DNA from: a virus
IMG/VR virus record: IMGVR_UViG_3300027969_003822
Span: 1 to 32,025 of that record
DNA: 32,025 bases
Strand: one strand, 5' to 3'
Under the pieces are notes generated by a model. It saw only the letters and a program-made list of their open reading frames with translations, made no database searches and was not told the origin of the DNA. Of the stretch, positions 1 to 32,025 are shown in pieces. Numbering within the stretch: the stretch's first letter is position 1; each line of letters begins with the position of its first letter. Both the position numbers and the translations under genes were made by a program.

Positions 1-19
1 ATCCCAGTATACTCCACCA
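1..19 (+). tRNA. tRNA 3' fragment cut by window edge
   Basis: The first 19 bases read as the end of a T arm, a 3' acceptor strand (ATACTCC), discriminator A and an encoded CCA. The 5' part and anticodon lie outside the window, so the identity is unknown. It directly precedes a run of tRNA genes. Confidence 0.6.
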
Positions 20-28
20 AGTTTCAAT

Positions 29-104
29 ACAGCGTTCGTCTAGAGGCCTAGGACTCCCGCCTTTCACGTGGGCAACACGGATTCGAATTCCGTACGCTGT
101 ACCA
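29..104 (+). tRNA. tRNA-Glu(TTC)
   Basis: Acceptor ACAGCGT pairs with ACGCTGT. The anticodon loop CTTTCAC gives TTC, the T loop is canonical (TTCGAAT), and CCA is encoded. First complete member of the tRNA array. Confidence 0.9.
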
Positions 105-112
105 GTTTTAAA

Positions 113-205
113 GAGTAGTAATGCAGCGGGGTTGGTCCTGCGACCAGCCTTGAAAACTGGGTTCTCTGTAATGGGGATGGGGTTCGACTCCTCTGCTACT
201 CGCCA
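113..205 (+). tRNA. tRNA-Ser(TGA)
   Basis: Class II tRNA of 93 nt with a long variable arm. Acceptor GAGTAGT pairs with GCTACTC, the anticodon loop carries TGA, the discriminator is G as expected for serine, and CCA is encoded. Confidence 0.9.
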
Positions 206-228
206 AAGTTTCAGTAGTAATGTTTTAT

Positions 229-318
229 GGAGCGTGGGCTGGATGGTAAGGCAGCGGATTGCTAATCCGTACATCGGGTTATACCGGTGATAGGGTTCGA
301 CTCCCTAACGCTCCGCCA
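229..318 (+). tRNA. tRNA-Ser(GCT)
   Basis: Class II tRNA of 90 nt with a long variable arm. Acceptor GGAGCGT pairs with ACGCTCC, anticodon loop TTGCTAA gives GCT, discriminator G, CCA encoded. Covers the AGY serine codons left by the preceding gene. Confidence 0.9.
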
Positions 319-321
319 AAT

Positions 322-416
322 AGTAGCGAGCATTGGTATGCGGCTGGGTTTTATAAACCTGGGAGAGTGGTCAGATGGGCTGCAACGATAGAGTTCGAAT
401 CTCTACGCTACTACCA
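322..416 (+). tRNA. tRNA-like gene, anticodon unclear (TAT?)
   Basis: The acceptor arms AGTAGCG/CGCTACT, T stem TAGAG/CTCTA, T loop TTCGAAT and encoded CCA are clear, and GCA/TGC can form a short D stem. The length, 95 nt, is that of a class II tRNA. The anticodon hairpin GGTTT/AAACC centres on TAT in a TTTATAA loop, which would read the Ile codon AUA, but isoleucine tRNAs do not have long variable arms. About 27 nt lie between anticodon and T stems without an obvious variable-arm helix. It may be a diverged Leu or Tyr tRNA, an Ile tRNA with an insertion, or a decayed gene. Confidence 0.5.
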
Positions 417-422
417 AATATT

Positions 423-499
423 GCGTCCGTAGCTCAACTGGATAGAGTTCTGGTCTTCGAAACCAGCTGTTGGGAGTTCAAATCTCTCCGGACGCACCA
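423..499 (+). tRNA. tRNA-Arg(TCG)
   Basis: Acceptor GCGTCCG/CGGACGC, anticodon stem CTGGT/ACCAG around CTTCGAA (anticodon TCG), T loop TTCAAAT, CCA encoded. Confidence 0.92.
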
Positions 500-506
500 C
501 AGTAAT

Positions 507-580
507 ACCTTTGTAGTTAAATGGTATAACAGCCGCTTGATAAGCGGCCATTACAAGTTCAATTCTTGTCGAAGGTACCA
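507..580 (+). tRNA. tRNA-Ile(GAT)
   Basis: Acceptor ACCTTTG/CGAAGGT, anticodon stem GCCGC/GCGGC around TTGATAA (anticodon GAT), T loop TTCAATT, CCA encoded. A TATAAATA octamer begins two bases after it. Confidence 0.9.
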
Positions 581-581
581 G

Positions 582-589
582 TATAAATA
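582..589 (+). promoter_or_regulatory. Late-type promoter octamer TATAAATA
   Basis: Exact match to the T4 late promoter -10 octamer. It ends five bases before the ATG at 595, so a T4-like start site would fall on or next to the start codon and give a leaderless mRNA. No Shine-Dalgarno sequence fits between them. Confidence 0.55.
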
Positions 590-594
590 CTATT

Positions 595-1092
595 ATGAAA
601 ATCATAGAACTATTAGCGGAATCTGCAAGTCAATTTGATCCAATACTAATTAAATTTTGGAACAAACATCAAGATAAATTACCTGAATATTTTAGAACAG
701 GCGAAACAGGATGTGTTGAAGCATCAAATGATTTAGCCGATGAAATAGGTGGGTTTGCTGAAGTAGTGCCAATAGGTAGATTTTCAGGTAGTAAAAAAGT
801 AGGCGGATGGTTATATACAGATACTCCGCAGACAGATTTAGAATCATTTACTCAGAAAGAAATAATTGCTATGAAAAAGCAAGGATTAGATCCTAATAAA
901 GAACAAGACAGAGTAACATTTATAACTAACAACAAACTAGAAGATGAATTCAAATGGATTCCCCATAGTTGGGTAGAAGTCCGTGGTAAGATTCTAGATC
1001 CTAGTGGATTCTATGTTGATGGTAGGAGTGGTCAGTTTGATCGCCTAGTCAACAACAAATCAAATTTATTAAAACGATATACATATTTTTAA
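595..1092 (+). CDS. Transglutaminase/papain-like cysteine peptidase candidate
   Basis: 165 aa. A cysteine in the context TGCVEASNDLADEIG (about residue 40), a histidine in PHSWVEVRGK (about 123) and an aspartate in ILDPSG have the order and spacing of the Cys-His-Asp triad in transglutaminase-like and papain-fold domains. This is a motif reading; the family is not certain. The N-terminus MKIIELLAES resembles the capsid-targeting leader of T4 internal head proteins and contains an L-A-E tripeptide of the type cut by T4 prohead protease, so packaging in the head and injection is a possible role. The start is fixed by the octamer five bases upstream. It sits between tRNA-Ile and tRNA-Trp. Confidence 0.6.
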   Translation: MKIIELLAESASQFDPILIKFWNKHQDKLPEYFRTGETGCVEASNDLADEIGGFAEVVPIGRFSGSKKVGGWLYTDTPQTDLESFTQKEIIAMKKQGLDPNKEQDRVTFITNNKLEDEFKWIPHSWVEVRGKILDPSGFYVDGRSGQFDRLVNNKSNLLKRYTYF

Positions 1093-1095
1093 CAT

Positions 1096-1171
1096 TGGTC
1101 AGTAGTTCAATTGGCAGAATAGCGGTCTCCAAAACCGTCGGTTGTAGGTTCGAGTCCTACCTGGCCAGCCA
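1096..1171 (+). tRNA. tRNA-Trp(CCA)
   Basis: Acceptor TGGTCAG/CTGGCCA, anticodon loop CTCCAAA (anticodon CCA), T loop TTCGAGT, discriminator G, CCA encoded. Starts four bases after the upstream stop codon. Confidence 0.9.
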
Positions 1172-1191
1172 AATTAACCTGAGAGGTCGTA

Positions 1192-1662
1192 ATGAAGTTC
1201 AACATACCACAAATCAAAGAGTTCATAGATAAACAAGGTCCTGACACTAAAATTTATATTGGTGTTGACTCTGAACGAATTAAAAAAGGTACACAATGGT
1301 ATGCTGACTACACGGCAGCAATTGTTGTTCACTTAGATGGAAAACATGGTTGTAAACTATTTGGTGAGGTAACTCGTGAAAGAGATTACGACAAGGTTGA
1401 CAAACCTAACACTAGGCTTATGACTGAAGTGTTTAAGGTTTCAGAACTGTATCTTAAATTAGCAGAAGTTCTGGAAAATCGTGAGGTTTCGGTACACTTA
1501 GATATTAATCCGAATGACCAACATGCCAGCTCTAATGTAGTGTCACAAGCTATTGGATATATTCGCGGTACTTGTAATGTAGAGCCACAAGTTAAGCCAC
1601 ATGCCTGGGCTGCTTCGTATGCTGCGGATAGGTTTAAAGGTTTAAAAGTTGCTAATTCTTAA
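1192..1662 (+). CDS. YkuK-like (DUF458) RNase H-fold protein
   Basis: 156 aa. The protein matches the remembered pattern of Bacillus YkuK/DUF458, predicted RNase H-like nucleases: an early acidic strand (KIYIGVDSERI, residues 20-30), a central VHLDINPND (about 101-109) with acidic and asparagine residues, and a C-terminal KPHAWAASYAADR (about 135-147). These would supply the acidic metal-binding residues. No substrate is established for the family. GAGAGG precedes the ATG at ribosome-binding distance. The 3' end overlaps the convergent endonuclease gene by 21 bases. Confidence 0.8.
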   Translation: MKFNIPQIKEFIDKQGPDTKIYIGVDSERIKKGTQWYADYTAAIVVHLDGKHGCKLFGEVTRERDYDKVDKPNTRLMTEVFKVSELYLKLAEVLENREVSVHLDINPNDQHASSNVVSQAIGYIRGTCNVEPQVKPHAWAASYAADRFKGLKVANS

Positions 1663-2334
1663 AAATGAAGGATCGCGGCCTTTATGAAATCCTTCCGGAA
1701 TTGGATCACAAACAGGATGCTTACGACTTAAAGTTCCGTTTGTGATCCAGCAAAATTTTCCAATAGATTTTTTACGGCCTTTATCCATAGCATCTAATAC
1801 AGATTGTGGTCTCTTTTTTCCGGCCATTGGATTAGGTTTTCCTGCGCTAACTTGTTCTTGTCGTATTTTACTTAAGTGTTCGGAGCGAATCTGTTTTAAT
1901 TCTTTTGCTTTTTCATTTCCGTAAATTTCTTCATAAGTTTTGCCTTTAAGAATTCCTTTTCTGCCTTTAGAAATATTAATGCGAGACTCAGGAGAAGTTG
2001 AACTAAAACGATTATGACCAAGTGTTTTATCAACATAATGTTTGTTTAAACATAATGGATTTTTAATATTTTCTTTAATTAAATCTTGTTCAAACCAATA
2101 AGCATCATCACTAGCTGTTTCAGTGTAAAATTCAGCAACAACCGACCATATAAAGTCATTAAAGTTGTCTTTTACTAGCTGTGCAGATGAACATGTGTTA
2201 TAATGAAATCCCAAATCTAAATGAGATTGAATTTTATTTTTTTCACGATATCCGATATAAAATTGACCGGTAACTTTATGAATGCCAATGTAGACATAAG
2301 GATAATTTTTATTTTTATATAAACGATTTTTCAT
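1642..2334 (-). CDS. GIY-YIG homing endonuclease (free-standing)
   Basis: About 230 aa. The N-terminal module has the paired motif VYIG...FYIG (residues 14-28) of the GIY-YIG nuclease fold. A basic central part with GRKG and GKKRPQS segments resembles NUMOD3-type DNA-binding repeats. The C-terminal GKFCWITNGTLSRK ... IPEGFHKGR is a tail common in phage GIY-YIG endonucleases. I chose the ATG at 2334 rather than an in-frame ATG at 2358 because a TATAAATA octamer on this strand ends five bases before it, and the upstream start has no ribosome-binding site. The gene is convergent with the YkuK-like gene and opposes its neighbours, as expected for an inserted mobile gene. Confidence 0.8.
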   Translation of the reverse strand: MKNRLYKNKNYPYVYIGIHKVTGQFYIGYREKNKIQSHLDLGFHYNTCSSAQLVKDNFNDFIWSVVAEFYTETASDDAYWFEQDLIKENIKNPLCLNKHYVDKTLGHNRFSSTSPESRINISKGRKGILKGKTYEEIYGNEKAKELKQIRSEHLSKIRQEQVSAGKPNPMAGKKRPQSVLDAMDKGRKKSIGKFCWITNGTLSRKHPVCDPIPEGFHKGRDPSFLRISNF

Positions 2335-2339
2335 ATAAG

Positions 2340-2347
2340 TATTTATA
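2340..2347 (-). promoter_or_regulatory. Late-type promoter octamer TATAAATA
   Basis: TATAAATA on the minus strand, ending exactly five bases before the ATG at 2334. Same geometry as at 595. Confidence 0.55.
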
Positions 2348-2375
2348 CATCTAGACATTAATCAGAGAAAAAGAA

Positions 2376-2648
2376 ATGAGAGTAACATCTAAAAAGGATG
2401 TAAAAATTATGCCACAGGACAATCTTATGTATTCCCAACGATTCAACAGTAAGAAGCGTAGCATTGTCTATTGGAGTAAAAAATTTGCTTGGTTACCACA
2501 ACGTTCAGTTGAAAGTAAACACCTAATATGGTTTAAATATGCCAGAGAAGGTTTAGTAATAGCTGATTATGGCGCTTATGACACTGAACATGTGTGGTTA
2601 ACCGAAGAAGAATATCTAATATATTGTTTAAAGGCAGCTAATGAGTAA
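2376..2648 (+). CDS. Small phage protein of unknown function
   Basis: 90 aa, not recognised by name. It is rich in aromatic and basic residues and ends in a pattern (VWLTEEEYLIYCLKAANE) resembling the C-termini of the small proteins at 22.5-23.6 kb and 26970-27191: an acidic or polar turn, then hydrophobics around LK. It may belong to the same family. The last eight bases overlap the next gene, so the two are probably co-translated. Confidence 0.7.
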   Translation: MRVTSKKDVKIMPQDNLMYSQRFNSKKRSIVYWSKKFAWLPQRSVESKHLIWFKYAREGLVIADYGAYDTEHVWLTEEEYLIYCLKAANE

Positions 2649-3102
2649 CATCACAAAAGGTCGTAAGAGTTATGACAGTACTATGGGTAACACTGTAGTA
2701 CCGTTCTTTAATCGTAATGTAACACCTTATCCCACTGAAGCAGGTGGTCCTAAGTTTGATCTAGTTCCAATTACGCAACAAAAAGACATTATGATTAATA
2801 ATGCCCGCTTGTATGCTCAACAGGAATATGATAGAATAATGGAATTAGTAGCAGTATTAGAAAGACAAGCGGGAGATATTAAGCGCCGACTAGACATGAC
2901 TGACTTAGTACACAGTTGTAAATATGATTTTCAGCTGAGTATGGGTCATGTGTATTGGGTAGTTAAAGATACCCGTAAGAATATAACTATACTAACTGGC
3001 ATGTCACCATCAGATTGGAGTAGTGGCGTTCCAGTTAATTATGAATATTTAATACAAGTAAGATATCTAGGAGATCACTCCTGGATAGAAATAACAGAAT
3101 AA
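2641..3102 (+). CDS. DUF2452 family protein
   Basis: 153 aa. The layout matches the remembered DUF2452 pattern: an extended N-terminus with a PFFNRNVTPYP segment, a central helix (residues about 55-85, QEYDRIMELVAVLERQAGDIKRR) and a C-terminal part with GHVYWVV and DHSWIEI. DUF2452 is found in phages and bacteria and has no known biochemical role. It overlaps the upstream gene by eight bases and ends one base before tRNA-Leu(TAG). Confidence 0.75.
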   Translation: MSNITKGRKSYDSTMGNTVVPFFNRNVTPYPTEAGGPKFDLVPITQQKDIMINNARLYAQQEYDRIMELVAVLERQAGDIKRRLDMTDLVHSCKYDFQLSMGHVYWVVKDTRKNITILTGMSPSDWSSGVPVNYEYLIQVRYLGDHSWIEITE

Positions 3103-3103
3103 A

Positions 3104-3187
3104 GCCCTGGTGGTGGAATGGCAGACACGCTAGTCTTAGGAACTAGTACTGAAAGGTGTGCGAGTTCGAGTCTCGCCTGGGGCACCA
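3104..3187 (+). tRNA. tRNA-Leu(TAG)
   Basis: Class II tRNA, 84 nt. Acceptor GCCCTGG/CTGGGGC, anticodon loop TCTTAGG-type with TAG flanked by CTAGT/ACTAG, T loop TTCGAGT, CCA encoded. Confidence 0.92.
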
Positions 3188-3193
3188 TAATAT

Positions 3194-3222
3194 TTGACAT
3201 TAATAATAAAGCACTATATAAT
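3194..3222 (+). promoter_or_regulatory. Consensus sigma70 promoter
   Basis: TTGACA (3194-3199), 17-bp spacer, TATAAT (3217-3222), ending 9 bases before the intron-containing tRNA-Leu. Both hexamers match consensus exactly. Confidence 0.75.
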
Positions 3223-3231
3223 AGTAACAAT

Positions 3232-3525
3232 GCGACTGTGGTGAAATAGGTAGACACAAGAGACTTGAGAGTAGAATTTGAGTGCCCTACTGGAAATGGT
3301 AGGAGTAGAACTCGTCAAATTCGGTGAAAGCTTAACTGCTAATACCGAGCCAAGCTGAATAGAAATATTCTGAAGGTGTAGAGACTAGACGGCGAGCATC
3401 TAAGGCATTAATGCTATGATGAAGGTATAGTCCAGACCACCAAACTGAAAGGGTAGCGAAAGCTATAGTGGTAAGAAAATCTCTCGGCGAAGGCCATGCC
3501 GGTTCGATTCCGGCCAGTCGCACCA
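3232..3525 (+). tRNA. tRNA-Leu(TAA) split by a group I intron
   Basis: The exons are 3232-3266 and 3476-3525. Joined, they give a class II tRNA with acceptor GCGACTG/CAGTCGC, anticodon stem AGAGA/TCTCT around CTTAAAA (anticodon TAA), T loop TTCGATT and encoded CCA. Without splicing the anticodon loop does not exist. The intron lies between U34 and A35, the position known from cyanobacterial and plastid tRNA-Leu(UAA) introns. A consensus promoter stands directly upstream. Confidence 0.92.
3267..3475 (+). ncRNA. Group I (IC3, Azoarcus-like) self-splicing intron
   Basis: 209 nt with no ORF. By memory it resembles the 205-nt Azoarcus tRNA-Ile intron, with the conserved block GAAGGTGTAGAGACTAGACGG near 3372-3392 and CTAAGGC and AGGTATAGTCCAG downstream. 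P7 is GACTA (3383-3387) with TAGTC (3428-3432). P1 pairs the 5' exon ACTT with guide sequence GAGT (3280-3283), with a G.U pair at the splice site. P2 (CCTAC/GTAGG) and P9 (GTAGC/GCTAT, 3453-3466) each end in a GAAA tetraloop, as in Azoarcus. The last intron base is G (3475), as group I splicing requires. Confidence 0.92.
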
Positions 3526-3545
3526 AAAGATAGTTGAAGTACAAT

Positions 3546-3616
3546 GCGGGATTAGTTTAATGGTAAAACTACAGATTTCCAATCTGTTGTTATCAGTTCG
3601 ATTCTGATATTCCGCT
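3546..3616 (+). tRNA. tRNA-Gly(TCC)
   Basis: Acceptor GCGGGAT/ATTCCGC, anticodon loop TTTCCAA (TCC), T loop TTCGATT. The 3' end is followed by CA rather than an encoded CCA, so the tail would have to be added enzymatically. Confidence 0.88.
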
Positions 3617-3635
3617 CATTTTACTTTAGATTTGT

Positions 3636-3711
3636 GAGCAGGATTAATTCAGCGGTAGAATGTCTCGTTGCCAACGAGAATGCCATCGGTTCGATCCCGA
3701 TATCCTGCTCA
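3636..3711 (+). tRNA. tRNA-Gly(GCC)
   Basis: Acceptor GAGCAGG/CCTGCTC, anticodon loop TTGCCAA (GCC), T loop TTCGATC. No CCA encoded (CAG follows the discriminator A). Confidence 0.9.
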
Positions 3712-3716
3712 CAGAT

Positions 3717-3798
3717 CTAAACAGAGTACTCCTTATATGACAGTTGAACATAGTCATATAAGGGAAGGACAGTGTTCAACTTGTCCGAGAGTTTTTAG
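3717..3798 (+). ncRNA. Structured spacer: two hairpins with complementary loops
   Basis: Hairpin 1 has an 11-bp perfect stem (CCTTATATGAC 3731-3741, GTCATATAAGG 3753-3763) and a loop containing GTTGAACA. Hairpin 2 has stem GGACA 3767-3771 with TGTCC 3782-3786 and loop TGTTCAAC, the exact 8-nt complement of loop 1. A kissing-loop or pseudoknot is therefore possible. CTAAA (3717-3721) and TTTAG (3794-3798) could close the whole element. It lies between tRNA-Gly(GCC) and tRNA-Ala. No function is known to me. Confidence 0.55.
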
Positions 3799-3873
3799 GG
3801 GGATTAGCTCAGCTGGGAGAGCGCCTGGTTTGCAACCAGGAGGTCAACGGTTCGATCCCGTTATCCTCCACCA
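3798..3873 (+). tRNA. tRNA-Ala(TGC)
   Basis: Acceptor GGGGGAT/ATCCTCC, anticodon loop TTTGCAA (TGC), T loop TTCGATC, CCA encoded. Confidence 0.93.
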
Positions 3874-3879
3874 TTTAAG

Positions 3880-3908
3880 TTGACATTAAATACAATACTA
3901 TGTATAAT
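3880..3908 (+). promoter_or_regulatory. Consensus sigma70 promoter
   Basis: TTGACA (3880-3885), 17-bp spacer, TATAAT (3903-3908), immediately upstream of tRNA-Met. Confidence 0.75.
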
Positions 3909-3927
3909 GTGTATATAGTAAATTAAT

Positions 3928-4004
3928 TGCGGGTTAGGGAAGTGGTCATCCCGGCAGTCTCATAAGCTGCAGATCGGTGGTTCGAATCCATCACTCCGCA
4001 ACCA
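3928..4004 (+). tRNA. tRNA-Met/Ile2(CAT)
   Basis: Anticodon stem GCAGT/GCTGC around CTCATAA (CAT), D arm GGGA/TCCC, T loop TTCGAAT, CCA encoded. The acceptor TGCGGGT/CTCCGCA has a mismatch, so the 5' boundary may be one base off. Sequence alone does not tell elongator Met from lysidine-type Ile; the G-C run of an initiator anticodon stem is absent. Confidence 0.85.
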
Positions 4005-4024
4005 TTTTATAACCAGGAGTTAAC

Positions 4025-4243
4025 ATGAAGGCAGTTTTAGCAATTGCAGTAGCGACATTAGCACTCACAGGATGTGTTGTTGCTGATCCATATTATGTTC
4101 AGCCACGCCCTGTATATGTTCAACCAGCACCAGTTTATGTGCAACCTAGGCCTGTATATGTAGCTCCACCTGTTCGTTGTTCTTATGTACAACAATGGAA
4201 TGGTTACACAAAACAGTATTATAATGTTCGTGTTTGTAGATAA
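4025..4243 (+). CDS. Small lipoprotein with VYVQP repeats
   Basis: 72 aa. A short lysine-bearing N-terminus and hydrophobic stretch lead to a lipobox LTGC (Cys about residue 17), so the mature protein should be lipid-anchored in the cell envelope. The mature part has about four tandem units of the form VYVQP-x-P, then a Cys-containing tail (RCSYVQQWNGYTKQYYNVRVC) that could form a disulphide. AGGAG precedes the ATG. Similar short Pro/Tyr/Val-rich lipoproteins are common in proteobacteria. In a phage a role at the host envelope, such as lysis or superinfection exclusion, is possible but inferred only. It lies between tRNA-Met and tRNA-Pro. Confidence 0.8.
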   Translation: MKAVLAIAVATLALTGCVVADPYYVQPRPVYVQPAPVYVQPRPVYVAPPVRCSYVQQWNGYTKQYYNVRVCR

Positions 4244-4277
4244 GATTTAATTAGCAAAAATAGTATTGTAGTAAAAA

Positions 4278-4354
4278 CGGGGTGTAGCTCAGTCCGGTAG
4301 AGTGCTTGCTTTGGGAGCAAGAAGCCCAAGGTTCGAATCCTTGTACCCCGACCA
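4278..4354 (+). tRNA. tRNA-Pro(TGG)
   Basis: Acceptor CGGGGTG/TACCCCG, anticodon stem CTTGC/GCAAG around TTTGGGA (TGG), T loop TTCGAAT, CCA encoded. Confidence 0.93.
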
Positions 4355-4383
4355 TTTCAATGTAATTTAAATTTAGGAAATAT

Positions 4384-4638
4384 ATGTCAGTCAAAACAGC
4401 AGCTAGCCTTATCGATATCAATGTTTGCGTCAATCAAGTAGACAATAAACGCTATGATTTAGTACTAATCGCAGCAACAAGAATGCGTGAACTTAAGTTT
4501 CATAGAATGGGCACTGATAAGATTACCAGATGGTCAGAAATATTACTTGAAATTCAAGAAGGTCGTATTAATCCTACTGAATATCTTAGAAAAATTGAAG
4601 CCGTTCGTCCTAAGAAACAAAGTAGAAAGTACAAATAG
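4384..4638 (+). CDS. RNA polymerase omega subunit-like protein
   Basis: 84 aa, the usual size of omega (RpoZ). The segment NKRYDLVLIAATRMRELK (residues about 21-38) matches the core omega motif (N-R-F-D-L-V-L-V-A-A-R-R-A-R in E. coli). A later EILLEIQEGRINPTEYL segment corresponds to the family's A-L-x-E-I-x-E-G-x-I. Omega binds the C-terminal tail of beta-prime and helps assemble RNA polymerase. A phage copy could join host polymerase and alter promoter choice or ppGpp response; that is inference. The gene stands alone between tRNA-Pro and tRNA-Gln. Confidence 0.72.
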   Translation: MSVKTAASLIDINVCVNQVDNKRYDLVLIAATRMRELKFHRMGTDKITRWSEILLEIQEGRINPTEYLRKIEAVRPKKQSRKYK

Positions 4639-4644
4639 TTTAGT

Positions 4645-4720
4645 TGGAGATTAGCCAAGCTGGTAAGGCACTGGATTTTGATTCCAGCATACACAGGTTC
4701 GATCCCTGTATCTCCTGCCA
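4645..4720 (+). tRNA. tRNA-Gln(TTG)
   Basis: Anticodon stem CTGGA/TCCAG around TTTTGAT (TTG), T loop TTCGATC, discriminator G, CCA encoded. The first acceptor pair is U-U, in keeping with the weak first pair typical of tRNA-Gln. Confidence 0.9.
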
Positions 4721-4757
4721 CAAATTCAATAAATATATGCACTATTAGGAATATTCC

Positions 4758-5378
4758 ATGAAATTCAAAGAGCTATTTGAAATGCCAACTTATAACCCAA
4801 AAGAATTACCTACCACGGATTTTAAAGTTCATTTAGTAAGTATAGATACACTTGATCGTGACTACATTTTACTAGAAGCAACTCAAGTGGGAGATAAAAA
4901 GATTATTGCAGGTTTAAAAAAAGATAAATCAATTGCAATAATTGGGCCAGCTGTTCAACGCAATGATGGGAAAACTTCAATGGAAGTTATGGCACAAATT
5001 GAATTTCACGAAGGTACAGTAGGAGGAGAAGCAGGTGGCAGAGCAACACTTCAAATTTCGTTAGTGGAAGCCGCTGATAAAATACGAGGATTTGGATATG
5101 GATATCAGTTATATAAGATGATATTAAATAAAGGATATACTATCGTGAGTGATAATGTACAATATGTCGGCGGAAAAGAATTGTGGTTAAAGATTATCCG
5201 CAAAAGTGCAGCTGATAAGCATAATGTGTTTATTATGCAGCAAGGCAAGTACATGCGTGATGAATCTGGAAATCCAATAGTATTTGACGGTGTTAATATT
5301 TCTCCAGAAGATATCTGGAGTGAAGATAAAAAAAGTGAAAAACATTTTTACACTTTACTAGTAGCAAAAAATATCTAA
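4758..5378 (+). CDS. GNAT-like acetyltransferase candidate
   Basis: 206 aa. Residues about 105-150 carry RGFGYGYQLYKMILNKG, like the acetyl-CoA pyrophosphate-binding motif (Q/R-x-x-G-x-G/A), followed by TIVSDNVQYVGGKELWLK, a segment seen in phage GNAT-like proteins. Substrate unknown. The N-terminus MKFKELFEMP is leader-like, with an L-F-E tripeptide resembling a T4 prohead-protease site, so injection with the DNA is possible. The upstream region contains AATAAATA (4728-4735) and an AGGA before the ATG, so this gene is not in the leaderless class. It ends six bases before tRNA-Val. Confidence 0.6.
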   Translation: MKFKELFEMPTYNPKELPTTDFKVHLVSIDTLDRDYILLEATQVGDKKIIAGLKKDKSIAIIGPAVQRNDGKTSMEVMAQIEFHEGTVGGEAGGRATLQISLVEAADKIRGFGYGYQLYKMILNKGYTIVSDNVQYVGGKELWLKIIRKSAADKHNVFIMQQGKYMRDESGNPIVFDGVNISPEDIWSEDKKSEKHFYTLLVAKNI

Positions 5379-5384
5379 TTTCAC

Positions 5385-5460
5385 GGATCGTTAGCTCAGC
5401 GGTAGCAGCGGCGCCTTTACACGGCGTAGGTCGTAGGTTCAATCCCTACACGATCCACCA
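5385..5460 (+). tRNA. tRNA-Val(TAC)
   Basis: Acceptor GGATCGT/ACGATCC, anticodon stem GCGCC/GGCGT around TTTACAC (TAC), T loop TTCAATC, CCA encoded. The final A abuts the stop codon of the convergent radical SAM gene with no gap. Confidence 0.92.
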
Positions 5461-6987
5461 TTATAAGTTTAAAATTGAATTAGTGTAGCTTTGACGATAA
5501 AGCTCTGCTGCTGAATTTTTATTTCGTTTTACCCATTCTGTATATTCAGATTTACTCATTTTAATTTGTTCTTCTAACGTTAGGGGTTCTTGAAAATATT
5601 TAACCATTCGGTTTATCGTAATGAATCCAAATCCTCCGCCTATCTGTCTATCAACCGAATTGGCGGCTTTAGTTAATTCTTTTTCCAATGCTTCGGCTTC
5701 TGATATTTGCTTAACAGGGCTAGAGAAATTTTTCCACACTTTAGGTCGTGTAGGATCAGGCCAATAGTAACCATATTTTGAAGAGTTTAATTGAAATTCA
5801 CTTTTATATGGGCTGTAATCATATATTGGATTTCTAACTTGTAGAGCTGTAATCTGCACTGCATCAACTAAATTAGTGGGATCTAAGATCCATTGTTTAG
5901 TTTCTTCATAGGACTCATAAGTTTCATGTGGAAGTCCTGTTATTAAACTAATTAAAATTTTGATGTCTTTGCCCCATAATTCATTTTTCAGTTCTTTTAA
6001 AAGTTGCTTACATTTATCTCCGCCAAGACCTTTGCCAATAGTTCTAGCAGCTTTATCGTGAAACGACTCTACACCAAAATGGCATGCTCGTAGACCCATT
6101 TCTTTTAATAAAGAAATTTGCTCTCTATGATAATATAATAAATCAAGTCTAAGATAACAGGCAAAGTGAATCTTAAATGGCAATGAAGTAAACACTTTAT
6201 GTAGTTCTTTTATTTTTTCATTGCTATCATTAAACGTATCATCACTCAATACATATTGATCAATACCAAATTGCTCATAGTTATAGATTAACTCTTCTGT
6301 CAATACGTCATAGTGTTTGATGAAATCTAATTTTTTCTTACCGTTCAATGGATAAGCACAAAACTTACATTTAAAAATACAACCTCTACCCACTTCTATT
6401 ACCATTGGTTCTTTATGTTCCACACAATCTTCTCGTTGATAGATAATTTGAGAACGACAAAAATCAAACGTTTTGTCTGATACTGATACATCATAAATTA
6501 AAGTATTATTTTCTTTTTTTGTAGGTATAGGTATTGTAGTTTTATTCCGTATGGCTATCATGTAGTCTGTAAATTGTTTTTCACTATACCCTAAAAATAT
6601 AGCATCTACCTTAGGTACATGCTCTAATAAATTTAATCCATTAGGTCCGCCAAATATTATTTGCGTATCTTTATTTAAATTTTTAGTTTGATCAATAATT
6701 TTTAAAATTAAGTCGGCTATGCCACTTTTAGTATTTTGCCAAAATGTTGTGCTAAAAGCAACAGCTATAGTATCACTATCAACGAATTTGTTACATGCTT
6801 TCTCTAATTCATCTAGCGTAAATGAAGTAAACATACTTATTACTTGACAGGTGAATCCTGATTTCCTTACTTCTGTTGCCACACGGTAAGGACCAGCAGT
6901 TTTCATAGAACGGTTGTATTTTTTATGGTTTGGCCAAAATACCAAATCATCAGCAGCAGTATCAGCAAAAATTATAATATTAGACAT
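5461..6987 (-). CDS. B12-binding-type radical SAM enzyme
   Basis: 508 aa. CxxxCxxC at Cys203, Cys207 and Cys210 (GRGCIFKCKFC) is the [4Fe-4S]/SAM-binding motif. The preceding 150 residues (SNIIIFADTAADDL..., IIFGGPNG at about 110-116) have the alpha/beta look of a cobalamin-binding Rossmann domain, but I see no clear DxHxxG B12 ligand, so cobalamin use is doubtful. The SAM barrel continues with YVLSDDTFND and ACHFGVES motifs. The family includes methylthiotransferases, methyltransferases and cyclases; the substrate cannot be told. A TATAAGTA octamer on this strand ends five bases before the ATG, with no ribosome-binding site. Confidence 0.82.
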   Translation of the reverse strand: MSNIIIFADTAADDLVFWPNHKKYNRSMKTAGPYRVATEVRKSGFTCQVISMFTSFTLDELEKACNKFVDSDTIAVAFSTTFWQNTKSGIADLILKIIDQTKNLNKDTQIIFGGPNGLNLLEHVPKVDAIFLGYSEKQFTDYMIAIRNKTTIPIPTKKENNTLIYDVSVSDKTFDFCRSQIIYQREDCVEHKEPMVIEVGRGCIFKCKFCAYPLNGKKKLDFIKHYDVLTEELIYNYEQFGIDQYVLSDDTFNDSNEKIKELHKVFTSLPFKIHFACYLRLDLLYYHREQISLLKEMGLRACHFGVESFHDKAARTIGKGLGGDKCKQLLKELKNELWGKDIKILISLITGLPHETYESYEETKQWILDPTNLVDAVQITALQVRNPIYDYSPYKSEFQLNSSKYGYYWPDPTRPKVWKNFSSPVKQISEAEALEKELTKAANSVDRQIGGGFGFITINRMVKYFQEPLTLEEQIKMSKSEYTEWVKRNKNSAAELYRQSYTNSILNL

Positions 6988-6992
6988 TCTAA

Positions 6993-7000
6993 TACTTATA
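6993..7000 (-). promoter_or_regulatory. Late-type promoter octamer TATAAGTA
   Basis: Minus-strand TATAAGTA ends exactly five bases (TTAGA) before the ATG at 6987. It is a one-base variant of the T4 late octamer. Confidence 0.5.
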
Positions 7001-7032
7001 TGTTAGTATGTTAGTTAAATTAAATGTTATTT

Positions 7033-7108
7033 CCACCCTAAGCTAATCTAGTGAAAGCGCCAGTTTGAAGAGCTGGATAGTCTGGAGCGTAACCAGGAGG
7101 GTGGACCA
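7033..7108 (+). tRNA. tRNA-Phe(GAA)-like with non-canonical elbow
   Basis: A 76-nt cloverleaf: acceptor CCACCCT pairs perfectly with AGGGTGG, then A and encoded CCA. Anticodon stem CCAGT/GCTGG surrounds TTGAAGA (GAA), and the T stem TCTGG/CCAGG forms. However the T loop is AGCGTAA instead of TTCRANY, and the D loop has no GG pair, so the usual D-loop/T-loop elbow contacts are missing on both sides. It may be a diverged functional tRNA, a decoy, or a decaying copy. Confidence 0.55.
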
Positions 7109-7132
7109 ATCAATGGTGACTGTGATAATAGG

Positions 7133-7205
7133 GGTGACCATAGTGTAAAATAGGCACCTAACTCTGTGAAAGTTATAGTCTGAGTGAGACTTCTCAGTGG
7201 TCACC
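7133..7205 (+). tRNA. tRNA-His(GTG)-like with non-canonical T arm
   Basis: G-1 (7133) plus acceptor GTGACCA/TGGTCAC and C73 (7205) is the hallmark arrangement of tRNA-His. Anticodon stem TAACT/AGTTA surrounds CTGTGAA (GTG). The T stem CTGAG/CTCAG closes an 8-nt loop TGAGACTT instead of TTCRANY, and CCT follows instead of CCA. The last 12 bases lie antisense to the 3' end of the HNH gene. Confidence 0.55.
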
Positions 7206-8033
7206 CCTATTGTCATAGTCATCAACTTCACGAACAAGTTGTTCGTAGGTTATTGAAGATTTACTGTGTTTTCTTGAGTTTTTATTCTGTGGCATCAGAT
7301 CGCAATTTACTGGATGACGAATGTAGTATTCATCGTAGTTATTGAGCATAGCTTCACTGACTGATACACGATGATCACGAGACAATCCGTTCATATTTAT
7401 ACCGCGTTTATTATTACCACCGGCATTATAGAACCCAACCCGTGTTAGTTCATTTAAATCGAATAGGTCAGGATAGTGAAACACATTGAACTTGAAGTAA
7501 TATCTGGCCCGGTTTAGTGATTTATGTAAATGTATGTGTTCTTTACAGTAACCTGTTTTATATCTGTTCACGAACTTAATTTTACAATGACGACAAGTGT
7601 TTAGAATGAGTTTAGAGTGAGGTGCGGGTTCTTGTTTAGGCACTCGTCTATCTGCCCAAGTCTTCTTGACTTTTTCGTATAAGGCGTAGTCTCTTTCGTT
7701 GTTGTTATGAGTTGCGCTGCAACTTTGAGAACAGAATGTCAAGTGTCGTTTTTCGTATGATAGTTCCACTGAACACGCTTTGCACTGCTTAGGAGTTGTT
7801 AGATAAACCGTCCTAGAGTATTCTCTTTTACGCTTATGAGCATCAATAGCGCCTTGGTTACCACCACCTTTTTTGCCGCCATTTTTAGCATCAAGAATAA
7901 GTTGAGGGTCACGAGCTGGACCATATTTTAGTTCATAGTCACGAGTATTAGTGCCATGATTTTTTAAATGAATGCCTGATATTTGGCCGTTGAAATCACG
8001 ATGGCATATAGCACAGTTTATTATTTTATACAT
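7194..8033 (-). CDS. HNH homing endonuclease with zinc-finger-like Cys pairs
   Basis: 279 aa. Three Cys-rich knuckles (CAICHRDF near residue 7, CKACSVEL...CSQSC near 84-106, CRHCKIKF...C near 146-165) precede a C-terminal HNH module. The latter has LSRDHRVSVSEA, NCDLMPQNKN and a final K/H-rich stretch (residues about 219-258), giving the D-H ... N ... N pattern of the fold. Free-standing HNH genes of this kind are mobile and cut related phages lacking the gene. The ATG at 8033 lies five bases after ACTAAATA, a weaker match to the late octamer. Its 3' end overlaps the tRNA-His-like gene. Confidence 0.82.
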   Translation of the reverse strand: MYKIINCAICHRDFNGQISGIHLKNHGTNTRDYELKYGPARDPQLILDAKNGGKKGGGNQGAIDAHKRKREYSRTVYLTTPKQCKACSVELSYEKRHLTFCSQSCSATHNNNERDYALYEKVKKTWADRRVPKQEPAPHSKLILNTCRHCKIKFVNRYKTGYCKEHIHLHKSLNRARYYFKFNVFHYPDLFDLNELTRVGFYNAGGNNKRGINMNGLSRDHRVSVSEAMLNNYDEYYIRHPVNCDLMPQNKNSRKHSKSSITYEQLVREVDDYDNRGDH

Positions 8034-8082
8034 ATACTTATTTAGTCTAACTTGTAAGTTCAGTAAGTATTTGTCACCCCAG

Positions 8083-8111
8083 TTGACATTTAATTGAAGT
8101 TCAACTATAAT
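8083..8111 (+). promoter_or_regulatory. Consensus sigma70 promoter
   Basis: TTGACA (8083-8088), 17-bp spacer, TATAAT (8106-8111), about 28 bases upstream of the small gene at 8139. AATAAGTA overlaps its 3' side (8109-8116), so a late-type start could use the same region. Confidence 0.75.
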
Positions 8112-8138
8112 AAGTACTTGTTAATCAAAGGAGCAGTT

Positions 8139-8267
8139 ATGAAAGCGTTTGGATCTAAGCGTTGCTACCACGACTGCCGTGTTGTTCAGGCAGGTAACGG
8201 TAAGAAAATTAAGTTTACCGTTGGCGTGAAGTCACGCAAAAGCGGTCGTAAAATTGAAAAGGAGTAG
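8139..8267 (+). CDS. Small basic phage protein
   Basis: 42 aa, MKAFGSKRCYHDCRVVQAGN..., ending at TAG 8265-8267. Strongly basic, with a C-x3-C pair near the N-terminus; not recognised by name. An AAAGGAG ribosome-binding site and a consensus promoter precede it, and the next gene starts three bases after its stop, so translation is well supported despite the size. The charge suggests nucleic-acid binding, which is inference only. Confidence 0.7.
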   Translation: MKAFGSKRCYHDCRVVQAGNGKKIKFTVGVKSRKSGRKIEKE

Positions 8268-8269
8268 TT

Positions 8270-8479
8270 ATGAAGTCTAAGATGATCGTGCCAACACTAA
8301 ATCCACGAAACCCGTTCGTGATGCTGGCACGTAAAAGAAGTGCGGGAAGTCATGCTAAGCCACACAAGGCTCAGCGTAAGTTAGATAAGCAAAGGGGGTA
8401 TAGCTCAATGGCAGAGCATCCGGCTTTTAACCGGTCGACCACGGATCGTTACCGTGTGCCCCTACCATTATTATATTGA
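8270..8479 (+). CDS. Small basic protein whose frame runs through tRNA-Lys
   Basis: 69 aa. The N-terminal 40 residues (MIVPTLNPRNPFVMLARKRSAGSHAKPHKAQRK) look like a short basic phage protein. AAAGGAG precedes the ATG. The frame has no stop until 8477-8479, so residues 42-66 are encoded inside the tRNA-Lys gene (8394-8467). Either the ancestral stop was lost when the tRNA was acquired, or the gene and tRNA truly overlap. The C-terminal part is therefore probably not conserved. Confidence 0.6.
   Translation: MKSKMIVPTLNPRNPFVMLARKRSAGSHAKPHKAQRKLDKQRGYSSMAEHPAFNRSTTDRYRVPLPLLY
8394..8467 (+). tRNA. tRNA-Lys(TTT)
   Basis: Acceptor GGGGGTA/TGCCCCT, anticodon stem CCGG/CCGG around CTTTTAA (TTT), CCA encoded. 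The T stem CACGG/CCGTG is perfect but its loop is ATCGTTA, unlike the usual TTCRANY. Confidence 0.88.
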
Positions 8480-8550
8480 AGCACATTTAAGTAGGCATGC
8501 CAACGTTTTGCCTTACCGGACAAAACCAGAGTGTGCTTCAATATAATAAT
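8467..8550 (+). repeat. 19-bp perfect inverted repeat bridging two tRNAs
   Basis: Arms 8467-8485 and 8532-8550 are exact reverse complements (ATTATTATATTGAAGCACA). The left arm begins on the last A of tRNA-Lys CCA and the right arm ends one base before tRNA-Arg. The 46-nt interior holds the palindrome GGCATGCC and a second hairpin GTTTTG/CAAAAC. As RNA, the whole spacer folds into one long stem. A role in processing the tRNA pair is plausible, but nothing known to me matches it. Confidence 0.7.
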
Positions 8551-8626
8551 CAGCCTGTAGTGAAATAGGAAATCACATAATTCTTCTAAATTTATATTCC
8601 CTGTTCGAGCCAGGGCGGGCTGACCA
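8551..8626 (+). tRNA. tRNA-Arg(TCT)
   Basis: Acceptor CAGCCTG/CGGGCTG, anticodon loop CTTCTAA (TCT) on an A-T-rich stem, T loop TTCGAGC, CCA encoded. Confidence 0.88.
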
Positions 8627-8650
8627 AATATTCTAAATTTGAACTTTTTG

Positions 8651-8658
8651 TATAAGTA
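8651..8658 (+). promoter_or_regulatory. Late-type promoter octamer TATAAGTA
   Basis: TATAAGTA lies 30 bases upstream of the ATG at 8689, leaving room for a normal leader with ribosome-binding site. Late-type octamers stand before all four endonuclease genes of the window. Confidence 0.5.
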
Positions 8659-8688
8659 CTTGTGTCATACAAGTTAAAGGAAGTTCAA

Positions 8689-9573
8689 ATGATAGAATGT
8701 AAATATTGTAATATCCAATTAGAAAATCATAATTCTGCAGGTGCTCATGCTAGATGGTGTGTTAAAAATCCCAATAGAAAAATTAACAAAGAGCTTCTAC
8801 CAAAACAATGTATAACTTGTGGAAATAATTTTGTAGGTAAAAGAAGAAAAACATGCGGGGTAGAATGTGCCACCACTGTGTCACCTGCTACCAAAAAATT
8901 ATTATCAGCAAAAAGAACAAAGTTTTTGGCCGAGAATCCCAACGAACATCCATGGAAAAAAGAAAATAAACATGTCTCAATTCCCTGTGAAAATGTTAAA
9001 GAATATTTAAAAAATAAGAATATCCAATATGTTTCAGAGTTTCCTCCTCTTTTAGACAGAGGATTTTCTATTGATATTGCTTTTCCACATATTATGGTCG
9101 GGATTGAAATAAATGGCAATCAACATTATGATGCCGAGGGAAAATTAAAACCGTATTATAGTAATAGACATAACTTAATAGAACAAGCTGGTTGGAAGTT
9201 AATAGAAGTACATTATTCGCAGTGTTTTAATGAGAAATCTATAGCACAGTTTCTTAATTTTGACATACCATTTGATAATGAAAAAGTAATAGAATCTTAC
9301 TTTGAGAAAAAAAGAATAAGAGAAATGACCAAAAAAAACACATTACCCAGAGGAGTAAAAATTAAACAAAAAACTTTTAAAAAATGGGAATCAGTAAAAA
9401 ATGATATTTTCAATCATGGCATAGATTTTTCAAAATTTGGTTGGGTAAACAAAGTAGCAATGATTTTATGTATATCTCCACAAAAAATAAATAATTGGAT
9501 GAAACGATATCATCCTGAGTTTTTTGAAAAAGAATGTTTCAAAAGAAAAATCCCCGTTAAATCCAATTCATAA
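8689..9573 (+). CDS. Vsr-like/EDxHD homing endonuclease
   Basis: 294 aa from the ATG preceded by AAAGGAAG; a GTG-like extension upstream lacks support. N-terminal zinc-knuckle motifs (CKYC...H, CITCGNNF...CGVEC) are followed by a PD-(D/E)XK-type core: SIDIAFPHIMVGIEINGNQHYD (about residues 126-147) then NLIEQAGWKLIEVHYSQC. E-I-N-G-x-Q-H is typical of the very-short-patch-repair-like EDxHD homing endonucleases such as I-Bth0305I. A C-terminal helix-turn-helix-like segment (VAMILCISPQKINNWMKR) may bind DNA. It lies between tRNA-Arg and a CAT tRNA, so the tRNA array is probably its insertion target. Confidence 0.78.
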   Translation: MIECKYCNIQLENHNSAGAHARWCVKNPNRKINKELLPKQCITCGNNFVGKRRKTCGVECATTVSPATKKLLSAKRTKFLAENPNEHPWKKENKHVSIPCENVKEYLKNKNIQYVSEFPPLLDRGFSIDIAFPHIMVGIEINGNQHYDAEGKLKPYYSNRHNLIEQAGWKLIEVHYSQCFNEKSIAQFLNFDIPFDNEKVIESYFEKKRIREMTKKNTLPRGVKIKQKTFKKWESVKNDIFNHGIDFSKFGWVNKVAMILCISPQKINNWMKRYHPEFFEKECFKRKIPVKSNS

Positions 9574-9582
9574 AAACACCAT

Positions 9583-9659
9583 GGTGATGTAGCTCAGTTG
9601 GTTAGAGCGGGTGACTCATATTCACAAGGTCGGTGGTTCGAATCCACTCTTCACCACCA
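9583..9659 (+). tRNA. tRNA-Met/Ile2(CAT)
   Basis: Anticodon loop CTCATAT (CAT) on a GTGA/TCAC stem, D arm GCTC/GAGC, T loop TTCGAAT, CCA encoded; acceptor GGTGATG/CTTCACC has one mismatch. This is the second CAT tRNA of the window, so one of the two may be the lysidine-modified Ile type. Confidence 0.88.
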
Positions 9660-9671
9660 GATAAAATTGCT

Positions 9672-9679
9672 CATAAATA
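9672..9679 (+). promoter_or_regulatory. Late-type promoter octamer CATAAATA
   Basis: One base from TATAAATA and ending exactly five bases before the ATG at 9685. No ribosome-binding site fits in between. Confidence 0.5.
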
Positions 9680-9684
9680 AAGCT

Positions 9685-10617
9685 ATGCGATTATATGAAA
9701 TAACACAAAATGTAAATGAAGCTATCAATTTTACTAGATATATTGATGACGCCGAGAATGCCATGAAAAAAGGTATTATAAAGGCATGTGCTGAGTTGCC
9801 TAAAGTAATAATCACTCCTGAAATGCAAGCTGATATAGATGAAACAGCAACATTGAGGTCAGTTAAGGAAGCTCTTGATTTTCCAGAATTAGTAAAGCAA
9901 AATTGTGCAGATGAATTAAAAAAGTTAGCAGTAAATAAAATGAAAGTGCCTTTATCCGATGTTATCTTTGAACAATTGGAAGATGCCAATGGTGAGGCGT
10001 ATGGATTGGAAGTTAGATTGAATATTGCGTATATTAATGGAATAGTCAAGCCCATTTGGGCTAAATGGATATATGAGATAGGATCCAATAGTGCTAAACC
10101 AATTAATTATACAAAAACTGCTAAAAAAGTTATAAATCGCTTTACAAAAAATTTATCTACTGCCAAGATGCCTATACTTGAAAATTGTGCCAGTACATTC
10201 ATACATGAAATGGTTCATGCTCAACAACATGCTGTACAAGCAACTAAGGGCATATCAGCTGATAACACAGACTATAGAAGCTATATTAAGACACCAGAAG
10301 TACCCAATAAAGAAGCATTCAAAGCTATGGTAGACACACCTGGTGCTCTTGATGATCCTGAAAACTATAGAATATTTCGAGCTAGTCCACAAGAAATGAC
10401 AGCGTTTGCAAATCAAGCCGCAGCAAAGTTTATCAAAGATAATAAATTAAATGTGCCAGGTGCTAAAGCTGACTCAGCCACAATGGCAAAATTACAAAAC
10501 TATCTTGGCGATTATTTTAGAGATAGAGATAACTATCAAGAACATACTCTACTAAAAAGATACGGAACTTTAGTATACAAAGCAGTTGCTGATTATCTTA
10601 ATCGCAATGCTGATTAA
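9685..10617 (+). CDS. HExxH zinc metallopeptidase-like protein
   Basis: 310 aa. FIHEMVHAQQHA contains HExxH (about residues 174-178), the zinc-binding and catalytic motif of gluzincin/metzincin-type peptidases. Downstream acidic residues, for instance in SPQEMTAFANQAA, could give the third ligand. The rest is unrecognised. The start is set by the octamer five bases upstream; an in-frame ATG at 9598 lies inside the CAT tRNA and is rejected. The N-terminus MRLYEITQN is short and leader-like, as in the proteins at 595 and 4758. It may be an injected or host-acting protease; target unknown. Confidence 0.65.
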   Translation: MRLYEITQNVNEAINFTRYIDDAENAMKKGIIKACAELPKVIITPEMQADIDETATLRSVKEALDFPELVKQNCADELKKLAVNKMKVPLSDVIFEQLEDANGEAYGLEVRLNIAYINGIVKPIWAKWIYEIGSNSAKPINYTKTAKKVINRFTKNLSTAKMPILENCASTFIHEMVHAQQHAVQATKGISADNTDYRSYIKTPEVPNKEAFKAMVDTPGALDDPENYRIFRASPQEMTAFANQAAAKFIKDNKLNVPGAKADSATMAKLQNYLGDYFRDRDNYQEHTLLKRYGTLVYKAVADYLNRNAD

Positions 10618-10658
10618 GCAAACTAAAACACACAATAATACATAAGTCAATACTATGG

Positions 10659-10694
10659 GCAACCAAAAGTAATATTTTGGTTGCGTTTTTATTT
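10659..10694 (+). terminator. Rho-independent terminator
   Basis: Perfect 10-bp stem GCAACCAAAA (10659-10668) with TTTTGGTTGC (10675-10684), followed by GTTTTTATTT. It closes the gene at 9685. The right arm overlaps the -35 of the next promoter. Confidence 0.85.
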
Positions 10695-10709
10695 GACTCA
10701 TGTTATAAT
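10681..10709 (+). promoter_or_regulatory. Extended -10 sigma70 promoter overlapping the terminator
   Basis: TTGCGT (10681-10686), 17-bp spacer, TATAAT (10704-10709) with TGT just upstream (extended -10). It drives the phosphoesterase gene, and its -35 sits in the terminator's right arm. Confidence 0.6.
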
Positions 10710-10732
10710 ATATTTTTATACGGGAGAACAAT

Positions 10733-11335
10733 ATGCCAGCAACATTTTTAGTCAGTGATACTCATTTTGGACACGCAGGTGTATGCCGTTTCATGCGTAA
10801 AGATGGTGAGACCAAGCTTCGTCCATGGGATACCGCAGAGGAAATGGATGAAGAGATGGTTAAGCGTTGGAATGAACGTGTTAAGCCTAGCGACAAAGTA
10901 TACCATCTCGGTGATGTGGTAATTAACCGCAAGGCACTTGGTATTATGCGGCGTCTCAATGGCGACAAGGTTCTTATCCGTGGTAACCATGACATCTTCC
11001 GTGATGACGAATACCGTGAACACTTCCGTGAGCTTCGTGCTTATCATGTACTTAACGGAATGATCCTTAGTCATATTCCACTTCACTCTGCCAGTATGGG
11101 ACGATTTGGAGTTAATATTCACGGACATCTTCATTCTGATCGTGTTATGAAAGCAACAGGATTTGATCACAAGTCTGGTGAGATTGTATATGGTGATGAA
11201 ATTGATACCAGATACCACTGTGTTTGTGTAGAACAAACTGACTTTGCTCCAATTTTGTTTGAAGATGTTATCAAACGCATTGAAGCTGAAGGTGGTGCTA
11301 TTGGCTTTAAAAATGGCAACGGTCCCACAATGTAG
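10733..11335 (+). CDS. Calcineurin-like metallophosphoesterase
   Basis: 200 aa with the full dimetal signature in order: D-x-H (SDTHFGH, Asp9/His11), GD (HLGDVV, Asp61), GNHD (84-87), H114 (LSHIP) and GHxH (HGHLH, 130-134). Members hydrolyse phosphomonoesters or diesters; this compact phage type has no known substrate, with nucleotides or nucleic acid ends as candidates. GGGAG precedes the ATG. Codon use favours CGT and GAC-type codons more than neighbouring genes, like the MoxR gene, which fits strong expression. Confidence 0.9.
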   Translation: MPATFLVSDTHFGHAGVCRFMRKDGETKLRPWDTAEEMDEEMVKRWNERVKPSDKVYHLGDVVINRKALGIMRRLNGDKVLIRGNHDIFRDDEYREHFRELRAYHVLNGMILSHIPLHSASMGRFGVNIHGHLHSDRVMKATGFDHKSGEIVYGDEIDTRYHCVCVEQTDFAPILFEDVIKRIEAEGGAIGFKNGNGPTM

Positions 11336-11336
11336 T

Positions 11337-11344
11337 TATAAATA
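11337..11344 (+). promoter_or_regulatory. Late-type promoter octamer TATAAATA
   Basis: Exact octamer one base after the phosphoesterase stop and exactly five bases before the ATG at 11350. Confidence 0.55.
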
Positions 11345-11349
11345 AAATT

Positions 11350-11970
11350 ATGATTATAACGTGCGGTCCCGTTGGCAATCAACGAACTTTTAACCTAATA
11401 CTTCCAGAAGAAAGAGCTAAAATAGCAGTCCTTATCAGTGGTGGCATAGACAGTGCTATACTGTATTACTTAATGTTGCAGGAAAACAAAAACACAGGAT
11501 ATAGGCATGATATACGACCTATATCTATTATGCGCCAAGAAGGATCTGAGTATTTTAGCAAACTAGTAGTGGCAAATATGAATGAGAAGTTTAACTTAAT
11601 CAAACAAGATGCTATTATAGTTGGAAATCCTTCTTTGCCAGAAGATCAGCAAGTTAAGTCAGGCGTAAATCATGCTTATAACTTAGGGTTTGATCTAACA
11701 TATTGCGGAGTAATTGAACAACAGCCTGAACACATGATAGGATGGGTTCAACCCGAGGCAAAAGAAACTAAAAGATTCAAAACACCGCTAAAAGAGCTAA
11801 ACAAAATACATATAATAGATCTTGTTATACAATGTAAACAAGAGGACTTATTTTACATTACTCATACTTGTAACAAGTTTAAAGTAGGCCGTTGTCACAA
11901 ATGTAATGGCTGTAATGAACGAGCATGGGGATTTTCACAATTAGGGTTACCAGATCCTGGCACTATATAA
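11350..11970 (+). CDS. queC: QueC-like PP-loop enzyme (preQ0 synthase family)
   Basis: 206 aa. The PP-loop SGGIDS (30-35) binds ATP. Four cysteines (Cys174, 182, 185, 188 in THTCNKFKVGRCHKCNGCNERAWGF) form the zinc site and the C-x2-C-x2-C-x2-R signature of QueC, which turns 7-carboxy-7-deazaguanine into preQ0 using ATP and ammonia. The N-terminal half is less typical, so a related amide- or nitrile-forming reaction is possible. Phages use preQ0 pathways to modify guanines in DNA against restriction, but no queD, queE, folE or dpdA homologue is in this window. The 3' end overlaps the convergent gene by eight bases. Confidence 0.72.
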   Translation: MIITCGPVGNQRTFNLILPEERAKIAVLISGGIDSAILYYLMLQENKNTGYRHDIRPISIMRQEGSEYFSKLVVANMNEKFNLIKQDAIIVGNPSLPEDQQVKSGVNHAYNLGFDLTYCGVIEQQPEHMIGWVQPEAKETKRFKTPLKELNKIHIIDLVIQCKQEDLFYITHTCNKFKVGRCHKCNGCNERAWGFSQLGLPDPGTI

Positions 11971-12508
11971 ACAAGTGCTGAAACTTAGCAACTGCGTCAT
12001 CCCACGTGATTGCTTTTGAATAACATCGTAAGCTAAACGCATATCTGCCATTAAATCCTGATGGACGATGAGGTATTTCCGCATTAGTTAAATACGCACC
12101 TGGTAAAGTCGTATAGATTTTAAAGGGATTTTTTTTAGCTACGCAAACTATACGACTACTACCTATCGTATCACCCTCTTCCTTCATCTCATCTACATCT
12201 TCCGGGCGCCAGTATTCCATGACGCCATATCCATTATAAATCCAGTTAATGCCCCATACTCTGCGACCATCAACATGTATGACTCCTGTGTGATTATTTT
12301 TATAAAAGAAATTAACAAAATCCCATTCGATGCCCGACCAATTCAACCACTCTGGTTTAACTAATCCTTTAGGATGATATTGTTTATACAGTGGTTTTTC
12401 ATTACCTACTAATAATTCCGTCTTGCCTTCATCTGAAAGTATTTCATCTAATGGTGGTAAATCTAACTTATACATGTACTCTGGACTTATTGCCATGGCA
12501 TTTTCCAT
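11963..12508 (-). CDS. 2OG-Fe(II) oxygenase-like protein D
   Basis: 181 aa. The iron-binding triad of the double-stranded beta-helix fold is readable: HxD at His78-Val-Asp80 (GVIHVDGRRVWGINWIY), distal His147 (NAEIPHRPSGFNGR) and a basic residue near 155-161 for 2-oxoglutarate. Substrate unknown. It is last of a five-gene minus-strand operon, and its ATG lies inside the end of the SGNH hydrolase gene (22-base overlap). An in-frame ATG at 12496 is an alternative start. Confidence 0.65.
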   Translation of the reverse strand: MENAMAISPEYMYKLDLPPLDEILSDEGKTELLVGNEKPLYKQYHPKGLVKPEWLNWSGIEWDFVNFFYKNNHTGVIHVDGRRVWGINWIYNGYGVMEYWRPEDVDEMKEEGDTIGSSRIVCVAKKNPFKIYTTLPGAYLTNAEIPHRPSGFNGRYAFSLRCYSKAITWDDAVAKFQHLFI

Positions 12509-13263
12509 TTAGTAGGAGGAACGGCAGGAATAAACTTAACTGGGGTAAAATCCCATTCATCTATATTACTAAGATAATTTATAATTTCATATTTTGACTC
12601 TATAATTATTTTAGCAATTCCCTCTGCTAACTTTATATTATTGTGTTCACTAAAATGATTACTTCTTGAATCTGGACCGAAATGACCCTGAGATGGATCT
12701 CCTTCGTGAGGAATTAGTTCTTTTTGCGATGCTTTAAACAACGATGTTAGCTTGTTAGAAATTTGTATAGAACATGAATTATGTGTAGGCACATGATCGT
12801 AATCATCGAAACAGTTTATATGAACTAACTTATAAAAATTATCCGACATGACATTCAGCTCATTTATCCATGAAGCTTTTGCCCATTTGTAAAATTCAGG
12901 TACATACAAATCAGATTGATAAAAATCTTTTACTAGGATATGTAATTTACCACTTGGATCAAGATGTTTTATGTCTGACTTATCTGAATTAACTTCTGCT
13001 CTTATTAAGCCTGGATTAATAGGAAAATCTAAAATAGAAGGCAATCTACTAAAATTTGTATGACATACTATAACTAAAGTTTGTTTATCAAGAATAGACT
13101 TATTTTCAAGTAGCCATCTTCGTGTAGTCCACCATGGTCTGCCACCATATCCTACCCCATGTAATGGCACATCTAATTTATTTGCCAGAAATACAGGCCA
13201 ATCAGTAGATTGATATCTCTCTGAACAAAAACTATCTCCGACTACAACTAATTTATCAAACAT
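12487..13263 (-). CDS. SGNH/GDSL-type hydrolase
   Basis: 258 aa. Block I GDSFCSE (residues 9-15) holds the nucleophile Ser. GYGGRPWW (about 39-46) fits the Gly block, CHTNFSR (about 67-73) the Asn block, and PDSRSNHFSEHN near 200 carries a D-x4-H arrangement for the catalytic Asp/His. SGNH enzymes deacylate lipids, glycans or other esters; the substrate here is not evident. Starts three bases after the stop of the upstream oxygenase-like gene and lies within an otherwise oxygenase-rich operon, which suggests work on the same molecule. Confidence 0.72.
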   Translation of the reverse strand: MFDKLVVVGDSFCSERYQSTDWPVFLANKLDVPLHGVGYGGRPWWTTRRWLLENKSILDKQTLVIVCHTNFSRLPSILDFPINPGLIRAEVNSDKSDIKHLDPSGKLHILVKDFYQSDLYVPEFYKWAKASWINELNVMSDNFYKLVHINCFDDYDHVPTHNSCSIQISNKLTSLFKASQKELIPHEGDPSQGHFGPDSRSNHFSEHNNIKLAEGIAKIIIESKYEIINYLSNIDEWDFTPVKFIPAVPPTKWKMPWQ

Positions 13264-13266
13264 ATT

Positions 13267-13836
13267 CTATTGCTTAATGTAATTTTTAAAAATTTCATAT
13301 ACATTGTCAAAAGTTGGGCGGCCGTTTTGATCTCTATATCCAAAAATTATACTAACACAAAATCTTTCAGTAAGATTGTTATTATTGATACTATGTGGTA
13401 TTCCTACTTGTACCAAAGTAGGTTGCCCAACTTGTTGACTATGTAATAGAGTGACATCATCTTTCGCATAATGTATAGCGTAAGTTGAAATGGAAGTTTT
13501 TTGAGAAGCACCTTGGCAATTTTCTTTTATAGCATACCAACACATTGTACTTCCTTCTCCGCCAAATACCCAATTTAGTTTAACATAATCACCTGGTTCT
13601 TGTGTGTCTATGTGTATATAACTATTTACACCGGCTGGTCTATAAAAAACTTCAACAAAATTAATAGTTAATCTGTGATCTGCAAAAAATTTAACAACAT
13701 CATCACTTAAAAGTTCATTGCTAATTTTATAATGTCTTGCTGATGTTGGGTTGTTTAGTTTTAAAAATTCAATAGGATCCAATGTAGATTTAAACAATGA
13801 AATTGGTAACTCAAGATCAGCACAATATTTTGTCAT
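13267..13836 (-). CDS. 2OG-Fe(II) oxygenase-like protein C
   Basis: 189 aa from the ATG at 13836, which lies one base after the upstream stop; a longer frame to 13875 would overlap the upstream gene and is less likely. Triad His75-Ile-Asp77 (SYIHIDTQEPGDYVKLNW), His148 (VGIPHSINNN), Arg158. A GGEGSTMCWY stretch between them fits the beta-helix core. Second paralogue-like neighbour of proteins A and B in the same operon; overall identity among them looks low. Confidence 0.68.
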   Translation of the reverse strand: MTKYCADLELPISLFKSTLDPIEFLKLNNPTSARHYKISNELLSDDVVKFFADHRLTINFVEVFYRPAGVNSYIHIDTQEPGDYVKLNWVFGGEGSTMCWYAIKENCQGASQKTSISTYAIHYAKDDVTLLHSQQVGQPTLVQVGIPHSINNNNLTERFCVSIIFGYRDQNGRPTFDNVYEIFKNYIKQ

Positions 13837-13837
13837 A

Positions 13838-14374
13838 TTAGTCAAACAGATGTTCAAGGTTTTCATAAAATCCAATTGTACATGCTATACGTGGTTGAAT
13901 TTCATTATAGCTAACAACTTGGTGTGGTTGATCATTTCTAAATACTACAGGTTTAGTAAGTTCAAATTTATCTACTTGAGTACATGCTGCTGGATTTAAT
14001 TTCAATAATGATATACCATTTTTTTGTAATACTTTAACTGGTTCTTCACTCATAGTAAAAAATCTAGTTTCACTTTTATCACAGTTTAATACAGGAATGT
14101 TTATCCTAGCAGTAGATTGTTTATCACTATCAATATGTATAGTCCCATATGGCGTATCTGTAATAAAAAAAGCAAGATATTTTATAGTAATATTCAAAGG
14201 CTTAACCATCTCTATAAGTTCAGGTACTTTATCTAATACATCTCGTGTATTTACAGACTTCCACGCAGAATTTTTTTGCAACTCTAATATTGATTCTGAA
14301 TTTTCATATACATATTGTGCTAGTTTGGCACTAGCTTTAGAACAGTCTATATCTAAATATTTGTAATATTTCAT
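13838..14374 (-). CDS. 2OG-Fe(II) oxygenase-like protein B
   Basis: 178 aa. Triad His80-Ile-Asp82 (GTIHIDSDKQSTARINIPV), His151 (RNDQPHQVV), Arg162 (QPRIACTIGFY). The spacing matches protein C. Its start overlaps the stop of protein A (ATGA), showing translational coupling. Confidence 0.68.
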   Translation of the reverse strand: MKYYKYLDIDCSKASAKLAQYVYENSESILELQKNSAWKSVNTRDVLDKVPELIEMVKPLNITIKYLAFFITDTPYGTIHIDSDKQSTARINIPVLNCDKSETRFFTMSEEPVKVLQKNGISLLKLNPAACTQVDKFELTKPVVFRNDQPHQVVSYNEIQPRIACTIGFYENLEHLFD

Positions 14375-14940
14375 AATTTTATAGGAAAAGGAATCACATT
14401 AGTTGAAAATTTCTCCCAGCTCCATGGTAATATTCTAATACTAAGAGCTATTTCTGAAGTATCGCTTTCATTTCTAAGAGCGTGCCAAGTGCCAATATCA
14501 GTTATCATAGTTCTATTAGCTGAAACAGTTTCTATTTCTTTAGCAGCACTATATGGCATCATGGGTATGGCTTGTTGCCACATGCCTTTTTCAACATGGT
14601 AGATTATCTGCGAAGGATCAATACATTCAAACCAGGACCAATGCAATTTTTCACAACTAGTCAATGGCAAAAATATAGCTTTTTCTGATTTGCCGAGATC
14701 TTTGGTTTCAACTGGTTTATCTGAGTGTATCCACAATTTTTTACCAGGTGGCATATACACTAACATTATCTTATAATCAGACCCTGGTGCTAACTCAATA
14801 TTCAATAACTTAATTATTGTTTCTTTAGTAGCTTTATTTACAGCCTGTACTTTTTCAATATTAACGTCGGATATCGTAATAATGTCCAAAATTTGTGATA
14901 CAGCAATGGTTGGCCAAAATATTGGTTTATAATGATTCAT
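14371..14940 (-). CDS. 2OG-Fe(II) oxygenase-like protein A
   Basis: 189 aa. Triad His72-Ser-Asp74 (KLWIHSDKPVETK), His153 (GTWHALRNES), Arg169. First gene of the minus-strand operon; the ATG at 14940 lies four bases after AATAAATA on this strand and is divergent from protein E. A longer frame reaching 15231 is rejected because it would run through the oppositely transcribed oxygenase gene. Confidence 0.68.
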   Translation of the reverse strand: MNHYKPIFWPTIAVSQILDIITISDVNIEKVQAVNKATKETIIKLLNIELAPGSDYKIMLVYMPPGKKLWIHSDKPVETKDLGKSEKAIFLPLTSCEKLHWSWFECIDPSQIIYHVEKGMWQQAIPMMPYSAAKEIETVSANRTMITDIGTWHALRNESDTSEIALSIRILPWSWEKFSTNVIPFPIKL

Positions 14941-14944
14941 GTGG

Positions 14945-14952
14945 TATTTATT
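14945..14952 (-). promoter_or_regulatory. Late-type promoter octamer AATAAATA
   Basis: Minus-strand AATAAATA ending four bases before the ATG at 14940, back-to-back with the plus-strand octamer at 14971. Confidence 0.45.
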
Positions 14953-14970
14953 GAGCCTAAAAATTACAAG

Positions 14971-14978
14971 TATAAATA
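14971..14978 (+). promoter_or_regulatory. Late-type promoter octamer TATAAATA
   Basis: Exact octamer 20 bases upstream of the ATG at 14999; AAGGTAGA in between could serve as ribosome-binding site. Confidence 0.5.
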
Positions 14979-14998
14979 TTTTATCAAGGTAGAATTCA

Positions 14999-15610
14999 AT
15001 GGATAACATAATGTTTGCCGAAGTAAATTTTCCATTACTAGACAAATCCACAGCAACAAAAGAAATCTTAGCTATTCCTGAAAAATTTAGTTTTTGGGAC
15101 GAATATCGCAATACACTAATGATACCCTTAATGAGCAAAGGTGGAATGTCAGCATCTAACAGCATTCCCGGTGAGTTTAAATGGAATGACCATGCACCTA
15201 AAATTATTGTTGATTGGTTTGATGAATACATATTTCCGTGGATGGGAACAAAAGCCAGAGTTATGGCGTTGATTACACAGCCAAATTTTTCAAACTACGA
15301 ACACATAGATTGTGATCCACATGAGCTAAACACTAGGCAACATAAATTTAGAATTGTATTACAAGGCAAAACTGACACACTTTACTTTATAACTGATAAA
15401 GAAAATATATCTGCTCCTGATATCGAAGGCGCATTTATCATGGATGGCGGCTGGCCGCATGGCATGGTAAATAATGCTAATGAAGTTAAAGTTACATTAG
15501 CATTAGGTGCTCCTTGGACTGGCAATGATAGTTACGACAATATCAATTTACTTCTAGATCGTTCTATTCATACTATGCCAGAAGATCTTAGAGCATATTG
15601 GAAAAAATGA
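14999..15610 (+). CDS. 2OG-Fe(II)/Asp-Asn hydroxylase-like protein E
   Basis: 203 aa. His102-Ile-Asp104 (NYEHIDCDPHEL) and His154 (GGWPHGMVNN), then Lys164, give the HxD...H...K/R order. The run LYFITDKENISAPDIEGAFIMDGGWPH resembles aspartyl/asparaginyl beta-hydroxylase-type proteins. Whether it acts on protein, lipid or a small molecule is unknown. It heads the plus-strand operon that ends in the PP-loop ATPase; the next gene overlaps its stop (ATGA). An alternative in-frame ATG lies at 15011. Confidence 0.7.
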   Translation: MDNIMFAEVNFPLLDKSTATKEILAIPEKFSFWDEYRNTLMIPLMSKGGMSASNSIPGEFKWNDHAPKIIVDWFDEYIFPWMGTKARVMALITQPNFSNYEHIDCDPHELNTRQHKFRIVLQGKTDTLYFITDKENISAPDIEGAFIMDGGWPHGMVNNANEVKVTLALGAPWTGNDSYDNINLLLDRSIHTMPEDLRAYWKK

Positions 15611-16248
15611 GTAATTTTTATCACAAAACAGAATTTAAGTTTAGTAATGCAGCAATAACTTGGATACTTAGTAGATACCAACACCGATATAACGATATCT
15701 TTTTTCATGATCTAGACATTACTCAAAGTGATTCTAAAAGTCAAGCAGAATGGCAAGCAAGTTTACCAGGAAGAGAATTAAGATCATTTTTGTTGAAATA
15801 TAATTGTGATACTAGCTATTACGGCATAAATGTATTTCTTAGCAACACAAAAGAGTTAGTCAGAGGTAATCCGCATATTGATGCAAAGTTTAGTAGCGGT
15901 GATATTTTTAAAATTAAATCTAGATTCAATGTAATGGTGTTGGGCAATCCTGAAGACAGTATGGTTTGGTGGGATACAATGAAATGGGGCGATGAAAGAT
16001 TAATTGATCATCCATTTACCACTATCACAGGAAAGTCCTATGTTAGTAAAGCTATTCCAGGCGCTACACCCGATGAACGATGGGAATTTCTAGGTAAACC
16101 ATCTGAAGAAGTTACAAATCTATTAACACCTAGTGCTTTTGTACGCACTGATTGTGCCCATACAATATATACAAGTGGGCAACCTAGGTTAATAGTCACA
16201 GTAGCATTAGACAAAACATTAGACGAAATAATAATCAAGCAATGTTAG
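15607..16248 (+). CDS. 2OG-Fe(II) oxygenase-like protein F
   Basis: 213 aa from the ATG overlapping the previous stop. His90-Ile-Asp92 (NPHIDAKFSSG), His185 (RTDCAHTIYTSG), Arg194 (QPRLIVTVAL). It is followed 30 bases later by the PP-loop ATPase, which has its own late-type octamer. Confidence 0.68.
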   Translation: MSNFYHKTEFKFSNAAITWILSRYQHRYNDIFFHDLDITQSDSKSQAEWQASLPGRELRSFLLKYNCDTSYYGINVFLSNTKELVRGNPHIDAKFSSGDIFKIKSRFNVMVLGNPEDSMVWWDTMKWGDERLIDHPFTTITGKSYVSKAIPGATPDERWEFLGKPSEEVTNLLTPSAFVRTDCAHTIYTSGQPRLIVTVALDKTLDEIIIKQC

Positions 16249-16251
16249 CAT

Positions 16252-16259
16252 TATAAGTA
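16252..16259 (+). promoter_or_regulatory. Late-type promoter octamer TATAAGTA
   Basis: TATAAGTA four bases after the previous stop, 19 bases upstream of the ATG at 16279, with AAGGA between. Confidence 0.5.
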
Positions 16260-16278
16260 TCTGTCTCAAGGAAAATGA

Positions 16279-17241
16279 ATGCCACAGTTTACACACAAAA
16301 ATCATTTGAAATTCGGATGGGGTGATGGAGTTTACAATTTTAATGACAAAGATCAAAAATTCTGGACTGAACCAGGACAAGTAGAATATATACCTACTTC
16401 ATTCAAAGATGAATGTCTTAGGGCAGCTAGATTAATAGGCAACGCTGCCAACAAACCAATATTAGTCGGAATGTCTGGTGGAGTAGATTCTGAAGTAACA
16501 GCAAGATCATTCTTAGAAACTGGGATTCAATTTGAAGCGGTATACGCAAATATAATACATAATGGAGTAATCGCAAATGAGCATGACGTTATGTATGCCA
16601 GATCATTTATTAAAAAATACAATATTAAATATCACGAAGTTAACATTGAATTTAATGATTTAGTTAATAAATTTAAACAAATACGAGAAACAAATAATCC
16701 AGCCGAACCATATTATAAAGTAAATATTTCATATCTATTTAATGTAATGATGTTCAAAACATTTTGTCATGAGTATTTTTGTGTCAGGGGTGGTGGTGAT
16801 TTGTCAATTGAAACACATAGACGATACAACCAAGAAGAACCAATTCAATACGGAGTATATGTAGGTGAATCCCCAACAACATCTACCATCGCAGTGTATG
16901 AAATGGCATATCGTGAATCTGTTAATACTGCTAACTTTTTTTGTTATACTCCTGAAGCTTGGTTAGCATGGTTATTGGATCCAGATGTAAGATATTGGAT
17001 CAAATATGAAAAAGCATTAATGGGTCCGCATGGTTGGATGAATCACTATGCGCTAAAAGCATTTGTATTATATAAAATTTGGCCAGAGATGGAAATTAGA
17101 CCAAAACTTACTGGATTTGAGAATATACCAGAATTTAAGGAATTATTTTTTGATGAATTTTATATTAATACTAGTTTACGCAATGACATGTCAGTCGATG
17201 AATTTACAAAATTGTTATTGAAAGGCAATACATGGGATTAA
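16279..17241 (+). CDS. PP-loop ATPase (asparagine synthase/adenine nucleotide alpha hydrolase type), copy 1
   Basis: 320 aa. SGGVDS (66-71) after a hydrophobic strand (PILVGM) is the PP-loop that adenylates a carbonyl or carboxyl group before attack by ammonia or sulphur. There is no glutaminase domain and no QueC-type Cys cluster, so the nucleophile donor is unknown. The N-terminus FTHKNHL and the later FFCYTPEAWLAWLLDPDVR match copy 2 at 29539 (FTHNNHL; WFSYTPELLLYWLENPLVK), so the two are paralogues. Both sit beside HxD-type oxygenase genes. Confidence 0.75.
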   Translation: MPQFTHKNHLKFGWGDGVYNFNDKDQKFWTEPGQVEYIPTSFKDECLRAARLIGNAANKPILVGMSGGVDSEVTARSFLETGIQFEAVYANIIHNGVIANEHDVMYARSFIKKYNIKYHEVNIEFNDLVNKFKQIRETNNPAEPYYKVNISYLFNVMMFKTFCHEYFCVRGGGDLSIETHRRYNQEEPIQYGVYVGESPTTSTIAVYEMAYRESVNTANFFCYTPEAWLAWLLDPDVRYWIKYEKALMGPHGWMNHYALKAFVLYKIWPEMEIRPKLTGFENIPEFKELFFDEFYINTSLRNDMSVDEFTKLLLKGNTWD

Positions 17242-17264
17242 ATTTACCCACTATAACTTTACAA

Positions 17265-17272
17265 TATAAGTA
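17265..17272 (+). promoter_or_regulatory. Late-type promoter octamer TATAAGTA
   Basis: TATAAGTA 19 bases upstream of the ATG at 17292, with AAGGAA as ribosome-binding site. Confidence 0.5.
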
Positions 17273-17291
17273 ATTACAACAAGGAAATAAC

Positions 17292-17504
17292 ATGGCAGCA
17301 ACAGGCAATCAAAGAAATCAAATAGCAGATCCAATGAAAACTAAAACAGGCAAGGCTCGTTTAGGTCCATTGAATGTACATCAGTTAGAAGAATTATTAA
17401 GTAAGTCAAGTCGTCCCAAAGACAAAGCTAAAATTAAGAATCGTATTCGTATTGTTAAATCTCGCAAAGGATTCGTCGAAGCAGTACCTGTAGTGTCCTC
17501 GTAA
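17292..17504 (+). CDS. Small basic protein of unknown function
   Basis: 70 aa, Lys/Arg-rich, with a central helical part (VHQLEELLSKSSRPKDKAKIKNRIRIVKSRK, given here as an overall segment of about residues 29-58). Not recognised. Clear ribosome-binding site (AAGGAA), a late-type octamer upstream and a terminator after it support a real gene. The charge and helicity suggest DNA or RNA binding; this is inference. Confidence 0.65.
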   Translation: MAATGNQRNQIADPMKTKTGKARLGPLNVHQLEELLSKSSRPKDKAKIKNRIRIVKSRKGFVEAVPVVSS

Positions 17505-17519
17505 GAGGTGGTGGAGCCG

Positions 17520-17557
17520 GCAGAGTCAATATAATAGTTGACTCTGCTTTTATTTTG
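17520..17557 (+). terminator. Rho-independent terminator
   Basis: Perfect stem GCAGAGTCAA (17520-17529) with TTGACTCTGC (17538-17547), tail TTTTATTTTG. Its right arm starts with the -35 hexamer of the next promoter. Confidence 0.85.
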
Positions 17558-17566
17558 TAGTATAAT
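17538..17566 (+). promoter_or_regulatory. Sigma70 promoter nested in a terminator arm
   Basis: TTGACT (17538-17543), 17-bp spacer, TATAAT (17561-17566), 19 bases before tRNA-Thr. The -35 is the outer part of the terminator's right arm. Confidence 0.7.
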
Positions 17567-17585
17567 AGTAGTTACTGTAGTAAAA

Positions 17586-17659
17586 GCCCCCGTAGTTTAA
17601 TGGTAAAACAGTTGACTTGTAATCATCAGACGTTAGTTCGATTCTATCCAGGGGCACCA
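17586..17659 (+). tRNA. tRNA-Thr(TGT)
   Basis: Acceptor GCCCCCG/CAGGGGC with one mismatch, anticodon loop CTTGTAA (TGT), T loop TTCGATT, CCA encoded. The anticodon stem also has one mismatch. Confidence 0.88.
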
Positions 17660-17676
17660 TAGTTTAGTAGTACAAT

Positions 17677-17752
17677 TGGCCAGTAGCTCAGTTGGTAGAG
17701 CAACAGACTGTTAATCTGTGGGTCGGTGGATCGTGCCCACCCTGGCCAGCCA
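17677..17752 (+). tRNA. tRNA-Asn(GTT)
   Basis: Acceptor TGGCCAG/CTGGCCA, anticodon stem ACAGA/TCTGT around CTGTTAA (GTT), discriminator G, CCA encoded. T stem GGTGG/CCACC is intact but the loop is ATCGTGC rather than TTCRANY. Confidence 0.9.
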
Positions 17753-17769
17753 TTAAAAAAAGGTAATAT

Positions 17770-17883
17770 ATGAAAAAACTTATCAATTGGCTGTTAACGC
17801 CATATCATAGATACAAAGAAAAACAAGCATTTAAGAAACGGCTTAAAGAATTACGCGAAAAAGATCCGTTCATTTACAAATGA
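17770..17883 (+). CDS. Tiny basic phage protein
   Basis: 37 aa, MKKLINWLLTPYHRYKEKQ...KDPFIYK, ending in TGA 17881-17883 and overlapping the next gene by ATGA. A short amphipathic N-terminus with Trp/Leu is followed by a charged helix and a DPFIYK tail. From memory, similar mini-proteins are found in T4-like phages of aquatic bacteria, also near carbamoyltransferase genes. Function unknown; possibly membrane-associated. AGGTAA precedes the ATG. Confidence 0.75.
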   Translation: MKKLINWLLTPYHRYKEKQAFKKRLKELREKDPFIYK

Positions 17884-18785
17884 AATACTGGGGAATCAAC
17901 GCTCTTAATCATGGCAGTAGTATTGCTGTGTTTAACGACAACACATACACACAATACACATACAATAGTGATACACTAAGTATCGGAGAAATACATGATC
18001 TGTTTCGTAAGCACGGAGAACCTGATCATATTTTTTGGTATGAACGACCTTGGCTTAAGAAAGCTAGACAACTGTACGCTGGGCAATATAAGACAGCATT
18101 TGATACATCAACAATTCCAAGATTTCAACTTGCTAAATGGGATCTAGGACATATTCCTGTTACATACACTCCACATCATGCTAGTCATGCAGCAGCTGGA
18201 TACTATACAAGTCCCTATGATGAATGCGCTGTGATAGTATTAGATGCTATAGGCGAGTTTGAGTCAGCAACAATCTGGCATGGTAGTGATAATCAACTAA
18301 AGAAAGTATGGAGTCGTAGTTATCCAAATAGCCTAGGACTGTTCTATAGTGCTTTCACTCACTTATGCGGATTCACACCCGTTCAAGACGAAGGTAAATT
18401 AGAAAAGTTAAGCGCCGAAGGTGACCCTACGCAATACTATGACACTGTAAAAGATTACATAGGAAGCGATCTTATACTTACCAGAAATCTACATCGTGGT
18501 GTTAGAGATTGGCCATATGAAATTGAAGACGAACAAGATATCAAAGATATAGCGGCAGCTGTACAGCTGGTATTTGAGGAAGAGATAAGTGGGATAGTTG
18601 GATTAGCCCGATGGTTTATCAATTCTGATAACTTGGTATTCATGGGTGGTTGTGCCATGAATCGTGGCGCTAGAAAAATGATTGACTACGCAAAAGTGTG
18701 GACACTACCTAATCCGGGAGATCCAAGTAGTAGCATCGGAGCAGTAGCATATCATACAAAACAAAAAGTAAAGGAGAAGAAATGA
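17880..18785 (+). CDS. NodU-like carbamoyltransferase, short phage form
   Basis: 301 aa. HHASHA (99-104) is the metal-binding motif of the NodU/CmcH/TobZ and HypF-type carbamoyltransferase N-terminal domain. ALNHGSSIAVF at the N-terminus, GLFYSAFTHLCGF and VFMGGCAMN also fit. The family transfers carbamoyl from carbamoyl phosphate via carbamoyl-AMP to hydroxyl groups of sugars or small molecules. Cellular NodU is about 570 aa; this protein lacks the C-terminal domain, as short phage versions do. It is coupled by ATGA overlaps to the tiny genes on both sides. The target could be a glycan or a modified base; unknown. Confidence 0.82.
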   Translation: MKYWGINALNHGSSIAVFNDNTYTQYTYNSDTLSIGEIHDLFRKHGEPDHIFWYERPWLKKARQLYAGQYKTAFDTSTIPRFQLAKWDLGHIPVTYTPHHASHAAAGYYTSPYDECAVIVLDAIGEFESATIWHGSDNQLKKVWSRSYPNSLGLFYSAFTHLCGFTPVQDEGKLEKLSAEGDPTQYYDTVKDYIGSDLILTRNLHRGVRDWPYEIEDEQDIKDIAAAVQLVFEEEISGIVGLARWFINSDNLVFMGGCAMNRGARKMIDYAKVWTLPNPGDPSSSIGAVAYHTKQKVKEKK

Positions 18786-18946
18786 GTAAAACATCAGACT
18801 TACTTAAACAAGCACTAGACAAGAAACGAGGTATTCATCATATTGAACCTGATGGAACTCCTGTGGTAGAAAAAAAATCTAAGAAAGCACCTACTATGAC
18901 TCCGGGTAAGAAGCCTCCGACACGTTCCGCAGGTCGCGGTAGATAA
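18782..18946 (+). CDS. Small Lys/Pro-rich protein
   Basis: 54 aa, beginning MSKTSDLLKQALDKKRG and ending PTRSAGRGR. It has a short N-terminal helix, then a disordered basic Pro/Lys/Arg tail. It overlaps the carbamoyltransferase stop by ATGA and has GGAGAAG as ribosome-binding site. No function recognised; the RG-rich tail suggests nucleic-acid contact. Confidence 0.65.
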   Translation: MSKTSDLLKQALDKKRGIHHIEPDGTPVVEKKSKKAPTMTPGKKPPTRSAGRGR

Positions 18947-18960
18947 TATTAAATTTTCAG

Positions 18961-18989
18961 TTGACAATTAATTCATGCTCAGCTACAAT
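18961..18989 (+). promoter_or_regulatory. Sigma70 promoter 1 of MoxR gene
   Basis: TTGACA (18961-18966), 17-bp spacer, TACAAT (18984-18989). It shares the sequence TTGACAATTAATT with promoter 2, 92 bases downstream, so the pair may have arisen by duplication. Confidence 0.7.
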
Positions 18990-19052
18990 AGCTTTGTAAG
19001 TTTAGTTGTCACCGAAATTTTGTAGCAAAAAAAACAAAGCCTCAAAGATTAG

Positions 19053-19081
19053 TTGACAATTAATTAAAGTAGTATTATAAT
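19053..19081 (+). promoter_or_regulatory. Sigma70 promoter 2 of MoxR gene
   Basis: Perfect TTGACA (19053-19058), 17 bp, TATAAT (19076-19081), 58 bases before the ATG; leader carries AAGGAAA. Confidence 0.8.
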
Positions 19082-19139
19082 ATCAGTTCAGTGCAAACAA
19101 TTAACTTTTTAATTTAAATCTTTTAAGGAAACACAGCCC

Positions 19140-20225
19140 ATGTCGGACACTCGTGAAGTAAATACAGTACAAGCCCGTCGCTCATTGTTAGCGGCATTCA
19201 AACATCAACGCCCAATTTTCTTGTGGGGCCCTCCAGGTATTGGTAAGTCAGAATTGGTAGAAGATATTACCAATGAACTTGGCGGCCAAATGATTGACAT
19301 TCGTTTAGGTCAAATGGAACCCACAGATATTCGTGGTATCCCGTTCTATAATCGTGACATTGGCAAAATGGATTGGGCTCCACCAATCGACTTGCCTGAT
19401 GAAGAAGAATCTAGCAAACATCCAATTGTTGTTCTGTTCCTTGACGAGATGAACAGTGCTGCGCCTAGCGTACAAGCTGCTGCGTATCAGTTGATTCTTA
19501 ACCGTCGTATTGGTAAATATAAACTGCCAAAGAACGTTGTTATGGTAGCAGCTGGTAATCGTGAAAGTGATAAAGGTGTTACTTATCGTATGCCTACTCC
19601 ACTGGCAAATCGTTTCATTCATCAAGAATTGAAAGTAGATTTTGCTTCATGGCAAGATTGGGCTGTGTTGCATAAACAGCACAAAGACGTTATCGGTTAC
19701 TTGGGCTCCAACAAGCAAGACTTGGCAGAGCGTAACAACAAGTCGGCTAGCCGTGCTTTCCCAACTCCTCGTTCATGGAGCTTTGTGAGCCAACTGTTGT
19801 CAGATGATACAACTGACGAAGAAACGCTTACTAACCTGATTTCAGGTACGATTGGCGAAGGACTTGCTATCAAGTTTAACGCTCACCGTAAGATTTCTGG
19901 TCGTATGCCTAAGCCTGAAGATATTTTGTCAGGTAAAGTTACAACCCTTGATGTTAAAGAAATTTCAGCTATGTACTCATTGGTTATTTCAATGTGCTAC
20001 GAGTTGAAAGATGCTGTAGAGAAGAAAATTGATGACAAAAAGTTTCACGCTATGTCTGACTTCTTCTTTGCTTACATGATGAAGAACTTTGAGACAGAAT
20101 TGGTAGTTATGGGAGCAAGGATCGCCTTGACCGTGTATAATCTCCCATTTCAACCAACAAAGTTGAAAAACTTTGATGACTTTCACAAACGCTTTGGAAA
20201 ATACATCCTCAATGCTTCGGCTTAA
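19140..20225 (+). CDS. MoxR-family AAA+ ATPase
   Basis: 361 aa. Walker A GPPGIGKS (30-37), Walker B VVLFLDEMN (Asp102/Glu103), sensor-like NVVMVAAGNRE (about 137-147) and arginine-bearing PTPLANRFIH are all present. MoxR ATPases act as chaperones with VWA-domain partners to insert metals or remodel complexes. The partner here is probably the HExxH/VWA protein at 23662. Two consensus promoters precede it and a terminator follows. CGT-rich codon choice suggests strong expression. Confidence 0.9.
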   Translation: MSDTREVNTVQARRSLLAAFKHQRPIFLWGPPGIGKSELVEDITNELGGQMIDIRLGQMEPTDIRGIPFYNRDIGKMDWAPPIDLPDEEESSKHPIVVLFLDEMNSAAPSVQAAAYQLILNRRIGKYKLPKNVVMVAAGNRESDKGVTYRMPTPLANRFIHQELKVDFASWQDWAVLHKQHKDVIGYLGSNKQDLAERNNKSASRAFPTPRSWSFVSQLLSDDTTDEETLTNLISGTIGEGLAIKFNAHRKISGRMPKPEDILSGKVTTLDVKEISAMYSLVISMCYELKDAVEKKIDDKKFHAMSDFFFAYMMKNFETELVVMGARIALTVYNLPFQPTKLKNFDDFHKRFGKYILNASA

Positions 20226-20232
20226 TCAACCG

Positions 20233-20267
20233 GGGTAGTGAGTTACTGGGCTGTGTTCGCACTACCC
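20233..20267 (+). terminator. Hairpin after MoxR gene
   Basis: GGGTAGTG (20233-20240) pairs with CACTACCC (20260-20267). No T-tract follows, so it is more likely an mRNA 3' stabiliser than the terminator itself. Confidence 0.45.
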
Positions 20268-20275
20268 TAGTTGGC

Positions 20276-20303
20276 AAAAGGAGCTTAGGCTCCTTTTGTT
20301 TTA
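20276..20303. terminator. Bidirectional terminator
   Basis: AAAAGGAGC (20276-20284) pairs with GCTCCTTTT (20289-20297), loop TTAG, then GTTTT. A-runs on the other side serve the minus-strand HNH gene, whose last codons lie within the hairpin. Confidence 0.8.
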
Positions 20304-21076
20304 TCCATTAGCTCGTCAAGTGTTTGATCGCATCGGATATGTTTTGACTTATTATCTACATGCCACATTAACCTTAAATTAGCTATGTGTGCGATAATTG
20401 TTGGATCAACGTTATTTTCAAATCCTACCCGCATACTATATATATGATCTATCTGATACTGGCATATCCCGATTGGCAAATCATTTGGATTTATAATATT
20501 TTTAAATTTTTTATAATTTATAGCAGTTAGTTTACGACATTGAAACTTGTAAAGATTCCATTCTGTTTTTTTAGAAGGATCTATCCAACGACCATTCGCT
20601 ATTTCTGTATCTTTTTTCTTTTTTACTATAGAACTCCAATCATCTCCATATTTTTCTCTTTTAGTAATAACTGATTGAGCAGTTATACTGGGATCAGCTG
20701 CGTGGGCAGCTCTCATTCCAGCTGCTGCTTTATTTCGTATCTCTTCATTTTGTGTAGGTTCTTCAACACCATATTTTTCTAACATAGTTTTTTTACGCTT
20801 AGCTTTAACTTCTAAATTCATTAAACTAACAGTATGGCCATATTTTTCTATATTAGTTGCGTTTCGCTTATCACTAATTTCCTTAGTTTGCCATGGATAT
20901 TCGGTACCATATTTTGATAAACTTGATAATACTTTTTTGTCTTTAACTGCTTGGCAAGAATTAGCACTTTTAGAACATTGGTGTACTGGAGCACCCTTAA
21001 ATGTACCTGATTTTAGACTTCCCTTGGTGATATGAGTTGCTGGGTTTCCGCAACCGTATTGGCATAATATTTTCAT
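20285..21076 (-). CDS. HNH homing endonuclease with KYG repeats
   Basis: 263 aa from the ATG at 21076. An N-terminal Cys motif (CQYGCGN...C) is followed by about four repeats built on (E)KYG-x-(E)(D/Y)P...(residues about 55-150), a modular DNA-binding design of phage endonucleases. The C-terminal HNH module has YQIDHIYSMRVGFENNV...ANLRLMWHVDNKSK (about 206-247). CATAAATA lies five bases before the ATG. An in-frame start 33 bases upstream is less likely. The gene is inserted against the grain between the MoxR and FkbM genes. Confidence 0.82.
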   Translation of the reverse strand: MKILCQYGCGNPATHITKGSLKSGTFKGAPVHQCSKSANSCQAVKDKKVLSSLSKYGTEYPWQTKEISDKRNATNIEKYGHTVSLMNLEVKAKRKKTMLEKYGVEEPTQNEEIRNKAAAGMRAAHAADPSITAQSVITKREKYGDDWSSIVKKKKDTEIANGRWIDPSKKTEWNLYKFQCRKLTAINYKKFKNIINPNDLPIGICQYQIDHIYSMRVGFENNVDPTIIAHIANLRLMWHVDNKSKHIRCDQTLDELMDKTKGA

Positions 21077-21081
21077 ACAAT

Positions 21082-21089
21082 TATTTATG
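21082..21089 (-). promoter_or_regulatory. Late-type promoter octamer CATAAATA
   Basis: Minus-strand CATAAATA ends five bases (ATTGT) before the ATG at 21076, the same geometry as at 595, 2334 and 9685. Confidence 0.5.
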
Positions 21090-21117
21090 CGTAATAAAAA
21101 ATATCGCAAATAAATAC

Positions 21118-21146
21118 TTGACTTAGTAGAGTTTTTACGATATAAT
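21118..21146 (+). promoter_or_regulatory. Sigma70 promoter
   Basis: TTGACT (21118-21123), 17-bp spacer, TATAAT (21141-21146), 24 bases before the FkbM gene, which has AGGAAA as ribosome-binding site. Confidence 0.72.
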
Positions 21147-21169
21147 TAACAAATAATACAGGAAATAAA

Positions 21170-21925
21170 ATGAATGTGATTCCAACTAAAGTAGTTAATT
21201 CTACATACGGCTCTATGATTATTAATGCCAATGACCAGTATATTGGTCGCAGTATTGAGCAATCTGGTTTTTGGGGACAAGAAGAAATTGATTTAATCAA
21301 GTCAATTGTAGATGTACTACTTTTGGAAAAGCCCTGTATTAAATTTTATGACATTGGCGCAAATATCGGTACGCATACTGTGTCAATGTCAAAACTTTTT
21401 GGAGATAAGATCTCCATTAGATCATTTGAAGCACAACGACAAGTTTATTATATGTTGTGTGGTAATGTGGCTATCAATGGACTTACTAATGTTGAATGTG
21501 AACATGTTGCTGTTAGCAACGGTGATGAAAGTGCTATAAAAATTGATTTACCAGACTATCATCTGTCTAATAACTTTGGTGGATTGGAGTTGATGGCACC
21601 CCGAATCTCAGACAATCAATACATGACCAAAACTGGCAGTGAAGTAGTTGATTGTGTTACAATAGATAGCTTTAACGAAGCCGTTGACTTTATCAAAATG
21701 GACATTGAAGGCATGGAGCATTTAGCTCTAATTGGTGGAATTGAAACTCTAACAAAACATCGTCCTATTTGCTTTTTAGAAATGTATAAGACTGATACAG
21801 ATAAAGTAAAACAGATTTTCAAAAGGTTAGATTATGTAGCATACACGCATACACATGACAACTGGATATTTCTTCCTGCAGAAACAGATGTAAGTATTAA
21901 TAATGCTAACAAAATTGAATTATGA
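21170..21925 (+). CDS. FkbM-family SAM-dependent methyltransferase
   Basis: 251 aa. DIGANIGTHT (61-70) is the SAM-binding motif I. IRSFEAQ and the later FIKMDIEGMEHLAL are typical of FkbM, followed by a PICFLEMYK strand. FkbM enzymes O-methylate sugars or small molecules; in phages they often sit with glycan-modifying genes. It heads the run of tiny coupled genes up to 23606, starting with an ATGA overlap. Confidence 0.85.
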   Translation: MNVIPTKVVNSTYGSMIINANDQYIGRSIEQSGFWGQEEIDLIKSIVDVLLLEKPCIKFYDIGANIGTHTVSMSKLFGDKISIRSFEAQRQVYYMLCGNVAINGLTNVECEHVAVSNGDESAIKIDLPDYHLSNNFGGLELMAPRISDNQYMTKTGSEVVDCVTIDSFNEAVDFIKMDIEGMEHLALIGGIETLTKHRPICFLEMYKTDTDKVKQIFKRLDYVAYTHTHDNWIFLPAETDVSINNANKIEL

Positions 21926-22164
21926 GAATGGTAACCCAAAAAGCTAATCTAGGCCAAAAGAAATTTCAATTGCTACCAGGACTCGCGGATGGCAGCTTCT
22001 GTCTAGTAATTGTAGGTGTGCATTGGTGGATTGCCAATGAGCGTGAAGTATTAAACTGGATGGCAGAAATTTTACCACGAGGTATTGACCACCAAGAGGG
22101 AATGGTGTTAAAATTTGATAACGACTATGATCGTATAAACTTTTTAATGAGATGGGGACCGTAA
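21922..22164 (+). CDS. Small phage protein of unknown function
   Basis: 80 aa. Not recognised. Contains a hydrophobic/aromatic stretch (FCLVIVGVHWWIANEREVLNW, about residues 26-46) and ends DYDRINFLMRWGP, close to the F/L-x-L-K-F/W C-terminal pattern of its neighbours. It is coupled by overlap on both sides. Confidence 0.7.
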   Translation: MRMVTQKANLGQKKFQLLPGLADGSFCLVIVGVHWWIANEREVLNWMAEILPRGIDHQEGMVLKFDNDYDRINFLMRWGP

Positions 22165-22538
22165 TGGATCGTGATTTAGAAGAAGATATAAAAAATGACG
22201 CCATTATAATGGCTAAATTACAAAATGATACCTACGCACAGAATGTGTACGCAGCTGTATGTAACATGCGCTGGCAACCACAAGAAGTATGGAGTGTACT
22301 TAAGGACGAGTACTGGAGTACCACTTGGCGTGGCGCTGGTGGTATGGTGGCTGATCTTAGGAATTGTAATGAAGATTACATGGACTACTACTGTTCAGGC
22401 ATCAATGGTGATGATTTAGATGAAACCGATGTAAGATACGGATTCATGCCAGAGGGTGAAGTTACAGAAGAGGTGTTAGCTGATTTTGTCAGGCTAGGTT
22501 GGAGACCATTTCCATGGCCAAAAGACAATAAGATATGA
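22164..22538 (+). CDS. Conserved phage protein of unknown function
   Basis: 124 aa from the ATG that overlaps the upstream stop by one base. Acidic N-terminus, CNMRWQPQEV, DEYWSTTWRGAGGMVADLR, YMDYYCSGI and a C-terminal LGWRPFPWP. From memory this layout occurs in T4-like phages of aquatic bacteria as an uncharacterised protein. Trp-rich, acidic, no catalytic motif seen. Next gene overlaps by four bases. Confidence 0.75.
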   Translation: MDRDLEEDIKNDAIIMAKLQNDTYAQNVYAAVCNMRWQPQEVWSVLKDEYWSTTWRGAGGMVADLRNCNEDYMDYYCSGINGDDLDETDVRYGFMPEGEVTEEVLADFVRLGWRPFPWPKDNKI

Positions 22539-22768
22539 GCGTTAACTGTGTTCTAAAGAAATGGTATAATCATGATACCAAAGAATGGGTTGACACTTCA
22601 GTATATCGTATTCGCTATAGTCAAGATGTTCATGATTGGCTAATAGAAAGTTACGGAGGGCCTGAGGCTAATTTAGTATCAGGCAAAGGCTGGAACATAT
22701 TAATGGATAAAATTTTTATGGACGAGACTGCTTACATGATGTACTCATTAAAATTTGGCATGATGTGA
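22535..22768 (+). CDS. Small paralogue-array protein 1
   Basis: 77 aa. Unknown function. Ends in IFMDETAYMMYSLKFGMM, the acidic turn, hydrophobics and LKF pattern shared with the next three genes. Coupled by ATGA at its start and GTGA at its end. Confidence 0.7.
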   Translation: MSVNCVLKKWYNHDTKEWVDTSVYRIRYSQDVHDWLIESYGGPEANLVSGKGWNILMDKIFMDETAYMMYSLKFGMM

Positions 22769-23046
22769 AAGACGATTTCTATAACTCCGCAGAAGCAAGA
22801 TTAGATACCGTAGCCGGTAGAAATTCTTATTGGCTACGGTTAAAATCTGCCAAGAATGAATACCATGTTCAGAGAGCATATAGCTCAGATGGTAGTACTT
22901 TACATGGCTTCAAACAATACATGCGTGATGTGTATGGAGTAGTCATAGAATCGGATTCTGAAGGCTATACTCTGCCAACTTACACTATCATAGACGAACA
23001 AAAACATCTTATATTTTTATTAAAACATAGCAAACATGAAAATTAA
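22765..23046 (+). CDS. Small paralogue-array protein 2 (GTG start)
   Basis: 93 aa beginning with GTG at 22765, which overlaps the previous stop (GTGA). Pattern: a Tyr/Trp-containing N-terminal half, FKQYMRDVYGVVIES in the middle, TIIDEQKHLIFLLKHSK at the end. Function unknown. Confidence 0.7.
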   Translation: MKDDFYNSAEARLDTVAGRNSYWLRLKSAKNEYHVQRAYSSDGSTLHGFKQYMRDVYGVVIESDSEGYTLPTYTIIDEQKHLIFLLKHSKHEN

Positions 23047-23311
23047 AGTTAAACACAATCTAGTTATTTTTAAGTATGAAGAAGATTGGAATCGCATCAA
23101 AGAGAAAATCAAACAAGATTTCGGAGTGGCAACTGTTGCGATATCATGGCGTCTTAAAAGAGAGCTTGGATTTACTGTGAGATATCATCAAGCACCAATG
23201 TCTTTTGACACTACTAATTCTTTCTTTTCCTCCGGTCAAGCAGTTCATCTTGATTTCTTCAATGAAGCAGCACATTCGTGGTTTGTGCTAAAATATTTAA
23301 ATCTTGGTTAG
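23036..23311 (+). CDS. Small paralogue-array protein 3
   Basis: 91 aa, starting 11 bases inside the previous gene. W-x(n)-IKQDFGVATVAISW in the middle and LDFFNEAAHSWFVLKYLNLG at the end follow the array pattern. Function unknown. Confidence 0.7.
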   Translation: MKIKVKHNLVIFKYEEDWNRIKEKIKQDFGVATVAISWRLKRELGFTVRYHQAPMSFDTTNSFFSSGQAVHLDFFNEAAHSWFVLKYLNLG

Positions 23312-23318
23312 GAATTAG

Positions 23319-23606
23319 ATGGATTATAGAATAACAACGCTAGATAAACGACATAACGGACACCTGTTTTACAAATATTCAGTGGCTCCCATTTGGAATG
23401 CAAAATATACATATAATAACTCTGTATATGATCAACAGTTTGTCAATGCCCGTAACTGGTGTTGGGAAACATGGGGTCCATCAACAGAATTTGTGATGCC
23501 AAGCCGTAGCGAGTACTGGGCATGGGATAGTGAATTTAAACACAGACGAATATATCTAAAGAATGACGAAGCATTAATATTTTTTAAACTGAAATTCAAT
23601 ACTTGA
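23319..23606 (+). CDS. Small paralogue-array protein 4
   Basis: 95 aa, Trp/Tyr-rich, with ARNWCWETWGPSTEF and the C-terminal IYLKNDEALIFFKLKFNT, the clearest form of the array motif. TAGGAATTAG precedes the ATG. Its stop codon lies inside the -35 of the next promoter. Confidence 0.7.
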   Translation: MDYRITTLDKRHNGHLFYKYSVAPIWNAKYTYNNSVYDQQFVNARNWCWETWGPSTEFVMPSRSEYWAWDSEFKHRRIYLKNDEALIFFKLKFNT

Positions 23607-23631
23607 CAATTAAATCATGTGCTACTATAAT
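23603..23631 (+). promoter_or_regulatory. Consensus sigma70 promoter
   Basis: TTGACA (23603-23608), 17-bp spacer, TATAAT (23626-23631), ahead of the HExxH/VWA gene. The -35 overlaps the upstream TGA stop. Confidence 0.8.
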
Positions 23632-23661
23632 AGTTACACATTAACAACTAAGGATTACACC

Positions 23662-24933
23662 ATGGCTACTGCCGGTACTAGTGCAAACAAAAAACAAGGC
23701 GAAAGCCTTAAAGACATTTTAGGTCCAATGGATCCTAAAATTGATGCTATCGTTCGTGAAAAACTTATCACAGCCCGTGTAGGTTTATTGCTTCGTGCCA
23801 GCTTTTTCGGCAACTTAGCTACCCGCCTTAAATTAGTAAATGCCGACGAGTGGCTGTCTACTGCTGCCACTGATGGTCGTCACTTTTATTACAATAGTCG
23901 CTTTATTAATATGCTACGACCAAAAGAAATTGAATTTCTTTTTGGTCACGAGGTATTACATTGCGTATACGATCATATGGGTCGTGCTGGTAGTCGTGAT
24001 AAACAATTATTCAACGTTGCTGCTGACTATTGCGTAAATGCCGATCTAGTTAAACACCGTGTTGGTGAAAAAATTACCACAGTGGGCTGCTTACATGATT
24101 CAAAATATGATGGCATGAGTGCTGAACAAGTTTATGATTTGTTACAACAAAATGCTGACAAAATCAGTATGCAAGACCTTATTGATCAATTGCTTGATGA
24201 TCACTTAGACGGCGATGGCGACGGTGATGGCGAAGGTGATGAAGACGGTGAAAGCAAAGGTCCGCGTAGATTGACACAAGCCGAAAAAGACGCTATCCGT
24301 GATGAAATCAAAGAAGCTGTGTTAGCTGCAGCTGCTGCGTCAGACCAGGCTGGTAATTTGCCTGCAGGTGTTCGCCGCATGATTGAAGATATGACAGAGC
24401 CAAAGATGAACTGGCGTGAACTGCTTCGTATGCAACTTGAGTCTACTATCAAATCAGACTTTACTTGGATGCGCACTGGTCGCAAAGGTTGGGATATGGA
24501 TGCTGTTATGCCAGGCATGAAATTAGAACCTATGATTGATATTGGTATTGCTATTGATGCATCGGGATCTATCAGCGGTAAAATGCTCAAAGAATTCTTG
24601 TCTGAAGTACAAGGTATTATGGATTCGTTTCCTGCGTATAAGATTCATATTATTACTTGGGACACAGAAGCCTATAATCCACAGCAATATAACAGCGATA
24701 ATCTTGATACTATCTGTGATTATGAAGTTAAAGGTGGTGGTGGTACCGACGTAGATTGTGTATTCAAATATTTCAAAGACAATGAAATTGAGCCTAAACG
24801 TCTAGTTATTTTCACAGACGGATACTTCAATGGATTCGGTGACGAGAATTATTGCGATACAGTTTGGATTGTGCATAGCAATGATTCGTTTGATCCAACT
24901 CATGGTGAGTGGGCATCATACGACGAAGAATAA
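23662..24933 (+). CDS. Metallopeptidase-VWA protein (DUF2201-like), MoxR partner
   Basis: 423 aa from the ATG after AAGGATTACACC; an earlier ATG at 23617 lies inside the promoter. HEVLHCVYDH (96-105) is HExxHxxxxH, a zinc metallopeptidase-like motif. An Asp/Gly-rich linker (about 180-198) leads to a VWA-like domain with MIDAS motif DASGS (299-303), GGGGTD and FTDG. This layout is that of DUF2201-type proteins encoded with MoxR ATPases. The shared promoter style with the MoxR gene at 19140 suggests one chaperone/peptidase module. A terminator follows. Confidence 0.88.
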   Translation: MATAGTSANKKQGESLKDILGPMDPKIDAIVREKLITARVGLLLRASFFGNLATRLKLVNADEWLSTAATDGRHFYYNSRFINMLRPKEIEFLFGHEVLHCVYDHMGRAGSRDKQLFNVAADYCVNADLVKHRVGEKITTVGCLHDSKYDGMSAEQVYDLLQQNADKISMQDLIDQLLDDHLDGDGDGDGEGDEDGESKGPRRLTQAEKDAIRDEIKEAVLAAAAASDQAGNLPAGVRRMIEDMTEPKMNWRELLRMQLESTIKSDFTWMRTGRKGWDMDAVMPGMKLEPMIDIGIAIDASGSISGKMLKEFLSEVQGIMDSFPAYKIHIITWDTEAYNPQQYNSDNLDTICDYEVKGGGGTDVDCVFKYFKDNEIEPKRLVIFTDGYFNGFGDENYCDTVWIVHSNDSFDPTHGEWASYDEE

Positions 24934-24950
24934 GCAGTGTGAGTATTACC

Positions 24951-24983
24951 AAAATGCCCCTTAATTGGGGCATTTTTATTTTC
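24951..24983 (+). terminator. Rho-independent terminator
   Basis: AAAATGCCCC (24951-24960) pairs with GGGGCATTTT (24967-24976), loop TTAATT, tail TATTTTC. Confidence 0.88.
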
Positions 24984-24987
24984 AGTA

Positions 24988-25008
24988 TGTTATAATGTAT
25001 ATTAAATA
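24988..25008 (+). promoter_or_regulatory. Extended -10 promoter plus late-type octamer
   Basis: TGTTATAAT (24988-24996) is an extended -10 without a clear -35. ATTAAATA (25001-25008) ends five bases before the ATG at 25014, as in the leaderless set. Confidence 0.5.
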
Positions 25009-25013
25009 GTTGT

Positions 25014-25232
25014 ATGGAAAACACAAATCAACCTATACAACCAATTACAGTAGCAGATCTAGATGCTCTTCGCAGCATCATTGATTTAGCAGCTACCCGT
25101 GGAGCATTCCAGGGAGCAGAATTATCTCAAGTTGGAGCTGTCTATGACAAGCTGACAATTTTTCTTAATTCAGTAGTACAGCAGGCGCAAGCCTCAGCTG
25201 AGCCACTCAGCGATAATACACAAGGAGTATAA
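25014..25232 (+). CDS. Small acidic phage protein of unknown function
   Basis: 72 aa. A conserved-looking helix pair DLDALRSIIDLAATRG / GAELSQVGAVYDKLTIFL (residues about 15-50) is known to me from T4-like phages of aquatic bacteria as an uncharacterised small protein. The C-terminus is polar and disordered. One base separates its stop from the next ATG. Confidence 0.7.
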   Translation: MENTNQPIQPITVADLDALRSIIDLAATRGAFQGAELSQVGAVYDKLTIFLNSVVQQAQASAEPLSDNTQGV

Positions 25233-25233
25233 A

Positions 25234-25992
25234 ATGGCACAAATGATTAAACATGTAGGGAAACACGGAGACCGTAAGGTTCTCGTATTGTACAGAGAAG
25301 TACCAAACGAAGATCATATGTGTTTGGTAGTCTACCCTGAAGTATTAAATGCCACATGGCAAGATGCTATTCAGCGTGTAGTAGAAAGTCCAGTTGGACA
25401 GAATGAAAATTGTTTGGCAGACGCTTTACATCGTTCATTACTTCCAGATGGTCGTCCAATTTTAGAAACATTGCACAATGAAAGAATGATCAAGAAAATT
25501 CGTTGCTCGGATGTTCTTATGACTCCAGGCGGCAATGCTAAAATGCGCCTAGATGAAATGAACAAGATGGTCAATGAAATGAATAAAGGCGAAGAAGCTC
25601 GTAAGAAGATGGAAGAAAATGAAGCTTCTCGTGGAATGGTTGATCCATCTGTTAAACGTGCTGCTGAAGCTCGTTATAAAGATGAACAGCTTGCCAAACA
25701 AACAGAAGCGCAAAATCGTTATACTGAGCCAACAGAAAATCTTATCGCCCCAGTTGATGGTGTGTTAAGTGACCGAGCAATTGCTGCTAACATGTTGGCA
25801 CAGGCTAAACGCATGGAAATAGAAGCCACTAATATGATTTCTGAAGCTGCTCGTATGAAAAAAGATGCAGAGCGTATGGTGCCTGGTGTTAACCCAGCAG
25901 AAGCGACATGGACACCTCCTGTACCAGAAGCACCTAAGCGGCGTGGTCGTCCACCGAAAGCAGAAGCAACGGTGAGCGATGCAGCCAACTGA
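25234..25992 (+). CDS. Coiled-coil phage protein with AT-hook-like tail
   Basis: 252 aa. A folded N-terminal part (about 1-110) is followed by long charged helices (KMRLDEMNKMVNEMNKGEE..., about 105-215) and a C-terminal KRRGRPPKAEA (about 236-246), an AT-hook-like GRP core that could hold AT-rich DNA. Function unknown; similar proteins recur in T4-like phage genomes. AGGAG precedes the ATG, and the 3' end overlaps the next gene by 14 bases. Confidence 0.72.
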   Translation: MAQMIKHVGKHGDRKVLVLYREVPNEDHMCLVVYPEVLNATWQDAIQRVVESPVGQNENCLADALHRSLLPDGRPILETLHNERMIKKIRCSDVLMTPGGNAKMRLDEMNKMVNEMNKGEEARKKMEENEASRGMVDPSVKRAAEARYKDEQLAKQTEAQNRYTEPTENLIAPVDGVLSDRAIAANMLAQAKRMEIEATNMISEAARMKKDAERMVPGVNPAEATWTPPVPEAPKRRGRPPKAEATVSDAAN

Positions 25993-26281
25993 TGATTTGC
26001 TGAGTCAGTGGGAAATCATTGTTGAAGAAGTTAACAAAACTGATGTCCCACTTGAGTGTATTAAAAAAATTGTGTTTAAGCTAACTAATGGTAGACAACG
26101 CACAATCAATATACATACTCTTACTAAACAAGGTTTAAATATGGATGATCTTGAGCAGCTAGTTGCTAGAACATTTAGTGAGCTAGACACAGAGATCAAA
26201 GATGTTGAATTTATAGTAGACATTAAAAGTGTAGCAGCGTTAGTACAACCTGAAACAGATAAATTATTAGGAAAACTTTGA
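25979..26281 (+). CDS. Conserved phage protein of unknown function
   Basis: 100 aa. Mixed alpha/beta pattern: KKIVFKLTNGRQRTINI, GLNMDDLEQLVARTFSEL, KDVEFIVDIKSVAALVQPETDKLL. From memory it recurs near thyX in T4-like phages. No catalytic motif. Overlaps both neighbours (14 bases upstream, TTGA with thyX). Confidence 0.72.
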   Translation: MQPTDDLLSQWEIIVEEVNKTDVPLECIKKIVFKLTNGRQRTINIHTLTKQGLNMDDLEQLVARTFSELDTEIKDVEFIVDIKSVAALVQPETDKLLGKL

Positions 26282-26955
26282 AAGTAACATTAGTATCGTC
26301 AAGTCAGCCCAGTAAGGAACTAGAAGCACAGGGCATAGTAAATGCTCAAGAACTAGTTGCTTACTGCGCCAGAGTTAGCAATCCTGCTAACCAAAATAAC
26401 ACAGACACAAGCGAAAAACTTATTCGCTATCTCATTAAGCATCATCACTGGTCACCCCTTGAAATGGTCAGTGCTTGTTTAGAAATTGAAGTAACCAGAG
26501 ATATCGCACGACAAATATTGCGTCATCGTAGTTTTAGTTTTCAAGAGTTTAGTCAACGATATGCTGTCGCTGATCTAGGGTGGGAATTAAAGGAAACCAG
26601 ATTACAAGATACTAAAAATCGTCAGAATAGTATTGTGTTAACTGGTTCATCACTGACAGAACAAAATCTAATGGAACAATGGAAATGGAAACAAGAAGAA
26701 GTTATTTCTGCTGTTGAACATTCGTATAATTGGGCTATTACAAATGGTATTGCTAAGGAACAAGCTCGTGCTGTATTACCAGAAGGACTTACTCTAAGTA
26801 GATTGTATATGAGTGGTAGCCTTAGAAGTTGGCTACATTATGTAGAATTGAGAAGTGGACCAGAAACACAAAAAGAACATAGGGAAGTGGCAGTAGCCTG
26901 TGCGAAAGCACTTGAATCAATATTTCCCATGGTGACCGAATTTCTAGTGGCATAA
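26278..26955 (+). CDS. thyX: FAD-dependent thymidylate synthase ThyX
   Basis: 225 aa from a TTG start overlapping the previous stop (TTGA). The ThyX signature RHRSFSFQEFSQR (82-94) is intact, with HHHWSPLEM upstream and a C-terminal ARAVLPEGLTLSRLYMSGSLRSWLHYVELR segment (given as landmarks). It makes dTMP from dUMP using FAD, NADPH and methylene-THF, supplying thymidine for phage DNA synthesis. Confidence 0.95.
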   Translation: MKVTLVSSSQPSKELEAQGIVNAQELVAYCARVSNPANQNNTDTSEKLIRYLIKHHHWSPLEMVSACLEIEVTRDIARQILRHRSFSFQEFSQRYAVADLGWELKETRLQDTKNRQNSIVLTGSSLTEQNLMEQWKWKQEEVISAVEHSYNWAITNGIAKEQARAVLPEGLTLSRLYMSGSLRSWLHYVELRSGPETQKEHREVAVACAKALESIFPMVTEFLVA

Positions 26956-26969
26956 TAGTACACACATTT

Positions 26970-27191
26970 GTGATAGGCGATGTAGAAGATCCTGATATCT
27001 ACGCTGCCAATCCTCTTTGGGAATGGCAAGAAAGTAAGATGGGAAAATGGATTATGGAACACGCTATAGAACCTCCTGAATGGCATCGTATGCCAGATTC
27101 TTTGAGTTATGGATACCGATATAATGTTATTGCCAAGCTCACCGAGCAAGATCAAACATTTTGGACATTGAAGTGGAAAGATATTAAATGA
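26970..27191 (+). CDS. Small phage protein ending in the LKW motif
   Basis: 73 aa from GTG at 26970; no good ribosome-binding site, so the start is uncertain. IGDVEDPDIYAANPLWEWQESKMGKW at the N-terminus (as a pattern, residues 2-27) and TEQDQTFWTLKWKD at the end. The ending matches the array proteins at 22.5-23.6 kb. Overlaps the epimerase gene by ATGA. Confidence 0.65.
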   Translation: MIGDVEDPDIYAANPLWEWQESKMGKWIMEHAIEPPEWHRMPDSLSYGYRYNVIAKLTEQDQTFWTLKWKDIK

Positions 27192-28132
27192 ACATATTAA
27201 TTACTGGCGGCATGGGATTTATAGGGCACAATGTAGCTATTGTTTTAGGACGACTAAAACATAATGTTTCTATTGTGGATAATATAACTGATTATGGTAT
27301 TATACCAAAGCGTGAATTAGATTCCCTAATGTTTAAGAGAATATGTAGAATTAAATCTCCTAATATCACTATTGCTGATATCACAGAACCGTTGAGTGAT
27401 AAGCTGTTTGAAGGCATTGATGTTATTATACATTTAGCCAGTTTTCCTAGACAAAAAGTTGTTAACAAAAATCCCACTACTGGAAGTAAAGTTATGAGTG
27501 AAGGATTATTAAACTTGCTTGAACTATCTGTTAAACATGGTGTTAAACGATTTGTGTATGCTAGTTCAAGTATGGTGTATGGCAACTTTGAACATAAAAG
27601 CATCAATGAAGATGCTGTATGTTCGCCCATAGGGCAATACGGCATAATGAAACTAGCAGGCGAATGGTTAGTTCGTGATTATACTAGACAATATGGCTTA
27701 GCCCATACTATAGTTCGCCCTAGTGCTGTATATGGGCCATATGATGTAGAAGATAGAGTTATTAGTAAGTTTTTTGCTGCTGCTATGCATGATGATAAGT
27801 TGATAGTTAACGGTGCTGATGAAGTACTTGACTTTACGTTTGTCGGTGATACTGCATTTGGCATAGCACTAGCCGCGACTAGTGTGGGTTCATTAAATAA
27901 AACATATAATATATCTCGTGGCAAATCACATACTTTATTAGAAGCTGCCAACTTAGTAACCAAAATAGTTGGCAAAGGAACTGTAGTAGTTAAAGAACGA
28001 GACCCCGCATTTCCTATAAGAGGCGAACTAAACATACAAAAAGCAAAAACAGATTTTGGATATCACCCTGATGTTAACCTAGCACAAGGGTTATTTGAAT
28101 ACTACGAGTGGCTTAAGCAAGTAAAATTATAA
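27188..28132 (+). CDS. NAD-dependent sugar-nucleotide epimerase/dehydratase (extended SDR)
   Basis: 314 aa. Rossmann motif TGGMGFIG (6-13), catalytic SSS (126-128) and YGIMK (Tyr151, Lys155), and the RPSAVYGPYD segment of extended SDRs. Most relatives epimerise or dehydrate UDP/GDP/dTDP-sugars. With FkbM and the carbamoyltransferase it points to glycan or nucleotide-sugar chemistry. It is convergent with the next gene (six-base overlap). Confidence 0.88.
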   Translation: MNILITGGMGFIGHNVAIVLGRLKHNVSIVDNITDYGIIPKRELDSLMFKRICRIKSPNITIADITEPLSDKLFEGIDVIIHLASFPRQKVVNKNPTTGSKVMSEGLLNLLELSVKHGVKRFVYASSSMVYGNFEHKSINEDAVCSPIGQYGIMKLAGEWLVRDYTRQYGLAHTIVRPSAVYGPYDVEDRVISKFFAAAMHDDKLIVNGADEVLDFTFVGDTAFGIALAATSVGSLNKTYNISRGKSHTLLEAANLVTKIVGKGTVVVKERDPAFPIRGELNIQKAKTDFGYHPDVNLAQGLFEYYEWLKQVKL

Positions 28133-28705
28133 TATGTATTGTGACATATTATTATACCAAAGTTCAGGGCCCTTATCAGTCAGATGATGTAACATAACCC
28201 ATTGTTGACAACTTTCAGGTATGGGATCTTTAGTACCACATACATTATACTTTGAATATTCCATAGTAAAATCAATAGAGCAATTTGTTTTAATTAACTC
28301 TAAGTATTTGTTGAACGCAAGCAGATTATGTTCACGACTAATAAATAAACAGTCAAGATTGTTTAGTTTGGCTACATTAAATTGTACAGGTAAGCAGTAA
28401 GTTGTATTAAGGAACTTATCGCCACCGCCAAACTTAGATAATCCATGTCTATAGTCTGGATGTATCCACATTCTAGTACTACATCTTCCAATACCTTTTG
28501 CCCAACGTTCATCACTAATTTGTAACGCACTAAAACATACAATTTTATCATTTATAATAACAACTGGAAATGATAAAAAATTTCTAGGATCTAATCCTAT
28601 ATAATTTTCTTTAAGATCGTCGGTTGTGTTAATGAGATATTCTTGATATTGTTCCCACAGATGCGTATCAAAATTTGTAGCAAAATCAACTATTTTTTTC
28701 ATCAT
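28127..28705 (-). CDS. GNAT-like acyltransferase candidate
   Basis: 192 aa. FPVVIINDKIVCFSALQ (about 47-63) and RMWIHPDYRHGL (about 78-89) look like strands 2-4 of a GNAT fold, and LLAFNKYLELI could be the late helix. The acetyl-CoA loop is not classical, so the assignment is tentative. Divergent from the desaturase gene across a perfect 14-bp palindrome; its ATG is four bases from the promoter half-site. Confidence 0.5.
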   Translation of the reverse strand: MMKKIVDFATNFDTHLWEQYQEYLINTTDDLKENYIGLDPRNFLSFPVVIINDKIVCFSALQISDERWAKGIGRCSTRMWIHPDYRHGLSKFGGGDKFLNTTYCLPVQFNVAKLNNLDCLFISREHNLLAFNKYLELIKTNCSIDFTMEYSKYNVCGTKDPIPESCQQWVMLHHLTDKGPELWYNNMSQYIL

Positions 28706-28709
28706 AGTC

Positions 28710-28723
28710 TATTTAATTAAATA
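28710..28723. promoter_or_regulatory. Palindromic bidirectional late-type promoter
   Basis: TATTTAATTAAATA is a perfect 14-bp palindrome. Each strand presents TTAAATA, ending exactly four bases before an ATG: 28728 on plus, 28705 on minus. This gives two symmetric divergent starts from one element. Confidence 0.5.
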
Positions 28724-28727
28724 CCAT

Positions 28728-29558
28728 ATGCCTAAAATAAATTCATTCTTGCACTACATACTCTATCCAATACATACTATAGCATGGATAGGTACAATAT
28801 TATTTCTTACATTTTTTGATTTTACATGGACCAATTTTTGGCAATTGCTAATTGGCTGGATCATAATAGAAGGGCTTGGCGTTGCGGTAGTACTACATAG
28901 ATATGTTAGTCACAAAGCAGTTGAAATAAGGCCTGGATTAAAACCAATATTACTCTGGATTAGTTGCTTATCCCTACAAGGTAGTCCGCTCGGCTGGGCA
29001 GCAGTACATAGAGGTAGTCATCACCGACACAGCGACACGGAAAAAGATGCCCACACGCCCTCCAAGGGCCGGTGGTATGCTTGGCACATGTGGTTACATG
29101 ATTGGGACAAATACTTTAATCCTAAGTACGCAATAGATTTGGTCAGAGATCCCATGCACGTATGGATAGCCAAGAATTATAACTATATTATTCTTGTGAC
29201 TTATGTTATAGTAGGTTTAATTAGTTGGGAACTGTTGCTATTTGGTTTCATTGTGCCAGCTGCATTGAGTTTGTATATGGAAAGCAATATTAATGTATTC
29301 TGCCATACTAAAAATATGGGTTATAGGAATTTTGAAACTAAGGACAATAGCCAGAATGTTTCATTGCTAGCATGGATAACATGGGGGCAAGGTTGGCACA
29401 ACAACCATCATGAAAAAGCAAGTAGCTATGATTTCGGATCCAGCGTAAGTGGTAAATCAAGTGAGTGGGATTTTAGTTTAATCTTTCTACCATTGATTGC
29501 GACTAAAGAAAGCAGACAGAAAATTTGGCAAGAGCGCAATGACAAACTTCACACATAA
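28728..29558 (+). CDS. Acyl-lipid/acyl-CoA desaturase (membrane fatty acid desaturase)
   Basis: 276 aa. The three His boxes of the stearoyl-CoA/delta-9-type family are present: HRYVSH (57-62), HRGSHHRHSD (94-103) and HNNHH (224-228, in GQGWHNNHH), plus an extra His in NVFCHT. Hydrophobic segments at about 10-30, 38-56, 72-92, 150-185 fit a four-helix membrane enzyme. It would place a double bond in host acyl chains using a di-iron centre and O2, changing membrane fluidity or making a lipid signal. The last 20 bases overlap the PP-loop gene. Confidence 0.88.
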   Translation: MPKINSFLHYILYPIHTIAWIGTILFLTFFDFTWTNFWQLLIGWIIIEGLGVAVVLHRYVSHKAVEIRPGLKPILLWISCLSLQGSPLGWAAVHRGSHHRHSDTEKDAHTPSKGRWYAWHMWLHDWDKYFNPKYAIDLVRDPMHVWIAKNYNYIILVTYVIVGLISWELLLFGFIVPAALSLYMESNINVFCHTKNMGYRNFETKDNSQNVSLLAWITWGQGWHNNHHEKASSYDFGSSVSGKSSEWDFSLIFLPLIATKESRQKIWQERNDKLHT

Positions 29559-30456
29559 TAATCATCTTGTATATAGCATAGGCGGGCGTAACTATGACTA
29601 TAGAACAAACTCAACAGAAAAGTATTCAGTAAGAGTTGGAGCAATAGACCCAGAACGATATGCTGCTAGTTCATATGCTGAAGAATTACATCGTACTGCT
29701 CAATTAGTAAGAAATGATTTTGGCAAGGATCTTGTATTATTTTTATCGGGTGGCACAGACAGTGAAATAGTACTAAGAAATTTCGTAGCAACGGGATTCA
29801 AACCACACTGTGTTACTCTTAGATTCAAAAATGACTACAATGCCAGTGATTTAGTTGAAGCGCAAGCAATAGCTGATGAGTTGGGTGTTAATCTAGATAT
29901 TATTGATATAGATATTGAGGATTTTTACTATTCAGGCGAAGCTAAAGAGTTTGGTGAGCAAATACAATGTACTCAGATAACTTATATTATGGTTTACAGA
30001 AGTGTATTAAAACTAGGTGCTCCAGCAGTCATGGGTGGAGAAGCATTACTTACTAGACAAGTAAATCTTAATGATAGTTATTGGTATTATACACTTAGAG
30101 AAAATGAAGATGCTAGTGCTATGCGGTTCTCCGATAAATTTGGAGTGCCATTGGTAAATGAATGGTTTAGTTATACGCCTGAGTTGCTATTATATTGGTT
30201 AGAAAATCCTTTAGTAAAAGAACTTGTGTCTAATCGTTACAACTACAAGCTAAACTCTGCCAGCAGTAAAAACTCAATTTTATCTACTCTGTATAAAACT
30301 AGACCTAAATCAAAAACACATGGATTTGAAAGGTTACTAGACTTTAATCAAGAAGTGTACAGAGAATTAGGAAGAACACAAATCAAAAGGCTAGAAGCCA
30401 ATGTAGATGGCATACATTATGATACAGTAATACAGCAATTAAAAGGATTGGCATGA
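29539..30456 (+). CDS. PP-loop ATPase, copy 2
   Basis: 305 aa from the ATG at 29539, inside the end of the desaturase gene; a frame opening at 29497 would overlap more and adds only basic filler. SGGTDS (70-75) is the PP-loop after LVLFL. FTHNNHL at the N-terminus and WFSYTPELLLYWLENPLVKEL late in the protein match copy 1 at 16279. No Cys cluster or glutaminase. Followed by ATGA coupling to a GNAT-like gene and then an HxD-type oxygenase. Confidence 0.75.
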   Translation: MTNFTHNNHLVYSIGGRNYDYRTNSTEKYSVRVGAIDPERYAASSYAEELHRTAQLVRNDFGKDLVLFLSGGTDSEIVLRNFVATGFKPHCVTLRFKNDYNASDLVEAQAIADELGVNLDIIDIDIEDFYYSGEAKEFGEQIQCTQITYIMVYRSVLKLGAPAVMGGEALLTRQVNLNDSYWYYTLRENEDASAMRFSDKFGVPLVNEWFSYTPELLLYWLENPLVKELVSNRYNYKLNSASSKNSILSTLYKTRPKSKTHGFERLLDFNQEVYRELGRTQIKRLEANVDGIHYDTVIQQLKGLA

Positions 30457-30971
30457 AAATCGTAGAATTAAATTTATTATACAGAGAACTTATTAAACCT
30501 TTGTTTACAGTTGATGTGTTATATCAACGATTTATTGACACTTATCTATCAGGGTTAACTAGTTACAAGGCATTCGGTATAGAACAAAAAGATGGCAGCA
30601 TAACTTCTTTTGTATCATTTTATATGAGTCGTGATGACGCATGTTGGTACATCACTGATATAAAATCAAATGACACAAAAGATGAACTTTACACATTGAT
30701 AAGTTCTGCAATGGCATACAATGAAAGCATGGGTAGATTAAAGTTTTATTCCCTAATTGATGCAGATGATATTGGGTTGGTAGATATAGTGTTTAATCTA
30801 AGATACAAATATGTAGATGAATGTATTGTTCCTGCAAAAACAAGATGCTTATACAATAATTATTGGCAAATACTATACAATCGCATGTTACCAGAAAGAG
30901 ATACAGTAGTGCGTTGTTCATTCCTAAAACAAAAGCACAGAAGATTACTACCAATTGGAGGCAATATATGA
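30453..30971 (+). CDS. GNAT-like protein of unknown substrate
   Basis: 172 aa. AFGIEQKDGSITSFVSFYMS (about 40-59) and WYITDIKSN with following helices resemble the central GNAT sheet; a clear acetyl-CoA loop is not visible. ATGA overlap at both ends places it firmly in the PP-loop/oxygenase operon. It may load or cap the molecule that the PP-loop enzyme activates, but that is inference. Confidence 0.5.
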   Translation: MKIVELNLLYRELIKPLFTVDVLYQRFIDTYLSGLTSYKAFGIEQKDGSITSFVSFYMSRDDACWYITDIKSNDTKDELYTLISSAMAYNESMGRLKFYSLIDADDIGLVDIVFNLRYKYVDECIVPAKTRCLYNNYWQILYNRMLPERDTVVRCSFLKQKHRRLLPIGGNI

Positions 30972-31576
30972 ACAGCTTAGTTAGTCCGTTCAAACTATTT
31001 GTCGGTGATCTAAACTATTTCAGAATAGGAGAAAACAAAGAATTAGGTGAAGAACTAAGAACTTATTTTTCTGATACTATCAACAGTGACTTATGGAAAC
31101 TAGTTACAAATAGACAGAGATTAACACATGCACTACGATTTACCGAAACTATACATTTATATGCGTTAAAAGATCTCCCAGATGGTTCAGATACTACACA
31201 AGCTAATCAATGGATGGATATACAACCGCTGGAACAAGCCGATATTGATGTTTTTAAAAAAGCTATAACTTGGTTCGAAAAAATTCTATTAACCACCGGA
31301 GCAGAACATGTTGAATTTGGTAGAATTTTTATCAGCAAATTAGCAGCTAAATCCACTATTGACACGCATACTGATAGCGGAAAATATTTTAGTTACTATG
31401 ACAGATTTCATTTTACTGTTACTGCTGCTGAAGAAAACATCTTTGTAATTAGGAATGAAGAATGTACTTTAGAAAACGATTCATTATTCTGGGTTAATAA
31501 TCATGTGCCGCACTGGTTAGAAAATCGCAGCAATGAGGACAGAATAAACTTTATCATAGATGCAAGGTTATCATGA
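30968..31576 (+). CDS. 2OG-Fe(II)/Asp-Asn hydroxylase-like protein G
   Basis: 202 aa from the ATG overlapping the previous stop. His134-Thr-Asp136 (IDTHTDSGKYFSYYDR), His182 (NNHVPHWLEN) and Arg192 form the HxD...H...R triad. SYYDRFHFTVTAAEENIFVIRN between them resembles aspartyl/asparaginyl beta-hydroxylase folds. Seventh compact protein of this type in the window. Confidence 0.7.
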   Translation: MNSLVSPFKLFVGDLNYFRIGENKELGEELRTYFSDTINSDLWKLVTNRQRLTHALRFTETIHLYALKDLPDGSDTTQANQWMDIQPLEQADIDVFKKAITWFEKILLTTGAEHVEFGRIFISKLAAKSTIDTHTDSGKYFSYYDRFHFTVTAAEENIFVIRNEECTLENDSLFWVNNHVPHWLENRSNEDRINFIIDARLS

Positions 31577-32025
31577 AAATAACTGATATACATAGCAGTT
31601 GGGGTTCAATTATACAATTAGAATCGCCAGCCGAATTCTTTTTATATGATGCTGACTATTGGCGTAATTTAATATACAAACGAAAAGTAATATTCTTTAA
31701 ACAAGTTAAATTTACCAATACTGAATACGCAGAGTTTAGTTTACACTTTGGATCACCGTGGCAACCTGATGATTATGCCTACTCTAGAGAAAGCGTAGAG
31801 TCCGTAGATACTGAACACGGTGAAATGACATTAAGTCCAATAACTAATACAGCAAAACGATTAGGCATGAGTGAAATGCCATGGCATGCTGACATACCAA
31901 ATAGAACATATAAGCCATTTCCATTTAGAAGTTTGTGGATTGTGGCAAATCCAAACCCAACAGAATCAGGCAAGACATCTTGGCTAAATCTTGAACATGC
32001 CATAGATTACCTTACTCCAGAAATG
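31573..32025 (+). CDS. TauD-like 2OG-Fe(II) dioxygenase, 3' end outside window
   Basis: First 151 codons, open to the right edge. HxD is at His105-Ala-Asp107 in MPWHADIPNRTYKPFPFRSL, the TauD/clavaminate synthase context, followed by GKTSWLNLEHAIDYL, the region where the family binds 2-oxoglutarate. The distal His and Arg lie beyond the window. Overlaps the previous gene by ATGA, so the PP-loop, GNAT, oxygenase and TauD-like genes are one operon. Confidence 0.75.
   Translation, partial: MKITDIHSSWGSIIQLESPAEFFLYDADYWRNLIYKRKVIFFKQVKFTNTEYAEFSLHFGSPWQPDDYAYSRESVESVDTEHGEMTLSPITNTAKRLGMSEMPWHADIPNRTYKPFPFRSLWIVANPNPTESGKTSWLNLEHAIDYLTPEM

Follow-up and report, generated by a model that had tools for sequence, protein, structure and literature searches.

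A group I intron in a phage tRNA-Leu(UAA) gene is a member of a large phage-centred intron family

The window, by which we mean the whole stretch of DNA analyzed here, is a 32,025-base IMG/VR viral fragment with 20 tRNA genes, including a tRNA-Leu(UAA) gene split by an intron. An earlier note on this DNA had assigned the gene to a phage. Two of the encoded proteins, a MoxR-type ATPase and a DUF2201 protein, have their closest counterparts (35–49% identity) in jumbo phages, namely, those of the PA5oct group, Phosso and Atu_ph07. With introns allowed, ARAGORN called a tRNA-Leu(taa) at 3232–3525 with a 209-nt intron in the anticodon loop, while no tRNA was called at 3232–3525 with introns off. 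Removal of 3267–3475 left a CUU/AAAA junction, i.e., U34 joined to A35, and a canonical 85-nt tRNA-Leu with an encoded CCA, which aligned with the intronless tRNA-Leu(taa) of Pelagibacter phage Mosig over 85 of 85 columns with zero gaps. PA5oct, a relative of the window's phage, also has intronless tRNA-Leu genes, and the Mosig and PA5oct genes, as empty-site alleles, fix the intron boundaries. The isotype, the intron length and the U34/A35 insertion point given in the earlier note are thus borne out, and its view that the tRNA depends on splicing is supported. ARAGORN often mis-splits intron-bearing tRNAs (false "Tyr ata"), and boundaries in the relatives described below were re-derived using the anticodon stem, the exon U and the G at the intron end, which leaves a small number of unusual isotype assignments unsure. 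Among Leu codons in the contig, TTA was the most frequent (280 of 696); a tRNA-Leu(UAA) would therefore be useful to the phage, which may also depend on it. The features of the gene, with the support for each (comparisons are over the 41 viral introns introduced below), are as follows.

3232–3266, + strand: 5' exon of tRNA-Leu(UAA), ending in C32 U33 U34 (ARAGORN with introns on; gapless spliced alignment)
3267–3475, + strand: group I intron, 209 nt, terminal G at 3475 (covariance models RF00028 and R1; covariation)
3280–3282, + strand: internal guide GAG, pairing with exon CUU 3264–3266 as P1 with the splice-site U.G (invariant in 41 of 41; follows the exon triplet)
3286–3303, + strand: P2 hairpin with GAAA loop (both-side changes in 7 of 7 pairs)
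3311–3316, + strand: P3 5' strand, partner 3391–3396 (both-side changes in 6 of 6 pairs)
3320–3349, + strand: P4–P5, with P4 3320–3325/3344–3349 and P5 3329–3331/3338–3340 (covariation count)
3350–3376, + strand: P6–P6a, with P6 3350–3351/3375–3376 and P6a 3357–3361/3366–3370, GAAA loop (C-G to G-C exchange in P6)
3383–3387, + strand: P7 5' strand, the G-binding helix, partner 3428–3432 (100% of cells paired)
3391–3396, + strand: P3 3' strand (covariation count)
3397–3421, + strand: P8 hairpin, 3397–3400/3418–3421 plus an inner helix (covariation count)
3428–3432, + strand: P7 3' strand (covariation count)
3436–3472, + strand: P9 region, with outer helix 3436–3440/3468–3472 and hairpin 3453–3457/3462–3466, GAAA loop
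3476–3525, + strand: 3' exon of tRNA-Leu(UAA), A35 through the encoded CCA (ARAGORN with introns on; gapless spliced alignment)

We examined the intron with covariance models and by comparative analysis of its helices. The Rfam model RF00028 (Intron_gpI) matched it over the full model length with 52.2 bits (E 1.1e-10), only just above the gathering cut-off of 50, which accords with the earlier assignment of 3267–3475 to the group I introns. This general model is unreliable for this intron family: the intron at LR756501:190319–190509 (L001) was missed in an E-value scan and scored 56.6 bits in another mode. The hallmarks of the class are present, namely, the P3–P8 and P4–P6 domains, the P7 G-binding helix, the 5' U.G and the 3' terminal G. 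Architecture and insertion site would place the intron in subgroup IC3, the Rfam 15 search having given the general RF00028 only. The GAAA loops described in the earlier note on P2 and P9 are both there, together with one on P6a, and the absence of an ORF was likewise confirmed, the longest stop-free stretches being 27 codons on the + strand and 47 on the – strand.

The P1–P9 structure was drawn on the window and then counted over 41 viral tRNA-Leu introns with <90% identity. Across this set, 94.5% of cells were paired, compared to 30–42% when the partners were slid by 1–3 columns; since the structure had been fitted to one of the 41, this comparison is biased in its favor, which does not explain the compensatory changes. 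Both sides had changed in 48 of 64 pairs, including 5 of 5 in the inner P9 hairpin, and the covariation score of 0.513 (0.161 for shuffled alignments) was reached in 0 of 500 shuffles. The P3/P7 pseudoknot is kept: 96.3% of cells were paired in P3 and all in P7, with both-side exchanges, and the only variation in P7 consisted of compensated exchanges, such as a swap from A-U to U-A, found at its final pair in 12 of the introns. No variation at all was seen in P1 (CUU/GAG, including the splice-site U.G) or at the terminal G. A coupling between the L2 GAAA loop and an 11-nt receptor in P8 was suggestive but not significant (p 0.12). We also built a covariance model, R1, on the viral introns. The window, as a training member, scored 224 bits, and held-out ORF-less relatives scored far above chance, with 192 bits for Atu_ph07, 167 bits for the HTVC120P capsid intron, 137 bits for the tRNA-Lys intron of Gordonia phage Daredevil and 131 bits for the tRNA-Arg intron of a Microcoleus phage.

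Together, these results point very strongly to 3267–3475 as a functional group I intron like those of bacterial tRNA genes, belonging to a phage-centred lineage, that would splice itself out and almost certainly works as a ribozyme. In the reaction predicted from its sequence, the guide GAG would pair with exon CUU in P1, which defines the 5' splice site; P7 would bind an external G, which would then cut after U34; and the CUU released by this cut would attack behind the intron's last base, G3475, so that U34 is ligated to A35 and the tRNA regains the anticodon UAA, which reads UUA. As a ribozyme the window intron is ordinary; what is unusual is its location, and it belongs to a large family centred on phages.

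The extent of this family was assessed with an exon-blind scan of IMG/VR using the 20-nt core AAGGTGTAGAGACTWGACGG, which returned at least 121 loci; among the matches listed, 87 were in tRNA genes, 65 of them tRNA-Leu(UAA). Two IMG/VR scans, the second being Leu-biased, and four reference records together gave at least 131 viral tRNA-Leu(UAA) introns, the window included. Among named huge phages, such introns were found in Atu_ph07 (490 kb), LR756501 (735 kb) and LR756511 (595 kb), the intron of the last containing an HNH ORF; those of Atu_ph07 and LR756501 share the site and family of the window intron. Other intron-bearing phage tRNAs were Lys UUU (Daredevil among them), Arg UCU, Thr UGU, Glu UUC and Ser UGA. 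GenBank already annotates the split tRNA-Arg of Microcoleus phage My-WqHQDG, while the Atu_ph07 and Daredevil annotations have no tRNA at the intron-bearing spots and the LR756501 record carries no annotation. Of the non-tRNA copies with exons joined in our analysis, most gave long capsid-type reading frames, and in HTVC120P the intron is flanked by two capsid ORFs. At the viral-contig loci L175, L183, L182, L147, L149, L127, L166 and L128, the intron interrupts capsid-type frames of ~200–330 codons after joining. The unannotated Daredevil tRNA-Lys(UUU), at L325:639–950, contains a 238-nt group I intron and lies near an integrase gene; this locus could overlap an attachment site.

Related introns also occur outside phages. 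The conjugative IncI plasmid pA68_p0 of Escherichia coli carries an unannotated intron-bearing tRNA-Leu (L316:1966–2262; 160.8 bits with R1), so plasmids also carry tRNA introns. Seven bacterial loci (L201, L252, L251, L256, L216, L262 and L263) have introns with the AAGGTGTAGAGACTWGACGG core in Thr(GGU), Thr(UGU), Tyr(GUA) and Lys tRNAs, in addition to the Leu, Ile, Arg(CCU) and Met isotypes, although some of these calls are unsure.

We then asked how the window intron is related to other introns, using a tree of 141 introns over 205 columns, in which base composition differs between phage and bacterial rows. The window fell in a set of 55 rows (support 96), with phage tRNA-Leu introns as its nearest rows. 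It took in 44 of the 45 introns from phage tRNA-Leu genes, along with those from phage Lys, Thr, Arg, Ser and Met tRNAs and from capsid genes, and the proteobacterial tRNA-Leu introns lay outside it. Over the whole tree there were seven label changes between phage and bacterial introns, the great majority of phage copies being separate from the proteobacterial ones. A single, provisional cyanobacterial row came out on a long branch within the phage part of the tree and is a lead only. The cyanobacterial tRNA-Leu(UAA) intron shares with the window's the gene, the U34/A35 site and the P1–P9 plan, but the window's is phage-borne and a pattern scan of viral contigs for the cyanobacterial-type core gave zero matches; a provisional cyanobacterial intron sequence found no match as a query in phage or plasmid records.

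These data bear on whether the phage simply acquired a bacterial tRNA-Leu together with its intron from a host chromosome in recent time, in which case there would be no phage lineage. Phages often carry host-like tRNAs, and related introns do occur at the same site in Proteobacteria (59 of the 109 bacterial tRNA copies that contain the 20-nt core), sharing with the window the GAG guide and the 20-nt core block. However, the introns closest to the window's among the matches listed were all in viral contigs, with identities from 0.94 to ~0.80, the tRNA-Leu locus is syntenic with viral contig L040, and nearly all phage Leu introns group apart from the proteobacterial ones. We therefore consider a recent pick-up from the host very improbable.

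Several observations bear on the mobility of these introns. Large inserts were present in 22 of the at least 131 viral tRNA-Leu introns, which are 679–945 nt long, many with HNH-type ORFs, and two of five insert ORFs tested reached the Pfam HNH cut-off. In contigs sharing little with the window beyond tRNAs, introns were 84–90% identical but tRNA exons just 73–89%, although exons are normally the conserved part of a tRNA gene. Among phage pairs with an intron identity of 0.85–0.95, mean exon identity was 0.82–0.84 and the intron was the more similar part in 84–86%, compared to 0–31% of bacterial pairs; as both samples were picked by intron core, the contrast carries more weight than the absolute values. 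Close proteobacterial introns thus have exons at least as conserved as the introns, while phages show the reverse. This pattern fits, and suggests, movement of the intron among phage tRNA genes, whereas movement between phages and bacteria looks rarer. The earlier note had seen in a self-splicing phage tRNA a route for introns between bacteria; the route between phages finds the stronger support, and that between bacteria the weaker, with most phage copies apart from the proteobacterial ones.

The internal guide offers a further view of this spread. Guide and exon match as GAG/CUU, GUG/CAU, GGG/CCU and GCC/GGU, and among introns with non-CUU exons the guide paired in 28 of 34, compared to 3.2 expected from shuffling. 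The lineage would reside mainly in phage tRNA-Leu(UAA) genes and would also have reached capsid genes and phage tRNAs of other isotypes, probably by HNH homing and rarely by guide changes; HNH endonucleases are still present in some relatives, while the window copy is ORF-less. It is conceivable, though in our judgment quite unlikely, that the intron is instead retained because it benefits the phage, for example because the anticodon loop is concealed from defences that cut tRNAs or because splicing times the tRNA supply. Most of the phage isotypes with introns have U34 (Leu UAA, Lys UUU, Arg UCU, Thr UGU, Glu UUC and Ser UGA), and some of them, for instance tRNA-Lys, are among the known targets of anticodon nucleases. 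Yet the GAG guide requires CUU in the exon, a triplet available in U34 tRNAs, so that site constraint accounts for the same isotype pattern; moreover, the spliced tRNA would show a normal anticodon loop, and relatives also sit in capsid genes.

A still less plausible reading is that of an intron in decay and a tRNA that is never produced. The host presumably has its own tRNA-Leu(UAA), which could make the phage copy dispensable, but the window intron retains nearly all model pairs, with one mismatch (T100–T115 in alignment numbering), and it retains the G-binding helix, the U.G at the splice site and the G at its end, in a tRNA with a canonical cloverleaf and an encoded CCA; nor would decay keep covariation.

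Finally, the earlier note had described the intron as Azoarcus-type and nearer to the Azoarcus tRNA-Ile intron, but an origin by transfer of such an intron into tRNA-Leu is the least credible reading, and tree, guide and insertion site speak against the affiliation in the present sample: the Azoarcus tRNA-Ile(CAU) intron is also a small anticodon-loop group I intron with the common core block, GAAA loops and general architecture, yet it differs in isotype, site (U36/A37), guide (GUG) and 3' end, and introns of its type form their own group, which lies within the bacterial part of the tree (support 100, stem 0.59). The core block, which had been read as an Azoarcus sign, is non-discriminating, as AAGGTGTAGAGACTWGACGG is common to many tRNA isotypes in both bacteria and phages.

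Taken more broadly, the sequence comparisons lead us to favor, by a narrow measure, the notion that group I introns have in phage tRNA genes a major habitat that has been overlooked, in which a Leu(UAA)-centred phage lineage homes among large phages, spreads to tRNAs with C32-U33-U34 (where GAG fits CUU), retargets its guide and jumps to capsid genes. This lineage may also act as a reservoir, with introns passing between it and the tRNA genes of bacteria. Lateral transfer of an unspecified kind has long been invoked for the patchy occurrence of tRNA-Leu introns in bacteria, and a phage-borne lineage provides a testable carrier for it. Where split tRNAs are overlooked, the tRNA repertoire of a phage will also seem smaller than it really is. 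The cultured phages Atu_ph07, an Agrobacterium phage, and Daredevil offer direct experimental systems.

The known phage introns in protein genes (T4 td and nrdB, DNA polymerase, terminase, capsid) are likewise phage-borne, some with HNH homing endonucleases, and the HTVC120P capsid intron is a close relative of the window's, but here the host gene is a tRNA. According to a 2014 review, the phage introns known at that time were all located in genes for proteins, despite the many phage tRNAs (Hausner et al. 2014, PMC3984707), a picture that differs from the common occurrence in phage tRNAs observed here. We found no report of phage tRNA introns in open-licence papers, although subscription journals or supplements may hold some. 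The word "intron" is absent from the huge-phage paper (PMC7162821) and from a virus tRNA survey (PMC6409571), and a 2025 preprint on huge gut phages (PMC12363816) lists 2,513 group I introns, with the word "tRNA" absent. The phage-centred tRNA intron family seems not yet to have been described.

Several minor features of the window emerged from comparison with L040. At 322–416 (+ strand) lies an odd class II tRNA with an ambiguous anticodon, called Ile(tat) here and as a stop-reading tta in its L040 homologue, which could be a suppressor or non-canonical tRNA. A tRNA-Ser(UGA)-like sequence at ~113–206 (+ strand) was not called by ARAGORN, while L040 has a called tRNA-Ser(tga). A 165-aa ORF at 595–1092 (+ strand), between tRNA-Ile and tRNA-Trp, is missing in L040 and had no family match. 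A free-standing homing-endonuclease-like ORF (phrog_314) at 1642–2358 (– strand) is also missing from the otherwise syntenic L040 and is thus probably a recent insertion.

Follow-up and report, generated by a model that had tools for sequence, protein, structure and literature searches.

A changeable phage gene cluster of predicted Fe(II)/2-oxoglutarate oxygenases that appear to form a compact, unnamed family

The DNA analysed here, referred to as the window, comprises positions 1 to 32,025 of IMG/VR record IMGVR_UViG_3300027969_003822, from an uncultured phage. Between positions 11963 and 16248 lie six compact open reading frames, denoted A to F, arranged in two divergent units: A–D on the minus strand with an SGNH-like gene, and E and F on the plus strand with a PP-loop ATPase. 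This layout had been described in an earlier reading of the sequence, and every element of it was found in place. The features are as follows.

11350–11970: QueC-like gene, recognised in family-library scans
11963–12508, minus strand: A, predicted Fe(II)/2OG oxygenase, 181 aa (HVD...H...R; assigned from its open reading frame and profile kinship to B)
12487–13263, minus strand: SGNH-hydrolase-like gene between A and B, 258 aa (GDS block)
13267–13863, minus strand: B, predicted Fe(II)/2OG oxygenase, 198 aa (AlphaFold model and structural neighbours)
13838–14374, minus strand: C, predicted Fe(II)/2OG oxygenase, 178 aa (H80, D82, H151, R162; alignment A2)
14371–14937, minus strand: D, predicted Fe(II)/2OG oxygenase with a displaced basic residue, 188 aa (H71, D73, H152, R168; alignment A3)
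14938–14998, no strand assigned: putative divergent promoter region with two T4-late-type octamers
14999–15610, plus strand: E, probable oxygenase of the A–F fold, unproven, 203 aa (H102, D104, H154, K164; alignments A4 and A7)
15598–16248, plus strand: F, predicted Fe(II)/2OG oxygenase, 216 aa (H93, D95, H188, R197; alignment A1)
16279–17241, plus strand: PP-loop ATPase following F, 320 aa (SGGxDS loop and Pfam matches)
30863–31576: gene of the PF05118 (Asp/Asn beta-hydroxylase) family, elsewhere in the window

The operons are tight, with overlapping reading frames in the window's ORF list. For B, the ATG start at 13863 was taken; the listed start is a TTG at 13875. D is listed as a 286-aa frame reaching back into E, and its start at 14937 was taken from the equivalent position in relatives.

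All six proteins carry an H-x-D motif followed by a distal His and then by a basic residue. Since 6–20% of shuffled copies of one such protein also contain the loose form of this motif, its presence in any single protein is weak evidence, and it is conservation that counts. In an alignment of 44 relatives built around A, B and C, with a mean column identity of 17%, the sole invariant columns are H84, D86, H157 and R167 (B numbering). The aligned H, D, H and R of A are likewise invariant, and residues matching the four of B are invariant in the family alignments of C, D, E and F, with the exception of the Arg column of D. At the usual place after the distal His, the basic residue is Arg in A, B, C and F and Lys in E, whose H102, D104, H154 and K164 are invariant in both of its alignments. 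D departs from this pattern: its usual Arg column holds Glu in the window and Glu or Ala in relatives, and the basic residue that is invariant, R168, lies 16 positions past the His. The proposed motif of HxD, distal His and following Arg or Lys thus holds in all six, with D displaced. The low mutual identity noted earlier was confirmed, B sharing 14–24% identity with members of the other subfamilies.

For the fold, a check by AlphaFold had been proposed; the model obtained for B is a double-stranded beta-helix with a pLDDT of 91.0 and a pTM of 0.86. The HxD lies at strand 83–85, the distal His opens strand 157–160 and the Arg opens strand 167–176, the usual order in the Fe(II)/2OG oxygenase superfamily. 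In a VIA second-look structural alignment of B, all 50 matches listed are 2OG oxygenases; the best among them is proline 3-hydroxylase 1e5r (Z 9.7, rmsd 3.6, 143 residues aligned), alongside ALKBH6 (Z 9.7, rmsd 4.3, 149 aligned) and PHD2 (Z 9.4, rmsd 3.9, 143 aligned). Foldseek searches of the PDB gave B modest scores (E about 1e-4; TM by query 0.27–0.44) and also returned non-oxygenase cupins, so the fold of B is by itself no proof of oxygenase activity. Indeed, the sugar isomerase RmlC and seed storage cupins appear at similar E-values, as would be expected if A–F shared the beta-helix but were binding proteins or isomerases that carry out no oxidation. We regard that explanation as very improbable, given the invariance of H, D, H and R across the 44 relatives and the uniform composition of the VIA list.

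The beta-helix fold is supported for B by the model, and for A, C, D and F through profile kinship to B. A and B are joined with a profile kinship of 87.8%, and C is also joined to B by profile. A jackhmmer search from B (Z=100000) gathered 70 of 288 ORFs, with each of the six types represented, while none of 3168 reversed or shuffled decoys scored under 1e-3. Leave-out profiles recovered D (E-values 1.2e-12 to 2e-5) and F (2.6e-5 to 8.5e-4), and the A6 profile, built without D, E and F, matches the window's F at 3.4e-8. For E, the leave-out profile was not significant (E-values 0.046–35 at Z=100000, against 3.0 for the best shuffle), and its structural model (pLDDT 40.9) was unusable, being too poor for a structural search. 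With both tests failed, the assignment of E rests on its conserved motif, and E is probably an oxygenase of the A–F family. The oxygenase-like beta-helix claimed for all six proteins is supported for five of them.

In Pfam, PHROG and NCBIfam, none of A–F has a match to a named family, and it is in this sense that we call the family unnamed. Kinship with the Asp/Asn beta-hydroxylase and phytanoyl-CoA hydroxylase families, suggested as a comparison by the sequence-only reading, was not borne out by their models. PF05118 was rejected for A–F, none of which matches it at E ≤ 1, and it matched one of the 44 family members, at E 0.017. PF05721 (phytanoyl-CoA dioxygenase) was also rejected, with no match among A–F, as was the cyanophage family PF13640, which matched neither A–F nor any of the 44 relatives. 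True members of the first two families do sit in sister loci: PF05118 members in L003 and L004, and a PF05721 match in a separate gene at L004:2251-3180 (27.3 bits, cut-off 22). PDB sequence searches with A/B/G/H, C, E and all-family profiles returned nothing meaningful, and A–F gave no tblastn match at E ≤ 1 in the annotated phage collection. Bacterial genome scans with the C family and with a TctC-like gene of L002, the latter intended as a pointer to the host, found no relative and no match, respectively.

SGNH hydrolases are defined by blocks I (GDS), II (G), III (N) and V (DxxH). In the SGNH-like gene the GDS block is invariant across five homologues and the conserved Gly and His are present; the block III Asn is replaced by His in L003, and E-H stands at block V. 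Searches of Pfam, PHROG, NCBIfam and the PDB gave no match for this gene, which is seen only in loci of the window's own phage group. The PP-loop gene keeps its SGGxDS loop in six homologues and matches Pfam NAD_synthase (27.7 bits, cut-off 21) and tRNA_Me_trans (26.7 bits, cut-off 20.6). Tailoring-type enzymes near the cluster comprise PP-loop genes, a carbamoyltransferase and a fatty acid desaturase.

This gene neighbourhood also bears on whether the enzymes hydroxylate bases in nucleic acids or tRNA. The QueC-like gene and the PP-loop genes lie nearby, the window holds 19 tRNA genes, and AlkB-type structures are among the closest folds to B. Against this, no 7-deazaguanine partner gene was found among the window ORFs scanned, and the likeness to AlkB is at fold level only, common to amino-acid and protein hydroxylases. 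Base modification thus seems to us quite unlikely.

The back-to-back late-type octamers reported previously are present between D and E: TATAAATA at 14971–14978 on the plus strand and AATAAATA, with one mismatch to the octamer, at 14945–14952 on the minus strand. Because TATAAATA is not enriched across the window (5 found, 5.75 expected), it is informative by placement only. In relatives, too, the octamer is placed ahead of D and E, or of a gene that has come to lie between the two; 8 of 159 ORFs bear it, where about 0.6 would be expected from its overall frequency, and in six of those eight it stands 13 nt from the start codon. T4-type late promoters consist of such an octamer at a constant distance ahead of genes, recognised by the phage's late sigma factor. 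Divergent octamers of this T4 late type are suggestive of late expression during infection.

Related phages have such genes at the corresponding place, and comparison of eight distinct loci, the window included, revealed 4 to 13 of them in each and no two sets alike. The core of the locus is D and F, with E in most loci. A is absent from L008, L009 and L041; C from L002, L003, L009 and L041; E from L041; and the SGNH-like gene from L004–L007, L009 and L041, while the remaining genes persist. Helpers are gained, lost or swapped alongside the oxygenases, among them the SGNH-like, PP-loop, sulfotransferase-like and nitroreductase genes. In the two longest related contigs, all four A6 profile matches of the 177-kb contig fall at 73–77 kb, and seven of the eight in the 133-kb contig at 92–99 kb.

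dN/dS ratios of A–F against L002, L003 and L008 range from 0.04 to 0.34 (for A against L002 and L003, 0.11–0.13). Comparisons with L005, including a value of 0.63 for B, were not used, since dS for most genes was either saturated or undefined. In the tree, A, D and F form clades with 100/100 support and long stems, and the B clade has 93/99 support. Recent tandem duplication was rejected, the subfamilies forming separate clades with long stems. Judged from these comparisons, each of A, B, C, D and F is an old group of its own, and purifying selection acts on all five.

These results bear on the two roles offered by the sequence-only reading, successive oxidations of one molecule or a family of diversified effectors. 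In the former, A–F together with the SGNH-like and PP-loop proteins would form a pathway for one phage-made compound, as the tight overlapping operons and the nearby PP-loop, carbamoyltransferase and desaturase genes might suggest. A strict chain should, however, break down in sister phages that lack A, C or E, and since A, C, E and the SGNH-like gene are each missing from some loci while other genes persist, we consider such a pathway unlikely. Diversified effectors fit better: reshuffled content, old separate subfamilies and purifying selection together favour separate substrates over one fixed oxidation chain.

Coupled turnover by 2OG oxygenases depends on a prime substrate, and this requirement weighs against the oxygenases acting mainly to alter host 2-oxoglutarate and nitrogen signalling. 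Such drawdown of 2-oxoglutarate has been proposed for cyanophages (PMC3037559), but it leaves the separate old subfamilies A, B, C, D and F under purifying selection unexplained, and here it appears highly unlikely.

We therefore favour, with reasonable though not firm confidence, the reading that A, B, C, D and F, and probably E, are Fe(II)/2OG oxygenases of one compact unnamed phage family, acting as tailoring enzymes that are each useful on their own. In each enzyme, Fe(II) is predicted to be held by H-x-D...H inside the beta-helix, and 2OG to be bound by a basic residue of the final core strand; O2 would then be used to hydroxylate or otherwise oxidise the enzyme's own substrate. The reading frames, their kinship, the conserved residues, the predicted fold of B, the turnover of genes and the purifying selection come directly from the analysis, while catalysis, late timing and separate substrates are what we infer. 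The locus would be no assembly line, and phages would gain, lose and swap non-core oxygenases together with helper enzymes. Put simply, these genes resemble a toolkit of variable content with which the phage could chemically alter molecules while it infects its host. Our tentative first guess at the targets, given the late timing and the helper enzymes found alongside, is virion or cell-surface molecules. More speculatively, and with a good deal of doubt, the locus might be a combinatorial modification island, in which lineage-specific sets of old, substrate-specific oxygenases and of group-transfer enzymes write different chemical patterns late in infection on one class of target, the virion surface or host envelope, under selection for variety.

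These findings add a further family, without a name in three libraries, with clean orthologous groups and with each locus holding 4 to 13 genes alike in fold. The function of such enzymes is testable, as compact proteins suit substrate screens and sister phages without single members give natural contrasts. The alignment with its four invariant residues should also help in annotating ‘uncharacterized’ phage proteins.

Among known enzymes, the top listed structural match of B is L-proline 3-hydroxylase type II (1e5r), whose motif is of the same H-x-D...H...R type; it shares 15% identity with B and is a larger protein (260 aa). AlkB/ALKBH and PHD2 share the fold of B (Z 8.8–9.7) at only 8–13% identity, and because the structural matches tie within 1 Z, no oxygenase subfamily is singled out. 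PF05118 likewise shares the Fe(II)/2OG fold, but its family model does not match A–F. Subfamily K of the sister loci matches phrog_274 of cyanophages, annotated ‘DNA endonuclease V’, with E-values down to 5e-6, whereas A–F have no match to it and the whole-family model does not recover the two Syn19 proteins. No matching published phage locus was found in searches of the open-licence PMC library, and a term search of the text of the Kavagutti freshwater-phage paper (PMC6802176) found nothing.

A phage with an expanded set of 2OG oxygenases has been described before: the T4-like cyanophage S-SCSM1 has 24 2OG-Fe(II) oxygenase genes, carrying Pfam domains 13640, 13661, 13759 and 05721 (PMC9602691). 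Both phages thus have many small, mutually divergent 2OG oxygenases, predicted as such here. The genes described there for S-SCSM1 match named Pfam domains, whereas A–F match none of these. What appears to be new is an unnamed oxygenase family concentrated in one reshuffling locus; in contrast to the sets of T4-like cyanophages, its A6 matches lie mostly at one place in the two longest related contigs.

The sequence-only reading had described six double-stranded-beta-helix oxygenase-like genes in divergent operons. ORF listing of the viral record (32,025 nt) confirmed the six ORFs, A to F, across 11963-16248, in two divergent units:

11963-12508, minus strand: oxygenase-like A
12487-13263, minus strand: SGNH-like gene
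13267-13863, minus strand: oxygenase-like B
13838-14374, minus strand: oxygenase-like C
14371-14937, minus strand: oxygenase-like D
14999-15610, plus strand: oxygenase-like E
15598-16248, plus strand: oxygenase-like F
16279-17241, plus strand: PP-loop ATPase gene

The minus-strand genes overlap or are separated by short gaps. The start of D was set at 14937; a longer tool-listed ORF runs over E. Against Pfam, PHROGs and NCBIfam, none of A-F reached any named family; sub-threshold matches, under curated cut-offs, included B to DUF960 (0.0052) and D to Cupin_2 (0.11).

Profile comparison linked A, B and C with C2, G and H (C2, G, H, I, J and K are letters coined in this analysis). Jackhmmer, run at a database size of 100,000 over 288 ORFs, returned 61 from A, 70 from B, 54 from C, 63 from D, 7 from E and 9 from F, with all six types recovered from query B only; 0 of 3168 decoys fell below 1e-3 (lowest 0.13, in the E search). 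To prevent circularity, leave-out models were built. The model without D, E and F found 8 of 8 D proteins (1.2e-12 to 2e-5), and that without E and F found 9 of 9 F proteins (2.6e-5 to 8.5e-4). E proteins reached only 0.046 to 35 with the model without E, scoring no higher than other beta-helix oxygenases, e.g. I and J. On these E-values D and F are therefore family members, and kinship of E is unsupported.

The sole invariant columns of A6, a 44-row family alignment around A, B and C with no D, E or F rows, are H84, D86, H157 and R167 of B. The proposed HxD, distal His and later Arg or Lys were found in A, B, C, E and F; D retains HxD and His and departs from the motif at the usual Arg column.

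Predicted active-site residues in the subfamily alignments
C: H80, D82, H151, R162
E: H102, D104, H154, K164
F: H93, D95, H188, R197
D: H71, D73, H152; Glu in the Arg column, invariant R168 downstream

AlphaFold with A6 modelled B at pLDDT 91.0 and pTM 0.86; the E model (pLDDT 40.9) is uninformative on fold. Foldseek against the PDB returned 2OG oxygenases and other cupins alike for B at ~1e-4. On re-examination of 1000 Foldseek-ranked chains with VIA, all 50 matches listed were 2OG oxygenases with Z of 8.8 to 9.7, where gaps below 1 are ties, so that the substrate class of B cannot be derived from them. The closest viral models are uncharacterised proteins of uncultured phages (top A0A6J5TBF2, 36% identity, TM 0.85); several of their accessions are near-sequential, as would be expected if they came from two phage genomes, each with more than one copy.

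Scanning with E identified nine viral contigs with the same neighbourhood, and C, D and F yielded further contigs; the SGNH-like scan returned contigs found before and none new. By ortholog mapping, the locus set was taken as the fold-alike genes from the QueC-like or flanking gene to the MoxR-type ATPase, with E included by motif and position. Left uncounted were L010 and L015 (incomplete contigs), L045 (F present, rest of locus absent) and the remaining contigs of the C scan, with C-type genes in other surroundings.

Fold-alike genes in the window and related viral contigs (L-numbers)
Window: A B C D E F
L002: A B D E F
L003: A B D I E F G
L004: H PhyH C2 J A C2 B C D E F G K
L006 and near-copies L005, L007: A C2 B C D E F G K
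L008: B C D I E F
L009: D E F K
L041: one member without letter, then B D F K K

All eight distinct loci differ in set, with 4 to 13 fold-alike genes each; D and F occur in every one of them, whereas L041 lacks E, which is present in the other seven. I and J are PF05118 matches, and the PhyH gene exceeds the PF05721 cut-off. Partners also vary: an SGNH-like gene is present in the window, L002, L003, L008 and L015, a sulfotransferase-like gene (Stf0 match just 0.0074) in L004, L005-L007, L009 and L041, and a nitroreductase gene in L004, with a look-alike, by eye, in L041. The sequence-only reading had offered successive oxidations of one molecule or diversified effectors; because locus content is reshuffled, a single obligatory series of steps is disfavoured. 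Most likely, several enzymes carry out Fe(II)/2OG-dependent oxidation, each on a separate substrate, and the variable partners would fit a locus that tailors small molecules or molecules of the virion or surface.

The A, D and F clades are each supported at 100/100, B at 93/99, and C, C2 and kin from other contigs form one clade (98/96). Subfamily stems are long; the copies are old rather than recently duplicated. A-F are maintained, since dN/dS is 0.04 to 0.34 against L002, L003 and L008. Relative to L002, A, B and D (76-86% identity) diverged faster than the neighbouring MoxR-type (99%) and carbamoyltransferase (97%) genes. A6 profile matches, which leave out E and most F proteins, lie at 73-77 kb in a 177-kb contig (4 of 4) and at 92-99 kb in a 133-kb contig (7 of 8, one at 111.6 kb).

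The back-to-back octamers were likewise borne out: TATAAATA and a one-mismatch form face outward in the D-E gap. The pair or a near variant recurs in L002, L004 and L008, the last with gene I between the two; L005 also has an octamer, and L009 a CTAAATA-type variant only. In a count over eight loci, with orthologs taken separately, 8 of 159 ORFs have TATAAATA in the 45 nt ahead of them (~0.6 expected from overall frequency); six permuted octamers gave 0 to 6 ORFs, the permutation giving 6 overlapping TATAAATA itself. Six of the eight copies start exactly 13 nt ahead of the start codon, as at window 11337-11350 and 582-595 and in L004, L006 and L008. We infer late expression because T4 late promoters carry this octamer; if TATAAATA works like one, transcripts would be nearly leaderless.

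The QueC-like PP-loop gene (window 11350-11970) has a C-x7-C-x2-C-x2-C cluster, and most relatives keep it next to the island; the window ORFs that were scanned showed no further queuosine gene. A second plastic stretch (28728-31576) holds a fatty acid desaturase, a PP-loop gene, a small ORF and a PF05118 hydroxylase. PP-loop and PF05118 matches also lie less than ~2.5 kb apart in five further records (G001, G004, G006, G007, G013), and PP-loop ATPase genes are expanded too (5 matches in G004, 7 in G013). The window also carries 19 tRNA genes (1-21109), homing-endonuclease-type genes (1642-2358, 20285-21109) and a radical SAM gene (5461-6987).

Inside the L002 island, after a PP-loop gene, 10362-11249 encodes what we take to be a tripartite-tricarboxylate-receptor-like protein, with no relative in the genome collection scanned. 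Three tandem C-type oxygenase-like genes occur in two other viral contigs (L023:2598-4684, L026:2100-4216), next to a presumed ribonucleotide-reductase-like gene. In another phage contig (L017:1-9020), several ORFs with the loose oxygenase motif are interspersed with a PP-loop gene and with genes that by eye resemble desaturases, hydrolases and acetyltransferases.

Proteins labelled denV / 'DNA endonuclease V' (phrog_274) in Synechococcus phage Syn19 (L050:2501-3046, L050:1547-2044) and at L022:13118-13696 carry H-x-D...H...R. The L022 relative is matched by 219 phage records and itself matches 2OG-FeII_Oxy_3 at 0.0012, under cut-off. The label looks wrong for these cyanophage proteins, which are probably 2OG oxygenases.

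In the rows shown from Sullivan and colleagues' work (PMC3037559), cyanophages carry up to five 2OG oxygenase genes each, with a nitrogen-status role proposed. The present locus is a variant of the same phenomenon, differing in its family, its phages and its concentration at a single locus.
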